Source: Sphingobium sp. WTD-1 (GTDB taxonomy: Bacteria > Pseudomonadota > Alphaproteobacteria > Sphingomonadales > Sphingomonadaceae). Taken from it: a stretch of DNA of 64,000 nucleotides. Position 1 is the first letter of the stretch. Every line of letters begins with the position of its first letter. Positions 1 to 64,000 of this stretch are shown here, piece after piece. The position numbers and the translations under genes were made by a program. The notes below the pieces were generated by a model. It saw only the letters and a program-made list of their open reading frames with translations. It was not told the DNA's origin and ran no database searches. Location of the stretch: positions 1,798,001-1,862,000 of the forward strand of contig NZ_CP119127.1 of the NCBI RefSeq assembly GCF_030128825.1. The letters are read 5' to 3'.

Positions 1-2032
<2,032 letters not shown>

Positions 2033-2082
2033 CGGCTTCCCTTTCAGTCGCGTCGAGCGGCCGGGGGCAAGCCACCCGGCGG

Positions 2083-3327
2083 TCAGCGCACCAGCGCGAA
2101 GCCGATCCGCAATCTTGTTATGGAACGATTATAGTCCAACAGGTTCTCGCCATATCCGGCAAATCCCTGAGCGAACAAATAGAGGTCGGGGCCGCCGCCC
2201 AGCAGGCGGGGCAGCGGATAGGACAGGTCGGCGTTGATCGCGCCCTTGCCCGATCCGAAATTGAACCGGCTGTTGGTCGACAGGCGCAGCCCGTCATCAT
2301 CGCCAACCTGCAGGAACAGGCCGGCATGGCCGCGATAGCGGACGATATCGGGATTGTCGGACTTGTCGCCGACATAGAAGGTCAGGCGCGGCGCCACCAG
2401 CAGCCGCCGTTCCTCGCCCAGCGAGAAGGCCGCCATCGGCGCGACATAGACGCTGTTGATGCTGCGCGACGCATCGCCGTCGCGGCCATTGGATTCGTGC
2501 CGGAGCCCGCCCTGCAGCGCCAGCGACATGCCGTTTTTCAGCATTCGGGTCGGCGTCACATAGATGATCTCGGGCTGATAATCGATGTTGCGGAAGGGCA
2601 TGGAATTGGCGCCCAGATCCCAGAACATACGCTGGGTATAGGCGAAATGCAGGCCGTCCCGCCAGGAACTGGGCAGGTGCGCGGCATCGCGCGATCCGAA
2701 CAACCGATATTCGAAACTCAACTGCAACCGGGCATCGGTATTGGTGCCGGGGCCATAGACCGCATAGATCGGCTCATAGGGCGCCAGATTGCCGATGAAG
2801 GCATTGCCCGCGCTGCGATCGGCCGGCGGCGCGACCGGCGGCGGCACCGGGGTTCCGGGCGCCGGGGCTGGCGGGACAGGCACCGGCGATGCAGCCGCCA
2901 TCTGTGATCCGGCCGGGCCATGCAGCGCTACCTGCGGCGAATTCCAGGCCGGAATCGACAGCAGCGCCCCCTCGGCCATGTCGCTTGCGGCGAGCTGATA
3001 GCGCGCCTGGGCAAAGCCGCCCGACGCAATCTCTACCGTTTCCGGCACGCCCGGCGCCCGGCGCAGCCACAGCCGGCGCGCCGCGCCATCCTGTTCCACC
3101 TGCGCCTCGACCCGGTCGGGCAGCGGCATGGCGGCGGGCGCCGTGCCCATGTTGAGGAAGCGTAGCTCGATCGCGGCCATGCCCTGCGCATCGGTCGCGC
3201 CGACCCGGCCGATCAGCGTCTCGACCGGCGCCTGCGCCCGCAGCATCGTCGGGCAAAGCGCGGTGCCGGCAATCAGCAGCAGATGGGCGCGCGCGCGGCA
3301 GGCGCGTGCGAAAAGGCGATCGATCAT
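2083..3327 (-). CDS. pldA: Outer-membrane phospholipase A (OMPLA family)
   Basis: Predicted outer-membrane beta-barrel enzyme that hydrolyses acyl chains of phospholipids misplaced in the outer leaflet. The 414-residue product has a signal peptide (about 1-31), an N-terminal ~115-residue beta-rich domain, a proline/alanine linker (about 147-169), then the barrel domain from the family-typical YEPIYAVYG stretch. The catalytic triad is complete and correctly spaced: His277 and Ser279 in RHESNGR and Asn291, matching His142/Ser144/Asn156 of the E. coli enzyme (same 2- and 14-residue offsets). The extra N-terminal domain makes it longer than the E. coli protein (289 aa), as in many alphaproteobacterial homologues. 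Same strand as, and 50 bp upstream of, the P-type ATPase. Confidence 0.92.
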   Translation of the reverse strand: MIDRLFARACRARAHLLLIAGTALCPTMLRAQAPVETLIGRVGATDAQGMAAIELRFLNMGTAPAAMPLPDRVEAQVEQDGAARRLWLRRAPGVPETVEIASGGFAQARYQLAASDMAEGALLSIPAWNSPQVALHGPAGSQMAAASPVPVPPAPAPGTPVPPPVAPPADRSAGNAFIGNLAPYEPIYAVYGPGTNTDARLQLSFEYRLFGSRDAAHLPSSWRDGLHFAYTQRMFWDLGANSMPFRNIDYQPEIIYVTPTRMLKNGMSLALQGGLRHESNGRDGDASRSINSVYVAPMAAFSLGEERRLLVAPRLTFYVGDKSDNPDIVRYRGHAGLFLQVGDDDGLRLSTNSRFNFGSGKGAINADLSYPLPRLLGGGPDLYLFAQGFAGYGENLLDYNRSITRLRIGFALVR

Positions 3328-3415
3328 CTTCTATCCCTGGCCAGTTGGTCCGCCCGGACGCAGTCAACCGGACAGGGATGAGGGATAACAATCCTGTCAA
3401 ATCAATACAAACCGC

Positions 3416-3563
3416 CTAGGGGCGATCGACATTCAGATGATGACGTGACGAAAATGGTGGTTTTCCGTGACCCGGAGCGCAGCGTACTTAAAGTACGTGA
3501 GCACCGGAAGCTCGGAAAACCGCCATTTGCAGGCCGTCAGGGCTGAATGTCGATCGCCCCTAG
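3416..3563. repeat. 148-bp near-palindromic element (REP/MITE-like)
   Basis: Perfect 21-nt inverted arms at 3416-3436 and 3543-3563, an inner pair GGTTTTCCG (3459-3467) / CGGAAAACC (3513-3521), and a centre CGTACTT-A-AAGTACG (3483-3497) all share one symmetry axis at about 3490. The whole unit can fold into one long hairpin. It fills the gap between two minus-strand genes and ends 3 bp before the stop of the next gene (3567). It has no ORF of its own. It may serve as terminator for the gene ending at 3567 and could be a dispersed genomic repeat; a second copy was not seen in this window. Confidence 0.75.
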
Positions 3564-3566
3564 ACC

Positions 3567-5222
3567 TCATGGCGCCAGCCGGTCCACGCTCAGCCGCTGG
3601 CCGCCATATTCGGCAAAGCCCCGGCTGCGCGGCTGACCATCGGCTTGGGGCGTGAAGTCGATCGCGGCGGGCTTGGCGCCGCCCAGCGGCCCGAACGTCA
3701 TCTGCAGTTTCATGATGCCGGGCTTGGAACCGGTCAGGCGGATATCCGCTTCGTAGCTGGACTGGCCGCGCATGTTGATCTGCGTCGTCTCGCGCCCGCT
3801 ATAGACCTGCTTCCCGTCGTCGCTGAAATCGACATAGATTTTCTCGATGGCGCCTGTTGTGCGCCGATAGAGGATATGGCCCGACCGCCGGCCATAGACC
3901 TTCACGTCGATATTCTGGCTCTTGCCCGCCAGCGCCGACAGGGTGGACAGGTCGGTATCGCCATAGGGCAGGTTGTCGGGCACGGCGCGCGGGGCGACCG
4001 CCGGCCCGGCCTTGTATCCGGGCAGGGTGACGATCTGGACCCGCTTGGTCTCGCTGCCGCGCAGCCCCTCGATCCAGGTCGCCCGGCGGCTGTCGGGGTG
4101 CCAGGACATGGGCGAATGAAACACCCAGTTGGCCTGGCTGCTGAGGTTCGCGCCCAGATAGCCGTCCTCGCGCTGCGACCGGGCGATGTCGATCAGCGCC
4201 GGCCCGACATTGCCCGGCCGGGCCGTGCGCACGCCGGTGACGGCATAGGTATAGGCGAACATGCTCAGCCCCATGTTCAGGCTGTCGGGATAGGGGCGGG
4301 GCATCAGCCCCAATATCGCCGGGTCGGTCTGCGAAAAGCGGGTGGTCATCACCATGCCCAGCCGCTCGTCGGGCGAGAAAATCGTCGTCTCGGTATAGCC
4401 CGGCGTATCGGTGATCGGCGTCACCTTGCCGCTCGCCAGGTCCATCACCACCGAATCGGGTAGGTCGCGCTTCACCGCGCCGACTAGCGACAGGGCGCTG
4501 CCGCCATGGACGAACTGCTTCACCTCGCCGCCGCGGATCGGCGACGGGATGACGCCATCGGCATGGGCCGGATCGGGGTGAAAGGGATCGCTGCTGCTGA
4601 TGATCTGCGGCCGGGTGACGACATAGCCGTCCGGGCCGCGCGTCAGTTCGCCGGTCAGCACGGCGGCGGAATAATTCGCGAGCAAGGTCGTCCAGGCGAT
4701 ATGACGATTGTCCGGCGCCACGACCATTTCCGACCAGCGATGCCAGATATGCGCGCCATCGGCCACCTGCGGCGGATAGGTGACGGGCACCAGCTGCGCC
4801 TGCGTGCAATCGTCCAGGCTGGTCGGGCATTCGATCACGAAATCGCCTAGGAAGATGCGCTTATTGTCGGCAAACACCATGTAGCGGATGCCATTATCCT
4901 TCGGCCGGGCGGGAATCGTCCCGCTGAAAATCGGACGGATATGGCTGCCATCATCGTCCATGATGGCGAGGTTGATCTGCCGCGGATCGCTCTCGCCCGG
5001 CTTGGCATAGGTCAGCAATATCCGGCCCGACGGCGTGTAGGTGGCGCTTTGCGGCCGCATGTCGGCGGGCAATGTCAGGGTGCGGATCACCGGCTGGCCG
5101 AACAGCGCGCCTTGCGCCCTGGGCCGGGCCAGGGTCGGCCCGCCATCCAGCGCCAGCCCGCCGATCAGGATGGGCAGCATGGCCAATATCGGCAGCCGGC
5201 GGGAAGGGGGCTTGGTCACCAA
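3567..5222 (-). CDS. Exported protein with TolB/WD40-like repeats, function unknown
   Basis: A 551-residue protein with an N-terminal signal peptide (hydrophobic stretch about 11-32, ending in LARP). The body carries repeated short motifs typical of PD40/TolB-type beta-propeller blades: APDNRHIAW, SPDERLGMV, HPDSRRATW, and YTPSGRILL near the start. The C-terminal ~100 residues (DVKVYGRRSGHILYRR onwards) look like a separate beta-sandwich. No catalytic motif was recognised. It is probably periplasmic. Start chosen at the ATG giving a clean signal peptide. It stands alone: the palindromic element lies on one side and a divergent LytTR gene on the other. A dipeptidyl-peptidase IV-like propeller without the peptidase domain is an alternative reading. 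Confidence 0.75.
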   Translation of the reverse strand: MVTKPPSRRLPILAMLPILIGGLALDGGPTLARPRAQGALFGQPVIRTLTLPADMRPQSATYTPSGRILLTYAKPGESDPRQINLAIMDDDGSHIRPIFSGTIPARPKDNGIRYMVFADNKRIFLGDFVIECPTSLDDCTQAQLVPVTYPPQVADGAHIWHRWSEMVVAPDNRHIAWTTLLANYSAAVLTGELTRGPDGYVVTRPQIISSSDPFHPDPAHADGVIPSPIRGGEVKQFVHGGSALSLVGAVKRDLPDSVVMDLASGKVTPITDTPGYTETTIFSPDERLGMVMTTRFSQTDPAILGLMPRPYPDSLNMGLSMFAYTYAVTGVRTARPGNVGPALIDIARSQREDGYLGANLSSQANWVFHSPMSWHPDSRRATWIEGLRGSETKRVQIVTLPGYKAGPAVAPRAVPDNLPYGDTDLSTLSALAGKSQNIDVKVYGRRSGHILYRRTTGAIEKIYVDFSDDGKQVYSGRETTQINMRGQSSYEADIRLTGSKPGIMKLQMTFGPLGGAKPAAIDFTPQADGQPRSRGFAEYGGQRLSVDRLAP

Positions 5223-5456
5223 ATTCTCTCCTCGTCTCGGCCTTGGCCCAGGGGTGCTGGGCGGCCGTCCACCCTGCTGATGGCACCAGCCCGCCGGCCG
5301 GCAAGCGCCAATCCGTTACGCGGAAAGAGGGCTTGCCAATGTCCCGCAAAACCGGGCATTTTCCAGCCGGCGCTTCGCGAACGGGCAGAGCGATTAGCGG
5401 GGCGGAGAGAGGAGCAGGCGATTTTCAATCGACGCATCTTGTTGGAGCTATGGGCG

Positions 5457-6206
5457 ATGCTGGTATTGGGCGGCATCATCGGCTTCATGGGGCCGTTCGG
5501 CACCTATATGCGCGACGGGCTGCCGGGGCGGATCGGCCATTGGTGGCTGCTGCTGATGGGGGCCTATATCCTCGTCCGGCCGATGATCTGGCTGCTGCGC
5601 CGGCTGGCGCTGCGGATCGACCTGTCGGTGTCGATCACCGTCTTTTCCGGCGTGTCGCTCTGCGTCGTACCGCTCGCCTTCCTCTGGCGCAATGTCGGCC
5701 GCACCGCCTTTCGCGACCTGGACGGCTTTACCGGCCTGCTGCCCTTTTCCTTCCTCTGCGCGCTCACCGTGCTGGTCGTCACCCACTGGGCCGAACAGAC
5801 CGACCGGCGGCTGACCCAGCGCCACGCTGCGCCGCCGCCCGTCGATGCCCCGCTTGCCGAAGACGCCCCCGCAACATCCCCCGCAAACCCGGCCCTGCGC
5901 CATCGCCTGTCGGCCGGCTTTGCCGGACCGATCCTGGCGCTGCAGAGCGAGGATCATTATGTCCGCGTCCATGGTGCGGGCGGCAGCGAATTGCTGCTGA
6001 TGCGGCTGCGCGACGCGATTGCGGAGATGGAGGGGGTGGCCGGGGCACAGGTGCATCGCAGCTGGTGGATCGCCCATCGTGCCATCCTGCGCTGCGATCC
6101 GGCGGGGCGCAGCTGGCTCATCACCCTGGATGGCGGGCTCAGCGTCCCCGTCGCGCGCGATTCGGTCGCCCGGCTGCAACGCGCCGGCTTCCTGCCCGCG
6201 TCCTGA
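5457..6206 (+). CDS. Membrane-bound LytTR-family DNA-binding regulator
   Basis: Transcription regulator with four predicted transmembrane segments in the first ~120 residues (around GGIIGFMGPF, LLLMGAYILV, GVSLCVVPLAFLW and LLPFSFLCALTVLVV), a variable Pro/Ala-rich linker, and a C-terminal LytTR DNA-binding domain over the last ~100 residues (ILALQSEDHYVRVH, VHRSWWIAH, PVARDSV). Such proteins lack a receiver domain and are thought to sense membrane or periplasmic signals directly. The ATG at 5457 has GGAG 9 nt upstream; TTG codons at 5439 and 5442 are in frame and would add six residues to the first helix, behind a GAGAGGAG site. The frame is open much further upstream but has no good start. 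Target genes are unknown. Confidence 0.8.
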   Translation: MLVLGGIIGFMGPFGTYMRDGLPGRIGHWWLLLMGAYILVRPMIWLLRRLALRIDLSVSITVFSGVSLCVVPLAFLWRNVGRTAFRDLDGFTGLLPFSFLCALTVLVVTHWAEQTDRRLTQRHAAPPPVDAPLAEDAPATSPANPALRHRLSAGFAGPILALQSEDHYVRVHGAGGSELLLMRLRDAIAEMEGVAGAQVHRSWWIAHRAILRCDPAGRSWLITLDGGLSVPVARDSVARLQRAGFLPAS

Positions 6207-6233
6207 CCCGCATTCTGCGCCCCTCTGGCGGGC

Positions 6234-6313
6234 AAAAGAAAACCCCGCCGGAGCAAGCTCGACGACGGGGCCAGGTTCAGGGAGGTGTCACTCCAAAGGG
6301 GGGAAGAGTGACA
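6234..6313 (-). ncRNA. Candidate ~80-nt trans-acting small RNA with C-rich loops
   Basis: Read on the minus strand there is a complete small transcription unit. A TTGAAA (6346-6341), 16-nt spacer and TAGATT (6324-6319) form a sigma-70-like promoter. The predicted RNA starts near 6312 with a perfect hairpin TGTCACTC/GAGTGACA (6313-6286) whose 12-nt loop contains six Cs. A single-stranded CCTCCCTGAACCTGG follows, then a GC-rich hairpin (6270-6243) directly followed by TTTTCTTTT (6242-6234), a good Rho-independent terminator. C-rich loops able to pair with Shine-Dalgarno sequences are a hallmark of several alphaproteobacterial sRNA families. No ORF explains this block. The family was not identified. 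Confidence 0.6.
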
Positions 6314-6318
6314 GGACC

Positions 6319-6346
6319 AATCTAGGAAAGCGCGCGTGGCTTTCAA
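6319..6346 (-). promoter_or_regulatory. Promoter of the candidate small RNA
   Basis: Minus-strand TTGAAA (6346-6341) and TAGATT (6324-6319) separated by 16 nt, with the expected start about 7 nt past the -10 box, exactly at the base of the first RNA hairpin. Confidence 0.5.
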
Positions 6347-6461
6347 GCATCAACCACATATTTTTGTCGCCGGCCGCGCCCCTGCCATCGGCCCTATCAC
6401 ACGGCTGAACCCACTATTTCGGCCATTTCCGTTACGGCAACCAGTCATGTCGTGAATATGG

Positions 6462-6475
6462 CTGAATACGTATGC
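6462..6475. promoter_or_regulatory. Operator-like site CTGAATACGTATGC (copy 1, TonB receptor)
   Basis: The 14 bases CTGAATACGTATGC contain the palindromic core ATACGTAT. An identical 14-mer lies at 10658-10671 upstream of the GH13 amylase operon and just upstream of the LacI-type regulator gene. The rest of 6207-6573 holds the small RNA and otherwise nothing recognised. Binding by the neighbouring LacI-family protein is inferred from the core shape and the arrangement. Confidence 0.65.
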
Positions 6476-6573
6476 TGGATTCTGTGCAGAGGGACCGGGG
6501 CAGCGCTATTTGAACCAGACCGACACATGTCGGCAAGAAACGCTCAAGATGCGTCCTGGGGAGGATCACTGTC

Positions 6574-9363
6574 ATGCATCAATTCCGTCATACCGTCCTG
6601 CGCGCTGCGCTGCTGGCAGGGGCTTCCTTCTCGCTCGCCGCGGTCGCCCATGCGCAGACCGACGCCGAAACCGCGACGCCCGCCGCACCCGCCGCCGGCG
6701 AATCCGAAGGTATCGTCGTCACCGGCATCCGCGCCTCGCTCGCCTCCGCCGCCAAGGTGAAGCGCGATTCCGTGCTGATCGTCGATTCCATCTCGGCCGA
6801 AGATGTCGGCAAGCTGCCCGACGTGTCGATCGCGGATTCGCTCGCCCGCCTGCCCGGCGTCACCGCCCAGCGCCTCGAAGGCCGCGACCAGCGCCTGTCG
6901 ATCCGCGGCCTTGGCCCGGACTTCTCGACCACCCTGCTCAACGGTCGCGAACAGGTCACCGTCGGCGACAATCGCGGCGTCGAATATGACCAGTATCCCT
7001 CGGAATTCTTCCAGAACGTCAATGTCTACAAGAGCGCCGACGCAGCCCTGATCGCCGCCGGCATCTCCGGCACGGTCGACCTGCGCATGCTGCGTCCGCT
7101 CGACAAGAATGACCGCATCCTCGCCGTCTCGCTGCGCGGCCAGATGAACGGCATGGACAAGCTCAATCCCGATGGCGAACGCTATGGCTATCGCGCCTCG
7201 GCCACCTATGTCGATCAGTTCGCCGACGACACGCTGGGCCTGTCGCTGGGCTTCGCCGCCTCGCAGACCCCGTCACAGAATGAGCGCTTCAACGCCTGGG
7301 GCTATCCCACCGATGCCGACGGCAATCTGATCATCGGCGGCGCCAAGCCCTATGTGCAGTCGAACCTGCTCAAGCGCTACGGTATGGTCGGCACGCTGGA
7401 ATGGCAGCCGAGCGACAATTTCCACTCGACCTTCGACGTCCTCGCCTCGCATTTCGAGGAAGTGCAGCGCCTGCGCGGCATCGAATTCCCGCTCGTTTGG
7501 GGCAGCAATGTCGGCGTCAGCGACGTGACGGTCGAAAATGGCTTCGTCACCGGTGCTACCTTCTCCAACGTCTATGGCGTTCAGCGCAACGACTATAACA
7601 AGCGCAAGGCCGACACCATCTCGCTCGGCTGGAACAACGACATCCGCTTGAACGATCGCCTCAAGCTCAATGTCGATGCCAGCTGGTCGCGCGCCAAGCG
7701 CACCGACTTCCTGCTCGAAACCTATTCGGGCACCGGCTATCTGCGGTCGGGCGTGTCCGATACGGTGCGCGTCGAGCGCCAGTCGAACGGCCTGTTCAGC
7801 ATCGTGCCGACGCTCGACTATACCGACACCAACGTCATCAGCCTGACCGACCCCAATGGCTGGGGCTATAACGGCACCACCGCCGTCGTGCAGGCGGGCT
7901 TCCTCAACCGGCCCAAGTTCATCGACGACATGAAGTCGTTCCGTGCCAACCTGGTTGGCGACATTTCCGGCAGCATCTTCAGCAACTGGGAAGTCGGCGG
8001 CAATTACAGCCGGCGCAAGAAGACCAGCGCCTATACCAGCTATTTCCTCTGCCCGACCGGCGGCACGGATTGCACCATCGCCAATGGCACGCCCGGCTCG
8101 GCGCCGGTGCCGCAGGAGGCGCTGCTCGGCAAGAATGTCTCGCTCGACTATCTGGGCGTGCCGGCGATGCTGACGCTCGATCCGCTCTATCTCTACAACA
8201 ATGTCCTGGATGCCGTGTATGACAACCGGCCGTCCTCGCTGGTGCGCGACAATGTCGTGAAGGAAGATGTCTTCACCGGCTATGCCAAGATGACGCTGGA
8301 CGGCGATCTGGGTGGCAAGCCGCTCAAGGGCGCGATCGGCGTGCAGGTGATCCACACCCGCCAGGCGTCGACCGGCACCATCTCGAACTTCGCCGATGGC
8401 GTCGTCACGGTCGTCCCGGCTTCGGGCAAGGACAGCTTCACCAATTTCCTGCCCAGCGCGCAGCTCTCGGTCGAGCTGGAACCCGGCTTCTTCGTGAAGA
8501 TGGGTGCGGCCCAGACCATGGTGCGTCCGCGCATGGATCAGGAACGGATCAACCAGGAATATAATTTCAACCTGGCCAATGTCGGCCTCGGCTCCGACCC
8601 GCAGTACAGCCCGTTCAGCTCGAACGGCGGCAACATCGCGCTGCGTCCCTATCAGTCGACCAATATCGACCTGTCGATCGAGAAATATTTTCCGGGCGGC
8701 GGCTATGTCTCGCTCGCGGGCTATTTCAAGAATCTGACCGACTTCGTCGATCCCAACAACAATATCGCCTATGATTTCTCGGACGTGCTGGCCTCGCTGC
8801 CTGCCGACATCCGCAACCAGATCATCGCTGACGGCAGCTATATCGGTCTGCTGAAGGCGCCGGCCAACACCGGCAAGGGCACGATCATGGGTGCGGAAGG
8901 CACCGTCTCGCTGCCGTTCAAGGTATTCAGCGAAACGTTGGATGGCTTCGGCATCTTCGCCAGTGGTTCCTACACCCACAGCGAAGTCAAATACGGCAGC
9001 AACCCGACCGATGTCGTCACCCTGCCGGGCCTGTCCAAATGGGTCGCCAGCGGCACCGCTTATTATGAAAAGAGCGGTTTCCAGGCGCGCGTCTCCTATC
9101 GCTATCGCTCTTCCTTCCTGGGCGAAGTCGCCGGCCTTTCGGCCGCGCCGACCTTCCGCACCGCCAAGGCAGAGGGCATTCTGGACGCGCAGATCGGCTA
9201 TGAATTCCAGTCCGGTCCGCTCACCGGCCTGTCGATCCTGCTGCAGGGCAAGAACCTCACCGACCAGCCCTTCGTCACCTATCAGAATGGCGATAAGCGC
9301 CAGGTCATCGACTATCAGCGCTACGGCCGCGATTATTATCTGGGCCTGACCTACAAGTTCTGA
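6574..9363 (+). CDS. TonB-dependent receptor, probable maltodextrin uptake
   Basis: Outer-membrane active transporter of 929 residues, energised by TonB-ExbBD. Features: signal peptide about 1-27 (ends AHAQ), a plug domain opening with EGIVVTGIRASL and containing IRGLGPDFSTTLLNGRE, and a 22-strand-type barrel ending in the expected aromatic C-terminus YYLGLTYKF. The IRASLASA..KRDS / LPDVSIADSLARLPGV pattern is that of the carbohydrate-type receptors of Caulobacter and sphingomonads, of which the Caulobacter maltose receptor is a known example. GGGGAGGA lies 8 nt before the ATG. Substrate is inferred from the adjoining LacI gene and the alpha-glucan hydrolase operon that share its operator-like site. 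Confidence 0.9.
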   Translation: MHQFRHTVLRAALLAGASFSLAAVAHAQTDAETATPAAPAAGESEGIVVTGIRASLASAAKVKRDSVLIVDSISAEDVGKLPDVSIADSLARLPGVTAQRLEGRDQRLSIRGLGPDFSTTLLNGREQVTVGDNRGVEYDQYPSEFFQNVNVYKSADAALIAAGISGTVDLRMLRPLDKNDRILAVSLRGQMNGMDKLNPDGERYGYRASATYVDQFADDTLGLSLGFAASQTPSQNERFNAWGYPTDADGNLIIGGAKPYVQSNLLKRYGMVGTLEWQPSDNFHSTFDVLASHFEEVQRLRGIEFPLVWGSNVGVSDVTVENGFVTGATFSNVYGVQRNDYNKRKADTISLGWNNDIRLNDRLKLNVDASWSRAKRTDFLLETYSGTGYLRSGVSDTVRVERQSNGLFSIVPTLDYTDTNVISLTDPNGWGYNGTTAVVQAGFLNRPKFIDDMKSFRANLVGDISGSIFSNWEVGGNYSRRKKTSAYTSYFLCPTGGTDCTIANGTPGSAPVPQEALLGKNVSLDYLGVPAMLTLDPLYLYNNVLDAVYDNRPSSLVRDNVVKEDVFTGYAKMTLDGDLGGKPLKGAIGVQVIHTRQASTGTISNFADGVVTVVPASGKDSFTNFLPSAQLSVELEPGFFVKMGAAQTMVRPRMDQERINQEYNFNLANVGLGSDPQYSPFSSNGGNIALRPYQSTNIDLSIEKYFPGGGYVSLAGYFKNLTDFVDPNNNIAYDFSDVLASLPADIRNQIIADGSYIGLLKAPANTGKGTIMGAEGTVSLPFKVFSETLDGFGIFASGSYTHSEVKYGSNPTDVVTLPGLSKWVASGTAYYEKSGFQARVSYRYRSSFLGEVAGLSAAPTFRTAKAEGILDAQIGYEFQSGPLTGLSILLQGKNLTDQPFVTYQNGDKRQVIDYQRYGRDYYLGLTYKF

Positions 9364-9471
9364 TCGGCCTTCGGCCGACCGGGCAAGTTCTGACCGGCCT
9401 TCGCGCCGGTCGGGCAAGTCCTGAAATTCCTCCCCGGATTGCCCGACTGCACGCGGGCAATCCCCCTCCCC

Positions 9472-9512
9472 GGACCGCCACCCCTTAGAGGGGAGGGCGG
9501 TCCGTTTTTCTT
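9472..9512 (+). terminator. Rho-independent terminator after the TonB receptor
   Basis: GGACCGCC (9472-9479) pairs with GGCGGTCC (9496-9503); an inner CCCCT/AGGGG extends the stem, and GTTTTTCTTT follows. Two imperfect tandem copies of a ~32-nt hairpin unit (GGCCTTCG... GGGCAAGT..TGA) occupy 9361-9425 before it. Confidence 0.8.
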
Positions 9513-9544
9513 TGGGGGAGGGGGAGTAGGCTCAGCCTCTCTTC

Positions 9545-9575
9545 TTCCTCCCCTCCCTGAGAGGGAGGGGAGGAA
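9545..9575. terminator. 14-bp hairpin beside the LacI gene stop
   Basis: TTCCTCCCCTCCCT (9545-9558), loop GAG, and AGGGAGGGGAGGAA (9562-9575) form a perfect stem 4 nt beyond the stop of the minus-strand LacI gene. It has no long T-run, so terminator function for that gene is likely but not certain. Confidence 0.55.
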
Positions 9576-9579
9576 AATT

Positions 9580-10602
9580 CTAAGCCGTCATCCGCGTGAT
9601 CAGTCGCGGCGCCAGCAGCGTCGGCGTCACCGGCTTGCGGTCGATCTGGCCGATCAGCGCGTCGACCAGCACCTCGCCCGCGTGCAGATAATCCTGCGCC
9701 ACGGTGGTCAGCGGCTGCCGCGTCAGGCTGGCGGCGGGGATATCGTCGAAGCCGATCAGGGCCACGTCGCCCGGCACCGACAGCCCATGTTCGTCCAGCG
9801 CCCGCATCGCGCCGATCGCGATCAGGTCGGACCCGGCAAAGATCGCGTCGAACTTCACGCCGCGCGCAATCAGCCGGCTCGCCGCCTCATAGCCCGACTG
9901 CTCGGTCGACAGTGCATCGACATGCAGGCGGGGGTCGACCGCATGGCCGGCCTCACCCAGCACGTCGGACAGGCCGGCATAACGATCGCGAAACTCGGGA
10001 TAATGGCTCGATGCGTCGCCCAGGAAGGCGATCCGGCTGCATCCGCGCGCGATCAGATGGGCGCCCGCATCGCGTCCGCCGCGCCGGTTGTCGCAGCCGA
10101 TCGTCATCCCTAGCGCATGCTGGTCCACCGACCCCCAGCGCACGAAATGCGTGCCCTGCGCCACCAGCTGCTCCAGCCGGGTGCGATAGATTTCATAGTC
10201 GCCATAGCCCAGCAGGATGATGCCGTCGGCCTTGCGGCTATCCTCATAATCGACATGCCAGTCGGTTGAGAGCTGCTGGAAACTGGTCAGCAGGTCATAG
10301 CCGCGCTTGGCACAGGTCTGCAGGATCGGCCCCAGCATCGACAGGAAGAAGGGATTGATCCAGCTTTCGTCGGGCAGCAGATCCTCGAAGAACAGGAGGG
10401 CCAGCGTATTGCTCTTGCCCCGCCGCAGCGAGGAAGCATTCTTGTCCACCGTATAGTTGAGCTGCCGGGCGATCGCCTCGACCCGCAGCCGCGTCGCCTC
10501 GCTCACCGTCTTGTCGCCGCGCAGCGCGCGCGACACGGTCGGCTGGGACACGCCGGCCAGCGTGGCGATGTCGAAGGATGTCACTTTGTCGTTGGCGGCC
10601 AT
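9580..10602 (-). CDS. LacI-family transcriptional regulator of the maltodextrin locus
   Basis: A 340-residue LacI/GalR-type repressor. The N-terminal helix-turn-helix is clear at residues 7-29 (VTSFDIATLAGVSQPTVSRA), followed by the hinge helix (NASSLRRGKS) and a periplasmic-binding-like sugar domain ending at GFDDIPAASLTRQPLTTV, a family-typical segment. It is divergent from the amylase operon and convergent with the TonB receptor gene. The identical 14-nt sites at 6462-6475 and 10658-10671 are the obvious operators, and the second also sits in its own upstream region, so autoregulation is plausible. The inducer is probably a malto-oligosaccharide (inference). Confidence 0.88.
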   Translation of the reverse strand: MAANDKVTSFDIATLAGVSQPTVSRALRGDKTVSEATRLRVEAIARQLNYTVDKNASSLRRGKSNTLALLFFEDLLPDESWINPFFLSMLGPILQTCAKRGYDLLTSFQQLSTDWHVDYEDSRKADGIILLGYGDYEIYRTRLEQLVAQGTHFVRWGSVDQHALGMTIGCDNRRGGRDAGAHLIARGCSRIAFLGDASSHYPEFRDRYAGLSDVLGEAGHAVDPRLHVDALSTEQSGYEAASRLIARGVKFDAIFAGSDLIAIGAMRALDEHGLSVPGDVALIGFDDIPAASLTRQPLTTVAQDYLHAGEVLVDALIGQIDRKPVTPTLLAPRLITRMTA

Positions 10603-10657
10603 GGCGCGACCCTACGCCAGCGAGTCTCCATTGGGAATAGAAGGGTTTGAAACCGGT

Positions 10658-10671
10658 CTGAATACGTATGC
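10658..10671. promoter_or_regulatory. Operator-like site CTGAATACGTATGC (copy 2, amylase operon/LacI gene)
   Basis: Exact repeat of the site at 6462-6475, located between the divergent LacI gene (start 10602) and the amylase gene (start about 10761). Bound repressor could control both directions. Confidence 0.65.
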
Positions 10672-10760
10672 CGCTCCCTTGGCCCGCCCTGTCCCCGCCG
10701 ACTAAGAAGGGGCCAAGCTGCGGCAATCGGGCACAAGCAGCAATGGGAGGGATGAAGGCC

Positions 10761-12584
10761 ATGCGCGGACGAACGGCAATGCTGCTGGCTGCGCTCTGCG
10801 CGCTTCCCGCTCCGGCCATGGCACAGGATGACGGCTTTCGCGCCCGCCTGCCCGAAGATGAAGTCATCTATTTCGTCCTGCCCGACCGCTTCGACAATGC
10901 CGATCCCGCCAATGACAAGGGCGGACTCAAGGGCGACCGGCTCCAGACCGGCTATGATCCCGCATCCAAGGGCTTCTACCATGGCGGCGACATCAAGGGG
11001 CTGATCCGTCGGCTGGATTATATTCAGGGGCTGGGCGCCACCGCCATCTGGGTCGGCCCGATCTTCCGCAACAAGCCGGTGCAGGGGCCCAAGGGACAGG
11101 AAAGCGCCGGCTATCACGGCTACTGGATCACCGATTTCGAGCATGTCGACCCGCATTTCGGCACCGACGCGGATTTCGCCGCGCTGGTGAAGGCCGCCCA
11201 TGGCCGGGGGATGAAAGTCTATATGGACATCATCGCCAACCATACGGCCGACGTGATCCAATATCGCGAATGCGCCGACCGGCCCTGTCCCTATCGCTCG
11301 CGCGCCGACTATCCCTATCAGCGGCGCGGCGGCGTGGCCGGCCCGGCGATCAATCCGGGCTTTGCCGGCGACGCCGATCATAGCGAGGCCAATTTCGGCA
11401 AGCTCACCGACCCGGCCTATGCCTATAGCCCCTTCGTGCCGAAGGGCGAGCAGGCGGTGAAGAACCCGGCCTGGCTCAACGATGTGCGCTATTATCATAA
11501 TCGCGGCGAGACGACCTATTCGGGCGAGAGCGCGACCATGGGCGACTTTGCCGGGCTCGACGATCTGATGACCGAACATCCACGCGTGATCGCCGGCATG
11601 ATCGACATTTTCGGCGGCTGGATCGACCGCTTCGGCATTGACGGCTTCCGCATCGACACCGCCCGCCATGTCGACCCGCATTTCTGGCAGCAGTTCGTAC
11701 CCGCCATGCAGGCGCGGGCCAAAGCGCGCGGCATCCCCAATTTCCATGTCTTTGGCGAAGTCTATGTCGAGACGGTCGATGCCGGCCCGCTTGCCTGGCA
11801 TACCCGCGAAGGTGGCTTCCCCGCCGTGCTCGACTTCGCCTTCCGCCAGGCCGCGCTGGAAACCGTCGCGGGCAAGGCGGCGACCGCCACCTGGGAACGC
11901 ATGCTGACCGGCGATGCCCTCTATCAGGGTGGCGCCGCCACCGCGCGCCAGTTGCCCACCTTCGTTAGCAATCATGACGCCGGCCGTTTTGCTACCTTCG
12001 TCCGCCGCGCCTTCCCGCAGGCGGGCGAGGATGAAGTGCTGCGCCGGGTGATGCTCGCCAACGCCATGCTGCTGACGCTGCGCGGCGTGCCGACCATCTA
12101 TTATGGCGATGAACAGGGTTTCGTCGGCGACGGCGGCGATCAGGACGCGCGCGAGGATATGTTCGGCAGCCAGGTGGCGAGCTATAATGACAATCGCCTG
12201 CTCGGCAGCGATGCGACCACCGCTACCGCGCGCTTCGACCCCGCGCATCCGCTCTATCGCGAGATCGCCGCGCTCGCCCGTCTGCGCACCGGCCATGCCG
12301 CGCTGCGCCGGGGGAATGAGACGATCCGCGCGCGTGGCGATGAACCCGGCCTGTTCGCCGTCTCCCGCTTCGATCCTGACACGGGCGCGGAATATCTGAT
12401 CGCCTTCAACACATCGACCGCGCCGATCAGGGCGCAGGTTCAGGTGGATATAGCCTCCACCGCCTTCGACACCCTAGCCGGCGCGGCCTGTGCCCCGCGC
12501 GCGTCCGCGCCCGGCAGCCTCGCCCTCGACCTTCCTCCCCTTGGCTACAGCGTCTGCGCTGTACGGAGCGCTAATCCGCAATGA
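10761..12584 (+). CDS. Exported alpha-amylase family enzyme (GH13)
   Basis: Secreted glycoside hydrolase acting on alpha-1,4-glucans or cyclodextrins. From the ATG at 10761 (GGGAGG 10 nt upstream) the product is 607 residues with a signal peptide of about 22 (ends AMAQ). In-frame ATGs at 10743 and 10752 are less well spaced from the ribosome site. GH13 regions: VIYFVLPDRFDN, GLGATAIWVGPIF, DIIANHT, nucleophile Asp299 in DGFRIDTARH, acid/base Glu333 in VFGEVY, and third carboxylate Asp406 in SNHDAGR. A C-terminal beta domain ends at PPLGYSVCAV. It resembles periplasmic amylases and cyclomaltodextrinases of Gram-negative bacteria; exact specificity is open. Its stop overlaps the next start by 4 nt (ATGA), the first gene of a four-gene unit. 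Confidence 0.9.
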   Translation: MRGRTAMLLAALCALPAPAMAQDDGFRARLPEDEVIYFVLPDRFDNADPANDKGGLKGDRLQTGYDPASKGFYHGGDIKGLIRRLDYIQGLGATAIWVGPIFRNKPVQGPKGQESAGYHGYWITDFEHVDPHFGTDADFAALVKAAHGRGMKVYMDIIANHTADVIQYRECADRPCPYRSRADYPYQRRGGVAGPAINPGFAGDADHSEANFGKLTDPAYAYSPFVPKGEQAVKNPAWLNDVRYYHNRGETTYSGESATMGDFAGLDDLMTEHPRVIAGMIDIFGGWIDRFGIDGFRIDTARHVDPHFWQQFVPAMQARAKARGIPNFHVFGEVYVETVDAGPLAWHTREGGFPAVLDFAFRQAALETVAGKAATATWERMLTGDALYQGGAATARQLPTFVSNHDAGRFATFVRRAFPQAGEDEVLRRVMLANAMLLTLRGVPTIYYGDEQGFVGDGGDQDAREDMFGSQVASYNDNRLLGSDATTATARFDPAHPLYREIAALARLRTGHAALRRGNETIRARGDEPGLFAVSRFDPDTGAEYLIAFNTSTAPIRAQVQVDIASTAFDTLAGAACAPRASAPGSLALDLPPLGYSVCAVRSANPQ

Positions 12585-14191
12585 CCGACGCAATGACCGA
12601 TATGGCTCCCTGGTGGCGCGGCGCCACCATCTACCAGATATATCCGCGCAGCTTCGCCGACTCCAATGGCGACGGCATCGGCGATCTGGCCGGCATCACC
12701 GCCCATCTTCCCTATGTCGCCTCGCTCGGCGTCGACGCCATCTGGCTCTCGCCCTTCTTCAAGAGCCCGATGCGCGACTTCGGCTATGACGTGTCGGATT
12801 ATTGCGATGTCGATCCGATCTTCGGCACGCTCGCTGATTTCGACGCGCTGATCGCCCGCGCCCATGATCTGGGCCTGCGCATCATCGTCGATCAGGTCTG
12901 GGCCCATACCTCCGACGAACATCCCTGGTTCATCGAAAGCCGCTCCAGCCGTCAGAACGACCATGCCGACTGGTATGTCTGGGCCGATGCGAAGCCCGAC
13001 GGTACGCCGCCCAACAACTGGCAGTCGGTGTTCGGCGGTCCGGCCTGGACCTGGGACGCGCGGCGCGGCCAATATTATATGCACAATTTCCTGAAGGAGC
13101 AGCCGCAGATCAACCTGCACAATGGAAAGGTGCAGGCGGCGGTGCTGGATATCGTGCGCTTCTGGCTGGACCGCGGCGTCGACGGCTTCCGCATCGATGC
13201 GATCAACCATTCGATGCCCGACCCGCAACTGCGCGACAATCCGCCCGCGCCCGAAGACGGTCGCATCCGCACGCGCCCCTATGATTTCCAGATCAAGCGC
13301 TACAGCCAGAGCCACCCGGACATTCCGCTGTTCCTGGAAAAGGTGCGTTCGGTGTTCGACGAATATCCCGATCGCTTCACTGTCGCCGAAGTCGGCGGGG
13401 ATGACAGCGATGCGGAGATGAAGGCCTTCACCCAAGGCGATCATCGCCTCAACACCGCCTATGGCTTCGACTTCCTCTACGCGCCCAAATTGACCGCGCC
13501 GTTCCTGAAAGACGCGCTGTCGCGCTGGCCGGCGGAGCAGGGGATTGGCTGGCCGAGCTGGGCGTTCGAAAATCATGACGCGCCGCGCGCCGTCTCGCGC
13601 TGGGCCGGCGACATCGACGCCCATGCCTATTGCCGGATGAAGATGCTGCTACTCGCCTGCCTGCGCGGCAATATCTTCCTCTATTATGGCGAGGAACTGG
13701 GCCTGCCGCAGGTCGATATCGCGTTCGAGGATCTGCAGGATCCCGAAGCGATCGCCAACTGGCCGCTGACCCTGTCGCGCGACGGCGCCCGCACGCCCAT
13801 GCCCTGGATCGGCGCGGCGCCCTGGCTCGGCTTTTCCGAGGCCAGGCCCTGGCTGCCGGTGGGGGAGGCGCATCGTCCGCTCGCCGTCGACGCGCAGGAA
13901 GCCGACCCCGCCTCGCTGCTCCACTGGACGCGCGAGGTGCTGGCCCTGCGCAATGCCACCCCGGCGCTGCGCAGCGGCACGATCACCTTTCTCGATACGC
14001 CGGACGATCTGCTCGCCTTTGAACGGACGCAGGACGGACAGCAGCGCCTCTGCGTCTTCAACCTTGGCACCGGCCCCGTCGCCTGGCGCCCGGCCGATGC
14101 GGACCGCTGGCAGGTCGAACTGTCGACCGGCACCATCGCCGACTGGAATTTCGCCCCCGCATCCGGCCTCGCCGCCGCCTTCCAAGTTTAA
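12581..14191 (+). CDS. Alpha-glucosidase (GH13, oligo-1,6/alpha-glucosidase group)
   Basis: Cytoplasmic enzyme releasing glucose from malto- or isomalto-oligosaccharides: 536 residues and no signal peptide. The typical opening WWRGATIYQIYPRSFADSNGDG and the QPQINLHN segment place it with alpha-glucosidases rather than amylases. Catalytic residues are all present: nucleophile Asp206 (DGFRIDAINH), acid/base Glu270 (VAEVGG) and Asp333 (FENHDAPR). It overlaps the amylase stop by 4 nt, so translation is coupled, and is followed 10 nt later by the GH97 gene. A compartment split is implied: amylase and GH97 exported, this enzyme inside working on sugars imported by the MFS carrier. Confidence 0.93.
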   Translation: MTDAMTDMAPWWRGATIYQIYPRSFADSNGDGIGDLAGITAHLPYVASLGVDAIWLSPFFKSPMRDFGYDVSDYCDVDPIFGTLADFDALIARAHDLGLRIIVDQVWAHTSDEHPWFIESRSSRQNDHADWYVWADAKPDGTPPNNWQSVFGGPAWTWDARRGQYYMHNFLKEQPQINLHNGKVQAAVLDIVRFWLDRGVDGFRIDAINHSMPDPQLRDNPPAPEDGRIRTRPYDFQIKRYSQSHPDIPLFLEKVRSVFDEYPDRFTVAEVGGDDSDAEMKAFTQGDHRLNTAYGFDFLYAPKLTAPFLKDALSRWPAEQGIGWPSWAFENHDAPRAVSRWAGDIDAHAYCRMKMLLLACLRGNIFLYYGEELGLPQVDIAFEDLQDPEAIANWPLTLSRDGARTPMPWIGAAPWLGFSEARPWLPVGEAHRPLAVDAQEADPASLLHWTREVLALRNATPALRSGTITFLDTPDDLLAFERTQDGQQRLCVFNLGTGPVAWRPADADRWQVELSTGTIADWNFAPASGLAAAFQV

Positions 14192-14201
14192 GGACGTTCC
14201 C

Positions 14202-16256
14202 ATGACGCGACTGACCGCGCTCGCTCTCCCGCTCATTGCCCTGGCGCTCGCGCCCACAGTCGCGCGCGCCGATGTGGTGGCCAGGGCCGCCTCGCCCGAC
14301 GGCCATATCACCCTCACCATCAGCCTCGATGGCGAGGGGCGCCCCAGCTATGCCGTGCAGCGCAATGGCAAGCCGCTGATCGCCGATTCCCGTTTGGGCT
14401 TCATGTTCACCGACGCGCCCAAGATCGAGCGCAACCTGACGCTGGCCGACGGCAAGCAGGCGAGCAGCGACACGAGCTGGACCCAGCCCTGGGGCGAATG
14501 GACCAGTATCCGCGACCATCATAATGAGCTGAAGCTGGTCTTCCGCGAGAAGGGCGATCTCCAGCGGGAGATGGACGTGACCTTCCGCCTGTTCGATGAT
14601 GGCGTCGCCTTCCGCTACAGCCTGCCCGATCAGGCCAATCTCCATCACGCCAACATTGCCGAGGAACTGACTCAGTTTGCTTTTGCGCAAGGCGGCACCG
14701 CCTGGTGGAAGCCCGCCTATGAATGGAACCGTGAGGAATATCTCTACAACCGCACCCCGCTCGACGCGGTCGGCACCGCCCAGACGGTGATGACGGTGAA
14801 GCTGGCCGACGGCACCCATGTCGCCCTGCATGAGGCCGCGCTGGTCGATTATGCGGGCATGAATCTCGCCCGCGCCGAAGGCAACACCTTCCGCGCCGAT
14901 CTGACGCCGGGGGCGGGCGCGCCCAAGGTGTCGCGCGACGCCGGCTTCTCCACCCCATGGCGCACCATCGCCGTCGCCGACGATGCCGCCGGCCTCTACA
15001 TGAACCACATGATCCTGAACTTGAACGAGCCCAACAAGCTCGGCGACGTTTCGTGGATCAAGCCGGGCAAGTTCGTCGGCGTCTGGTGGAACATGATCAA
15101 GGGCGAATGGAGCTGGGCGCGCGGCCCGAAACATGGCGCCACCACCGCCAATGTCCGCCGCTACATCGATTTTGCCGCCGCCAGCGGCATCCCCGCCGTG
15201 CTGGTCGAAGGCTGGAATGTCGGCTGGGACGGCAATTGGTTCGGCAATGGCAAGGATATGAACTTCTCGCAGCCGACCGAGGATTTCGATGCAGACGGCC
15301 TTGCCGCCTATGCGAAATCCAAGGGCGTCACGCTGATCGGCCATCATGAAACCGGCGGCTCGGCCAGCCATTATGACGGCCAGCTCGACACCGCCTTCAA
15401 ATGGGCGGCCGACCATGGCGAGCAGGTGGTGAAGACCGGCTATGTCACCGATGCCGGCCAGATCGAGCGGGTCGACGCCGATGGCGCGAAGCATCGCGAA
15501 TGGCATGAAGGCCAGTGGATGGTGAACCATTATCTGCGCGTCGTGCAGACCGCCGCCAAATATCATGTCAGCATCGACAGCCATGAACCGGTCAAGGACA
15601 CGGGCCTGCGCCGCACCTATCCCAACTGGGTCGCGCGCGAAGGCGGCCGGGGCATGGAATATAATGCCTGGGTCGGCGGCAAGAACCCGCCCGAGCATGA
15701 GGCGAACCTGGTCTTCACCCAATTGCTGGGCGGCCCGATGGACTTCACCCCCGGCGTCCTCAGCCTGTCGGGTTCGGAAGGCAGCACGATCCACTCGACC
15801 ATCGCCAAGCAGCTCGCCCTCTATGTCGTCCTCTATTCGCCGGTCGTGATGGCCGCCGACACGCCGGAAAATTACGCCAAATATCCCGGCCCCTTCCAGT
15901 TCATCAAGGATGTGCCGACCGACTGGTCCGACACCCGCGCCTTGAATGGCGAGGTCGGCGACTATGTCACCATCGCGCGCAAGGCGAAGGGCAGCGACGA
16001 CTGGTATCTGGGCGCCGTCGGCGACGAACAGGCGCGCTCCAGCAAGGTGACGCTCGATTTCCTCGATGCCGGTCGCAGCTACACCGCCGAAATCTACCGC
16101 GACGGCCCCGGCGCCGACTATCGCACCGAGGCACGCCACGCGATCGTGATCGAGAAGAAGCCGGTGAAGAAGGGCGACGTCCTCGCCATCGACCTGGCGC
16201 CCGGCGGCGGCCAGACGATCCGCTTCGTCGCCAGCGGCGGCAAGCGCAAGCGGTGA
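14202..16256 (+). CDS. GH97 alpha-glucosidase, SusB-like
   Basis: Exported calcium-dependent enzyme of glycoside hydrolase family 97; the Bacteroides SusB member is an inverting alpha-glucosidase of starch use. The product is 684 residues with a signal peptide of about 23 (ends ARAD). AAGGA precedes the ATG at 14202; the frame is open upstream only as a shadow of the previous gene. Conserved carboxylate-bearing segments are visible: LIGHHETGG, SIDSHEP and REGGRGMEYNAW, which correspond to the calcium-ligand and general-base regions of the inverting members. The N-terminal beta-super-sandwich (VVARAASPDGHITL...) and C-terminal beta domain are complete. The family also has retaining alpha-galactosidases with an Asp nucleophile; the glutamates here and the locus favour alpha-glucosidase. 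Confidence 0.92.
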   Translation: MTRLTALALPLIALALAPTVARADVVARAASPDGHITLTISLDGEGRPSYAVQRNGKPLIADSRLGFMFTDAPKIERNLTLADGKQASSDTSWTQPWGEWTSIRDHHNELKLVFREKGDLQREMDVTFRLFDDGVAFRYSLPDQANLHHANIAEELTQFAFAQGGTAWWKPAYEWNREEYLYNRTPLDAVGTAQTVMTVKLADGTHVALHEAALVDYAGMNLARAEGNTFRADLTPGAGAPKVSRDAGFSTPWRTIAVADDAAGLYMNHMILNLNEPNKLGDVSWIKPGKFVGVWWNMIKGEWSWARGPKHGATTANVRRYIDFAAASGIPAVLVEGWNVGWDGNWFGNGKDMNFSQPTEDFDADGLAAYAKSKGVTLIGHHETGGSASHYDGQLDTAFKWAADHGEQVVKTGYVTDAGQIERVDADGAKHREWHEGQWMVNHYLRVVQTAAKYHVSIDSHEPVKDTGLRRTYPNWVAREGGRGMEYNAWVGGKNPPEHEANLVFTQLLGGPMDFTPGVLSLSGSEGSTIHSTIAKQLALYVVLYSPVVMAADTPENYAKYPGPFQFIKDVPTDWSDTRALNGEVGDYVTIARKAKGSDDWYLGAVGDEQARSSKVTLDFLDAGRSYTAEIYRDGPGADYRTEARHAIVIEKKPVKKGDVLAIDLAPGGGQTIRFVASGGKRKR

Positions 16257-16310
16257 CGCTGGCCCGGCTGTCCTACAGGGCCGCATCCCTATAGACTGGC
16301 CTCGCGACTC

Positions 16311-16347
16311 TGCCCGCCCCACTTTCCGATAGGATCAGGGGCGGGCA
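16311..16347. terminator. 10-bp GC-rich hairpin between GH97 and MFS genes
   Basis: TGCCCGCCCC (16311-16320) and GGGGCGGGCA (16338-16347) form a perfect stem with a 17-nt loop. No T-run follows, so it may attenuate rather than stop transcription into the transporter gene. Confidence 0.5.
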
Positions 16348-16399
16348 ATTAAATGTCAAAATGTGCGGGAAATGTGCGAAGTTAAGGCGAAGGATGGGG

Positions 16400-17914
16400 A
16401 TGGCCGGAATGAATGAGATGGGGCTGGAAACGGGCGCGACGACGTCCGACGGTCGGCCGCGCCAGAGCTTTTGGGGGCTGTGGAATATCAGCTTCGGCTT
16501 CTTCGGCATCCAGATCGGCTTCGCGCTGCAGAACGCCAACATGTCGCGCATCTTCCAGTCGCTGGGGGAAAATCTCGACAATCTCGCCTTGCTGTGGATC
16601 GCCGCGCCGCTGACCGGCCTGCTGGTCCAGCCGGTGATCGGCCATTATAGCGACCGCACCTGGTGCCGCCTCGGCCGCCGCCGGCCCTATTTCTTTGCCG
16701 GTGCGCTGTTCGCAGCGCTCGCTTTGTTCGGCATGCCGAATGCCCCGGGCCTGATGGCCGCCGCGCTGATGCTCTGGATTCTCGACGCCTCGCTCAACGT
16801 CTCGATGGAGCCGTTCCGCGCCTTTGTCGGCGACATGCTGGCGAAGGAACAGCATATGGCCGGCTATGCGATCCAGACCGCCTTCATCGGCACTGGCGCG
16901 GTGATCGGCTCCTCAACCCCCTGGCTGCTCGACCAGCTGGGCGTCTCCAATGTCGCGCCCGCCGGCATGATCCCCGACACGGTGCGCATTAGCTTCTATA
17001 TCGGCGGTGCTGCGCTGTTCCTCGCCGTGCTCTGGACCGTGCTCACCACCCGCGAATATTCGCCCGAGCAGATGGCCCGCTTTGCACAGGCCAGCGACGC
17101 GGCAAGCCATGAGGCGGCGCCACCGGTCCCCGCCGGTGGTCCGCTCTGGATCGTCGCCGGCCTCGCCATCATCGCCGCTGTCTGGGGCTGGGCGCTGGAA
17201 AAGGAGCTGTATCTGCTGGGCGGGCTCCTTGCCGCCTATGGCATCGCCCGCATCGTCGCGCGGCCCCTCCATGCGCAGGGTCGGACCGACAATCTGCTCA
17301 GCCATGTGGTCGGCAATTTCGCGACCATGCCGGCGATGATGAAGAAGCTGGCGCTGGTCCAGTTCTTCACCTGGTCGGCGCTCTTCATCATGTGGATCTA
17401 TACTACGCCGGTGGTCGCCCAATATGTCTTCGGATCGGCCGACCCGACCAGCGCCGCCTATAATGAAGGGGGCAATTGGGTCGGCATCCTCTTCGCCACC
17501 TATAATGGCGTGGCCGCCTTCGCTGCGCCCTTCCTGCTCCAGCCGCTTGCCCGCCGCATCGGCCAGGCCCAAACCCATGCGCTGGCGCTCACGCTTGGCG
17601 CGCTGGGCTTCCTGTCCTTCCTCGTCCTGCGCGATGCGCAGGCGCTGCTATTGTCGGAAGTGGCGATCGGCATCGCCTGGGCATCGACCCTCGCCATGCC
17701 CTATGCGATGCTCGCCTCCAGCGTGCCGCAGACCAAGCTCGGCATCTATATGGGGCTGTTCAACGCCTTCGTCGTCATCCCGCAATTGCTGGTGGCGACG
17801 GTGATGGGCACGATCATGCGCCATTTCTTCCCGACCGAACCGATCTGGACCATGGCCTTTGCCGGCGCCGTCATGCTGCTGGCGGCGCTCGCCACCCTGC
17901 GCTGCCGGGACTGA
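16400..17914 (+). CDS. MFS sugar transporter (SLC45/maltose-sucrose carrier type)
   Basis: Inner-membrane carrier, 504 residues with about 12 membrane helices. Family motifs: NISFGFFGIQIGFALQNAN in helix 1, GHYSDRTWCRLGRRRPYF after helix 2-3 (the RRPY signature of sucrose/maltose-proton symporters), and DASLNVSMEPFRAFVGDML. It most likely brings malto-oligosaccharides produced in the periplasm to the cytoplasmic GH13 alpha-glucosidase. Starts at 16361, 16394, 16400 and 16409 are in frame; 16400 is preferred because AAGG lies 6 nt upstream. It is the last gene of the maltodextrin block, 143 nt after GH97. Confidence 0.88.
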   Translation: MAGMNEMGLETGATTSDGRPRQSFWGLWNISFGFFGIQIGFALQNANMSRIFQSLGENLDNLALLWIAAPLTGLLVQPVIGHYSDRTWCRLGRRRPYFFAGALFAALALFGMPNAPGLMAAALMLWILDASLNVSMEPFRAFVGDMLAKEQHMAGYAIQTAFIGTGAVIGSSTPWLLDQLGVSNVAPAGMIPDTVRISFYIGGAALFLAVLWTVLTTREYSPEQMARFAQASDAASHEAAPPVPAGGPLWIVAGLAIIAAVWGWALEKELYLLGGLLAAYGIARIVARPLHAQGRTDNLLSHVVGNFATMPAMMKKLALVQFFTWSALFIMWIYTTPVVAQYVFGSADPTSAAYNEGGNWVGILFATYNGVAAFAAPFLLQPLARRIGQAQTHALALTLGALGFLSFLVLRDAQALLLSEVAIGIAWASTLAMPYAMLASSVPQTKLGIYMGLFNAFVVIPQLLVATVMGTIMRHFFPTEPIWTMAFAGAVMLLAALATLRCRD

Positions 17915-17926
17915 CCGGCAGCGCAG
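17897..17926. terminator. Perfect 12-bp hairpin with the MFS stop codon in its loop
   Basis: CTGCGCTGCCGG (17897-17908) and CCGGCAGCGCAG (17915-17926) flank the 6-nt loop GACTGA, which contains the stop codon of the MFS gene. It lies between convergent genes and could serve both, although T-runs are missing. Confidence 0.55.
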
Positions 17927-17979
17927 AGGGGAAGGGGGACTATCAAGCCGCTGATGCGCAGCATCATTGCGGCTTGCAA

Positions 17980-19032
17980 TTACGCCGCCTGGCGTTCCGC
18001 TTCGGCGATGATGGCCTCGGCCATTTCGTCGGCGACCAGCGCGGGGGAGCGTTCCTCGCGCTTGGCCTGGTCCAGTATCTGGGCGACCCGGCCGCCGATC
18101 TGGTCGACGCGGGCGGCGACGCTGGCGCGGTCCTCGCCCAGATATTCGGCCGACACGCTGATGATCCCGCCGGCATTGGCGACATAGTCGGGCACATAGA
18201 CGATGCCGCGCGTCCGCAGCAGCTCCGCCACATCGGGCGTCGCCAGCTGGTTGTTGGCCGCGCCGCAGACCAGGCGGGCCTGCATCGCCGCCACGCTCTG
18301 CGGATCGAGCGCGCCGCCCAGGGCGCAGGGGGCAAAGATATCCGCCTCGACCGCGGCGATGTCGGCCACGTCCACCACATTCGCGTTCAGCACGGCGGCC
18401 AGCGTGTTGCGGCGGCGCGGATCGATATCGGCGATCACCAGGCGGGCGCCGGCATCGGCCAGGCGACGGCACAGCGCCGCGCCGACATTGCCGGTGCCCT
18501 GCACCGCGACCGTCAGGTCGGACAGTTCGGCGCCCAGCGACTGGCGGGCCGCCGCCTGCATCGCCTCGAACACGCCCAGCGCGGTCCAGGGCGACGGATC
18601 GCCGCCGGCCGCGCCCTCGGCGACATCCAGGCCCGCGACATGGCGGGTCTGGCTGGCGACTGCCTGCATGTCGGCGACGCTGGTGCCGACATCTTCGGCG
18701 GTGACATAGGTGCCGCCCAGTTCCTCGACAGCGCGGCCGAACGCCTGGAACAGCGCGACCCGGTCGAACTCGCCTTCGGGCCGGCGCAGCACCGCCTTGG
18801 CGCCGCCAAAGGGCAGGCCGGCCATGGCATTCTTGTAGCTCATGCCTTCGGCCAGGCGGCAGGCATCGTCCAGCGCCGCGCCGATATCGGCATAATGCCA
18901 GAAGCGGCAGCCGCCGGCGCCCGGCCCGATCGCGGTGCTGTGGATGGCAATCACGCCGTCCAGCCCGCTGGCGGGATCAAGCAGCCGCACCGACTGCATC
19001 GGCGGGTTCAGGCGGGCAGGACGGGAAACCAT
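17980..19032 (-). CDS. Leucine/Glu/Phe/Val-type amino-acid dehydrogenase
   Basis: NAD(P)-dependent oxidative deaminase of the Glu/Leu/Phe/Val dehydrogenase superfamily; 350 residues, close to leucine dehydrogenases. The N-terminal catalytic domain carries AIGPGAGGCRFW, SYKNAMAGLPFGGAKAVL (catalytic lysine region) and VTAEDVGTSVADM (catalytic aspartate). The Rossmann domain follows with VQGTGNVGAALCRRL and the adenine-side Asp in IADIDP, suggesting NAD. The start is the ATG at 19032 with GGAGAAGA upstream; 27 further codons are open but lack a good start. It is divergent from an Lrp-family regulator with a symmetric double palindrome between, so the regulator probably controls it in response to a branched-chain amino acid (inference). 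Confidence 0.9.
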   Translation of the reverse strand: MVSRPARLNPPMQSVRLLDPASGLDGVIAIHSTAIGPGAGGCRFWHYADIGAALDDACRLAEGMSYKNAMAGLPFGGAKAVLRRPEGEFDRVALFQAFGRAVEELGGTYVTAEDVGTSVADMQAVASQTRHVAGLDVAEGAAGGDPSPWTALGVFEAMQAAARQSLGAELSDLTVAVQGTGNVGAALCRRLADAGARLVIADIDPRRRNTLAAVLNANVVDVADIAAVEADIFAPCALGGALDPQSVAAMQARLVCGAANNQLATPDVAELLRTRGIVYVPDYVANAGGIISVSAEYLGEDRASVAARVDQIGGRVAQILDQAKREERSPALVADEMAEAIIAEAERQAA

Positions 19033-19103
19033 ATTCTTCTCCTCGGGATGATGCCGCCTTATCGCCGGTCGCCAGAGAAGAATCTTGCCTGATTTGAAGC
19101 CCG

Positions 19104-19146
19104 ATATCGCCAATATGAGGATGAATTATCCTGTCATTGGCGATAT
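19104..19146. promoter_or_regulatory. Concentric double palindrome, probable Lrp-type operator
   Basis: ATATCGCCAAT (19104-19114) and ATTGGCGATAT (19136-19146) are perfect 11-nt inverted arms; inside, AGGAT (19118-19122) and ATCCT (19128-19132) share the same centre at 19125. The outer half-site centres are 32 bp apart, about three helical turns. It sits between the divergent dehydrogenase and Lrp genes and ends 10 bp before the Lrp start. Confidence 0.75.
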
Positions 19147-19156
19147 GTAGGAAAAT

Positions 19157-19618
19157 ATGATCGAACTCGACCATTTCGAGCGGAAGATTCTCCGCGAATT
19201 GCAGCGCGATGCCAGCCAGACCACGGCGGAGATTGCGGACAAGGTCGGGCTGACCCCGTCGCCCTGCTGGCGCCGCATCGATCGGCTGGAAAAGGAAGGG
19301 CTGATCCGCAAGCGGGTGGCCTTGCTCGACCGGCGCAAGGTCGGCCTCAATGCCCAGGTCTTCGCTCAGGTAAAGCTCAACGCCCATGGCCGCGCCAATC
19401 TGGACGAATTCAGCGCCGCGATCGGCGGCTTTCCCGAAGTGCTGGAGGCGTTCGTGCTGCTCGGCACGATGGATTTCATGCTGCGCATCGTGGCCAAGGA
19501 TATCGAGGCCTATGAACGCTTCTTCTTCGAACGGCTGAGCAAGCTGCCCGGCGTCCAGGAAATCAACTCGACCGTCGCCCTGTCGGAAATCAAGTCGACC
19601 CACGAACTGCCGATATGA
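19157..19618 (+). CDS. Lrp/AsnC-family transcriptional regulator
   Basis: A 153-residue feast/famine regulator. The N-terminal winged helix-turn-helix is typical (LDHFERKILRELQRDASQ, then the recognition region VGLTPSPCWRRIDRLEKEG), followed by the RAM ligand-binding domain (VFAQVKLNAHG, VLEAFVLLGTMDFMLRIVA, LPGVQEINSTVALSEIK). TAGGAAA is just upstream of the ATG. Divergent to the amino-acid dehydrogenase gene; in many proteobacteria this pairing is an amino-acid-induced catabolic switch. The palindrome at 19104-19146 is its likely binding site and covers its own promoter region too. Confidence 0.92.
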   Translation: MIELDHFERKILRELQRDASQTTAEIADKVGLTPSPCWRRIDRLEKEGLIRKRVALLDRRKVGLNAQVFAQVKLNAHGRANLDEFSAAIGGFPEVLEAFVLLGTMDFMLRIVAKDIEAYERFFFERLSKLPGVQEINSTVALSEIKSTHELPI

Positions 19619-19621
19619 CAT

Positions 19622-19645
19622 GGCGGCCGGTAGGCACCGGCCGCC
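19622..19645. terminator. Bidirectional hairpin between Lrp and peptidase genes
   Basis: GGCGGCCGGT (19622-19631), loop AGGC, ACCGGCCGCC (19636-19645): a perfect 10-bp stem between two convergent genes, directly after the Lrp stop. Confidence 0.65.
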
Positions 19646-19657
19646 ACGCCTCACATC

Positions 19658-21334
<1,677 letters not shown>

Positions 21335-21411
21335 GGGTAACTCCTTATCTCTCTTGGATATTGCGCGGCGCGAGTCAGCGGCCGGCAATGCGAGGGGATA
21401 ATGCCCATGCG

Positions 21412-21433
21412 ACGCCATATGTCGATATGGCGT
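21412..21433. promoter_or_regulatory. 9-bp inverted repeat upstream of the M28 peptidase
   Basis: ACGCCATAT (21412-21420), GTCG, ATATGGCGT (21425-21433): perfect dyad about 80 bp upstream of the peptidase start. It could be an operator; no cognate regulator can be named. Confidence 0.4.
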
Positions 21434-21444
21434 GGAATTTTAGG

Positions 21445-21480
21445 GCGCCGCCGCCATCCGCAAGGGGATGGCGGCGGCGC
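21445..21480 (-). terminator. 15-bp hairpin terminator after the GH1 gene
   Basis: GCGCCGCCGCCATCC (21445-21459) and GGATGGCGGCGGCGC (21466-21480) form a perfect 15-bp stem 5 nt downstream of the GH1 stop, closing the hydrolase operon. Only a short AAAATT follows on the minus strand. Confidence 0.65.
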
Positions 21481-21485
21481 TCGGG

Positions 21486-22949
21486 TCACACCAGTTTGTT
21501 GGTGCGCACCAGTTCGCGATACCAGTCGGCGCTGAGCTTGGGCGTGCGCTTCTGGGTCTTGAAGTCGACATGGTGGATGCCGAACAGCTTGGTATAGCCA
21601 TCCTCCCACTCGAAATTGTCCATCAGGCTCCAGACGAAATAGCCCTTCACCGGCAGCCCCTCGCGGGTCGCGCGCTGGAGGTGGGTGAGGTAATTGCGCA
21701 GATACATGACGCGGTCGGTGTCATAGACCTTGCCGTCGTCGGCCACCTTGTCGTCGGCCGAGCAACCATTTTCCGAGATATAGAGGCCCTTGGGCTTCCA
21801 GTTTTCGTTGATGGCGCGCATCCCCCAATAGATGACCTCGGGCGTGACATAGAGCCAGGGGGAGGGCATGCGCGGCGCCTGACCCGGATGAGGCAGGATC
21901 TTGTAGCCCGACGGCGCGGTCTCGTCGGCGCGGACGGTGTTGCCGGTATAGACATTGACCGACAGGAAATCGAGCGGCGCACCGATCAGCTTCATGTCGC
22001 CTTCCTTGACCACCGGGGCGTCCTTGCCCTGCGCGGTCAGATAGCTGTCGATATAGCGGCCTTCCATGATCGCGGTCAGGAACATGGCGTTCTCTTCGCG
22101 CACGGCCTTCTTCACCGCCTCGATATGCTCGGGCGTCTCGATCGCGGGGACATAGATGTTGGGATTGTCGGCAATGCCGACCTGCGTGCCCGACTTGGTC
22201 GCGGCGCGGATCGCCTGCACGCCCAGGCCATGGGCCAGCACGCCATGGTGGCGCACCTGGTTCACCTCCTTCATCGGCAGCTTCAGGCCCGGCGCCTTGC
22301 CGCCGGTCATGTAGCTGAGGTCGGTGAAGCAGCGCAGTTCGTTGACCGTCATGAAGTGATTGACGCGGTCGCCCAGCTTGCCGGCGGTATAGCCGGCATA
22401 GTCGGCAAAGGCGTAGCTGGTGTCGCGATTCTGCCAGCCGCCCGGCAGGGCATGGGGCAGATCCCAGTGGAACATGGTGACATGCGGGGTGATGCCCGCC
22501 GTCAGCAGCCCGTCGACCAGACGGTTATAATAGTCCAGCCCCTTGGCATTGGGCTTGCCCCGGCCATTGGGGAAGATGCGCGACCAGGCGATCGAGAAGC
22601 GATAGGCCTTGACGCCCAGCGCCTTCAGCAGGGCGATATCGTCCTGATAGCGGTTATAGCTGTCGCAGGCGACGTCGCCGGTGTCGCCATTGGCGACCTT
22701 GCCGGGCGTGTGGGAAAATACGTCCCAGTTGGTCTGGCCGCGGCCGTCGGCATTCACGGCGCCCTCGATCTGATAGGATGCGGTTGCGCAGCCCCACAGG
22801 AAGTCGGAGGGGAAGGCGAGGCTGCCCTGCGGTGCGCCGGCGGCCGCGGCTGCGGCCTGCGCGTTCGCACCGGTGCTGCCGGCCAGGCCGGCGCCCAGCG
22901 CGGCGGCGCCCAAGCCTAGGCCCAGTTCGCGGCGATTGATACCCGTCAT
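21486..22949 (-). CDS. GH1 beta-glucosidase, Tat-exported
   Basis: Exported retaining beta-glycosidase of 487 residues. A twin-arginine-like leader is present (NRRELGLGLGAAALGAGL). GH1 landmarks: FLWGCATASYQIEGA, YRFSIAWSRIFP, FHWDLPHAL, acid/base Glu204 in TVNELRCF, nucleophile Glu393 in YISENGCS, and WSLMDNFEWEDGY. The acid/base motif is NEL rather than the family's usual NEP, a notable substitution that leaves the Glu intact. It is the last gene of the iclR-esterase-fucosidase-GH31 operon, 13 nt after GH31. In that setting it would remove unsubstituted glucose from xyloglucan-derived oligosaccharides (inference). Confidence 0.92.
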   Translation of the reverse strand: MTGINRRELGLGLGAAALGAGLAGSTGANAQAAAAAAGAPQGSLAFPSDFLWGCATASYQIEGAVNADGRGQTNWDVFSHTPGKVANGDTGDVACDSYNRYQDDIALLKALGVKAYRFSIAWSRIFPNGRGKPNAKGLDYYNRLVDGLLTAGITPHVTMFHWDLPHALPGGWQNRDTSYAFADYAGYTAGKLGDRVNHFMTVNELRCFTDLSYMTGGKAPGLKLPMKEVNQVRHHGVLAHGLGVQAIRAATKSGTQVGIADNPNIYVPAIETPEHIEAVKKAVREENAMFLTAIMEGRYIDSYLTAQGKDAPVVKEGDMKLIGAPLDFLSVNVYTGNTVRADETAPSGYKILPHPGQAPRMPSPWLYVTPEVIYWGMRAINENWKPKGLYISENGCSADDKVADDGKVYDTDRVMYLRNYLTHLQRATREGLPVKGYFVWSLMDNFEWEDGYTKLFGIHHVDFKTQKRTPKLSADWYRELVRTNKLV

Positions 22950-22962
22950 CTTCTTCGTCTCC

Positions 22963-25323
22963 TTATTGACCGACGATCTGCACCAGGCCGCCGATGGCCT
23001 GGCCGGTAGGCAGCTTCGTCTTGCTCGTCAGCGTCTTTGCCTTGTCGTCCCAGACCAGTTCGGCCTTCATGCCGCCCTTGCGATAGGCATTGGTCGTGCC
23101 GTCATCGTCATAAAGGGTGAAGCGCGCATCGGCACCCGGATAAACCCGGATGCTCTCCAGGGCCTGCTTCTCGGCCGTGCTCTTCACCTGCACGCCCATC
23201 GGCACGATCGAACCGGCCTTCACGAACAGCGGCATGCGATTGATCGGTGCATCCACCTCGATCGTCTGGCCGCCCTCATACTTCTGGTTGGTCCAATAAT
23301 CATACCAGGCGCTGCCGGCCGGCAGATAGACCGGGCGCTTGGTCTGGCCCTGCTTGGTCACCGGGGCGACCAGGAAGGCGGGGCCGAACATATATTGGTC
23401 GCCGATGTCCGACACCTTGGGATCGTTCGGGAAGTCCATGAACAGGCCGCGCATGAACGGCGCGCCGGTGTCATAGGTGTGACGTCCCAGCGCATAGATA
23501 TAGGGCATCAGCGTGTAGCGCAGGCGCAGCCAGTCAGCCAGGATCGGCTCGGCCGCCTTGCCATATTCCCACAGCGCGGTGCCGGGACGCTGGCCATGGA
23601 TACGCAGTGTCGGCGTGAACACGCTATATTCGAACCAGCGCACGAACAGTTCGGGATAGTCGGTATAGTCCGCACCTGCCGCCGTCATGCCGGCCGGATC
23701 GACCAGCACCGGGTTCTGCGCCTTGGGGCCGTTCGGCCACTGCCAGCCGCCAATGTCGCTGCCCCAATAGGCCAGGCCCGACGCGGTGAAGTTGAGGCCG
23801 GCGGGCACCTGCCGCTCCAGCGCTTCCCAGGTCGACTTGATGTCCGAGGACCAGAACAGGCCGCCATTGCGCTGCGACCCCAGATAGGCGGCGCGCGCCA
23901 GGATCATGTTGCGGAAATTGGGGCGGTCGCGCTCCGAGCCTTCGGCCACGCCCGACGTATGCACCAGCGGGAACAGGTTATGATAGCGGTCGCCCGACCC
24001 GATCGAATATTGATAGCCGTCGGGCACCAGATCCGGCTCGGTCTCATCCAGCCAGAACCAGTCGAAGCCCTGGCTGGCGATATTGTCGCGCAGTTTGCCC
24101 CAGAACCATTCCCGCGCTTGCGGGTTGGTGCTGTCGATCAGCGCGCCGGCCCGGTCGGACCGCATCGGCAGGCCGTCGATGGGGTTGCCGTCCTTGTCAT
24201 GCAGGAACCAGCCCTTGGCCTTGAGGAACTCGAAATAGCGCCCTTCGCGCTCGAACCGCGGCCACACGCTGATGATCGAACGCATGCCCATGGCATTGAG
24301 CTGGTCGTTCATCCCCTTGGGGTCGGGATAATAGGTGCGGTCGATGTCGAGCTGGCCCATGCGGGTCCAGTAGAACCAGTCGAGCACCATGACGTCGAGC
24401 GGCAGATTGCGCTGGCGATAGCCATTGGCGATGTCGAGCAGTTCCTTCTGGCTCTCATAGCGCGCCTTGCTCTGGATCAGGCCGAAACCGGCCTTGGGCG
24501 GCAGCGGCGTCGCACCGGTCAGCTTGGCATAGCCGGCATAGAGGTCATCGGTGGTCTTGCCGGTGATGACGAAGAAGGAGACGCGCTCGCCGACCTGGCT
24601 CTGGAATCGGGTCGAGCTGTGGAGGCCCGGCCACACCAGCGTGCGCGCCGGATTGTCCCAGACGATGCCATAGCCCTTGTTGGTGACCAGAAAGGGCACG
24701 CAGACGGTTTCGCCGGCCGGCGCGTCATAGCTGTGCGAACAGTCGATCTGCTTGCCGCGCAGATCCATATAGCCTTCCTGGTTCTGGCCCAGGCCATAAT
24801 AATGTTCGTCCGCCGGGGAATCGAAGCTGGCGCCGACCTTGAAGGTCTTCTCGCCATTGACTGTCACGGGCGCCATTTCCCAGCCGGTCATCTTGGTGAG
24901 GACCGTGCCGCTGGCATCCTTCACCGACAGGCTGACCGGCGGCAGGGCCGGGGCGAAATAGCGCTGCATCTGGGTCGGCGCGCCGGGCCAGGGCTGGGCA
25001 TCGATCGTCAGCGAGATCGCCGAGGAGGTGAAGATGTCGCCGGTCGCGTCGCTGCTATGGGTCCAGCCGCTGGCATCGGCCTTGGCATTGGGGCCTTCGC
25101 CCGGTGCCGCCTGCGCCAGGTCCGGGTCCATCGCGATGGTGACGCGCACGATATTGGGGGCATAGGGTTCGATCGCGACCCGGCTGCCATTGCGGTCCAG
25201 CAGCGCCATCGGCGCAGCCAGCGCCGGTGCGGCGATGGCTAGGCAGGATGCACCCAATGCGATCCCCGCCAGTCTTGCCTTGAAGCCCTTTGCGATCATC
25301 CCAGTCATTCCCTGTACTTGCAT
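22963..25323 (-). CDS. GH31 alpha-xylosidase/alpha-glucosidase, exported
   Basis: Exported retaining alpha-glycosidase of 786 residues with a signal peptide to about residue 37 (PALAAP). Domains: N-terminal beta-sandwich, (beta/alpha)8 barrel, and C-terminal beta domains. Nucleophile Asp426 lies in DWFWLDETEPD and acid/base Asp494 in LFWSSDIKSTW. The YGLGQNQEGYMDLRGKQ segment and a neighbouring fucosidase and galactosidase favour alpha-xylosidase on xyloglucan oligosaccharides; alpha-glucosidase cannot be excluded. The ATG at 25323 overlaps the fucosidase stop by one base (TAATG), so translational coupling is likely; internal ATGs at 25308 and 25299 are alternatives that still leave a signal peptide. 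Confidence 0.9.
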   Translation of the reverse strand: MQVQGMTGMIAKGFKARLAGIALGASCLAIAAPALAAPMALLDRNGSRVAIEPYAPNIVRVTIAMDPDLAQAAPGEGPNAKADASGWTHSSDATGDIFTSSAISLTIDAQPWPGAPTQMQRYFAPALPPVSLSVKDASGTVLTKMTGWEMAPVTVNGEKTFKVGASFDSPADEHYYGLGQNQEGYMDLRGKQIDCSHSYDAPAGETVCVPFLVTNKGYGIVWDNPARTLVWPGLHSSTRFQSQVGERVSFFVITGKTTDDLYAGYAKLTGATPLPPKAGFGLIQSKARYESQKELLDIANGYRQRNLPLDVMVLDWFYWTRMGQLDIDRTYYPDPKGMNDQLNAMGMRSIISVWPRFEREGRYFEFLKAKGWFLHDKDGNPIDGLPMRSDRAGALIDSTNPQAREWFWGKLRDNIASQGFDWFWLDETEPDLVPDGYQYSIGSGDRYHNLFPLVHTSGVAEGSERDRPNFRNMILARAAYLGSQRNGGLFWSSDIKSTWEALERQVPAGLNFTASGLAYWGSDIGGWQWPNGPKAQNPVLVDPAGMTAAGADYTDYPELFVRWFEYSVFTPTLRIHGQRPGTALWEYGKAAEPILADWLRLRYTLMPYIYALGRHTYDTGAPFMRGLFMDFPNDPKVSDIGDQYMFGPAFLVAPVTKQGQTKRPVYLPAGSAWYDYWTNQKYEGGQTIEVDAPINRMPLFVKAGSIVPMGVQVKSTAEKQALESIRVYPGADARFTLYDDDGTTNAYRKGGMKAELVWDDKAKTLTSKTKLPTGQAIGGLVQIVGQ

Positions 25324-26951
25324 TAAACCAGACCCCGGCCGTCGATGCGGACGACGGGGACGAAATCGATGCCGTGCGGCATGGTGAAGTGGAGGCCCGC
25401 GCCATCCTGACGGAAGGCAAGCTGGCCGCCGCCGAGCAGCGTCACCCGTTCGATTGTGCCAGTCCCCTGGCCGCGCGCCAGTGAGCGGATGGTCGTAGAT
25501 CCGGCGGGCTTGCCCAGGAACAGCGCATAGAGCGCGCCCTTGTTGGTGGTGAAGCGGATGTCCTGCGCGGTGAAGGGCTTGGCCTTCTCCTCATTCTGCA
25601 TGCCGACGATCGCCTGGGTCGGCCCTTCGCCATAGCGCTTCCACGGCCGCGAACCAAAGATCGCTTCGCCGCCATGCACCATCCATCCGGCCATCGCGTC
25701 CAGGATCTTCTCCGCCTCGCTGTCGATGGAGCCGTCGCCGGGCTGCGGGATGGACAGCATCAGATTGCCGTTCTTCGACACGACATCGGCCAGCCGCTGG
25801 ATCACCTGCTCGGCGCTCTTGTAGCTTTTGTCGGTCAGCCGGGCGATATTGTAGAACCAGTCGCCGATGCAGGTATCGGTCTGCCAGGGCTCGTCCCAGA
25901 TATGGTCGGTATAGCCGCGCTCGACATCCTGGACGATGCCGAACCGGGCATAGGGCTTCAACTGCTTGCCGGTCATGACCACGTCGATCTTGCCATGCCA
26001 TTCGATCGACCGGTTATAATAGTCCGCGGCCGCTTCCAGCCCTACGGGGCCGAAGGGCAGTTCATGATCGTCCATATAGACCATGTCGGGCTTGTATTTC
26101 GCGACCAGGTCGGTCTGGCGCAGCAGCCAGCGGGTGACATAGGCCGGGTCGTCCTTCGGCCCGGTCTCGATCCACTGGCCGTTATTGGCGTCGTGCCATT
26201 TGTCCATCGCCTCGATCGTGTCGATGCCGTCGGGCAGCACGGCATGGCCGCCGGTATAGAGTTCGCGCGGGTCGAGGCCCTCCCACCATTGGCCCTTGCC
26301 GTCTTCCTTGCGCAGCTGGAACGCGTCGTAGCGCACGCCCTTCTGCGGGCCGACCGGATCATAACCATAAGCGGGCTGATACCAGTGCCAGGCATGGGCG
26401 GCATGGTTCGACACGCCGAATTTCAGGCCGGCCTTGCGCGCGGCCTTTTCCCAGATGCCGACAATATCCTTCTTCGGCCCGACGCGCAGGCTGTTCCAGG
26501 CATGATAGCGGCTGTCATAGCAATCGAGATTGTCATGATGGCAGGCCAGCGCCATGAAATATTTCGCGCCGGCCTTCTGATATTTGGCCATCAGCGCATC
26601 GGGATCCCACTTGTCGGCGGTCCAGAGATTCTGGATGTCCTTCATCCCCGCGACCGACGGATGGCCGTAGGTCTTGAGGTGGTGCTCGTACATCGGGTGG
26701 CCCTGCATATACATGAAGCGGCCATACCAGTCGCCCTGCGCCGGCACCGATTGCGGCCCCCAGTGCGACCACATCCCCAGCTTCGCGTCGCGGAACCAGT
26801 CGGGATAGCGGTAATTGTCGACCAGCGAGGGCCAGCTTGCCTGCACCGGGCCCTTGGCGGTGCCCATAGGGCTGGCCGCGCGGGCGGCATTGGCCAGGCC
26901 CAGCGCAGCCGCGCCCGCCAGGAAGGATCGGCGTCCGAAATCCTGCATCAT
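25323..26951 (-). CDS. GH29 alpha-L-fucosidase, Tat-exported
   Basis: Exported retaining alpha-L-fucosidase of 542 residues. The start at 26951 overlaps the upstream stop as ATGA and has GGAGAGAA before it; 61 more codons are open upstream but are shadow. A twin-arginine leader is clear (DFGRRSFLAGAAALGLA). Family landmarks: WFRDAKLGMWSHWGPQSVP, YFMALACHHDNLDCYDS, the nucleophile region VYMDDHELPFG with Asp294 the likely nucleophile, and NGNLMLSIPQPGDGSID. A C-terminal beta domain follows. It would release terminal fucose, which the neighbouring FucP operon could import and oxidise. Third-from-last gene of the operon. Confidence 0.93.
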   Translation of the reverse strand: MMQDFGRRSFLAGAAALGLANAARAASPMGTAKGPVQASWPSLVDNYRYPDWFRDAKLGMWSHWGPQSVPAQGDWYGRFMYMQGHPMYEHHLKTYGHPSVAGMKDIQNLWTADKWDPDALMAKYQKAGAKYFMALACHHDNLDCYDSRYHAWNSLRVGPKKDIVGIWEKAARKAGLKFGVSNHAAHAWHWYQPAYGYDPVGPQKGVRYDAFQLRKEDGKGQWWEGLDPRELYTGGHAVLPDGIDTIEAMDKWHDANNGQWIETGPKDDPAYVTRWLLRQTDLVAKYKPDMVYMDDHELPFGPVGLEAAADYYNRSIEWHGKIDVVMTGKQLKPYARFGIVQDVERGYTDHIWDEPWQTDTCIGDWFYNIARLTDKSYKSAEQVIQRLADVVSKNGNLMLSIPQPGDGSIDSEAEKILDAMAGWMVHGGEAIFGSRPWKRYGEGPTQAIVGMQNEEKAKPFTAQDIRFTTNKGALYALFLGKPAGSTTIRSLARGQGTGTIERVTLLGGGQLAFRQDGAGLHFTMPHGIDFVPVVRIDGRGLV

Positions 26952-27757
26952 TTCTCTCCGAGCGCTTTGGCGATCGCGGCCTCGGCTAGCGGACGCATGA
27001 TGGCATAGCCTTCCTTGGTCGGATGGACGCCGTCGCTCGACAGACCCGGCTTCATCGCGCCATCGGGCTGTGCCATCGCCTTGTGATAGTCGATAAAGGT
27101 GAAGCCGTTGGCGCGGGCATAGTCGGCCAGCCACTTATTGATCGCGGCGACCTGCGGTGCGGGCGTCATGCCGGGGCTCCAGGGGAAGGCGGCAGCGGGC
27201 GGTACGGAGGCGATGATGACCTTGATGCCGTGCGCGCGGGCAAGGTCGGCCATGGTCTGGATATTGCCCAGCACCGTTTCCATCGTCGCCGCGCCGGTAT
27301 TGCCGGCGATGTCGTTGGTCATCGCCATGATGTGGACCGCCTGCGGCTTCAGCGCGATCACGTCATTGCGGAAGCGCACCAGCATCTGCTGCGTCGTCTG
27401 GCCGCTGATGCCGCGATCGACCAGCCCGTTCTGGAACATGGTCGGGTCCAGGTTGATCCAGTTGTCGGTGATGGAATCGCCCATGAAGACGACGCGGACC
27501 TTTTGCCCTTCGATCGCCTTGTTGGCGGCGGCATAGCGGCAGAGCTGCCCGAAATCGCGGGTCAGCATGTGCAGGTTCCACAGCTTCCAGCCAGCCTCGT
27601 CGCTCGGCTTTTCATGGGTGGGGCAGGGATCGGCGACGATGCCGACCGGATCATCGGCATGCGGATCGCCCGGCACCTTGGTTTCGGCATAGGCGGCCCC
27701 GGTCAGTCCCAAGCCCAGTCCCAGTGCGCAGAGCGCGGTCGTCAGGCGATACATCAT
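26948..27757 (-). CDS. Exported SGNH/GDSL-family esterase (first of a pair)
   Basis: Secreted SGNH hydrolase, probably a carbohydrate acetylesterase. It has a signal peptide (ALCALGLGLGLTGAAYAE). Block I is VVFMGDSITDNW (catalytic Ser), block II DRGISGQTT (oxyanion Gly), block III MAMTNDIAGN (Asn), block V SSDGVHPTKEG (catalytic Asp and His), so all four SGNH positions are present. The ATG at 27757 follows GGGGAGAAGG; an upstream ATG at 27775 would overlap the preceding stop as ATGA and add six residues. Its stop overlaps the fucosidase start. It is a paralogue of the next upstream gene. Deacetylation of xyloglucan side chains before glycosidase attack is the likely role, by context. Confidence 0.85.
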   Translation of the reverse strand: MMYRLTTALCALGLGLGLTGAAYAETKVPGDPHADDPVGIVADPCPTHEKPSDEAGWKLWNLHMLTRDFGQLCRYAAANKAIEGQKVRVVFMGDSITDNWINLDPTMFQNGLVDRGISGQTTQQMLVRFRNDVIALKPQAVHIMAMTNDIAGNTGAATMETVLGNIQTMADLARAHGIKVIIASVPPAAAFPWSPGMTPAPQVAAINKWLADYARANGFTFIDYHKAMAQPDGAMKPGLSSDGVHPTKEGYAIMRPLAEAAIAKALGEK

Positions 27758-27771
27758 CCTTCTCCCCTTCC

Positions 27772-28563
27772 TCATTTGTGGCGCAATGCCTGTTCGATCG
27801 CGTGTTGCGCGATGGGTGCCATCACGGCGTATCCATTGTCGAGCGGATGCACGCCGTCCTGCGTATAGGCGGCGGTCATCAGGCCATTCTGGTCGACCAG
27901 CGCGCTATGATAGTCCGCAAAAACATGGCCATGCTGCGCACAAAAGGCGCGCAGCCACTGGTTGAGCGCGACCAGTTCGGCCGGCTTGCGCTCCGCCACC
28001 ACATCCTTCGCTGCGTCGGTATAGTTGTTGACCGGCAGGATCGATCCGAACACGACCTTGATGTTATGGGCGGCGGCGACGTCGGCCATCGCTTCCCAAT
28101 TGGCCTCGATCTGCTCGGGCCTTTCCTGTTGCAGGAAGCCCTGGACATCATTGATGCCGGACAGGATCACCACGACCTTCGGCTTCAGCGCCACGACATC
28201 CTGATGGAAGCGCAGCAGCATCTGCGCCGTCACCTGGCTGCCGATGCCGCGATTGACATAGGGCTTGCCGGGGAAGCTGGCGGCCAGGTTCCAGCGATCG
28301 GTGATGGAATCGCCCAGGAACACGACCCGCTGCTCGCCCGGTTTCGGTGCGGGCAGGGCGGCATTGGCCGGGGCGTAGAGATAGCGTTCGCCAAAATCCT
28401 GCATCAGACTGGGCACCAGCTTGGCGCGGAACGGGCCAAGCCATGGTCCCCAATCCTTTTCCGCGACGGTGCGGCGTTCGGGCGAGCTTTGATAGGAGTC
28501 GGGTGCCGCGGACGCAGCGCTGGCGACAAGCGCGAGCAGACCTATCGACAGCGCTGTCTTCAT
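27772..28563 (-). CDS. Exported SGNH/GDSL-family esterase (second of a pair)
   Basis: A 263-residue secreted SGNH hydrolase with signal peptide (GLLALVASAASAAP). Catalytic blocks: VVFLGDSITDRW, NRGIGSQVT, ILSGINDVQGF and TQDGVHPLDNGY, giving the Ser, Gly, Asn and Asp-His set. It is clearly related to the following esterase gene, so the pair probably arose by duplication and may divide acetyl positions between them (inference). Its start and stop overlap neighbours by 4 nt (ATGA) on the upstream side, showing a tight operon. Confidence 0.87.
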   Translation of the reverse strand: MKTALSIGLLALVASAASAAPDSYQSSPERRTVAEKDWGPWLGPFRAKLVPSLMQDFGERYLYAPANAALPAPKPGEQRVVFLGDSITDRWNLAASFPGKPYVNRGIGSQVTAQMLLRFHQDVVALKPKVVVILSGINDVQGFLQQERPEQIEANWEAMADVAAAHNIKVVFGSILPVNNYTDAAKDVVAERKPAELVALNQWLRAFCAQHGHVFADYHSALVDQNGLMTAAYTQDGVHPLDNGYAVMAPIAQHAIEQALRHK

Positions 28564-29528
28564 TGCGCCAGCAATCCCTGCTTGGCGGCGAATGTCATGA
28601 ACAGGCCGGGCCAGGCCGACGCCTGCATCGTCCCGGGCAGGCGCACGCCGAAACCATGGCCGCCATCCTCGAAGATATGGAGCGCGACCGGGCGCTTGGC
28701 GACTTCCATCGCCTGAAACAGGGCGATGCTGTTGGCCGGCGGCACCAGCCCGTCGTCGCTGGCATGGACCAGGAAGATGGGCGCCGTATCGGCGTCCACC
28801 CGCATCTCCACCGACCGCGCCCGGCGCATATCGGCGCTGGCGCCGTCGCCCAGCAGCATGTCGCGCGACCCGCCATGGGTGAAGGGCGCGTCGAGGCTGA
28901 CCACCGGATAGATGAGGCCGGCGACATCGGGGCGCGCGCTTTCCCGATCGGCGGCATCGACCGGGGCATAGACGCGCTCGCCATGCCGCGTCGCCAGCGA
29001 TCCCGCCAGATGGCCGCCGGCCGAGAAGCCGAGCACGCCGACGCGGCGCTTGTCGACAGCGAAATTGACAGCCCGCGCGCGGATCAGCCGCATCGCGCGC
29101 TGGGCATCCTGCAACGGCACGTCCTGCCGCTGCGCCCAGCCTTCGCCGGGCAGGCGATAGAGAAGGATGAAGGCGGTGATGCCCCGTTCGTTGAGCCAGG
29201 CGGCCTGGCTCGTGCCTTCATTGTCGTAGGACAGGAAGCCATATCCGCCGCCGGGCACGACCAGCATCGCCGCGCCATTGGGGCGGGCAGGGCGGCGCAC
29301 CACCAGCAGGGGGCGGGCAATCCCCGTCACCCAGCGATCGGGCTTGGCCGGGTCTTTCGACTGGTCGTCGATCTTGCGGACGATCCGCGCGCCCGTGTTG
29401 CCGGGCGGCGGGCCGGGCCATAGTTCGATCACCTCGTCGGCCGTCGTTGTCTGCGCGGCGGCAAGGCCGGGCAGGGCGGCAAGGCCGGCGGCGGCGATCA
29501 GCGCGCTGCGGCGATCCAGCAGGGTCAT
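28560..29528 (-). CDS. Exported alpha/beta-hydrolase, acetyl-xylan-esterase-like
   Basis: A 322-residue secreted esterase with signal peptide or weak Tat leader (DRRSALIAAAGLAALPGL). The alpha/beta-hydrolase fold is shown by AMLVVPGGGYGFLSYDNEG (oxyanion HGGG-like PGGGY), nucleophile elbow LGFSAGGHLAG (Ser), Asp in VHASDDGLVPPANS and His in FEDGGHGFG. This arrangement is typical of BD-FAE-like carbohydrate esterases found in hemicellulose clusters. It overlaps the IclR stop by 4 nt and the SGNH esterase start by 4 nt. It is the third predicted esterase of the operon, pointing to an acetylated substrate. Confidence 0.87.
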   Translation of the reverse strand: MTLLDRRSALIAAAGLAALPGLAAAQTTTADEVIELWPGPPPGNTGARIVRKIDDQSKDPAKPDRWVTGIARPLLVVRRPARPNGAAMLVVPGGGYGFLSYDNEGTSQAAWLNERGITAFILLYRLPGEGWAQRQDVPLQDAQRAMRLIRARAVNFAVDKRRVGVLGFSAGGHLAGSLATRHGERVYAPVDAADRESARPDVAGLIYPVVSLDAPFTHGGSRDMLLGDGASADMRRARSVEMRVDADTAPIFLVHASDDGLVPPANSIALFQAMEVAKRPVALHIFEDGGHGFGVRLPGTMQASAWPGLFMTFAAKQGLLAQ

Positions 29529-30316
29529 TGCTCTTCCTCCATGGCGGTGGCGCGGGATGGCGCATCCTTGATCGGCGACATGGCCGCGCCGATCGCCTGC
29601 GCGGCGGCGCGCACCAGGTCATTGCACTGCTCGATGCTCGCCCGGTTGGCGGCGCCGTCGACAAAGGGCATGGTCAGCGACGCGCGGGCGATCCCGCCGA
29701 CCAGGATCGGTGCCGACAGGTCGGTGATGCCGGTCAGCATCGGGCTGGGCGACACCGCGCCGCCAGCCGCGACGGCGGCGTCCAGTCGCCCGACCAGATC
29801 GGCTTCCTCCAATTGCGGATCACTGGCCCGGATGTCCTTCAGCATCGCCTCGCGATTTTCGGACGACTGGAAGGCGAGCAGGATGCGGCCGGAATTGGAA
29901 CGGTGCAGCGGCCGGCGATAGCCCACGCGCACGGCAAAGCCGGACAGGCCCGGCGCCTCGATCGCGATGATGACGACCATTTCCGCGCCCGACACCACCG
30001 CCATGTGACAGCTTTGCCCGGCCTGACGCGCCAGTTCCTGCATCACCGGCAGGGCGGTGGAGGCAAGGTCGCGAATCGGCGGCTGGCTCATGCCCAGGGT
30101 GAACAATCGGTTGGTCAGGCGATAGCCATCCTCGGCGCGGGCGATATAGCCATGTTCCTCCAGCACCTGGAGCATGCGGAAAATCTCGCTGACCGACCGG
30201 CCGAGCGCGGCGGAGATATCGGACATGATCAGCGGCTCGCTGGAGCCGGCCAGAAGTTCCAGAATTTCCAGCCCTTTCTTCAGGGCGGGCGCCTGGTAGC
30301 GCGCCTTGCCTTCCAT
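29525..30316 (-). CDS. IclR-family regulator heading the hydrolase operon
   Basis: A 263-residue IclR-type regulator: N-terminal winged helix (ALKKGLEILELLAGSSEPL, recognition region ALGRSVSEIFRMLQVLEEHGY) and C-terminal GAF-like effector domain (GQSCHMAVVSGAEMVVI, RPLHRSNSGRILLAF). It is the first gene of the minus-strand operon and overlaps the esterase by 4 nt, so it is co-transcribed with the genes it probably controls. The Campylobacter L-fucose island also contains an IclR gene, which makes L-fucose or a derivative a candidate effector (inference). The inverted repeat at 30399-30422 is a candidate operator serving both directions. Confidence 0.9.
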   Translation of the reverse strand: MEGKARYQAPALKKGLEILELLAGSSEPLIMSDISAALGRSVSEIFRMLQVLEEHGYIARAEDGYRLTNRLFTLGMSQPPIRDLASTALPVMQELARQAGQSCHMAVVSGAEMVVIIAIEAPGLSGFAVRVGYRRPLHRSNSGRILLAFQSSENREAMLKDIRASDPQLEEADLVGRLDAAVAAGGAVSPSPMLTGITDLSAPILVGGIARASLTMPFVDGAANRASIEQCNDLVRAAAQAIGAAMSPIKDAPSRATAMEEEQ

Positions 30317-30398
30317 CCCGATCCCCTCACCAATCGGGCGCTATCTCGCCTTTGGTAGCGCCATCATCTGTTGGTCCTTCCCTACACACCATCTACAG

Positions 30399-30428
30399 GT
30401 GAAATCAATTTTTATATTTCACAAATTG
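30399..30428. promoter_or_regulatory. Overlapping inverted repeats between IclR gene and TonB receptor
   Basis: GTGAAAT (30399-30405) pairs with ATTTCAC (30416-30422), and CAATTT (30406-30411) with AAATTG (30423-30428), in an AT-rich island inside a 253-bp intergenic gap. This is the likely shared control region of the divergent operons. Confidence 0.5.
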
Positions 30429-30455
30429 GAAACGGAGAGTAATAGGGCGCCGCGT

Positions 30456-30469
30456 TGGTATCGCTCCCA
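30456..30469. promoter_or_regulatory. LacI-type operator-like site TGGTATCGCTCCCA
   Basis: Ten of fourteen positions are symmetric around a central CG (TGGnAnCGnTnCCA), the usual LacI-family operator shape. It lies about 100 bp upstream of the TonB receptor start. No LacI gene is adjacent, so the regulator would be elsewhere. Confidence 0.35.
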
Positions 30470-30569
30470 ATAGGGAAATATCACGGCAGGGGAATATGTT
30501 TTGCCGCGGCATCGCGGCGCCGAATCGATCAGTGCTCCGACCAGGGGCCAGGGGAGAGGAAGGGACCAA

Positions 30570-33278
30570 ATGTTCAAGAATTTTAACGTGCCGTCGCGTG
30601 CGGCATTGCTCACCGGTATTTCGCTCGCCAGCGTCATGCTGGGATGCAGCGTGCAGGCGTACGCCCAGGATGTGGCGGCGGATCAGTCGAGCGATGCTCC
30701 TGCGTCCGAAGATGGCATCGTTGTCACCGGTGTCCGCGCCAGCCTTTCCAGCGCCCAGTCGATCAAGCGCAACAGCGACGTGATCGTCGACTCGATCGTC
30801 GCAGAAGACATTGGCAAGCTGCCCGACCGGAACGTCGCCGAAGCGCTGCAGCGCATCACCGGCATCCAGGTCCAGCGCCAATATGGCGAAGGCAGCTCGG
30901 TCGCGATCCGTGGCCTGACCCAGGTCCGCACCGAACTCAACGGTCGCGACATCTTCACCGCCTCGGGCGCCAACCAGCTGAACCTGGAAGACATCCCGTC
31001 CGAACTGCTGTCGGGCATCGACGTCTACAAGAACCCGTCGGCCGACCTGATCGAGGATCAGCTCTAGGGCACGATCAACTTCCGCACCCGCAAGCCGTTC
31101 GACTTCGATGGCCTGAAGGTCGCCGCCACCGCGACCCAGAGCTATTTCGACCTGACCGACAAGTTCAAGCCCTCGGCCTCGCTGATGGTCAGCGACCGTT
31201 GGGACACCGGCATCGGTGAAATCGGCATCCTCGCCAGCGTCTCGTTCCAGAAGACCGCCTTCCGTCAGGACACGATCTCGACCGAGCCCTTTTACACGCT
31301 CGATCCGACCAACGCGACCGACGCCGAAGTGCTGGCGAGCCTGGGGCGCACCGGCCAGACCACGACCCTGCCGCATGGTACCGGTATCGGCGAAGTCTAT
31401 GGCGATCGCCGTCGCCTCGGCACCGATGTCGCGCTCCAGTGGCGCCCCAGCGACACGCTGGAACTGACCGCCGAAGTCTTCCGTTCGGACTATAAGTTCC
31501 GTTTCGACGACTATAGCTTCTTCGCCTACAGCTCGGGCAGCGCGATCATTCCGCAGCCCGGCGCGGCCTTCACCTATGCCGACAATGGCGATTTCGAGAG
31601 CGGCACCTTCATCAACGTGCCGGTCGGCAACAACACCAGCGCCCAGACCCGTCATTCGACGACGACGGATTATTCGCTGAACCTGAAGTGGAAGCCGGTC
31701 GACAATCTGACGATCACTGCCGACGGCCAGTATGTCGATGCCAAGACCAAGAATCTGCGCTCGATCTTCGGCCTGAACGGCGTTGCCGACACGCTCTATC
31801 AGGATATTTCGGGTTCGGTTCCGGTCGTGAACATCGGTTCGGAAACCGGCCTCACCAACCCGGCGACCTACACCAGCGCCTTCTATCTCGATAACCTCAA
31901 TGAATCGAAGGCGTCGGACAAGACCGCGCGCCTCGATGCCGAATATCGCTTCGATGCCGGCATCCTGTCGTCGATCAAGGCGGGCTTCCGCTATGCCGAC
32001 CGCAAGAACCGCACGATCGACACCGGCTATCGCTATACCGGCCTGTCGGGCATCCCTAGCGAACTGGAAACGGTTGACCTGGGCGACTTCTTCCGCGGCG
32101 ACGCCGACCTGTTCGGCAACATTATCGCCTTCAACCGCGGCATCATCCGCAATTATCAGAACACGCTCGACACGCTGGGCATTGCCAGCGCGCCGGCCTA
32201 TACCCAGAGCGGCACCAACCAGCAGCGGCAGAAGACCTTCACCGGCTATGCCACCGCCTTCTTCAAGGCCGATCCGGTCGACGGCAATATCGGCGTCCGC
32301 GTGGTCCGCACCAATCTCGACGTGTCGGGCTATTATCAGCAGACCTCGATCGTGCTGGACGCGAACGGCAATGAAGTCAGCGGCCCGACTGTGTTCAACC
32401 CGATCGCCGTGTCGCAGGATTATACCTCGGTCCTGCCGAGCCTGAACCTGCGCGTCCACCTGACCGATAATCTGCAGCTGCGTTTCGCCGCGGCGAAGAA
32501 CATCTCGCGTCCCACCTTCGGCCAGCTGAACCCCAGCCTGACCGTCAGCGAGCCGGGCGCCGCGCAGCAGGATCAGATCCACACGACCAGCGGCGGCAAC
32601 CCGTATCTGAAGCCGATGAAGTCGGACAATCTGGACGCCACGCTGGAATGGTATTTCTCGCGGACCGGCTCGCTGACCGCAGCGGCCTTCTACAAGAATA
32701 TCAAGAACTACATCCAGACCGCCGTGTCCTATCGCGATGTGACCTTCGACAATGGCAACAGCTATGAATATGAAGTGACGTCCTACAACAATGTCGCCAA
32801 GGGCAAGGTGAAGGGCTTCGAACTCGCCTATCAGCAGTTCTTCGACTTCCTGCCCGGTCCGTTCGACGGTCTCGGCATGCAGGCGAACTTCACCTATGTG
32901 GACTCGCAGGCACCGTCGCCCGCCACCAGCGGCCCGGTCACGAACGTTCCGCTCGAACTGCTGTCGAAATATAATTACAACATCGTCGGCATCTACGAGA
33001 AGGGCGGCCTGTCGGCTCGCGTCGCCTATAACTGGCGCAGCAAATATGTCGTGACCACGGCGGGCAACGGCACCGGCAGCCTGCCGGTGTTCAACAAGCC
33101 CTTCGGTCAGCTCGACGCGTCGATCAGCTATAATGTTACGCCGCAGTTCGCTGTGGCGCTGGACGGCACCAACCTGACCAACACCCGTCGTGCGACCTAT
33201 TTCGGCATCGACAGCCGCCCGCGTGACGTGGTGGTCAATGACCGTCGCATCAGCCTGACGGCCCGGATCAGCTACTGA
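30570..33278 (+). pseudogene. TonB-dependent receptor interrupted by one in-frame amber codon
   Basis: The ATG at 30570 opens a carbohydrate-type TonB receptor: signal peptide (GISLASVMLGCSVQAYAQ), plug domain (DGIVVTGVRASLSSAQSIKR, LPDRNVAEALQRITGIQVQR, VAIRGLTQVRTELNGRD). Codon 166 (31065-31067) is TAG, and the same frame continues without a break as GTINFRTRKPFDFDG and a full barrel to 33278 (RRISLTARISY), 903 codons in all. The homologous position in such receptors is a small residue before GTIN; TCG to TAG is a one-base change. No other disruption is seen, so the event is recent, a sequencing error, or a stop that is read through. If broken, a 165-residue plug fragment is made. It is divergent from the hydrolase operon and upstream of fucP; predicted cargo is the xyloglucan-type oligosaccharide. 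Confidence 0.85.
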
Positions 33279-33285
33279 TCCGCAT

Positions 33286-33343
33286 GGGAGGCGTGTAGCC
33301 TCCCCCGACTGCGCAGGCCCGATCCCAACAGGGACGGGCCTGC
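33286..33343 (+). terminator. Two hairpins after the TonB receptor
   Basis: GGGAGGC (33286-33292)/GCCTCCC (33298-33304) and GCAGGCCCG (33313-33321)/CGGGCCTGC (33335-33343) follow the receptor stop. Neither has a T-run; they may partially separate receptor and fucP transcription. Confidence 0.45.
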
Positions 33344-33370
33344 CATGTTCGCCAATAGAGAGGATGGGTG

Positions 33371-35494
33371 ATGCAGGCAGATGCCAGGGTAGAGAGACAG
33401 GAAGATAGCGGCGCCACAAAGATGGCGGTCATGCTGACGATCGGCCTCTTCTTCCTCTGGGGCCTTGCCAATAATCTCAACGACGTGCTGATCGCCCATT
33501 TCCGGCACGCCTTCGCCCTTTCGGACTTCGCCTCGGGCCTGGTCCAGTCGGCCTTTTATCTGGGCTATTTCTGCTTTGCCATTCCCGCCGCGCTGACGGC
33601 GCAGCGCTTCGGCTACAAGGCGACGGTGATCCTCGGCCTGCTACTGTTCGCGCTCGGCGCCTTGCTGTTCCTGCCGGCCTCGGCCGCGGTCAGCTATCCC
33701 TTTTTCCTGTTCGCCCTGTTCGTGATCGCCAGTGGTCTCGCCTTCCTCGAAACCGCCGCCAATCCGATGGTCGCGGTGCTGGGCGATGCCGTCGGCGCCG
33801 CCCGCCGCCTTAATCTGGCCCAGGCGTTCAATCCGCTTGGCTCGATCACCGGCGTAGCGCTTGGCGCGACGCTGATCCTGTCCGATGCCCCGGCACAGGG
33901 CGCGGCGTCTGCCTCGGCTGTGCGCCTGCCTTATCTGCTGATCGCGCTGGTCGTGCTGGTCTGGGCGGCGTTGCTCGCGCGCACACCGTTCCCGAAGGCG
34001 GCGGTGGAGGGCCATGCCGGCGCCGCCTCGCCGCTGGCCGGCTATCGCCAGTTGCTGCGTCGCCCCCGCTATCTGGCCGGGGTCGCCGCCCAATTTTTCT
34101 ATGTCGGCGCTCAGGTCGGCATCTGGAGCTATCTTATCCGCTATGCTCAGGCCGCGCTGCCGGGCATCACCGCCCAGCATGCCGCCTGGCTGCTGACCCT
34201 GTCGCTCGGCCTGTTCATGGCCGGCCGCTTTGCCGGCGCGGCTTTGCTCTCCCGGTTCGATGGCGCACGGCTGATGCGGCTGTTCGCGCTCGTCAATCTC
34301 GGCCTCGCACTGGTCGGTTCGGTCTGGCTCGGTCTGCCCGGCGTCGTCGCGCTGGTGGCCGCCAGCTTCTTCATGTCGATCATGTATCCGACCATCTTCG
34401 TCCTCTCGCTCGACGGCCTCGGCCCGCTGACCAAGCCGGGTGCGTCGATGATCGTCATGGCCATCATCGGCGGCGCTGTGCTGACCGCGGTCATGGGCCT
34501 GATTTCCGATCTGGCCGGCACGATCAACGCGGCAATGGTGGTGCCCGCTATCTGCTTCCTGGTGGTCGCGGCCTATGCCCATCGCATGCGCGGCAATGGT
34601 GGTGCCCGCTATCTGCTTCCTGGTGGTCGCGGCCTATGCCCATCGCATGCGCGGCAAGGGTGGGGCGGCATGATCGACGCTCATGTCCATCTCTGGCAGC
34701 TCGGCCGCAATGATTGCAACTGGCCCGGCGAAGACCTGCCGGCGATTCATCGCGACTATGGGCTGGCTGACCTGCTCGCGCAGCTCGATGCCAACAAGGT
34801 CGACGCCGCGATCCTGGTGCAGAGCCAGGAATCAGAGGCCGACACCCATTGGCTGCTGTCACTCGCCGCCGAAACCGATCGCATCGCTGGTATAGTCGGT
34901 TGGGTCGACCTCACTGGCGATGTCGCCGCTCGCGTCGCCGCGATGCAGGTTGCCGGCCCACTGGTCGGCATCCGCCCGATGATGCAGGGCTGCGCGCCCG
35001 ACTGTTTCGACGATCCGGCGCTGGCGCCCGGCTTCGCGGCGCTGGCCCGGCATGGTCTGGTGCTCGACGCGCTGGTGCGGCCGCAGCATCTTGCCTCGCT
35101 GGCCCGGCTGGCCCGGCGCCAGCCCGACCTCAGCATCATCATCGACCATGCCGCCAAGCCTTTGGTGGGCGATACTATCCCGGCGGACTGGCGCGCCGCC
35201 ATGGCCGATCTCGCCGCATGTCCCAATGTCGCCTGCAAGCTGTCGGGCCTGCTCACCGAATTGGCGCCGGGGGCAGGGGAGGGCGCGGTCGCCCCCTTCA
35301 TTGCGGAACTGTTCGCCCTGTTCGGCTCGGATCGCCTGCTTTGGGGCAGCGACTGGCCGGTGCTGACCCTCGCGTCCGATTATGCCGCCTGGCTCGATCT
35401 CGCCCGCGCATCGGTGCCGGCCGCGGCGCATCGCGCCATCTTCGTCGACAATGCCGCGCGCCTCTATCGCGTCACGCAGGGAGCCGCCGCATGA
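33371..35494 (+). CDS. fucP: FucP-like L-fucose permease fused in frame to the lactonase
   Basis: Inner-membrane MFS proton symporter of the FucP family (about residues 1-410) running on into the next gene's product (707 residues in total). Signatures: FFLWGLANNLNDVLIAHF (helix 1, with the acidic residue needed for proton coupling in E. coli FucP) and ASGLAFLETAANPMV (conserved Glu). The fusion is caused by a perfect 61-bp tandem duplication (34528-34588, 34589-34649), which shifts the frame by +1. With one copy the permease would end as HRMRGKGGAA at a TGA overlapping the lactonase ATG. The duplicated copy is instead translated in another frame as a ~25-residue linker and enters the lactonase frame. 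All transport helices are retained. Whether the chimera or separate proteins are made is unknown. Confidence 0.85.
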   Translation: MQADARVERQEDSGATKMAVMLTIGLFFLWGLANNLNDVLIAHFRHAFALSDFASGLVQSAFYLGYFCFAIPAALTAQRFGYKATVILGLLLFALGALLFLPASAAVSYPFFLFALFVIASGLAFLETAANPMVAVLGDAVGAARRLNLAQAFNPLGSITGVALGATLILSDAPAQGAASASAVRLPYLLIALVVLVWAALLARTPFPKAAVEGHAGAASPLAGYRQLLRRPRYLAGVAAQFFYVGAQVGIWSYLIRYAQAALPGITAQHAAWLLTLSLGLFMAGRFAGAALLSRFDGARLMRLFALVNLGLALVGSVWLGLPGVVALVAASFFMSIMYPTIFVLSLDGLGPLTKPGASMIVMAIIGGAVLTAVMGLISDLAGTINAAMVVPAICFLVVAAYAHRMRGNGGARYLLPGGRGLCPSHARQGWGGMIDAHVHLWQLGRNDCNWPGEDLPAIHRDYGLADLLAQLDANKVDAAILVQSQESEADTHWLLSLAAETDRIAGIVGWVDLTGDVAARVAAMQVAGPLVGIRPMMQGCAPDCFDDPALAPGFAALARHGLVLDALVRPQHLASLARLARRQPDLSIIIDHAAKPLVGDTIPADWRAAMADLAACPNVACKLSGLLTELAPGAGEGAVAPFIAELFALFGSDRLLWGSDWPVLTLASDYAAWLDLARASVPAAAHRAIFVDNAARLYRVTQGAAA
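34528..34657. repeat. 61-bp perfect tandem duplication
   Basis: Copy 1 is 34528-34588, copy 2 is 34589-34649, and the first 8 nt recur at 34650-34657 (the short repeat that may have seeded slippage). Length 61 is not a multiple of three, so it changes the reading frame and fuses two ORFs. Confidence 0.95.
34670..35494 (+). CDS. Amidohydrolase-type L-fucono-lactonase
   Basis: Cytoplasmic sugar lactonase of the COG3618 amidohydrolase group, 274 residues from its own ATG at 34670. Motifs: IDAHVHLW (metal-binding HxH), GIVGWVDL, VGIRPMMQG, IIDHAAKP and LLWGSDWPVL, the characteristic set of L-fuconolactonase and L-rhamnonolactonase enzymes. It would open L-fucono-1,5-lactone to L-fuconate. The ATG lies inside the region where the permease stop used to overlap, and the ORF is also the C-terminal part of the fused reading frame. 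It overlaps the next gene by 4 nt (ATGA). Equivalent to the Cj0487-type gene of the Campylobacter fucose island. Confidence 0.88.
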   Translation: MIDAHVHLWQLGRNDCNWPGEDLPAIHRDYGLADLLAQLDANKVDAAILVQSQESEADTHWLLSLAAETDRIAGIVGWVDLTGDVAARVAAMQVAGPLVGIRPMMQGCAPDCFDDPALAPGFAALARHGLVLDALVRPQHLASLARLARRQPDLSIIIDHAAKPLVGDTIPADWRAAMADLAACPNVACKLSGLLTELAPGAGEGAVAPFIAELFALFGSDRLLWGSDWPVLTLASDYAAWLDLARASVPAAAHRAIFVDNAARLYRVTQGAAA

Positions 35495-36474
35495 TTGATT
35501 TCCCGACCCTGGGCATGGGTACCGCGCCCATCGGCAATCTCTATCGCGTGGTCAACGATGCGGAGGCGCGCGCCACCCTCGACGCCGCCTTCGCCGCCGG
35601 CATCGCCTATTTCGACACCGCGCCTCATTATGGCTTTGGCCTGGCCGAACGGCGGCTGGGCGCGGCGCTTGCCGAACATGATCCGCAGAACAAGGCGCGG
35701 GTCTCGACCAAGGTCGGCCGCCTGCTGCTGCCGACCGATGCGCAGGGCGAACGCCATGGCTTCGTCGATGCCGACCCGTTCGAGCCGCATTTTGATTATG
35801 GCCATGATGCCGTGCTGCGCTCGTTCGAAAGCAGCCAGAAGCGCCTGCGCCGCGACCGCATCGACCTGCTGCTCGCCCATGATATCGGCCGCTTGACCCA
35901 TGGCGACGCGCATGCCGATCATCTCGCCGCCTTCCTCGACGGCGGCTATCGGGCGATGCGCGACCTGCGGGACGCCGGCGCGATCGGCGCGATCGGCATC
36001 GGCGTGAACGAGGTCGCAATCTGCCACGACCTGCTCGACCGGGTGGAACTGGACGCGATCCTGATCGCCGGCCGCTACACCTTGCTCGATCGCGGCGCGG
36101 AGGAACTGCTCGACCGCTGCGCCAGCGCCGATGTGCGGGTCATCGTCGGCGGCCCCTATAATAGCGGCATCCTCGCCCGCGATCTCAGCGGCCCGCTCCA
36201 TTTCGACTATGCCGCCCCGGACGCGGCGATCCTCGCCCGCGCCCAGGCCATGGCGGCGCTCTGCCGCGACGCCGGCGTCGCGCTGCCCGCCGCCGCGCTG
36301 CAATTTCCGCTGCGCCACTCGCAGGTCATGGCCGTGATCCCCGGCCTGGTCGGCGCGGATCAGGTCCATGACACGATCGCCCGCCTGGGCGCCTCCATTC
36401 CAGCCACGCTCTGGCCGGCGCTCGACGCCGCCGCCCGTGCCCATCCTCTTGCCAAGGCCCACAGCCATGCTTGA
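35491..36474 (+). CDS. Aldo/keto reductase, probable L-fucose dehydrogenase
   Basis: NAD(P)-dependent aldo/keto reductase of 327 residues, of the group containing L-fucose / D-threo-aldose 1-dehydrogenase. Catalytic tetrad: Asp and Tyr in YFDTAPHYGFGLAERRLG, Lys in VSTKVGRLL, His in LLLAHDIGR. The TAPHYGFGLAERRLG stretch is typical of that group. The likely reaction is L-fucose to L-fucono-1,5-lactone, the substrate of the preceding lactonase. It overlaps the lactonase stop by 4 nt and the next gene start by 8 nt. The large open frame upstream is a shadow of the lactonase. Confidence 0.87.
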   Translation: MIDFPTLGMGTAPIGNLYRVVNDAEARATLDAAFAAGIAYFDTAPHYGFGLAERRLGAALAEHDPQNKARVSTKVGRLLLPTDAQGERHGFVDADPFEPHFDYGHDAVLRSFESSQKRLRRDRIDLLLAHDIGRLTHGDAHADHLAAFLDGGYRAMRDLRDAGAIGAIGIGVNEVAICHDLLDRVELDAILIAGRYTLLDRGAEELLDRCASADVRVIVGGPYNSGILARDLSGPLHFDYAAPDAAILARAQAMAALCRDAGVALPAAALQFPLRHSQVMAVIPGLVGADQVHDTIARLGASIPATLWPALDAAARAHPLAKAHSHA

Positions 36475-36775
36475 ACATGACAGCCGCCTCATCCTGCTAC
36501 ACCCTAACGACAATGTGCTGATCTGCGTCAGCGCGATCGAGGCGGGCGATATCCTGCCCGTCGCCGGCGGCACCATCCCCGCGCGCGAAGGCATTGCGAT
36601 CGGCCACAAGATCGCCCGCGTGGCGCTGGCGCAGGGGGACAAGGTCATCAAATATGGCGCGCCGATCGGGTCGATGACCGCGCCGGTCGCGGCCGGCCAA
36701 TGGGTCCATATGCACAATATGAAGAGCGATTATATCAGCAGTCACACCCGCACCGCGCTGGAGCAGGGCGCATGA
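36467..36775 (+). CDS. UxaA-family dehydratase, small (SAF-domain) subunit
   Basis: A 102-residue protein corresponding to the N-terminal SAF domain of altronate/galactarate dehydratases (UxaA): LHPNDNVLICVSAIEAGD, IPAREGIAIGHKIA, VIKYGAPIG, GQWVHMHNMKS. In E. coli UxaA this domain is fused to the large domain; here it is a separate gene overlapping both neighbours. The same split occurs in the Campylobacter jejuni L-fucose island. With the next gene it should dehydrate L-fuconate to 2-keto-3-deoxy-L-fuconate, replacing the enolase-type FucD (inference from context). Confidence 0.87.
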   Translation: MLEHDSRLILLHPNDNVLICVSAIEAGDILPVAGGTIPAREGIAIGHKIARVALAQGDKVIKYGAPIGSMTAPVAAGQWVHMHNMKSDYISSHTRTALEQGA

Positions 36776-37974
36776 TCCAGGGCTGGCTCCGTTCCGACGG
36801 GCGCAAGGGCATCCGCAATGTCGTCGCCGTCGCCTATCTGGTCGAATGCGCGCACCATGTCGCGCGCCGCATTGTCGACAAGGCCGATGATCCCGATGTC
36901 CAGCTGATCGGCTTCCCCGGCTGCTATCCCAATGCCTATGCGGCCAAGGTGATGGAGGCGATCGCCACCCATCCCAATGTCGGCGGCCTCGTCATCGTCT
37001 CGCTCGGCTGCGAAAGCTTCAACCGCGAAAAGCTGCGCGCCGTCGTGGAGGCCAGCGGCCGCCCGGCCGAACTGCTGGTGATCCAGGAAAAGGGGGGCAC
37101 CGCCGCCACCATCGCCGCCGGTCTGGAGGCGGTCGATCGGGTGCGGGCACAGATCGCATCGGTCGAGCGCGTGCCGATGGGCGTCGATGAACTGGTCGTC
37201 GCCACCATCTGCGGCGGGTCGGACGGCACCAGCGGCATCACCGCCAATCCGGCGGTCGGCCGCGCTTTCGACCGGCTGGTAGCGGAAGGGGCGGCCTGCA
37301 TCTTCGAGGAGACCGGCGAACTGGTCGGCTGCGAGAAGATCATGGCCGACCGCGCCGCCACGCCCGAACTCGCCGCCGCGATCGAGGCCTGCGTGCAGAA
37401 GGCGGAGGCCTATTATACCGTCATGGGCTTTGGCAGCTTCGCGCCGGGCAATGCCGAAGGCGGCCTCACCACCCAGGAGGAAAAATCCATGGGCGCCTAC
37501 AGCAAGTCGGGCAGCTCGCGGATCGATGGCATTTTGAAGCCGGGCGATATCCCCCCGATGGGCGGCCTCTATCTGCTCGACGTCGTGCCCGATGGCGAGC
37601 CGCGCTTCGGCTTCCCCAACATCTCCGACAATGCCGAGATCGTGGAGCTGATCGCCTGCGGCGCGCATGTCACCCTGTTCACCACCGGGCGCGGATCGGT
37701 GGTTGGATCGGCGATCTCGCCGGTGATCAAGATTTGCGCCAATCCCGAAACCGGCCGCCGCCTGGCCGCCGACATGGACGTCAACGCTGGCCGCATCCTG
37801 GAGGGCGAGGCGACCCTCGATCAGGTCGGCCAGGAAATCTATGATGCCATCCTCGCCGTCGCGGCGGGCGAGCGCAGCCTTTCCGAACAACTGGGCCATC
37901 AGGAGTTTATTTTGACCTACAAAGCTTTCGATCCCATCGGTCCCGAATGTCTGCCGATGGTGGCGCGCGCATGA
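36772..37974 (+). CDS. UxaA-family dehydratase, large subunit
   Basis: A 400-residue protein matching the large domain of altronate/galactarate dehydratases: GWLRSDGRKGIRNVVAVAY, LIGFPGCYPN, LVIVSLGCES, VATICGGSDGTSGITANPAVG, SMGAYSKSGSSRIDGIL and TLFTTGRGSVVGSAISPVIK. Conserved Cys residues in GCYP, GCES and TICGGSD are possible metal ligands. It overlaps the small subunit by 4 nt (ATGA) and the SDR by 4 nt. Predicted to form the catalytic part of an L-fuconate dehydratase with the SAF subunit; galactarate or altronate would be alternatives in another context. Confidence 0.88.
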   Translation: MIQGWLRSDGRKGIRNVVAVAYLVECAHHVARRIVDKADDPDVQLIGFPGCYPNAYAAKVMEAIATHPNVGGLVIVSLGCESFNREKLRAVVEASGRPAELLVIQEKGGTAATIAAGLEAVDRVRAQIASVERVPMGVDELVVATICGGSDGTSGITANPAVGRAFDRLVAEGAACIFEETGELVGCEKIMADRAATPELAAAIEACVQKAEAYYTVMGFGSFAPGNAEGGLTTQEEKSMGAYSKSGSSRIDGILKPGDIPPMGGLYLLDVVPDGEPRFGFPNISDNAEIVELIACGAHVTLFTTGRGSVVGSAISPVIKICANPETGRRLAADMDVNAGRILEGEATLDQVGQEIYDAILAVAAGERSLSEQLGHQEFILTYKAFDPIGPECLPMVARA

Positions 37975-38714
37975 GCGCCCTGCAGAACGGCCGCCTCGCC
38001 GGCAAGACCGCGCTCATCACCGCCGCCGCCCGCGGCATCGGCCGCGCCTCGGTCGAGCGTTTCGTGGCGGAGGGCGCCCGCGTCTTCGCCACCGACCGCG
38101 ATCTTGAAGCACTCGACGGGCTGGAGGGCTGCGAGCGGCTCGCCCTCGATGTCACTGACGGCGCCGCCGTGCGCGCTTTGGCCGCAGACATCGGCCCGAT
38201 CGACATCCTCGCCAACATTGCCGGCGTCGTCCATGCGGGCAATATCCTGGAATGCAGCCAGTCCGACTGGGACTTTGCCGTCGCGCTCAACATGACCGCC
38301 CAATATCACACCATCTCGGCCTTCCTGCCGGGCATGGTGGAAAAGGGCGCGGGCGCGATCGTCAACATGTCCTCCATCGCCAGCTCGGTGAAGGGCATCC
38401 CCAACCGCTTCGCCTATGGCGCGACCAAGGCGGGCGTGATCGGCCTGACCAAGGCGGTTGCCGCCGATTTCGTCGGGCAGGGCATTCGCTGCAACTGCAT
38501 CTGCCCCGGCACCGTCGACACGCCTTCGCTGCAACAGCGGCTGCACGACACCGGCGACTATGAAGCCGCCCAGGCTGCCTTCGTCGCGCGCCAGCCGATG
38601 GGACGGTTGGGCAAGGCCGAGGAGATTGCCGGCCTGGTCCTCTATCTCGCCAGCGACGATGCCGCCTTCACCACCGGCGCCGTCCATGTGATCGACGGGG
38701 GCTGGGTGATGTGA
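37971..38714 (+). CDS. SDR-family dehydrogenase of the fucose pathway
   Basis: Classical short-chain dehydrogenase of 247 residues: nucleotide site TAAARGIGRAS with Asp in FATDRD (NAD preference), NIAGVVHAGN, catalytic Ser in VNMSSIASSVKG and Tyr-Lys in FAYGATKAG, then ICPGTVDTPSLQQR. The PGTVDTPSL segment and size fit 2-keto-3-deoxy-L-fuconate dehydrogenases (oxidation of C4); the alternative is L-fucose dehydrogenase like FucX of Campylobacter. Because an aldo/keto reductase for the first step lies in the same operon, the keto-deoxy step is favoured, but no 2,4-diketo hydrolase or aldolase follows in the window. ATGA overlap with the UxaA gene and a one-base overlap (TGATG) with the mutarotase. 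Confidence 0.87.
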   Translation: MSALQNGRLAGKTALITAAARGIGRASVERFVAEGARVFATDRDLEALDGLEGCERLALDVTDGAAVRALAADIGPIDILANIAGVVHAGNILECSQSDWDFAVALNMTAQYHTISAFLPGMVEKGAGAIVNMSSIASSVKGIPNRFAYGATKAGVIGLTKAVAADFVGQGIRCNCICPGTVDTPSLQQRLHDTGDYEAAQAAFVARQPMGRLGKAEEIAGLVLYLASDDAAFTTGAVHVIDGGWVM

Positions 38715-39058
38715 TGCGTCATGTGTTGCTGATCGACCTGGCCGATGATGCAGCCGCCATCGCCCAATATGAGGCATGGCATGCGTCCGGCGCGCTGCCA
38801 CCGGCCATCGGCGCCAGCATCCGCGCCGCCGATGTCCGGGCGATGGACATCTATCGCAGCGGCAACCGGCTGGTCATGCTGATGGAGACCGGCCCGGATT
38901 TCGACCCGGCGGCCAAGGCGGCGGCCGACGCCGCCGATCCGGCGGTGCAGGCCTGGGAAGCGCAGATGGACGGCGTCCAGCGGCCATTGCCCTGGTCCGT
39001 TCCCGGCGCCAAATGGACCGCCGCCATCCGCATATTTTCCCTAGACGAACAGCCCTGA
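38714..39058 (+). CDS. L-rhamnose/L-fucose mutarotase family protein
   Basis: A 114-residue RhaM-like protein that should interconvert sugar anomers. Family features: HVLLIDLADD, QYEAWH (catalytic His region), VRAMDIYRSGNRLVMLME and VQAWEAQM. Start at the ATG 38714, overlapping the SDR stop by one base. Such proteins supply the anomer needed by the first dehydrogenase. The equivalent gene is present in the Campylobacter L-fucose island (Cj0488 type). Confidence 0.87.
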   Translation: MRHVLLIDLADDAAAIAQYEAWHASGALPPAIGASIRAADVRAMDIYRSGNRLVMLMETGPDFDPAAKAAADAADPAVQAWEAQMDGVQRPLPWSVPGAKWTAAIRIFSLDEQP

Positions 39059-39071
39059 GAGACCCGATCTG

Positions 39072-40691
39072 ATGCGCAATCTTCTTCCCCTGCTCACGGG
39101 CGCCATGCTGCTCGCCACGCCCGCGCTGGCCCAAAATGCCGGACAGGTGCCGCATATCGAAAGCAAGAATGGCCGCCATGCCCTGATCGTCGATGGCGCG
39201 CCCTTCCTGATGCTGGGTGGCCAGGTCAATAACAGCAGCAATTATGCCGCCCCGCTGAAGCAGGTCTGGGACCGGCTCGACAGCATCCATGCCAATACCG
39301 TCGAAGTGCCGGTCGCCTGGGAACAGCTTGAGCCCAAGGAAGGCCAGTTCGACTATAGCTTCGTCCAGACCCTGCTGGATGAGGCGCGCGCCCATGACAA
39401 GCGCATCGTGCTCCTCTGGTTCGGCGCCTGGAAGAATACCGGCCTTGCCTATACCCCAGACTGGGTGAAGCTCGACAATCGCCGCTTCCCGCGCATGAAG
39501 ACCGCCAATGGCAAGGATCATGGCGTGCTTTCGCCCCATGGTGCGGCCACGCTGGCGGCGGACAAGCGCGCCTTTTTGAAGCTCATGACCTATGTGCGCG
39601 ACCATGATGCGCAGAATACGGTCATCATGGTGCAGCCGGAAAACGAAGTCGGCAGCTACCAGAATCCCCGCGACTTCAGCGCCATCGCGCAGAAATTGTT
39701 CGACGGCCCGGTCCCGGCCGAACTCACCCGTGCGCTCAGGAAGCCGGCGGGCAACTGGAAAAGCGTGTTCGGCGAAACGGCAGACCGGACCTTCAACACC
39801 TGGTACACCGCCCGCTATATCGAGGAACTGGCCAAGGCCGGCAAGGCGATCAAGCCGCTGCCCATGTATGTGAACGCCTCCCTGACCGATCCCTACAAGC
39901 CGGTCGATCCGATGAGCGTGTCGAGCGGCGGCCCGCAGGGCGACGTGATCGACATCTGGAAGGCGGCGGCCCCCTCGCTCGATCTCGCTGCGCCCGACAT
40001 TTATGACCGGGGCAGCCGCAACGTTTTCAAGCATCTCGATCTCTACACAAGGCCCGACAATGCGCTGATGGTGCCGGAAATCGGCAATGCCGCCGAATAT
40101 GCCCGCTATTTCTGGTCGGCGCTGGGACGCGGCGCAATCGGCTTCGCGCCCTTCGGCATGGATGATGCCGACTATTTCAACTATCCGCTCGGCGCCAAGA
40201 GCTTCGACGATGCGACCATCCACGCCTTCGCCTCGAAATTCGGCGTGCTCGGCGCGGCGATGCGTCCCTGGGCGAAGATCGCCTTCGCCCACCCGACCTG
40301 GGGCGCGGCGCGGCCGGACGACGGCACGCCGCTCAGCACCACCATGGGCGACTGGACGGTGACGGCCAGCTTTGGCCAGTGGCAGTTCGGCCAGCGCGAA
40401 TGGTTCCCCAATGCCGACACCCCGGCCTGGGACAAGGCGATGGTCGGCGGCATGGTCGTGGCGCAACTGTCGGCCAATGAATTTCTCTTCACCGGCGATC
40501 ATGTCCGCGTCCAGTTCGGCACGCGCGAAGGCGCCCCGGCCAACGGCATGATCGTCAAGGTCGAGGAAGGTCATTTCGAAGGCGACAACTGGGTCTTCGA
40601 CCGTATCTGGAACGGCGACCAGACCGATTATGGCCTCAACATCATCGACAAGCCGGTCTGGCTCAAGGTGACGATGGGCCGCTATCGCTGA
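39072..40691 (+). CDS. GH35-like beta-galactosidase with DUF5597 tail, exported
   Basis: Exported beta-galactosidase-type enzyme of 539 residues with signal peptide (LLTGAMLLATPALAQ). The barrel starts with HALIVDGAPFLMLGGQVNNS; EVPVAWEQLEPKEGQFDYS and IVLLWFGAWKN follow. Acid/base Glu lies in VMVQPENEVGSY and the putative nucleophile Glu in ALMVPEIGN. The C-terminal ~150 residues resemble DUF5597, which occurs with such GH35 enzymes. It starts 13 nt after the mutarotase gene and closes the operon. In fucosylated xyloglucan, galactose lies under the fucose, so this enzyme would act between the GH29 and GH31 steps (inference). Confidence 0.87.
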   Translation: MRNLLPLLTGAMLLATPALAQNAGQVPHIESKNGRHALIVDGAPFLMLGGQVNNSSNYAAPLKQVWDRLDSIHANTVEVPVAWEQLEPKEGQFDYSFVQTLLDEARAHDKRIVLLWFGAWKNTGLAYTPDWVKLDNRRFPRMKTANGKDHGVLSPHGAATLAADKRAFLKLMTYVRDHDAQNTVIMVQPENEVGSYQNPRDFSAIAQKLFDGPVPAELTRALRKPAGNWKSVFGETADRTFNTWYTARYIEELAKAGKAIKPLPMYVNASLTDPYKPVDPMSVSSGGPQGDVIDIWKAAAPSLDLAAPDIYDRGSRNVFKHLDLYTRPDNALMVPEIGNAAEYARYFWSALGRGAIGFAPFGMDDADYFNYPLGAKSFDDATIHAFASKFGVLGAAMRPWAKIAFAHPTWGAARPDDGTPLSTTMGDWTVTASFGQWQFGQREWFPNADTPAWDKAMVGGMVVAQLSANEFLFTGDHVRVQFGTREGAPANGMIVKVEEGHFEGDNWVFDRIWNGDQTDYGLNIIDKPVWLKVTMGRYR

Positions 40692-40709
40692 TAGGACGGT
40701 ATGATCGAC

Positions 40710-40752
40710 GCGGACATGCCTCTTCCCGCCGGCCGGCAGGGGGCATGTCCGC
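40710..40752. terminator. 11-bp hairpin after the GH35 gene
   Basis: GCGGACATGCC (40710-40720) and GGCATGTCCGC (40742-40752) form a perfect stem with a 21-nt GC-rich loop between two convergent genes. Confidence 0.6.
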
Positions 40753-40802
40753 AACGGGGCTCATTCTTCATGCCCGTTTAATCTGGCCAGACGGTCCGGC
40801 TT

Positions 40803-41504
40803 TCACCCCAGCCGGAACTCCGCCCAGATCGGCAGATGGTCCGACGCCTTGCGGGCAGCGGCGCTTTCGTGGACGCCGCTGTCGACCAGGCGGATGCGGT
40901 CGCAATGCATGATCCGGTCGAGGCGGGCGACCGGGCGGCGCGCGTGAAAGCTGCGGCCGCACGGCGCGAAACTGTAGTGGCGGGCAAAGTCGGCCAGGCA
41001 GCCACGCTCGGCGCTCCATTCGTTGAGGTCGCCCATCAGCACCGTCGGCAGGGCATGCCCCTGCGCCGCAGCATGGATCACCGCCGCCGCCTGCTTGCGC
41101 CGCCACAGGCCCGACAGGTCGAGATGCATGCCGAACACGCGCAGCGTTGCGCCTTTGATCGCGACCTCCGCCATGGTGGCGCCGCGCGGCTCCAGACAGG
41201 GGAGGTGCAGCACGTCATAGGCGGCGACCTCCGCCTCTTTCCGCACGATGATGGCATTGCCGTGCCAGCCCATGCTATCGGTCTGGACGTTGAGCGGCAC
41301 CGGTTTGTAGCCGCTCTGACTGTCAAGCAGCAGCGGCGGGATCGCGGCATGGCGTATGCCAAAGCGCCGGTCGGCCTCCTGCAGCGCGATGATGTCGGCA
41401 TCCACCTCGTTCAGCACATCGATCACCCGCTCGGGCGAGCGGCGGCGGTCGGTACCGATGGCCTTGCGGATATTATAGCTGGCGACGCGGATCGTGGCGG
41501 ACAT
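40803..41504 (-). CDS. Endonuclease/exonuclease/phosphatase (EEP) family protein
   Basis: Metal-dependent phosphoesterase fold, 233 residues, no signal peptide. EEP motifs in order: RVASYNIRKAIG (Asn), DIIALQEADRRFG (catalytic Glu), RVFGMHLDLSG (His), TVLMGDLNEWS (Asp-x-Asn), RLDRIMHCD and the final KASDHLPIWAEF (Asp-His pair). Substrate could be nucleic acid, phospholipid or an inositol phosphate; sequence alone does not decide. It is divergent from radA with 107 bp between. Confidence 0.88.
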   Translation of the reverse strand: MSATIRVASYNIRKAIGTDRRRSPERVIDVLNEVDADIIALQEADRRFGIRHAAIPPLLLDSQSGYKPVPLNVQTDSMGWHGNAIIVRKEAEVAAYDVLHLPCLEPRGATMAEVAIKGATLRVFGMHLDLSGLWRRKQAAAVIHAAAQGHALPTVLMGDLNEWSAERGCLADFARHYSFAPCGRSFHARRPVARLDRIMHCDRIRLVDSGVHESAAARKASDHLPIWAEFRLG

Positions 41505-41557
41505 GCTGCTTCAATGCGCCAGCCATCGCTATGTTTCCAGTAGGACAATCATCGTTC

Positions 41558-41587
41558 TTGAAATGTTCCGTGCTGGAAGGCTAAATA
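41558..41587 (+). promoter_or_regulatory. Possible radA promoter
   Basis: TTGAAA (41558-41563), 18-nt spacer, TAAATA (41582-41587), 25 bp before the radA start. Confidence 0.35.
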
Positions 41588-41611
41588 AGTGCCGTTCGGA
41601 GATGAGAAGAT

Positions 41612-42979
41612 ATGGCCAAGGCAAAACGCAAATTCGTCTGTCAGCAATGCGGCACTGTGTCCGGCCGGTGGCAGGGGCAGTGCGATGACTGTGGCGAATG
41701 GAACAGCATCGTCGAGGAAGCGGCCGAGACCGTCTTTTCCGCCAAGCATGACCTGCAGGGCGGTGGCCGGGCGATCACGCTCATCGGACTTGACAGCAAG
41801 GTGGAACTGCCCTCGCGCACCAGCACCGGCATCGCCGAGTTCGACCGGGCGCTGGGCGGCGGCATCGTGCCGGGATCGGCCACGCTGATCGGCGGCGATC
41901 CGGGCATTGGCAAGTCGACCCTGTTGCTGCAGGCGGCAGCACGTGTCGCTTCGCGCGGGCTGACCGTCGCCTATATCAGCGGCGAGGAAGCGTCGGACCA
42001 GGTGCGGCTGCGCGCCCAGCGGCTGGGCCTGGGCAATGCGCCGGTGCAACTGGCCAGCGCGACATCGGTGCGCGACATCCTGACGACGCTGAGCGAGGGC
42101 GTGCCACCCGCCCTGCTGATCATCGATTCGATCCAGACCATGCACAGCGACCTGATCGAGGGCGCGCCCGGCACCGTCAGTCAGGTGCGCGCGTCGAGCC
42201 AGGAACTGATCAAATTCGCCAAGCAGCGCGGCACCGCCCTGATCCTGGTCGGCCATGTCACCAAGGATGGCAGCATCGCCGGCCCGCGCGTGCTGGAACA
42301 TATGGTCGATACGGTGCTGGCGTTCGAGGGCGAGCGCAGCCACCAATATCGCATCCTGCGCGCGATCAAGAATCGCTTTGGCGGCACCGACGAGATCGGC
42401 GTCTTCTCGATGGTTGCCGAAGGGCTGGAGGAGGTCGCCAATCCGTCCGCCTTGTTCCTCACCAATCGCGACGAGACGGTGACGGGTGCCACCGTCTTCC
42501 CGGCGCTGGAAGGAACGCGGCCGGTGCTGGTCGAGATCCAGGCGCTGGTGGTGCGCCTCTCCAGCGGGGCGACGCCCCGGCGCGCGGTGGTCGGCTGGGA
42601 CAGCGGCCGGCTGGCGATGATCCTCGCCGTGCTGGAGGCGCGCTGCGGCCTCAGCTTCTCGACCTGCGAAGTCTATCTCAACGTCGCGGGCGGCTATCGC
42701 CTGTCCGATCCGGCCGCCGACCTGGCCGTCGCCGCCGCTTTGATGTCGGCCTTGTCGGAACGGCCGGTGCCTGCCGATGTCGTGCTGTTCGGCGAGATTG
42801 CGCTGTCGAGCGAGATCAGGCCTGTCTCGCACACGCCGCTGCGGCTGCGGGAATCGGCGAAACTGGGCTTCAACCGCGCCTTCGTGCCGGCGTCGGGCGC
42901 GGACGGGGTGAAGGGGATTTCGGTCAGCGGCTTCCGCACCCTTGCACAGCTGGTTGACCAGATGCTCGGGCGCGGATAG
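41612..42979 (+). CDS. radA: DNA repair protein RadA
   Basis: Cytoplasmic hexameric ATPase that drives branch migration during recombination. It has 455 residues, the usual length. Domains: N-terminal four-Cys zinc finger (FVCQQCG... CDDCGEW), RecA-like core with Walker A GGDPGIGKSTLLLQ and Walker B LLIIDSIQTM, the RadA-specific KNRFG motif (RAIKNRFGGTDEIG), and the C-terminal Lon-like domain (YRLSDPAADLAVAAALMSA, LFGEIALSSEIRPV). The product order radA then cvpA is common in alphaproteobacteria. Confidence 0.97.
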   Translation: MAKAKRKFVCQQCGTVSGRWQGQCDDCGEWNSIVEEAAETVFSAKHDLQGGGRAITLIGLDSKVELPSRTSTGIAEFDRALGGGIVPGSATLIGGDPGIGKSTLLLQAAARVASRGLTVAYISGEEASDQVRLRAQRLGLGNAPVQLASATSVRDILTTLSEGVPPALLIIDSIQTMHSDLIEGAPGTVSQVRASSQELIKFAKQRGTALILVGHVTKDGSIAGPRVLEHMVDTVLAFEGERSHQYRILRAIKNRFGGTDEIGVFSMVAEGLEEVANPSALFLTNRDETVTGATVFPALEGTRPVLVEIQALVVRLSSGATPRRAVVGWDSGRLAMILAVLEARCGLSFSTCEVYLNVAGGYRLSDPAADLAVAAALMSALSERPVPADVVLFGEIALSSEIRPVSHTPLRLRESAKLGFNRAFVPASGADGVKGISVSGFRTLAQLVDQMLGRG

Positions 42980-42989
42980 CCAGCGCGGC

Positions 42990-43514
42990 ATGAACGCCGT
43001 CGATATCCTCGTCCTCCTCCTCATCGGCGGTTGCGCCATATTCGGCCTGCTGCGCGGGTTCGTGACCGAAACCCTGTCGCTGATCGCCTGGGTCGCGGGC
43101 ATCTTCGCGATCAGCCTGTTCCATGCCTCCGTCACCGAATTGCTGACCAGCTTCGTCGGCAGCGAGAGCGGGGCGGCGGTGCTGGCCTTCTTCCTGATCT
43201 TCGCCGTCACCTTTGGCGCGGGCAAGCTGCTCGCCCGCGCGATCGGCCACCGTACCCGCCAGTCGGTGCTCGGCCCGATCGACCGGGTGCTGGGCGGTGG
43301 CTTCGGCGCGATCAAGGGCCTGATCGGGGCGACCCTGGTCTTCCTCGCCTTCTCCCTGGTCTATGACACATTCTACGGCAGTGGCGCCCGCCGCCCCGAC
43401 TGGCTGTCCGACGCCCGCACCTATCCGCTGCTCAACGCCAGCGGCAAGGCGATCAGCGAATTTGTCGATGAGCAACGCGCGCAGAAGCCGGCCGAGCCTG
43501 ACCCGGCGGCGTAA
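42990..43514 (+). CDS. cvpA: CvpA-family membrane protein
   Basis: A 174-residue inner-membrane protein with about four helices (ILVLLLIGGCAIFGLLRGF, LSLIAWVAGIFAISLF, AAVLAFFLIFAVTFGAGKLL, LIGATLVFLAFSLVY) and the family-typical DRVLGGGFGAIKG. CvpA homologues are named for colicin V production in E. coli; their direct function is not settled. The ATG at 42990 lies 10 bp after the radA stop. The frame open upstream belongs to radA's shadow. Confidence 0.9.
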   Translation: MNAVDILVLLLIGGCAIFGLLRGFVTETLSLIAWVAGIFAISLFHASVTELLTSFVGSESGAAVLAFFLIFAVTFGAGKLLARAIGHRTRQSVLGPIDRVLGGGFGAIKGLIGATLVFLAFSLVYDTFYGSGARRPDWLSDARTYPLLNASGKAISEFVDEQRAQKPAEPDPAA

Positions 43515-43828
43515 CGGGACAGGGCGGTTTTCCGCCATGTGCCTTTCGCTTGTGATCGCGGGCATGGGCGCCGGTCGGCATTCGCTTTCCTACTCGGCGT
43601 TTCTCTGATCTATCCTGCCGGATGAACCCGTCGCCTCTCCCCGCCCGTCCGTTCGCTGACCCGTGTCCCAACGATGATCCGGGTGTGACCTGACAGGTGC
43701 GTCATGGTCGCCTCACCATGACCCGACCGTCGCGTCGCTGTCGCGTCGCAGGCGCATCACAGGCATTTTCGGCCCGGATTTGCGGTCATCGACACTATGA
43801 ACTTCGCCACCGTCGCGTCGGTGTGACC
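43515..43828. other. Intergenic region between cvpA and gluconokinase
   Basis: These 314 bp hold no convincing ORF. A perfect 8-bp inverted repeat GTCATGGT (43701-43708)/ACCATGAC (43715-43722) and several CGTCGCGTCG short repeats (about 43729-43752 and 43811-43820) are visible. Nothing else was recognised. Confidence 0.5.
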
Positions 43829-44371
43829 CTAACCCAGCCAGGCCAGCGCCCGGTCGCGCAGTGCGCTCGCCGGGACATCGGTGATCAGGATCATCGCGCC
43901 TTCCTCGGGCAGAGGCGGCTCCAGCGTGGCGAGCTGGCTGTCGAGCAGGCTGGCGGGCATATAATGGCCCGGCCGGTTGCCCAGCCGCGCCAGCAGTTCG
44001 GCGCGGTCATTGTCGAGCAGGATGAAATGCACCGGCACGCCGATCGCCGCGCGCAGCCGGTCGCGATAGGCGCGCTTCAATGCGGAGCAGGCGGCGACCG
44101 CCACGCCCTGCGCCGCCACCGTGCCCGCGATCGCCGCGCCCAGCCGGTCGAGCCAGGGCCAGCGATCCTCGTCGGTCAGCGCTTCCCCGCCGCGCATCTT
44201 TTCCACCGCCGCCGCTGAATGATAGCTGTCCCCCTCCAGGAAGGGGCAGTCCAGCGCCTGCGCCAGCATCGCGCCCAGCGTCGACTTGCCACAGCCGCTC
44301 ACCCCCATGACGATGATGGCGCGTCCCACGGCTTTGGGCGAAACGGGGGCAGGGTCGGCGGAAATCGGCAA
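43829..44371 (-). CDS. gntK: Gluconokinase (GntK type)
   Basis: Cytoplasmic kinase forming 6-phosphogluconate from gluconate, 180 residues. Motifs: P-loop IVMGVSGCGKSTLG, FLEGDSYH (substrate-binding Asp), RGGEALTDEDRWPWL, ACSALKRAYRDRLR and the lid region RPGHYMPASLLDSQLATLEP, all diagnostic of thermoresistant gluconokinase. It is divergent from a large exported protein with a lactonase-like domain, and the TACGAC-type site at 44445-44460 lies between. That suggests a pathway in which an aldonolactone is opened outside and the gluconate phosphorylated inside (inference). Confidence 0.93.
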   Translation of the reverse strand: MPISADPAPVSPKAVGRAIIVMGVSGCGKSTLGAMLAQALDCPFLEGDSYHSAAAVEKMRGGEALTDEDRWPWLDRLGAAIAGTVAAQGVAVAACSALKRAYRDRLRAAIGVPVHFILLDNDRAELLARLGNRPGHYMPASLLDSQLATLEPPLPEEGAMILITDVPASALRDRALAWLG

Positions 44372-44444
44372 GCGGGCGTCCTTGGTCGCTGGGGCAGGGG
44401 GATCGGTCTTCCCGCTATAAGGCCGCGCTACCCTACAGGAAAAC

Positions 44445-44460
44445 TACGACCTTTGTCGCA
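44445..44460. promoter_or_regulatory. Operator-like site TACGACCTTTGTCGCA (copy 1)
   Basis: TACGAC-N4-GTCGCA, followed by AGTGC; a near-identical block with a perfect dyad is at 47572-47587. The full shared pattern is CTACGACCTNTGTCGNAAGTGC. It lies between divergent gntK and the first beta-helix gene. Confidence 0.6.
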
Positions 44461-44525
44461 AGTGCCAAGCTGCGCCCGCTCCCCTAGCCATGCACCATCT
44501 ATAAAAATGAGGATGGGAGGCGGAC

Positions 44526-47500
44526 ATGATCGGACGCAGCATGATCGCGGCTTTGCTGGCGGCAACGACGCTTGGGGCACCGGCATTCGCCGCGACGACC
44601 TCGGTTTTCCCTGTGGCACCGGCGGAGCCCCATGCGGTGACGGTGAAGGCGGTCGGCGATGGCCGCGCCGACGACAGTGCCGCGATCCAGCAGGCGCTCG
44701 ATCAGGCCCGGGACACGACCGGCCATGGCATCGTCTTCCTTCCATCGGGCACCTATCGCATCACCCGCTCGCTGATCGTGCCGGCGGGCGTGCGCGTTTA
44801 TGGTGTCGGCCCGACCCGCCCGGTGCTGCTGCTCGGCGCCAACACCCCCGGCTTCCAGCAGGGCGTGTCGACCATGGTGATCTTCGCCGGCGGCGATCAA
44901 TATCAGGTCGGCAAGGTGCCGGTCCCGGTGCCGACCGTCGTGCCCCGCGACAAGATCGTTCGCGACGCCAATTCGGGCACTTTCTATTCGTCGATGAGCA
45001 ATGTCGATATCGACATTGGCGCGGGCAATCCGGCCGCTGCCGGCGTGCGCTTCCGCATGGCCCAGCATGCCTTCCTCAGCCATATGGAATTTCGTCTCGG
45101 CACCGCCTTTGCCGGCGTCTATCAGGCCGGCAATGTGATCGAGAATGTGCATTTCCAGGGCGGCCGCTATGGCATCGTCACCGAAAAGACCTCGCCCGCC
45201 TGGCAGTTCACCCTGCTCGATTCGACCTTCGACGGCCAGCGCGACGCGGCGATCCGCGAGCATGAGGTCGACCTTACCCTCGTCAATGTCGCGATCAAGA
45301 ACACGCCGGTCGGGATCGAGATCGACCGCGGCTACAGCGACAGCCTCTGGGGCAAGGATGTCCGGTTCGAGAATGTGTCGAAGGCCGGCGTCGTCATCTC
45401 GAACGAGAAGAATGTCTTCACCCAGGTCGGCTTCGAAAACGCCCTGGCTCTCAACAGCCCGGTTTTCGCCCGTTTCCGCGACAGTGGCAAGACGGTGGAT
45501 GGCAAGGGCAAGGCCTATAAAGTCGCCAATTTCTCCTACGGCCTCGCCGTGCCCGCACTCGGCCATACGGGCGAATACGCCACCACCGCCGACATCCAGC
45601 CGCTCTCCGCCATGCCGGCGCCGCGCGCGCCCGCGATCCGCGACCTGCCGCCGATGGACCAGTGGGTCAATGTCCGCACCCTGGGCGCGGTCGGCGACGG
45701 CAAGGCGGACGACACCGCCGCGCTGCAAAAGGCGATCGACGCCAACCGCATTCTCTATTTTCCGACCGGCTTCTACAAGGTGACGGACAGGCTGACCCTG
45801 CGCCCGGACAGCATCCTCATCGGCCTGCACCCGGCCATCACCCAGCTCTTCATCCCCGACAACAACCCCAATCATGCCGGCCTCGGCGCGGTCCTGCCGA
45901 TCCTCGAAAGCCGCAAGGGCGGCGACAATATTCTCTCGGGCCTCGGCCTCTTCACCGGCCGGGTGAACCCGCGCGCTTCCGCTCTGCTCTGGCGTTCGGG
46001 CGAGCAGAGCCTGGTCGAGGACGTCAAGATCATGGGCGGTGGCGGCACGCCCACCGCCGACGGCAAGATGCTCGGCACGCTGCGCGTCAACACCGGCGAT
46101 CCGGTCACCGACAGCCGACTCGATGCCCAATATCCCAGCATCTGGGTGACGGATGGCGGTGGCGGCACCTTCGCCGACGTCTGGAGCCCCAACAGCTTCG
46201 CGCAGGCAGGCTTCTACATCACCGACACCGACACGCCCGGCCATGTCTATGAAATGTCGGTCGAACATCATGCCCGCAACGAATTCGTGCTCGATAATGT
46301 CCATAATTGGGAGTTCCTGGCGCCCCAGACCGAACAGGAGGTCGATGACGGCCCCGACGCCATCTCGCTCGACATCCGCAACTCCAGCAATCTGCTCTTC
46401 GCCAACTATCATGGCTATCGCGTCACCCGCACCTATGCGCCGGAAAAGAGCGCGGTGAAGATCACCAACTCCGGCGATATCCGCTTCCGCAACGTCCATG
46501 TGAATGGCGAAAGCGGCTTTGCCACCTGCGACGATGAAGGCTGCGGCACCTTCCTGCGCGCCAGCAAATATCCGTTCGACAATGCGATCGAGGATGTCAG
46601 CCGCAAGCTGCTGGTGCGGGAACGCGAGTTTGCTGCGCTGGATATCGGCCCGGCTGGCAGCGCCGTTCCGGCGGCAGCGCCGTCCGGCACCAAGGTCGAG
46701 AAGCTGGAGGATGGCTTCTGGTCCATCTCTGGCGCGGCGGTGGATGCGCAAGGGCAGCTCTATTTCATCGACCGCCGTTTCCAGCGCATCCATCGCTGGA
46801 GCGAGGACAAGGGGCTGGAGATCGTTCGCGATCATGCGCTCGATCCGGTCAATCTCGCCATCGACGCTTCGGGCCATGTCATGGTCCTGTCGTCGCTCGG
46901 CGCGAAGGGCGGTGCCTATTCGTTCGACCCGGCCGGCCCCAAGGACGCGATGACCCTGATCCAGCCGACCCCGGTGCGCAGCGGTGGCGCGGGCAAGACG
47001 CTGCTGCCGGTCAACTGGTGGAATAATGGCGAGTTCAGGGATCAGCTCGACCATAAGAGCTATGAATTCACCACCCTCGCCGAAATGTTCGCCCGCGACG
47101 TCGGCACGCCCAAGGCCAAGGAATATGTCTCGCCCGACGGCAGCCTGTCCCTGCCCGCCTTCCGCGTCTGGCAGCAGGGGCCGATCGATCATACCGGCTG
47201 GCGCTGGTCCGACGGCCTCAACGCCATTGGCTTCGTCTCTGGCAAGATCGGCGATCGCCTGTTCGTCACCAATGGGTCGGAGAATATTACCTATAGCGGC
47301 ACGGTGGGGCCAAGCGGCACGCTGACGACGCTGAAGCCCTTCGCCAATCGCGGCGGCGAGAGCGTCGCGGTGGACGGGCAGGGCAGGGTGTTCGTCGCCA
47401 ATGGCCAGATCTTCGTCTACGGCGCGGACGGCAAGGAAACCGGCCGCATCGACGTGCCAGACCGGCCGCTGCAAATCCTGTTCGGCGGTCCCGACAAGCG

Positions 47501-47549
47501 CACGCTTTTCATCCTGACGCACCACGCGCTTTACGCCGCAAAGCCCTGA
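44526..47549 (+). CDS. Exported two-beta-helix protein with SMP-30/lactonase-like tail (paralogue A)
   Basis: A 1007-residue secreted protein with a signal peptide to about residue 22 (GAPAFAA). Two right-handed beta-helix domains of the pectate-lyase-3/GH55 type each begin with the typical VKAVGDGRADDSAAIQQALD (residue ~40) and VRTLGAVGDGKADDTAALQKAID (~380). The last ~280 residues (from ~724: EDGFWSISGAAVDAQGQLYFID) resemble an SMP-30/gluconolactonase propeller (FVTNGSENITYSG, VAVDGQGRVFVANGQIFVY). The double helix recalls GH55 beta-1,3-glucanases, but a catalytic residue was not assigned. Divergent from gntK; a paralogue of the gene at 50734, with a TonB receptor between. Polysaccharide processing is likely; the substrate is unknown. 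Confidence 0.8.
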   Translation: MIGRSMIAALLAATTLGAPAFAATTSVFPVAPAEPHAVTVKAVGDGRADDSAAIQQALDQARDTTGHGIVFLPSGTYRITRSLIVPAGVRVYGVGPTRPVLLLGANTPGFQQGVSTMVIFAGGDQYQVGKVPVPVPTVVPRDKIVRDANSGTFYSSMSNVDIDIGAGNPAAAGVRFRMAQHAFLSHMEFRLGTAFAGVYQAGNVIENVHFQGGRYGIVTEKTSPAWQFTLLDSTFDGQRDAAIREHEVDLTLVNVAIKNTPVGIEIDRGYSDSLWGKDVRFENVSKAGVVISNEKNVFTQVGFENALALNSPVFARFRDSGKTVDGKGKAYKVANFSYGLAVPALGHTGEYATTADIQPLSAMPAPRAPAIRDLPPMDQWVNVRTLGAVGDGKADDTAALQKAIDANRILYFPTGFYKVTDRLTLRPDSILIGLHPAITQLFIPDNNPNHAGLGAVLPILESRKGGDNILSGLGLFTGRVNPRASALLWRSGEQSLVEDVKIMGGGGTPTADGKMLGTLRVNTGDPVTDSRLDAQYPSIWVTDGGGGTFADVWSPNSFAQAGFYITDTDTPGHVYEMSVEHHARNEFVLDNVHNWEFLAPQTEQEVDDGPDAISLDIRNSSNLLFANYHGYRVTRTYAPEKSAVKITNSGDIRFRNVHVNGESGFATCDDEGCGTFLRASKYPFDNAIEDVSRKLLVREREFAALDIGPAGSAVPAAAPSGTKVEKLEDGFWSISGAAVDAQGQLYFIDRRFQRIHRWSEDKGLEIVRDHALDPVNLAIDASGHVMVLSSLGAKGGAYSFDPAGPKDAMTLIQPTPVRSGGAGKTLLPVNWWNNGEFRDQLDHKSYEFTTLAEMFARDVGTPKAKEYVSPDGSLSLPAFRVWQQGPIDHTGWRWSDGLNAIGFVSGKIGDRLFVTNGSENITYSGTVGPSGTLTTLKPFANRGGESVAVDGQGRVFVANGQIFVYGADGKETGRIDVPDRPLQILFGGPDKRTLFILTHHALYAAKP

Positions 47550-47571
47550 AAATCCGCCGTTCCGGCGCATC

Positions 47572-47587
47572 TACGACCTATGTCGTA
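47572..47587. promoter_or_regulatory. Operator-like site TACGACCTATGTCGTA (copy 2)
   Basis: Perfect dyad TACGAC-CTAT-GTCGTA followed by AGTGC, matching the site at 44445-44460. It lies about 100 bp upstream of the TonB receptor start. Confidence 0.65.
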
Positions 47588-47685
47588 AGTGCGACCGGAC
47601 GGGGCAGGGACTAAGGCTCACACAATAGCCCGCCATGGGCGACGCCGACGCCGGGAGGGCGCTTGGTGACAAGAGGGGAAGAGGA

Positions 47686-50655
47686 ATGAACGTGCAGATC
47701 GCAATCCATCGGCATATGGCGGGCGTCAGCCTGGCCGCGGTCGCCATCATGGCGCTGGCCGGCACCGCCCAGGCCCAGACCGAACCGGCGGCCGAACCCG
47801 CGCCGCAGGCCCAGACGAGCGATGCGCCTGCCGCACAGAGCGCCGACATCATCGTCACCGGATCGCGCATCACCACCAGCGGCTTCAATGCGCCGACGCC
47901 CACCACCGTCATCGGTGAAGAGCAGATCGCCAACAACGCCCAGCCCAACATCTTCAACACAATCGCCCAGTTGCCCTCGCTCCAGGGTTCGACCGGTGCC
48001 GCCACCGGCACCTTCTCCACCTCCAGCGGCCAGCAGGGCCTCAGTTCCTTCTCGCTGCGTGGCCTGGGCGCGATCCGCACTCTGACCCTGCTCGACGGTC
48101 AGCGCGTCGTTGGCGCCAACGTCACCGGCGTGCCCGACATCTCGATGTTCCCGCAACTGCTGGTGAAGCGCGTCGACGTCGTTACCGGCGGCGCATCGGC
48201 CTCCTATGGTTCGGATGCGGTCGGCGGCGTGGTCAACTTCATCACCGACACCCATTTCGAAGGCTTCAAGGGCAATATCCTGGGCAGCATCACCAAATAT
48301 GGCGATGACGAAACCGCGCTGGTCCAGGCCGCCTATGGCAAATCCTTCATGGATGATCGTCTGCATATGGTGGTCAGCGGCGAATATGACCATGAAGGCG
48401 GCGTGGGCGCCGGCGACTTCGGCACCGATCTGGCCGGCAGCCGCAACTGGTATCGCGCCACCACGCTGATGAATACCGGCCAGACCAACAATGGCCTGCC
48501 GCAATATAATTACCGCGATTACGCCCAGCCCTATCAATATGCCCGCTACGGCCTGATCAACAATGGCCCGCTTCAGGGCATCGCCTTCGACCAGAATGGC
48601 AATCCCTACCAGTTCAACTATGGCTCGAACGGTACGCCGACCGGCACCGGCGCGGTCACCAACTGCTATCGCGGCAACAGCTTCTGCGAAGGCGGCGACC
48701 TGTCGGGCGCACCCGGCTCGGGCGCCTCGCTCAAATCCTCGCTGGAGCGCATCAATGGCTATGGCCGGATCGGCTATGATTTCGCCGACAACAACGAAGC
48801 CTATGTCACGGTCAATGTCGCGCAGGTGAAGACCAACAACCAGCCTAGCCCCGGCTATGGCCGCGCCAACCTGACCGTCCAATGTTCCAACCCCTATCTG
48901 CCCCAGTCGGTGCGTGACCAGTGCGCCACCGCCGGCATCACCTCCTTCGGCTTCGGCTCGTCCAACGCCGCCTTCCCCGATCCGCAGGTCTATACCGATC
49001 GCAAGCAATATCGTTTCGTCGCCGGTGCCAAGGGCAAGTTCGGCGCGGCCGGCACCGACTGGAATTATGACGCCTATTATGAGCATGGCATCACCATCTC
49101 GGACATCCGGGTGAAGGATATCGTGCTGCAGAACCGCTATGCGGCGGCGGCCAATGCGATCACCCTCAACGGCGCGATCGTCTGCGCCGATCCGGCCGCC
49201 CGCGCGCTGGGTTGCCAGCCGATCAACATCTTCGGTGGCTTCACCCCCTCGGCCGCCGCGCTCGCCTATGTCGCGCCGCATGACAATGGTCCGTTCCAGC
49301 ACACCAAGCTGACCCAGGACGTCGCCAGCCTCAACTTCTCGGGCAATCCGGTGGAATTGTGGGCGGGACCGCTGTCGGTCGCCTTCGGTGCCGAATATCG
49401 CCGCGAATTCTATCGCGTGAACGCCGACCCCTATGGCGCGGGCGTGTCCGACCTCAGCCCCAACAGCGCCGATTATCCGGCCGACCCGCTGCTCAACGGT
49501 GCACAGGGTAGCAACTGGGCAGCCGGCAACTACAAGAATGGTCGCGGCAAATATGAAGTCTATGAAGGCTTCGTGGAAATCGACATGCCGCTGTTCGACA
49601 GCGAAGCGGTCGGCCGCGCCAACCTGAACGCCGCGGGCCGTGGCACCCATTACAGTACGTCGGGCACGGTCTGGGCGTGGAAGGTCGGCGGCACCTGGGA
49701 CACGCCGCTCGACGGTATCCGCCTGCGTGCGGTCACTTCGCGCGACGTGCGTGCGCCGAACCTGTCGGAACTGTTCGCCGCGCCGACCGTCACGACCCTG
49801 CCGAACTTCAACAACCCCTTCCAGGGCGCAGCGGTTCAGGCGTTCCAGAACACCATCGGCAATCCCAATCTGAAGCCTGAAATCGCCCGCAACACCGAAA
49901 TCGGCATCGTGCTGGCGCGTCCCTCCTGGCTGCCAGGCCTCAGCCTCTCGTTCGACTATTATGACATCAAGCTGAAGGGCGTCGTTTCCAGCCTGTCGGC
50001 GCAGCAGATCGTCCAGTTCTGCTATGACGGCAATCAGGCCTTCTGCGGCGGCTTCAGCCTCGACAATGCCAATCCCAGCCTCAACTATATCAATGTCCAG
50101 CCGTTCAACCTTGCCTCCTGGCGGACCAGCGGCTTCGATATCGAGGCGAGCTATCAGTGGCAGCAGCCCTTGGGCCTGCCGGGCAACTTCACCGTCCGGG
50201 CACTGGGCACCCATATTCGCAAGTTCATCGTCAACGCCGGCATTGCCGGTGTCGATCCGGTCGATCAGGCGGGCGCCAACAACGGCAACACGCCCGACTG
50301 GAAATGGCTGGCGGTGCAGACCTATGACAGCGGCAAGTTCAGCCTGACGGTGCAGGAACGCTGGATCAGCGACGGCACCTTCGGCAACCAATATGTCGTG
50401 TGCCAGTCGTCCTGCCCGGCCTCGACCGCGAACCACCCGACCATCGATTACAACAAGATGAAGGGGGCCTTCTATGTCGACATCGGCGCCACCTTCAAGT
50501 TCAGCGACCGTGTGTCCCTCTATGGCAAGGTCGACAATCTGTTCGACAAGGATCCGGTCGCGTCGCCCCAGACCAACACCGGTCTCGACATCAACCCGGC
50601 GCTCTACGACACGCTGGGCCGCGTCTACCGCGCCGGTGTCCGCTTCAATTTCTGA
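47686..50655 (+). CDS. TonB-dependent receptor of the beta-helix locus
   Basis: Outer-membrane receptor, 989 residues from the ATG at 47686, which has GGGGAAGAGG directly upstream and gives a proper signal peptide (VAIMALAGTAQAQ); 17 extra codons upstream are open. Plug motifs: ADIIVTGSRITTSGFNAPTP, SLRGLGAIRTLTLLDGQRV, VKRVDVVTGGASASYGSDAV. The barrel ends VYRAGVRFNF with a terminal Phe. Extracellular loops contain several Cys pairs (TNCYRGNSFCEGG, VCQSSCPAS). Flanked by two paralogous exported beta-helix proteins on the same strand, it most likely imports their product. Confidence 0.93.
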   Translation: MNVQIAIHRHMAGVSLAAVAIMALAGTAQAQTEPAAEPAPQAQTSDAPAAQSADIIVTGSRITTSGFNAPTPTTVIGEEQIANNAQPNIFNTIAQLPSLQGSTGAATGTFSTSSGQQGLSSFSLRGLGAIRTLTLLDGQRVVGANVTGVPDISMFPQLLVKRVDVVTGGASASYGSDAVGGVVNFITDTHFEGFKGNILGSITKYGDDETALVQAAYGKSFMDDRLHMVVSGEYDHEGGVGAGDFGTDLAGSRNWYRATTLMNTGQTNNGLPQYNYRDYAQPYQYARYGLINNGPLQGIAFDQNGNPYQFNYGSNGTPTGTGAVTNCYRGNSFCEGGDLSGAPGSGASLKSSLERINGYGRIGYDFADNNEAYVTVNVAQVKTNNQPSPGYGRANLTVQCSNPYLPQSVRDQCATAGITSFGFGSSNAAFPDPQVYTDRKQYRFVAGAKGKFGAAGTDWNYDAYYEHGITISDIRVKDIVLQNRYAAAANAITLNGAIVCADPAARALGCQPINIFGGFTPSAAALAYVAPHDNGPFQHTKLTQDVASLNFSGNPVELWAGPLSVAFGAEYRREFYRVNADPYGAGVSDLSPNSADYPADPLLNGAQGSNWAAGNYKNGRGKYEVYEGFVEIDMPLFDSEAVGRANLNAAGRGTHYSTSGTVWAWKVGGTWDTPLDGIRLRAVTSRDVRAPNLSELFAAPTVTTLPNFNNPFQGAAVQAFQNTIGNPNLKPEIARNTEIGIVLARPSWLPGLSLSFDYYDIKLKGVVSSLSAQQIVQFCYDGNQAFCGGFSLDNANPSLNYINVQPFNLASWRTSGFDIEASYQWQQPLGLPGNFTVRALGTHIRKFIVNAGIAGVDPVDQAGANNGNTPDWKWLAVQTYDSGKFSLTVQERWISDGTFGNQYVVCQSSCPASTANHPTIDYNKMKGAFYVDIGATFKFSDRVSLYGKVDNLFDKDPVASPQTNTGLDINPALYDTLGRVYRAGVRFNF

Positions 50656-50684
50656 TAAAACATAACATCTCTCCCCCCAAACTT

Positions 50685-50719
50685 GTCCCGGTCCTGCACG
50701 GCCGGGACATCTTCTTTTT
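50685..50719 (+). terminator. Rho-independent terminator after the TonB receptor
   Basis: GTCCCGG (50685-50691) and CCGGGAC (50702-50708) with a 10-nt loop, then ATCTTCTTTTT. It separates the receptor from the second beta-helix gene, whose start follows 15 nt later. Confidence 0.8.
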
Positions 50720-50733
50720 ACGGAGCCTGATAG

Positions 50734-53700
50734 ATGTATCGTGGATTGAGCGGAGCCTGCGCATCCGTCCTGCTGTGCCTGGCCGCCGCGCAGCCCGCCG
50801 CCGCTTCCCCGTCCGTCTATACCGCCATGCCCGACGATGCGCGGGCCGTGACGGTGAAGGGCGTGGGCGATGGCCGCGCCGATGACAGCGCCGCGATCCA
50901 GCAGGCGCTCGACGCCGCCGCCGCGACGCCCGGCGGCGGCATAGTCTTCTTGCCCCAAGGCACCTATCGCATCAGCCGCACCCTGTTCCTCTGGCCCGGC
51001 GTGCGCATCTTCGGCATTGGTGCCCAGCGCCCGACGATCCTGCTCGGTGCCAACACACCCGGCTTCCAGCGCGGCGTCGCCCATATGCTGATCTTCACCG
51101 GTGGCAAGCGTCAGACCGACAAGGAAAGCTGGCCCGCCGCCTTCCCGCCGGCCGGCAGCGTGCCGTTCGACAAGACAATTGCCGACGCCAATCCGGGCAC
51201 CTTCTATTCCGCGCTCGGCAATATCGATTTCCGCATCATGGACGGCAATCCGGCGGCGACCGCGATCCGCTTCCATTCCGCCCAGCACAGTTTCGTCAGC
51301 CATGTCGATTTCGACATCGGGTCGGGCCTCGCGGGCCTCTACCATGTCGCCAACGAGGCGGAGGATCTGCATTTCAAGGGCGGCCGCTATGGCATCCTCG
51401 CGGAAAAGACCTCGCCGGCCTGGCCCTTCGCCCTGGTCGATGCCACGTTCGAGGGACAGCGCGACGCCGCCATCCGCGAGCATGAAGCGGGCCTGACCCT
51501 GCTCAATGTCGCCTTCCGCAATGTGCCGGTCGGGATCGAGATCGACCGGGGCTATGGCGACTGGCTCTGGGGCCAGGATGTCCGCTTCGAGAATGTGTCG
51601 AAGGCTGGCGTCATCATTTCCAACGAGAAGAATGTCTATACCCAGGTCGGCTTCCAGAATGTGCTGGCCGCCAACACGCCAACCTTTGCCCGCTTCCGCG
51701 AAAGCGGCCGGACGGTGGCGGGACAGGGGAAGGCCTATAAGGTTGCCTCCTTCACCCATGGCCTGACCCTGCCGGGCCTTGGCCGGATCGGCGACTATAA
51801 GACCGACATGCAGGCGCAGCCGATCGCCAGCCTGCCGGCGCCCGGCGCGCCCGCCATCCGCCCGCTGCCTCCGGTCTCCGAATGGGTGAATGTCCGCACA
51901 TTGGGGGCGAAGGGCGACAATAGCACGGACGACACTGCCGTGCTGCAGAAGGCGATCGACAGCTATCGCGTCGTCTACCTCCCCGTCGGCTTCTACAAGG
52001 TCAGTGACACGCTGCGGCTGCGCGCCGACACGGTGCTGCTCGGCCTCCACCCCAGCCTGACCCAGATCGTCCTGCCCGATGGCACGCCCGCCTTTCAGGG
52101 TGTCGGCGTGCCCAAGGCGCTCATTGAAAGCGCGCAGGGTGGCGACGCGATTGTCGCTGGCCTGGCGCTGGACACCAGCGGCGCCAATCCGCGCGCGACC
52201 GGCCTGTTGTGGAAGGCCGGTGCCAACTCGATGGTCAACGACGTCAAGTTCCAGGGCGGTCATGGCACCGATGCCTTCGACGGCAGCCGGCGCAATCCCT
52301 ACAACAACAACGCCACCGCCGATCCCGACGCATCGCGCCGCTGGGGCGGCCAATATGCCAGCCTCTGGGTGACGCAGGGCGGCGGGGGCACCTTCGCCAA
52401 TATCTGGAGCCCCAGCACATTCGGCCATCCGGGCATATTGATCTCCGACACGGACACGCCGGGCCGGTTGATCCAGGCCTCGGTCGAACATCATGTCCGC
52501 ACCGAAATCGGCCTCAACCGCGTCGCCAACTGGGAATTGCTGGCGCCCCAGACCGAGGGGGAGGCGGGCGAGAGCGGCGATGCCGTCGCGCTCGAAATCC
52601 GCGACTCCCGCAACATCTTGGTCGCCAATTTCCACGGCTATCGCGTCACCCGCACGCGCAAGCCTGCGCCGACCGCCGTGTCGCTCTATAATTCCCACGA
52701 CATCCGCTTCCGCAACGTCCATGTGAACGCGGAAAGCGGGGTCGGCACCTGCGACGAAAATGGCTGCGGCACCTTCTTGCGCCTCACCAAATATCCGTTC
52801 GAGAATGCGATTCAGGACATCAGCCACGGCCTTGAAGTGCGCGAGCGCGAATTCGCCGTGCTCGACGTGCCGGCGAAGCCCGATCCGGTCGCCCCCTCGA
52901 CCTTCGGCGGCGCCAGCGTGGAGAAACTCGCTGATGGTTTCTACGGGTTGGGCGGCGGCGCGGTGGACGCACAGGGCCGGCTCTATTTCATCGACCGCTT
53001 CTTCCAGCGCATCTGGCGCTGGTCCGACGCGGGCCGGCTGGAGATGATCCGCGACGCCGCGCTCGATCCGGTGAACCTGACCATCGACAAGTCGGGTAAT
53101 CTGCTCGTCCTCTCCTCCTATGGCCGCAACGGCACCGTCTACAGCGTCACCCCCGGCGCGCCGGACACGCAGGTCAGCGTCATCCCGGCGACGCCTACGG
53201 GGCAGGGCAGCGCGGCCACGATCTTCCCGGTCAACTGGTGGGTGAATGGCGAGTTTAGGGACCAGATCGATCCCAAGACCTATGCGTTCACCACGCTTGC
53301 CGACATGTTCGCCCGCGACGCCGCACAGTCCAATGCGCAGGCCTATGTCTCGCCCGACGGCAGCATTGCCCTGCCGGCCTGGCGCGTCTTCGCCCAGGGA
53401 CCGGTCGACCATCGCGGCCTGCGCTTCTCGCATACGCTCGACAGCTATGGCTTCGTCCAGGGCAAGCCGGGCCAGCGCATCTATGTCACCAACGGATCGG
53501 AAAACCGCACCTACAGCGCGCTGGTCGCCGGCAACGGTACGCTCACCGACCTCAAGCCCTTTGCCGATCGTGGTGGCGAGGGCGTGGTCAGCGATGCGCA
53601 GGGCCGGGTCTATGTCGCCAATGGCCATGTCTTCGTCTACGCGCCCGACGGCAAGCCGATCGGCCGGATCGACGTGCCCGAACGGCCGCTACAGCTGCTG

Positions 53701-53772
53701 TTCGGCGGCCCGGACGGCAAGACCCTGTTCATGTTGTCGCACCACGGCCTTTACGCGGCGCGGGTGGAATAG
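50734..53772 (+). CDS. Exported two-beta-helix protein with SMP-30/lactonase-like tail (paralogue B)
   Basis: A 1012-residue secreted protein with the same three-part build as the product at 44526: signal peptide (LLCLAAAQPAAAS), beta-helix 1 (VKGVGDGRADDSAAIQQALD, ~37), beta-helix 2 (VRTLGAKGDNSTDDTAVLQ, ~382), and a lactonase-like propeller from ~729 (DGFYGLGGGAVDAQGRLYFID). Long stretches are shared with paralogue A, e.g. DVRFENVSKAGV and FRNVHVN.ESG, and insertions differ mainly in the second helix. It is separated from the receptor by a terminator, so it may have its own promoter in the short gap or depend on read-through. Function unknown; probably acts on the same glycan as A with different linkage preference (inference). 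Confidence 0.8.
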   Translation: MYRGLSGACASVLLCLAAAQPAAASPSVYTAMPDDARAVTVKGVGDGRADDSAAIQQALDAAAATPGGGIVFLPQGTYRISRTLFLWPGVRIFGIGAQRPTILLGANTPGFQRGVAHMLIFTGGKRQTDKESWPAAFPPAGSVPFDKTIADANPGTFYSALGNIDFRIMDGNPAATAIRFHSAQHSFVSHVDFDIGSGLAGLYHVANEAEDLHFKGGRYGILAEKTSPAWPFALVDATFEGQRDAAIREHEAGLTLLNVAFRNVPVGIEIDRGYGDWLWGQDVRFENVSKAGVIISNEKNVYTQVGFQNVLAANTPTFARFRESGRTVAGQGKAYKVASFTHGLTLPGLGRIGDYKTDMQAQPIASLPAPGAPAIRPLPPVSEWVNVRTLGAKGDNSTDDTAVLQKAIDSYRVVYLPVGFYKVSDTLRLRADTVLLGLHPSLTQIVLPDGTPAFQGVGVPKALIESAQGGDAIVAGLALDTSGANPRATGLLWKAGANSMVNDVKFQGGHGTDAFDGSRRNPYNNNATADPDASRRWGGQYASLWVTQGGGGTFANIWSPSTFGHPGILISDTDTPGRLIQASVEHHVRTEIGLNRVANWELLAPQTEGEAGESGDAVALEIRDSRNILVANFHGYRVTRTRKPAPTAVSLYNSHDIRFRNVHVNAESGVGTCDENGCGTFLRLTKYPFENAIQDISHGLEVREREFAVLDVPAKPDPVAPSTFGGASVEKLADGFYGLGGGAVDAQGRLYFIDRFFQRIWRWSDAGRLEMIRDAALDPVNLTIDKSGNLLVLSSYGRNGTVYSVTPGAPDTQVSVIPATPTGQGSAATIFPVNWWVNGEFRDQIDPKTYAFTTLADMFARDAAQSNAQAYVSPDGSIALPAWRVFAQGPVDHRGLRFSHTLDSYGFVQGKPGQRIYVTNGSENRTYSALVAGNGTLTDLKPFADRGGEGVVSDAQGRVYVANGHVFVYAPDGKPIGRIDVPERPLQLLFGGPDGKTLFMLSHHGLYAARVE

Positions 53773-53776
53773 GGGA

Positions 53777-55117
53777 TCAAATTATCAGTCCGGGGATGAT
53801 CTTGTTCGTCTCCAGACTGCCTGTGCCCCAGCGGTCGACCGGCACGCCCATCGCCTGTTGCAGGGTCAGGCCGACGCGGCTGACCGGCGATCCGTCGCCG
53901 GTGATATATTGGCCGGTATGGATGCGTCCGCCGGCCGACCCCGCCGTCATCATCGGGATATTGTCGATCGTGTGGAATTTGGCGAACTCGGTCTCGCTAT
54001 GGGCAAAGACCAGGCTGTTATCCAGCAGGGTGCGGTCGCCCTCCTTCACCGCGTCCATCGCCTTGATGAAATAGGTCCAGGCCTCCATGCACTTGTCGAC
54101 ATAGAAGGTGACTTCGGGCTGATAGCCCAACCGGTTGTCCAGCACCTCCTCATGGGTCAGCTGATGATGGGTGATGGTGCTGCCCACGCGCGTCAGCGAC
54201 GACGCGCCATTGTTGAAGTTCATGTTGAACAGCCGGACATTGTCGCACGCCATCGCCATCACCAGCAGATCGGTCATGATCTCGTGATTGCGCATGACAT
54301 TCTCGATCTCGGCGTTGACCGGCAGGTCGGGCACCTTGGGCGGCACGATACAGGCCTGCATCGGCGCCGGCTTGGTCAGTTGCACGTCAAGCTGGTTTTC
54401 CAGCTGCCGCAGCGAGGTGAAATATTGGTCGAGACGCTGCCTGTCGGCCGCGCCCAGCCGCGCCTCCAGCGCCTGGCGCTGGTCGGACACGCCGGATAGG
54501 ACACTGCGCCGCGCCATCACCGCCGGATCGGGGGTGAAGGTCGCGCTGTTGGGATCATGGAAGCCCGCGCCGAACAGCCTTGTATACAGGGCGGCGGGCG
54601 ACACTTCCGCCGGGTTGAGATTGCCATTGCCGCGCCCGGACAGCGAATTGCGCGGATCGCCGGTTGCCGACAGTTCGATCGAGCGGAAGCGGGTGCGGGT
54701 GCCGATCACATCGCCGATCGACACGTCGAAGGACGGCCCCGGCAGGCCCCGGTCGGAATCGATCGCCATGCCGGTGCGGATGCCGATGCCGCCGCTGATG
54801 TGCGGCAGGTTGGGCTTGCCGTCGAGCGGCAGGGTGAAGTCGCCCAGGATATTGACCTTGTGCTTGAGCGCCTCGATCGAGGCCAGTTCGACCTTCAGCT
54901 CATAATCTTTGCCGGCGGCGCTGGGGAACCAGCGCGGCGGATTGACGCCCAGCCCCCAGAACCAGGTGCCGAAACGGATCGGCATCGGCGCGCCGGTCGC
55001 CGCCATGGCGGTGCCGTTGCCGTCGAGGAAGATGTCGAGCAGCGGCAGGCCGACGGCCACGGCCATGCCGTTGACCATGCCGCGCAGCGCGGTGCGGCGA
55101 TCGAGGGTGAAGCTCAT
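53777..55117 (-). CDS. DUF1552 exported protein
   Basis: A 446-residue protein of the DUF1552 family, function not established. A twin-arginine-like leader is present (LDRRTALRGMVNGMAVAVGLPLLD). Family landmarks: PIRFGTWFWGLGVNPPRWFP, VNILGDFTLPLDGKPNLPHISGG, the segment LSGRGNGNLNPAEVSPAALYTRLFG, and LVFAHSETEFAKFHTIDNIPMM near the end. In many bacteria DUF1552 genes sit beside DUF1588/1592 genes, as here, where its start overlaps the previous stop by 4 nt. Last gene of a seven-gene minus-strand operon; it ends 4 bp from the convergent paralogue B stop. Confidence 0.88.
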   Translation of the reverse strand: MSFTLDRRTALRGMVNGMAVAVGLPLLDIFLDGNGTAMAATGAPMPIRFGTWFWGLGVNPPRWFPSAAGKDYELKVELASIEALKHKVNILGDFTLPLDGKPNLPHISGGIGIRTGMAIDSDRGLPGPSFDVSIGDVIGTRTRFRSIELSATGDPRNSLSGRGNGNLNPAEVSPAALYTRLFGAGFHDPNSATFTPDPAVMARRSVLSGVSDQRQALEARLGAADRQRLDQYFTSLRQLENQLDVQLTKPAPMQACIVPPKVPDLPVNAEIENVMRNHEIMTDLLVMAMACDNVRLFNMNFNNGASSLTRVGSTITHHQLTHEEVLDNRLGYQPEVTFYVDKCMEAWTYFIKAMDAVKEGDRTLLDNSLVFAHSETEFAKFHTIDNIPMMTAGSAGGRIHTGQYITGDGSPVSRVGLTLQQAMGVPVDRWGTGSLETNKIIPGLII

Positions 55118-56832
55118 GGGCGGTCTCCTTCGCGGATATGCGGGCTGGTCATCATCGCGACCTGGGGTTTCGCCAGCGGCGGCGTGCTGACGCGATAGGC
55201 ATCGGCCATGGTCGCGACCCGCAGGAACAGCGCCTGGATGCGGTAGCCGTCGGCGGCGAAGCCCTGTTCCAGCGCCATCGCAGTCGCTTCCTCATCCTGC
55301 GGCATCCGGCCGGTCGCATATTGGAAGGCGCGGCCGGCAACGCATTCGGTGGTCGATTTGCTCGCCGCCAGCGCCTGGCCCAGGCCGACATTGCCCTTGA
55401 AGGCGGTGCCCTCGAACACGCCGGCGGTATCGATCGGCGCGTCATTCTCGGTCCGGCGGAAGGCGCCGATGCCGTCGAACCGCTCCAGCGGCAGGCCCAG
55501 CGGGTCGGTGATCTTATGGCAGGCGGCACAGACCGGATCGCTATTATGGGCGTTCAGGCGAATGCGCGCGGTCGGCATCGCCTTGTTGCCGACATCCTGT
55601 ACGGCGGTGAAATTGACGTTGCCGGGCGGATTGGGCACCGGCTGGCACAGCAGCAGTTCGCGGATCGCCCGGCCGCGCAGGGTCGGCGAACTGCGCCCCG
55701 AATGAGAATAGAGCGCCAGGAAGCCGGCCTGGCCCAGCAGCCCGGCGCGATCGTCGCCATCGGCAAATTCATAGGGCACCCAGCCCTGCATGCTGGAGAC
55801 CTTGGCCTGATAGAGCGGCCCCAGCGCCCGGTTGATGAAGGTCCGCCGGGTGGTGAACAGGTCGCGATAGTCGCCCTGTCGCGTCACCAACTGGTCGACG
55901 ATCATGCGCAGCATCTGTTCGGACAGGGCCGACGCGACATCGGGGTTGAAGCGGGGATAGACGATCTGGTCCTTGGCCATTTCGTCGAACTTCTCGAACA
56001 ACAGCATGTCGGCGAAGAAGGCGCGCACGCCATCCTCCAGCCGGGACGAACGGACCATTTTCTGCGCGATCGCTGCGAGCTGCGCGGGATCGGTGAGCTT
56101 GCCCTCGTCGGCCGCGCGCAGCAGCGCCTCATTGGGCGTCGTGTTCCACAGCAGGTAGCTCAACCGCGCGGCGCGGGCATGGTTGTCGAGCCGCAGGCTG
56201 CCGGGCGCTTCGGGGTCGGGCTCTGCGCTCTCGATGATGTAGAGGAATTGTGGCGATACCAGCATGGCGGCGAGCGCCAGCTGCATCCCGTCATAGAAGC
56301 CCTGGCCATCGCCAGCGCCCTTGCCGGCCATCATGACGAAGGCGCCGATCTCCTCCTGAGTCATCGGCCGGCGAAACAGGTAGCGGCCGATCGGCATCAG
56401 CGTCCGTGCGGCGCAATCGGCGTCGGGCGCGGCCGCGTCGCGCGGGGCGCAGGGCATGAACTGGGCGCGGCGATCCGGCGCAAACACCTGCGCGGCGATA
56501 TTGCGCGCCATCGCATCGAACTGCTCCAGTCCGGCGGGTGAGATGGTCGATGCGCTGGCGCCGGTCGCGATCAGCTCATGCACCGGCCGCACGATCGGCT
56601 CGAACCGGCCTGCCACCTTGATGTCCGCGCCGAAGATATCGGCGATGCTATTGCGATATTGCGCTTCGGTCAGGCGGCGCATCCCCGCCACCTGGCCCAG
56701 CGGCGTCTTCAAGGGCGCGAAGCTGGCGTCGGGCGTGGCGGCGGTCTGCGGTGCCTTCTCGACCGTGCAGGCGCTCAGCATCAGCCCGGCGAGCAACGCC
56801 CAGCGCGCCCTATGGCGAAACGGTCGGCTCAT
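55114..56832 (-). CDS. DUF1587/1595/1592/1588/1585 lipoprotein with CxxCH motif
   Basis: A 572-residue predicted lipoprotein (lipobox LMLSAC at about residue 22) of the planctomycete-type cytochrome-like family. Segments in order: MRRLTEAQYRNSIADIFG (DUF1587), GRYLFRRPMTQEEIGAF (DUF1595), RLSYLLWNTTPNEALLRAAD (DUF1592), SPTLRGRAIRELLLCQPVPN with VCAACHKITDPLGLPLERFD (DUF1588; the CxxCH could bind heme) and a DUF1585-like end. The start at 56832 overlaps the upstream stop as ATGA and gives the lipoprotein signal; 29 further open codons are shadow. Function is unknown, but the pairing with a DUF1552 gene is common. Confidence 0.87.
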   Translation of the reverse strand: MSRPFRHRARWALLAGLMLSACTVEKAPQTAATPDASFAPLKTPLGQVAGMRRLTEAQYRNSIADIFGADIKVAGRFEPIVRPVHELIATGASASTISPAGLEQFDAMARNIAAQVFAPDRRAQFMPCAPRDAAAPDADCAARTLMPIGRYLFRRPMTQEEIGAFVMMAGKGAGDGQGFYDGMQLALAAMLVSPQFLYIIESAEPDPEAPGSLRLDNHARAARLSYLLWNTTPNEALLRAADEGKLTDPAQLAAIAQKMVRSSRLEDGVRAFFADMLLFEKFDEMAKDQIVYPRFNPDVASALSEQMLRMIVDQLVTRQGDYRDLFTTRRTFINRALGPLYQAKVSSMQGWVPYEFADGDDRAGLLGQAGFLALYSHSGRSSPTLRGRAIRELLLCQPVPNPPGNVNFTAVQDVGNKAMPTARIRLNAHNSDPVCAACHKITDPLGLPLERFDGIGAFRRTENDAPIDTAGVFEGTAFKGNVGLGQALAASKSTTECVAGRAFQYATGRMPQDEEATAMALEQGFAADGYRIQALFLRVATMADAYRVSTPPLAKPQVAMMTSPHIREGDRP

Positions 56833-58013
56833 CGCTGCGCCACCTTGGCCTGGGGCAGGCGGTCGGTGACGAAGGCGGGCACGGCCCAGGCCTCCATGCC
56901 GCTGGAAATGCGGCGGCACTGGCCGGTCGCCGGATCGCGATCGCCATCGGCCATCGCCTTCAATGCCGCATACATGGCGGCGCAGTCATAGCCCGCCGTA
57001 GTCGCCGCGCCCTCGCCACCGACCGAGGCGCTGGCCATCACGTTCCAGATCGGCTGATAGCCGCCGACGATGCCCTTGATCGATCCGTCCGGCTGGAAGG
57101 TGAAGCGCAGCCGCGCCCGGGTGAAATCATATTCGTTGCGGCGGCCACGAATGTCGCGTTCCGACCCCTGACCCCAATTCTGCTTCAGCTTGATATGGGC
57201 CGGCTCGGTGGTCAGCACGCCGTTGACGATCCGACCTTTCAGCACATTGCGATGATCGGCATTGGCGGTGACGCTGTAGCTGGCGCCGGGGATGAAATTC
57301 TGGCGTGAATCCACCACCGCCCGATCTTCGGTATTGGCGTAGATCACCGTCACGTCGGGATCATTTTCCAGACTGTCGACGCCGGTCAGCAGCAGCAGCT
57401 GGCTATGTTCGCCGCTCACCAGAAACTGGGTCAGGCCCTTGACGATGTCGCCGCCCGTGCCGTCGACCCCGCGCCAGGTCCGCACGCAGCCCATTGCCCG
57501 CCACATCTGGTTGTCGACGCCCGGTTCGCCCGCAGGCCCGGTGAAATTGGCATGGCCGCAGGTGTCGTCCGCCGCCGCGCCGTCCGCGTCATCGTCCAGG
57601 TTCAGCCCCTGCGCGACCTTGCCCTGCACCATGCGCTGGGGCGGTCGGTCGAACTTGTCGGGATGAGTGCAGATATTGATATTGTCGGGACCAAAGGCAT
57701 AGCCGGTCCAGCGCGTGGTCAGTTCCTTCTCGTTCGCCTTTTCCAGCAACCGCGTCCGCTCGCCGACCGGCTGGGTCTGCAGGTAATTTTCGCGCAGGGT
57801 CGCGGCCAGGCCCTGGGGGCAATCCTCCTTCCCCTGATAGATGGCCGGCGCGAAATGACTGACGACGAAGCCCATCTCGCCATTGGCGGGCGGTGCGGGC
57901 AGCGCTGCGGGTGCGGCCGGTTTCGCGGGCGCATCGCCCTGCGCGGAGGCCGACGCCGCGAGCGGCAGCGCGGCCAGCAGCAGGACCAGTGTGCGATGAT
58001 TCTGCACGATCAT
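56829..58013 (-). CDS. Exported protein of unknown function
   Basis: A 394-residue secreted protein from the ATG at 58013 (AAGGAAAGG upstream); the ATG at 58034 overlaps the preceding stop and is the alternative. Signal peptide LVLLLAALPLAASASAQ, then an Ala/Pro linker. The mature part has GEMGFVVSHFAPAIYQGKEDCPQGLA, FGPDNINICTHPDKF, DDTCGHANFTGPAGEPGVDNQMW and VRFTFQ-like beta strands near the end; paired cysteines suggest disulfides. The family was not recognised. Position between the secreted-repeat gene and the DUF1592-type gene, with overlapping ends, implies a shared role. Confidence 0.8.
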   Translation of the reverse strand: MIVQNHRTLVLLLAALPLAASASAQGDAPAKPAAPAALPAPPANGEMGFVVSHFAPAIYQGKEDCPQGLAATLRENYLQTQPVGERTRLLEKANEKELTTRWTGYAFGPDNINICTHPDKFDRPPQRMVQGKVAQGLNLDDDADGAAADDTCGHANFTGPAGEPGVDNQMWRAMGCVRTWRGVDGTGGDIVKGLTQFLVSGEHSQLLLLTGVDSLENDPDVTVIYANTEDRAVVDSRQNFIPGASYSVTANADHRNVLKGRIVNGVLTTEPAHIKLKQNWGQGSERDIRGRRNEYDFTRARLRFTFQPDGSIKGIVGGYQPIWNVMASASVGGEGAATTAGYDCAAMYAALKAMADGDRDPATGQCRRISSGMEAWAVPAFVTDRLPQAKVAQR

Positions 58014-58030
58014 CCTTTCCTTGCGAAATA

Positions 58031-58822
58031 TCATGGGATCAGCGGTTCGGCCTCGGCGGGAATATCCGCCGGGTCGTCGCCCGCGATTGTGAAGACCGGC
58101 CGGTCGCGATAGGCCCATTGGGCGCGGTCGCCATCGGGCCGGACGGTCCAGGCGCCCATGCCCCGCCGCGCCATGCCCGCCGGGAAGACGCGCCAGTCGG
58201 CGCAGGCCGTGCCACAGGCTTTGCCCTTATGCGTCACCAGCAAATTGCCCTGGCCATCGACCAGCAGATAGCGCCCGTCCACCAGCCGCGCCGTCACATC
58301 GGCCGGCGCGTCGATCTTGGGCGCGGCCGGCACATATTTCAGGCTGTTCCAGACCAGCCCGTCCTCGCCCTCATGGCCGATCGTGCCGGGCCGCTCGCCG
58401 GCATGGGTGAAGACCAGATTGACCCGTTTATAGACCCATTGCGGCCCGCTCGGTCCCTGCATCACGATCCAGTCGGGGCCATCCTGCTTCAGCCGGGGCG
58501 CCTTGCGATCGCCGCCGAACTCGGGCGGGGCAGGCACGATCTCCGCCTTGGCGGGCGCGGCCAGCGGCGTCCATTGGGTCAGGCAATCGCCCGAACACCA
58601 GAGCGGCTGATGTCCGATCCGCCCGGTCACGGCGCGCATATCCATGCCATAGAGGGTGCGGCCATGGGCATCGACATAGACGCTTTGGTCACCGACCTTG
58701 CGGACGCTGACACCGGCCGGCAGTGGCTCGCCGCTCGCCGCCTCCGGCGGTAGGTCGGCGGCCTGCGCCCAGAGCGCAGCCGGCTGCACCAGCCACAGGA
58801 TCGCGGCCGCCCGGCGCCACAT
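58031..58822 (-). CDS. Exported 'secreted repeat' protein (COG4315-like)
   Basis: A 263-residue secreted protein with signal peptide (AILWLVQPAALWAQ). It contains two copies of a short beta-rich repeat known from bacterial secreted lipoproteins: VYVDAHGRTLYGMDM... PLWCSGDCLTQWTPL and LLVDGQGNLLVTHKGKACGTACADWRVF. Each copy has a Cys-x(3)-Cys pair and a Trp, as expected for the family. Between them lies VYKRVNLVFTHAGERPGTIGHEG. Biochemical role unknown; such proteins often neighbour cytochromes, as here. Stop overlaps the next gene's alternative start, and its start overlaps the cytochrome c stop by one base. Confidence 0.82.
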   Translation of the reverse strand: MWRRAAAILWLVQPAALWAQAADLPPEAASGEPLPAGVSVRKVGDQSVYVDAHGRTLYGMDMRAVTGRIGHQPLWCSGDCLTQWTPLAAPAKAEIVPAPPEFGGDRKAPRLKQDGPDWIVMQGPSGPQWVYKRVNLVFTHAGERPGTIGHEGEDGLVWNSLKYVPAAPKIDAPADVTARLVDGRYLLVDGQGNLLVTHKGKACGTACADWRVFPAGMARRGMGAWTVRPDGDRAQWAYRDRPVFTIAGDDPADIPAEAEPLIP

Positions 58823-59292
58823 CAGCGCTTCTCCTCAACGCGGAAGCTGCGGTGGCAGGTGCCACAGCTCTGCCCCAGCGTCTTGGCCGCAACCCGCATC
58901 TTCGCCACATCGCCGCTCGCCGCGACGGTGGCAAAGCTGTTGGCCTGCGTGGTGAAGCCGTCCTGCGCCGCCTTGAATGCGGCTGGCTGGCTCCAGATTT
59001 CCGGCTTGGCCGCCGTCTTGACGCCGGGCTTCGGACCGCTGCCGGCCGGGAACCAGCCCTGTTGCTGGCGGGCATAGTCGCGGATCTGCCGCGCCGAAAT
59101 CTGGATCACATAGGTTTGCGGCGTGGCCGATTTCAGCTCGTCATTGATATTCTTGAACGCCGCGCCGACCTCGCGGAAGCCCGCGATCCGGGTGGCGACG
59201 ATATCGCCGGGTGCCGCCGCCAGCGGTGCCGCGCAGAGCAGCGCCAGCATCGCGGCCGGCCGCTTCATCCGCGCTGTATCGTGCATCCTCAT
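58822..59292 (-). CDS. Cytochrome c'/c556-type monoheme protein
   Basis: A 156-residue exported cytochrome with signal peptide (LALLCAAPLAAAP). A single heme site CGTCHRSF sits at the extreme C-terminus after a long helical stretch, the layout of cytochrome c' and c556 four-helix bundles. The ATG at 59292 has AAGGGA 6 nt upstream; the ATG at 59268 would also leave a signal. Likely periplasmic electron carrier or gas-binding protein next to a cytochrome b561 in the same operon. Confidence 0.87.
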   Translation of the reverse strand: MRMHDTARMKRPAAMLALLCAAPLAAAPGDIVATRIAGFREVGAAFKNINDELKSATPQTYVIQISARQIRDYARQQQGWFPAGSGPKPGVKTAAKPEIWSQPAAFKAAQDGFTTQANSFATVAASGDVAKMRVAAKTLGQSCGTCHRSFRVEEKR

Positions 59293-59312
59293 CCTCGTCC
59301 CTTTCATGTCTG

Positions 59313-59969
59313 TCACAGCATCGGATCGGCAAAGACCCACCAGGCGAGGGTGCCCGCCAGCAGGATGGCGACGGCGAAGGCGACAGGCGACGCGCGCCGC
59401 ACCGCCACCGGCTCGCCGGTCACTTTCGTCCGGCCGCTGACCATCGGCCCGATCAGGTTGCGCCGTCGTACCAGCAGGTAGAACAGCACCGCCGCGACAT
59501 GCAGGCCGATCAGCACCTGCAGGATGGTGAAGCTGATGCCGTGGATGTCGGAGGCGAGCCGGCCCTGATCGAAATCGACCAGATGCGACAGCGGCCCGGA
59601 TTCGATGCCGTCGATATCGACCGCGAACAGGCCAGTGCCGACCTGCACCGCCAGCGCCAGCAGCATCGCCACCACGCTCCAGCCGCCCAGCGGATTATGG
59701 CCCGGCGCCGCGGGCGCGCGGCCGGTCAGATAGGCGAGGATCGCCCGCGGTCCGCGCAGGAACTGGGCAAAGCGCGCCGGTCCGGACCCGATCAGGCCCC
59801 AGATCAGGCGAAAAACGATCAGGAACAGCACGGCCTGGCCCGACAGGCGATGCCAGTCCATGTGATAGGTTTCCGCGCTCCACCAGGAAAAGCCGATCAG
59901 GCCGACCAGCGCCCAGTGGAACAGGCGGATGGGCAAGTCCCAGACATATTGACGCGCGGGGTTCGCCAT
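59313..59969 (-). CDS. Cytochrome b561-type membrane protein
   Basis: A 218-residue inner-membrane diheme b-type cytochrome with four to five helices: WDLPIRLFHWALVGLIGFSW (heme His), WHRLSGQAVLFLIVFRLIWG, WSVVAMLLALAVQVGTGLFA, DIHGISFTILQVLIGLHVAAVLFYLL (two His) and a C-terminal helix. It would transfer electrons between the quinone pool and periplasmic partners such as the neighbouring HiPIP and cytochrome c. Start at 59969, overlapping the HiPIP stop by one base (TAATG). Confidence 0.92.
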   Translation of the reverse strand: MANPARQYVWDLPIRLFHWALVGLIGFSWWSAETYHMDWHRLSGQAVLFLIVFRLIWGLIGSGPARFAQFLRGPRAILAYLTGRAPAAPGHNPLGGWSVVAMLLALAVQVGTGLFAVDIDGIESGPLSHLVDFDQGRLASDIHGISFTILQVLIGLHVAAVLFYLLVRRRNLIGPMVSGRTKVTGEPVAVRRASPVAFAVAILLAGTLAWWVFADPML

Positions 59970-60277
59970 TAGCTCTTCTTCGCCCAGCTGTCGCACACGC
60001 CTTCGGCCGGCACGATGCCGCCGCTCAGCAGCGCGCATTTGCCGCAGCCCGGCTGGGCGGCGGTGAAGAAGGCGCAGAGGCCGCAGCGCCTGGCCGCATC
60101 GGTCGATGTGCGAAAGCCCAGCGACTTGCGCATGCTCTTCTGCGCGGCGGACAGGCTGGCCGGATCGATACATTCGGCGGCCTCGGCGATGCTGGCCAGC
60201 CCCAGCGGCACGCAGGCGATCAGGCCCAGCGCCGATCGGCGGCTCCAGTGACGGACATGATGATCGCTTGCCGCCAT
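59969..60277 (-). CDS. High-potential iron-sulfur protein (HiPIP)
   Basis: A 102-residue Tat-exported electron carrier. The twin-arginine leader is clear (WSRRSALGLIACVPLGLAS). Four cysteines for one [4Fe-4S] cluster occur in the family pattern: RRCGLCAFF, PGCGKCALLSG and VCDSWAKKS, with the last Cys near the C-terminus. The ATG at 60277 has AGGAG upstream; a GTG at 60286 is in frame. It is the first gene of the operon that continues with cytochrome b561 and cytochrome c, and is divergent from the two-component genes. Confidence 0.9.
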   Translation of the reverse strand: MAASDHHVRHWSRRSALGLIACVPLGLASIAEAAECIDPASLSAAQKSMRKSLGFRTSTDAARRCGLCAFFTAAQPGCGKCALLSGGIVPAEGVCDSWAKKS

Positions 60278-60359
60278 GCGGCCCACTCCTCTTCCCTGCC
60301 GGCCCGGTTGCTCCGGTCCTCTTGTGCGTTCCTTCTAGCAGGGGGGCGCCGGATTAATT

Positions 60360-60425
60360 TGTCAGCGCCGACAAAATCGGCGCAGAATGCAGGCGCTTAT
60401 TCCGTCCTTTGTGTCGGGCCTGACA
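60360..60425. promoter_or_regulatory. Two TGTC-N6-GACAAAATC sites, 52 bp apart
   Basis: TGTC-agcgcc-GACA (60360-60373) and TGTC-gggcct-GACA (60412-60425), each followed by AAATC and then GGCGC. The centres are 52 bp apart, about five helical turns. They lie between the HiPIP operon and the response-regulator gene and are likely binding sites for that regulator. Confidence 0.65.
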
Positions 60426-60475
60426 AAATCCGGCGCGGGCCGGCGGCTAGAAGAAGCGGAATGGGAAGAGGAGGG

Positions 60476-61222
60476 ATGAGGGTGACAGCGAAGCTGACAG
60501 GCGACAGCGCGCCGGGCGACACGCATATCCTGATCGTTGATGACGATCCGTCGCTGCGCGCGCTGGTCCGCGTTTTCCTGATGCAGGAAGGCTATGTCGT
60601 CAGCGAAGCCGCCGATGGCCCGGCGATGCGCGCCATCCTCGCCCATCAGCCGGTCGATATCATCGTCCTCGACGTCATGATGCCGGGCGAGGACGGGCTG
60701 TCGATCGCCCGCTCGCTCGCGGGGCAGCAGGATGCCGGCATCATCATGGTGTCGGCGCTGGGGACGGAGGGCGACCGGATCACCGGCCTGGAAATGGGCG
60801 CCGACGATTATCTGCCAAAGCCGCTGTCGCCGCGCGAACTGCTCGCCCGCATCCGCGCGCTGCAGCGCCGCCGTCGTCCGGTCGCCGACACCCGCCAGCC
60901 GGTGCTGGCCCATTATCATTTCGAAGGGTGGCAGCTCGATCCGGTGCGACGGGTACTGCGCGATCCGGCCGGCATCATCATCAGCCTGTCGGAGGGGGAG
61001 TTCGCCCTGCTGCTCGCCTTCATCGAACATCCCCAACAGATATTGAACCGCGACGCGCTGGTCGAACTGGCGCGCGGCGAGGATGCCGATGTGTTCGACC
61101 GGGCGATCGACACCCAGGTCAGCCGCTTGCGCCGCAAGCTCGGCACCCGCGCGCGTGGCGAGCTGATCCACACCGTCCGGTCCGAAGGCTATATCTTCCA
61201 GGCGCCGGTGCAGCGCGGATGA
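60476..61222 (+). CDS. OmpR-family response regulator
   Basis: Two-component DNA-binding regulator of 248 residues. Receiver domain: HILIVDDDPSLRAL, phospho-accepting Asp66 in IIVLDVMMPGEDG, VSALGTEGDRITGLEMGADDYLPKPLSPREL with the conserved Lys. The C-terminal winged helix ends VSRLRRKLGTRARGELIHTVRSEGY. The ATG at 60476 lies 3 nt after GGAGG; a GTG at 60482 with better spacing is also possible, as is an ATG at 60461. Its stop overlaps the kinase start (ATGA). Divergent from the HiPIP/cytochrome operon, its probable target. Confidence 0.93.
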   Translation: MRVTAKLTGDSAPGDTHILIVDDDPSLRALVRVFLMQEGYVVSEAADGPAMRAILAHQPVDIIVLDVMMPGEDGLSIARSLAGQQDAGIIMVSALGTEGDRITGLEMGADDYLPKPLSPRELLARIRALQRRRRPVADTRQPVLAHYHFEGWQLDPVRRVLRDPAGIIISLSEGEFALLLAFIEHPQQILNRDALVELARGEDADVFDRAIDTQVSRLRRKLGTRARGELIHTVRSEGYIFQAPVQRG

Positions 61223-62550
61223 AGGCGGGCTTCCTGCGCTGGGCCAATTCGATCCACGCCCATCTGCTGGCGCTGGCCCTGGTCGTGATCCTGACGCTGA
61301 CCGCCTTCAGCCTGACCCTGCTGCTCTATTTCATTCCGCCCGAACGGGTGCCGCTTTCGGTCTATGAGATTGCCCGCATCGTCCATGGCCAGCCCCTGCT
61401 GCGCGACGAGCCGGTGGTGCATGAGGCGCGGCAGGCCGCCGCGCCGCCGGCATCGACCGACCCGGCCGATCGGCTGATCGCCGCGCTGCTGGCCCGGCGC
61501 CTCAGCCTGCCGGCGGCCAATGTGCGCATCCGCCTCGACCCCGGCGATCGTGAGCGGATCGGCCAGTTCGTAGCGGAGATGCAGCTTTACGGCCCCGATG
61601 GGCTCGCCGATCCCTTCATCCTGGGCACCTTCACCGCTGCGATCCGCCAGCCTGATGGTCAGTGGCGGATGATCACGCGCGAGGCGCGGGGCGGGCGGTC
61701 GCTCTGGCGGCTGCTCGGTCAATATGCCTTCCTCGTCGGCATCCTGCTGGTGGTGCCGCTCAGCCTCTGGTTCAGCGCGCGGCTGACTCGCCCGATCCGC
61801 GCCTTTGCCGCCTCGGCCGAGCGAATGGGGGCAGGGCAGGAGGAACAGCCGATCCCGCTCGACGGGCCGAGCGAGATCCGGCTGGCGGCGCAATCGATCA
61901 ACGAGATGCAGGCGCGCATCGCCCGCTATGTGCGCGAGCGAACCTCGGTCGTCGGGGCGATCGCCCATGATCTGCGCACGCCGCTGTCGCGCCTCCATTT
62001 CCACCTCACCGCCGCGCCCGCGCCGGTGCGGATCGCGGCCGAGGAGGAAATCCGCCAGATGGAGGCGCTGATCGGCACGACGCTGGATTTCGTCGACAAT
62101 GAAAACCGCCCCCGCCTCAAGGAGCCGCTCGACCTTGGCCTGCTGGTCGAGGGGCTGGTCGATGATTTTGCTGACATGGGCCGTGACGTGACCCTGACGG
62201 GCGCGGAGCCTGTCATCATCGCGGGTGACATGATCCTGCTCAAGCGGCTGTTCACCAACCTGATCGACAATGCGATCAAATATGGCGACCGCGCGCGGGT
62301 GCGGGTGATGCGCGACGAGGGGCGGGCGATCGTCACGATCGAGGATGACGGGCCGGGCATGGAACAGGCCGATATCGCCCGCGCCTTCGAGCCCTTCTAT
62401 CGCGGCGAACCTTCCCGCAACCGCAGCACCGGCGGCGTGGGCCTCGGCCTGTCGATCGTCCAGTCGGCGGCGCAGGCGCATCAGGGCCGGGTGCTGCTGG
62501 CGCGCGCGCCCGATGGTGGGCTGCGCGCGCAGGTCGAGCTGCCGGTTTAG
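61219..62550 (+). CDS. Sensor histidine kinase
   Basis: Inner-membrane kinase of 443 residues, partner of the preceding regulator. First helix ALALVVILTLTAFSLTLLLYF, a ~140-residue periplasmic sensor region with no recognised domain, second helix YAFLVGILLVVPLSLWFSA, HAMP (RLTRPIRAFAASAERMG), H-box with His250 in GAIAHDLRTPLSRL, N-box LIDNAIKYG, and ATP lid motifs EDDGPGM and GGVGLGLSIV. The signal may concern the redox operon opposite (inference). Confidence 0.93.
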   Translation: MKAGFLRWANSIHAHLLALALVVILTLTAFSLTLLLYFIPPERVPLSVYEIARIVHGQPLLRDEPVVHEARQAAAPPASTDPADRLIAALLARRLSLPAANVRIRLDPGDRERIGQFVAEMQLYGPDGLADPFILGTFTAAIRQPDGQWRMITREARGGRSLWRLLGQYAFLVGILLVVPLSLWFSARLTRPIRAFAASAERMGAGQEEQPIPLDGPSEIRLAAQSINEMQARIARYVRERTSVVGAIAHDLRTPLSRLHFHLTAAPAPVRIAAEEEIRQMEALIGTTLDFVDNENRPRLKEPLDLGLLVEGLVDDFADMGRDVTLTGAEPVIIAGDMILLKRLFTNLIDNAIKYGDRARVRVMRDEGRAIVTIEDDGPGMEQADIARAFEPFYRGEPSRNRSTGGVGLGLSIVQSAAQAHQGRVLLARAPDGGLRAQVELPV

Positions 62551-62551
62551 A

Positions 62552-62651
62552 GCGTTTTCTAATCAGGTGGAATCACCTGATGACCAGGAAAACGCGTTAA
62601 ACCAAAAACTTAGAGCAACCGATCTGACGCAGTCGGATCGGAATTTGCTCT
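62552..62651. repeat. Two adjacent palindromic units (intergenic repeat/terminators)
   Basis: Unit 1: GCGTTTTC (62552-62559)/GAAAACGC (62588-62595) around ATCAGGTG (62562-62569)/CACCTGAT (62574-62581). Unit 2: AGAGCAA (62612-62618) and CCGATC (62619-62624) against GATCGG (62636-62641) and TTGCTCT (62645-62651). They fill the gap between the convergent kinase and oxidoreductase genes; the last reaches into the oxidoreductase stop. Likely bidirectional terminators and possibly a dispersed repeat family. Confidence 0.65.
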
Positions 62652-64000
62652 AAAGCCCTTCCGCCTCCACCCATTGCGCGCCGGTCAGCGCGCGCGCCAT
62701 GTCCCAGCTATGGCGGCGGATATCGGGCACGGCGACGATTTCCCAATGGGCGCCGCGCGTCATCGGCCCGACCACTAGCAACCGCTCCTGCGCGCTGCCG
62801 TCGCGCGCGATGGCATGGCCCTGCCGGTTGGTGTCGATGCCGATCGCCAGCGCATCGGGCCGGATCGCGCCGCGATCCGCCAGCCGGCGCAGCAGCACAT
62901 CGTCGGCCCGGCCCAGATCGGCCAGCGGCCCGGTGCAATTGACCACCCGCGCCACCCGGATATCCTGCACCTGTTCGCTGCCGCGCGGCCGCCATTGCAC
63001 GATCAGTCCCTCGCCGGCGTCCTGCGCGCCGATGATCCGGCCCGCCGCGATCCGCAGCCGCCCGCTCGCCTGCATCGCGGCGATCCGTTCGGCCACCTGC
63101 GGCGCGATGCGGTGGCGATGCACGTCCCAATAGGGCCGGGCGTGGCGCAGGAAGCGCGCCCGTTCGACCGGGGAGGTGGCCCGCCATATATCCTGGGTGA
63201 AGGGGCGCAGTTCATCGACCGCGCGGCGCCAGCCGACCGCATCGGCCCGCTGGCGGATGGTGCGGACCAGCCCGGCGCAATGGGCGGCCGGCCGTTCGCG
63301 CAGGGCAGGGAAGGGCGTGGCCGGCGCATGGCTGTGCGGCACCAGCCCGCGCCGCGACAGCGCCAGGATCGATCCGCGAAAGCCGGCGCTGTCCAGCGTC
63401 TGCGCGCAGTCCACCGCGGTCAGGCCCGTGCCCAGCAGCAGTATCTTGTCGCTCGGCGTCAGCCCCTCGGCAATGTCCGCGCCCCAGGGCTCGGACACAT
63501 AGAGCGGGGGCGTCTTGTCCCGGAATGGCGGCAGGTCATGCGGCGGCAGATTGCCCGGCGCCAGCGCCACCGCGTCGGCCGTCAGCATCTGACCCGACGC
63601 CAGTTCGACGACACAGCCATCGCCGGTCATGCGGATGTCGACCGCCGCGTCATCGATCACGTCCAGCCGGTCGCCCGCCTCGGCGCGGGTCTTGTCCAGC
63701 AGCGCGGACAGATAGCGGCCATAGGTCGCGCGCGTCGCGAAGCTGGCATCCGACCCGCCGCTCGTTTCCGCCAGCCATTGCGCGAAATGGCCCGGTTGGT
63801 CGGGAAAGGCGCTCATGTTGCCGGCGCGGACGTTGAGCATATGGTCGGGCAGGGCGCTGCCGAACGCGACGCCCTTGCCCAGCCGTTCCGGCCGCCGCTC
63901 GACCAATGTCACCCGCATCGTCCCGTAGCGCAGCAGGTTGATCGCCAGCAGCGTGCCGCTGAACCCGCCACCGACGATGACCAGGTGGGAAACGTGGAAC
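62650..64000 (-). CDS. FAD/NAD(P)-binding oxidoreductase (N-terminus beyond window)
   Basis: The minus-strand frame is open to the window end. The visible N-terminal part reads LVIVGGGFSGTLLAIN, an ADP-binding Rossmann motif, and the true start lies just beyond position 64000. Further landmarks: FGSALPDHMLNVRAGNMSAFPD, FATRATYGRYLSALL, VALAPGNLPPHDLPPF, a second nucleotide motif ILLLGTGLTAVDCAQTL, and VNCTGPLADLGR near the end. This is the pattern of the FAD-NAD(P)-binding family (PF13454-like, about 470 aa). Substrate unknown. Convergent with the histidine kinase gene. Confidence 0.88.
   Translation of the reverse strand, partial: FHVSHLVIVGGGFSGTLLAINLLRYGTMRVTLVERRPERLGKGVAFGSALPDHMLNVRAGNMSAFPDQPGHFAQWLAETSGGSDASFATRATYGRYLSALLDKTRAEAGDRLDVIDDAAVDIRMTGDGCVVELASGQMLTADAVALAPGNLPPHDLPPFRDKTPPLYVSEPWGADIAEGLTPSDKILLLGTGLTAVDCAQTLDSAGFRGSILALSRRGLVPHSHAPATPFPALRERPAAHCAGLVRTIRQRADAVGWRRAVDELRPFTQDIWRATSPVERARFLRHARPYWDVHRHRIAPQVAERIAAMQASGRLRIAAGRIIGAQDAGEGLIVQWRPRGSEQVQDIRVARVVNCTGPLADLGRADDVLLRRLADRGAIRPDALAIGIDTNRQGHAIARDGSAQERLLVVGPMTRGAHWEIVAVPDIRRHSWDMARALTGAQWVEAEGL

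Follow-up and report, generated by a model that had tools for sequence, protein, structure and literature searches.

We propose that a seven-gene operon of Sphingobium sp. WTD-1 encodes an electron line through the periplasm that is dedicated to a two-part DUF1588-DUF1552 unit, a reading that we favour tentatively and hold to be somewhat less than evenly probable, with electrons plausibly running from the quinol side to the DUF pair. Certain polysaccharide degraders abound in DUF1588-DUF1552 genes, whose function is a long-standing question. The stretch of 64,000 nucleotides analyzed here (the window) holds a compact system in which the carriers are separate small proteins, and our survey points to a partner gene beside a Cbp2D-like gene in an experimentally tractable genus; taken together, these two observations make the question directly testable.

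All the genes that an earlier, sequence-only reading had assigned to the operon and to a divergent two-component pair are present. On the reverse strand, the operon comprises a HiPIP with a twin-arginine-type leader (59969..60286; PF01355, E 1.3e-6), a cytochrome b561-type membrane protein (59313..59969; PF01292, E 2.1e-21), a cytochrome c' with a C-terminal CxxCH (about 58822..59292; PF01322, E 1.4e-24), a Lipoprotein_15-like exported protein of 263 aa (58031..58822), an exported protein with six conserved Cys and no Pfam family, here called UNK (56829..58034), a DUF1587-1595-1592-1588-1585 lipoprotein with a CxxCH (55114..56832) and a DUF1552 (HXXSHH family) protein with a twin-arginine leader (53777..55117; PF07586, E 6.5e-49). 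An OmpR-type response regulator (60476..61222; PF00072, PF00486) and an EnvZ-like sensor kinase (61219..62550; PF00672, PF02518) lie on the forward strand and overlap by 4 bases; OmpR and EnvZ are their best NCBIfam matches, each under its cut-off. As read from its N-terminal sequence, every operon product is predicted to be exported or membrane-bound. The overlapping gene ends that had been described hold at five of the six junctions (1 base at HiPIP/b561 and cytochrome/263-aa protein, and 4 bases, ATGA, at the next three), the exception being b561/cytochrome, where a gap of about 20 bases shrinks to 5 with an earlier cytochrome start.

The repeated sites noticed between the divergent units are two TGTC-N6-GACA dyads, TGTCAGCGCCGACA (60360..60373) and TGTCGGGCCTGACA (60412..60425), spaced 52 bases apart and both likely sites for the regulator, through which the kinase and regulator would turn the electron line on. 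The 189-base gap contains one TTTGT-N6-9-ACAAA dyad, a pattern that arose just twice when the same gap was shuffled 20,000 times base by base. Six of eight close relatives (L002-L006 and L008) carry a dyad 5' of the HiPIP gene; in L007 and L009 none was found within 280 bases upstream of HiPIP, where another frame intervenes. The TTGTC-N6-GACAA core occurs at 4 places in the genome versus 6 for a control pattern, and a wide regulon is therefore not indicated and was rejected.

Each of the three candidate carriers belongs to a recognizable family. The HiPIP scores 29.0 bits against a cut-off of 22, has the four cluster Cys among six Cys that are invariant in 19 homologues, and matches a solved HiPIP (3h31, E 2.6e-6). 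The b561 profile matches 4gd3, the hydrogenase-1 b subunit from E. coli (E 1e-4). What had been called simply a cytochrome c with a C-terminal heme does carry its CxxCH near the C-terminus, and its class can now be specified as cytochrome c': the distal Met is absent, Phe standing where solved cytochromes c' have residue 16 (31 solved relatives listed).

In the lipoprotein, whose lipobox reads LSAC in the sequence, DUF1587, 1595, 1592, 1588 and 1585 follow one another in the order that defines PSCyt3/X132 proteins, with PF07626, PF07637, PF07631, PF07627 and PF07624 all above cut-off; four of the five domains occur in 47/47 relatives and DUF1587 in 40/47. By position, this module is what CAZy calls 'X132' in Cbp2D and the TERTU proteins. 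The CxxCH pointed out in the sequence-only reading proved invariant, both in the window type (47/47) and across subfamilies (37/37). A His six residues before it is present in 47/47 proteins of the window type and in 28/37 and 20/32 of the wider sets, counts on which we rejected it as a universal haem ligand; an ordinary His/Met cytochrome was likewise rejected, there being no conserved Met near CxxCH. M276 is kept in 42/47.

The DUF1552 protein scores 167.6 bits against a curated cut-off of 30. A twin-arginine motif and residues H106, H318 and H322 are found in all 38 DUF1552 proteins compared, and H382 in 36; the name-giving HxxSHH motif is replaced in the window by HQLTHE, with its two universal His kept in 38/38. 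None of the 120 UNK homologues listed, in both searches, has a Pfam domain. The description of the 263-aa protein as a secreted-repeat protein holds in part. Within the window its PF03640 match is very weak (E 0.13; 12.2 bits, under the cut-off of 24.4), and PF03640 is listed for 7 of 13 orthologues with a best E of 0.043. Strong PF03640 neighbours do exist in distant loci: a 430-aa gene behind DUF1552 in L075 matches at E 8.1e-45, and the window-type profile matches PF03640-like genes in 43 of 53 loci outside Sphingomonadales at about 34 to 91 bits. By sequence, the 263-aa protein appears to be a diverged relative of these neighbours. Searches by sequence up to E 5 returned no solved relatives for the DUF1588, DUF1552, UNK or 263-aa proteins.

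The DUF pair itself is nearly invariant. DUF1588 is followed by a DUF1552 gene in 31 of 32 loci, and likewise in all eight longer stretches chosen by protein length, two of which overlap the 32 loci; DUF1588 loci were taken with at most one match per genome (29 besides that of G268), and one genome holds 53 DUF1588 matches. In a second set, for which 80 of 89 related loci were kept, UNK and DUF1552 lie within 6 kb of each other in 68 of the 80 fetched relatives, and the UNK-DUF1588-DUF1552 core is present in most. The sequence-only reading had made a gene order conserved in relatives one of its tests, and the strict seven-gene order recurs in 7 of the 80 loci (L002-L007 and L009); beyond close relatives, parts of the operon are reshuffled or missing.

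The proposed linkage of the pair to electron carriers was also borne out, recurring far beyond chance in the 16 Sphingomonadaceae genomes that carry DUF1552. At no more than 6 kb from DUF1552 we found cytochrome c' at 14 of 23 places (14 genomes; 0.09 expected), HiPIP at 6 of 6 (0.02 expected) and b561 at 12 of 63 (0.22 expected), expectations that kinship among the genomes makes only a guide. G428, whose DUF1552 match falls under the cut-off, was left out of this table, and three of its genomes seem to be the same as L007, L008 and L009 of the 80-locus survey, so that the two surveys overlap. The linkage spans both DUF1552 subfamilies (L139-L142), and each carrier needs at least 11 changes on a tree whose rows L145 and L146 sit on very long branches. 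The idea that cytochrome c' and b561 were gained jointly was set aside, the independent-pairs test having too few cases. Outside Sphingomonadales, counts over the whole stretch of each locus show carriers to be uncommon (HiPIP 10/53, cytochrome c' 10/53, b561 1/53).

The operon had been called undescribed, which holds for the operon as a whole and for UNK; the DUF1588 module, as X132, has been studied in Cbp2D and the TERTU proteins. The literature searched contains no agreed function for DUF1552/DUF1588 pairs, as had been stated. According to PMC8981238 and PMC12542752, the X183 cytochrome of Cellvibrio japonicus Cbp2D (X158-X183-X132) is redox-active and reduces LPMOs, and growth on insoluble cellulose requires cbp2D and cbp2E; electron transfer from X183 to LPMOs is reported to be slow. 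The window protein shares with Cbp2D/Cbp2E the same X132 module, DUF1587-1595-1592-1588 with CxxCH, and shares 27% identity with the Cbp2D-like P0220 across 474 aa. A DUF1552 gene lies behind the X132 gene in L181 and six similar loci, a partner found in no literature searched, and all seven Cbp2D-like proteins contain both YceI and cytochrome c and are preceded by a YceI gene. A putative quinone link is common to both systems, via YceI in the Cbp2D-like proteins and via b561 in the window. Cbp2D-type proteins combine CBM2, YceI and an X183 cytochrome on one chain, whereas the window protein is a lone lipoprotein lacking a CBM, YceI or cytochrome domain of its own; the window also differs in having its carriers as separate genes, in the presence of UNK and in that no polysaccharide link was found.

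Teredinibacter turnerae TERTU_2913 and TERTU_3803 likewise carry a C-terminal X132 with CxxCH (PMC10916295), and L184 shows a layout of this kind with DUF1552 behind; unlike the window protein, they are large secreted proteins with X122, a propeller and CBMs. A T. turnerae propeller of this sort neither bound PQQ nor oxidized glucose (PMC10916295). Planctomycete and Verrucomicrobia PSCyt3 proteins have the same Pfam modules as the window DUF1588 protein; in the accessible portion of PMC5615132 their genes usually adjoin a family of unknown function, their own function is stated as unknown, and HiPIP, cytochrome c', b561 and UNK are not reported. The DUF1800-DUF1501 pair, seen with chitin synthase genes (PMC5122149), resembles ours in the remote profile similarity of both halves and in adjacency, and differs in that CxxCH is absent from 12/12 DUF1800 proteins (a count without L111 and L118, which gave wrong frames); haem may therefore be dispensable for the basic function. 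With fungal PQQ pyranose dehydrogenase or CDH feeding LPMOs (PMC8981238, PMC10154616), the analogy is one of shared logic only, in which a dehydrogenase or quinone passes electrons through a cytochrome to an oxidative enzyme. The DUF1588-DUF1552 pair and Cbp2D were already known. What looks new is the supply chain, UNK and the near-invariant partner.

In the electron line that we favour, b561 would exchange electrons with quinol, cytochrome c' and HiPIP would ferry them across the periplasm, and the predicted haem of the DUF1588 lipoprotein would take them up. DUF1552, exported folded by Tat and with a putative histidine-rich metal site, would spend them on an oxygen-, peroxide- or otherwise reduction-driven reaction with an exported substrate; accessory roles would fall to UNK and the Lipoprotein_15-like protein. 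In Cellvibrio-type systems the unit would draw on a small cytochrome c and a YceI domain that binds quinone, with binding modules directing it to polysaccharide. Counting against this reading are the scarcity of the carriers outside Sphingomonadales, the DUF1800 proteins without CxxCH, the T. turnerae propeller result, the slow transfer from X183 to LPMOs and the variable His before CxxCH in the wider sets. A bolder joint claim, which we regard as doubtful, is that DUF1552 forms the catalytic subunit of exported oxygenases of a new class, electron-fed and combining haem with a metal, the X132 haem of Cbp2D feeding DUF1552 rather than, or besides, LPMOs. If true, it would account for the loss of cbp2D/cbp2E hurting growth on cellulose more than loss of the LPMO, and would make the Sphingobium operon a quinone-fed variant in the periplasm that has a switch of its own and another substrate.

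Electrons might instead flow the other way, with DUF1588-DUF1552 oxidizing an exported substrate and the carriers passing electrons to an oxidase or the quinone pool. The b subunit of hydrogenase 1, the only solved b561 relative found, feeds quinone from a periplasmic enzyme, and HiPIPs are usually high-potential and feed oxidases. Two further observations point the same way: a GSDH-type dehydrogenase propeller is present in 40 of the 49 long DUF1588 relatives, although their query biased this set, and in L053 the module adjoins a gene for a PQQ-type dehydrogenase. The window operon, however, has no dehydrogenase, DUF1552 has no recognized redox cofactor motif, and the YceI of Cbp2D-like proteins is compatible with either direction; we consider reverse flow unlikely.

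We rate as quite unlikely that DUF1552 is a metal-dependent, alkaline-phosphatase-like hydrolase or transferase, with the haem sensing redox or holding the complex together. This would fit DUF1501, which may be alkaline-phosphatase-like, and profile alignments of 68% for DUF1552-DUF1501 and 80% for DUF1588-DUF1800, against less than 8% for crossed or unrelated pairings, as well as the haem-less DUF1800-DUF1501 pair, adjacent in 25/25 Alphaproteobacteria with DUF1800. The DUF1552-DUF1501 match is nevertheless short, drops to 12% with a smaller set and covers different columns between runs (345-380 vs 135-217), and recurrent electron carriers are left unexplained. Very improbable, finally, is that the operon defends against nitric oxide or oxidative stress, with cytochrome c' doing the work and the DUF pair a passenger or repair component: the distal Phe of cytochrome c' makes a five-coordinate, gas-binding haem likely and a two-component system governs the operon, but in 43 of the 53 loci outside Sphingomonadales the core has no cytochrome c' with it, Cbp2D-like systems lack cytochrome c' and show a phenotype in growth on cellulose, and HiPIP and b561 are unaccounted for.

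A polysaccharide operon in the window was rejected, since the pectate-lyase-like and TonB-receptor neighbours are common only to L002, which is nearly identical; a receptor-like frame at 32% occurs in L008. Neighbours were scanned for 122 of the 192 proteins selected, from 24 loci, and cover the first 25 of 141 families. At L135, a locus outside that set, a GH3 gene was seen.

The operon comprises seven tightly spaced genes on the minus strand, encoding HiPIP, b561, cytochrome c', a Lipoprotein_15-like protein, an exported protein with six conserved cysteines and no Pfam family (UNK), a DUF1588-type lipoprotein and DUF1552. Divergent from this run lie genes for an OmpR-type regulator and an EnvZ-like kinase, and the divergent gap contains two TGTC-N6-GACA dyads at a spacing of 52 bases; a dyad upstream of HiPIP was present in 6/8 close relatives inspected. 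The host genome (5.67 Mb) yields a single DUF1552 match. On the plus strand, at 50734-53772, a gene for an exported protein of 1012 aa, whose domains are pectate-lyase-like (PF12708) and SMP-30/gluconolactonase-like (PF08450), terminates 4 bases from the DUF1552 stop and is preceded by a TonB receptor gene (47635-50655), an arrangement beside the operon that is common to one other locus only (L002).

A UNK profile scan over named genomes, from which 80 of 89 loci were retained, identified Sphingobium scionense as the nearest named relative, with operon and regulators 95-99% identical and HiPIP 90%. UNK lies within 6 kb of DUF1552 in 25/27 Sphingomonadales loci, the two misses being contigs of about 4.4 kb that stop just past UNK, and in 43 of the 53 non-Sphingomonadales loci, which include Rhodospirillales, Hyphomonas, Steroidobacter, Acidobacteria, Myxococcales and more; the other 10 carry UNK without DUF1552 in the stretch examined. 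Conservation of the seven-gene order, which the sequence-only reading proposed to survey, was seen as strict order in 7/80 loci (L002-L007, L009), all with the divergent regulator pair; at L008 the operon set is present with b561 missing. The distribution of the DUF1552 system is patchy, encompassing 17 of 298 Sphingomonadaceae genomes (16 over the cut-off) and, counting the one that holds the window, 4 of 199 from Pseudomonadota, and all 11 Sphingomonadaceae genomes with UNK are DUF1552 carriers in which the two genes are neighbors. Tandem UNK genes alternating with Lipoprotein_15-like genes were observed at four loci (L043, L047, L068, L069), two of which (L043, L069) have no DUF1588 or DUF1552 in the stretch examined.

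Linkage of electron carriers to DUF1552 was tabulated with a distance limit of 6 kb in the 16 Sphingomonadaceae genomes over the cut-off, which are related to each other, so that expected counts serve only as a guide. Cytochrome c' (PF01322) was found at 23 places, 14 of them near DUF1552 in 14 genomes (expected 0.09); HiPIP (PF01355) at six places, all near DUF1552 (expected 0.02); and b561 (PF01292) at 63 places, 12 of them near DUF1552 in 12 genomes (expected 0.22). Cytochrome c' is absent from G438 and occurs at three places in G465, none near DUF1552, and 10/16 genomes have no PF01355 match. The linkage is beyond chance. In five of the 16 genomes DUF1552 belongs to another subfamily, which lacks UNK, and in four of these five (L139-L142) cytochrome c' and b561 adjoin the pair. 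Mapped on a tree of 87 DUF1552 proteins, each of the three carriers (cytochrome c', HiPIP, b561) requires at least 11 changes in its presence within 7 kb. The carriers were found at 24, 18 and 14, respectively, of the 27 Sphingomonadales loci and at 10, 10 and 1 of the 53 others; L053, with a UNK just 28% identical, has all three alongside the UNK-DUF1588-DUF1552 core.

Several loci show further features. At L053, a PQQ-type dehydrogenase gene (PF01011; 14372-16288) adjoins the run UNK-DUF1588-DUF1552-cytochrome c'-HiPIP-cytochrome c'-b561. Steroidobacter-type loci (L045, L048, L080) combine the core with HiPIP, two weak class-II cytochrome matches and nearby kinase/regulator and TonB-receptor matches, and at L045 the gene following HiPIP has two cytochrome c domains. 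In the other subfamily, an ankyrin-repeat gene separates DUF1552 from cytochrome c' in all three loci scanned (L139:10464-11642, L141:10720-12156, L142:10891-12252). Adjacent cytochrome c'-b561 pairs also occur away from DUF1552 (G320:C1:317422-318368, G497:C1:19973-20934, G465:C1:1004794-1005725), and the pair is therefore a module of its own.

The DUF1588 protein of the window contains PSD3, PSD5, PSD4, PSCyt3 and PSD2, in sequence, and its CxxCH is found in 47/47 window-type proteins and in 37/37 across subfamilies. The other-subfamily protein is longer, with weak cytochrome domains and, in 5/5 (L139-L143), an additional N-terminal CxxCH. In Gammaproteobacteria the module forms the C-terminal part of large proteins. 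Among 49 long relatives listed in a search with the G268 protein, a set biased by the query, 40 have a GSDH-type propeller, and others carry CBM2, YceI, PF00128 (alpha-amylase; P0205, P0206) or PF00759 (GH9; P0221). Within the family of G268, DUF1588 matches are strongly multiplied in certain genomes (G616 53, G644 28, G598 26, G626 24).

A DUF1552 gene follows DUF1588 in 31 of 32 loci (those of the window, G268 and G203, plus a further 29 from G268's family), the contig stopping at the remaining one, and in all eight longer stretches picked by protein length, two of which overlap the 32. Seven of these eight (L179-L183, L185, L186; L179 without CBM2) encode proteins resembling Cbp2D, each with a YceI gene in front. 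Published layouts of Cbp2D comprise CBM2, the YceI-like X158, the small c-type cytochrome X183 and a CxxCH-bearing X132, with DUF1587 marked; in T. turnerae proteins the domain heading X132 is printed as DUF1687 (PMC8981238, PMC10916295), which we take for DUF1587. X132 is therefore by position the DUF1588 module, an equation that the available text of both papers does not state. Consecutive genes at L181 encode a 366-aa protein with CBM2 and YceI, a 1122-aa protein with the layout CBM2-YceI-cytochrome-DUF1587-1595-1592-1588, and a DUF1552 protein of 402 aa. The second is probably Cbp2D or a close orthologue, because its length equals that of Cbp2D (1,122 aa; PMC12542752) and its cytochrome match (residues 475-557) coincides with the X183 construct (bases 1408-1674, i.e. 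residues 470-558; PMC8981238).

The DUF1588-DUF1552 pair, the haem motif and Cbp2D were known beforehand. Searches of the available text of the three Cbp2D papers (PMC12542752, PMC8981238, PMC10916295) brought up neither the term DUF1552 nor a passage on a neighboring gene, and of the papers searched two mention DUF1552, neither of which treats Cbp2D. Literature searches likewise found no report of supply by b561, cytochrome c' and HiPIP, of the UNK family or of the dyads, nor of X132 and DUF1552 as a near-invariant pair or of a DUF1552 gene following one of Cbp2D type.

Across 38 DUF1552 proteins sampled from all subfamilies, H106, H318, H322 and a twin-arginine motif are invariant, H382 is present in 36 (the other two have His shifted by one column) and D131 in 35; the window protein reads HQLTHE at the place of the family-name motif HxxSHH. 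Tat export and the His-rich site together suggest that a metal may be loaded before export. Profile comparison gave 68% for a tentative DUF1552-DUF1501 match and 80% for DUF1588-DUF1800, with crossed or unrelated pairings below 8%; smaller sets gave 12% and 74%, and the DUF1552-DUF1501 match covered different columns in the two runs. DUF1800 and DUF1501 are themselves adjacent at 31/34 DUF1800 places and in 25/25 genomes, an adjacency also reported in the available part of PMC5122149, and CxxCH is absent from the 12 DUF1800 proteins read.

In Cbp2D-like proteins, the YceI domain and cytochrome ahead of X132 parallel the proposed quinone link and small carrier of the window, and a YceI relative solved with ubiquinone-8 is cited in PMC8981238. 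The comparison favors a single scheme in which both systems would use a quinone link, a small carrier, the X132 haem and DUF1552. Most likely, quinone-linked electrons would enter the window system via b561, cytochrome c' and HiPIP would carry them across to the DUF1588 haem, and there they would serve DUF1552.

As the candidate reaction of DUF1552, our first choice would be one using oxygen or peroxide, because relatives take part in breaking down polysaccharides, a setting in which electron-fed oxidation is known. The choice also draws on deletions of cbp2D or cbp2E being more harmful than that of lpmo10B; the authors suggest that Cbp2D and Cbp2E cut cellulose by a new mechanism (PMC12542752). 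Against it count the T. turnerae propeller, reported to bind no PQQ (PMC10916295), the sister pair DUF1800-DUF1501, which is without the haem motif, and the neighborhoods of window-type loci. Among 122 proteins near these loci, TonB receptors lead (11), followed by cytochromes c (5), and no CAZyme appears among the first 25 of 141 neighbor families, although a GH3 gene is present at L135, outside that set. Polysaccharide need not be the substrate of the window system.
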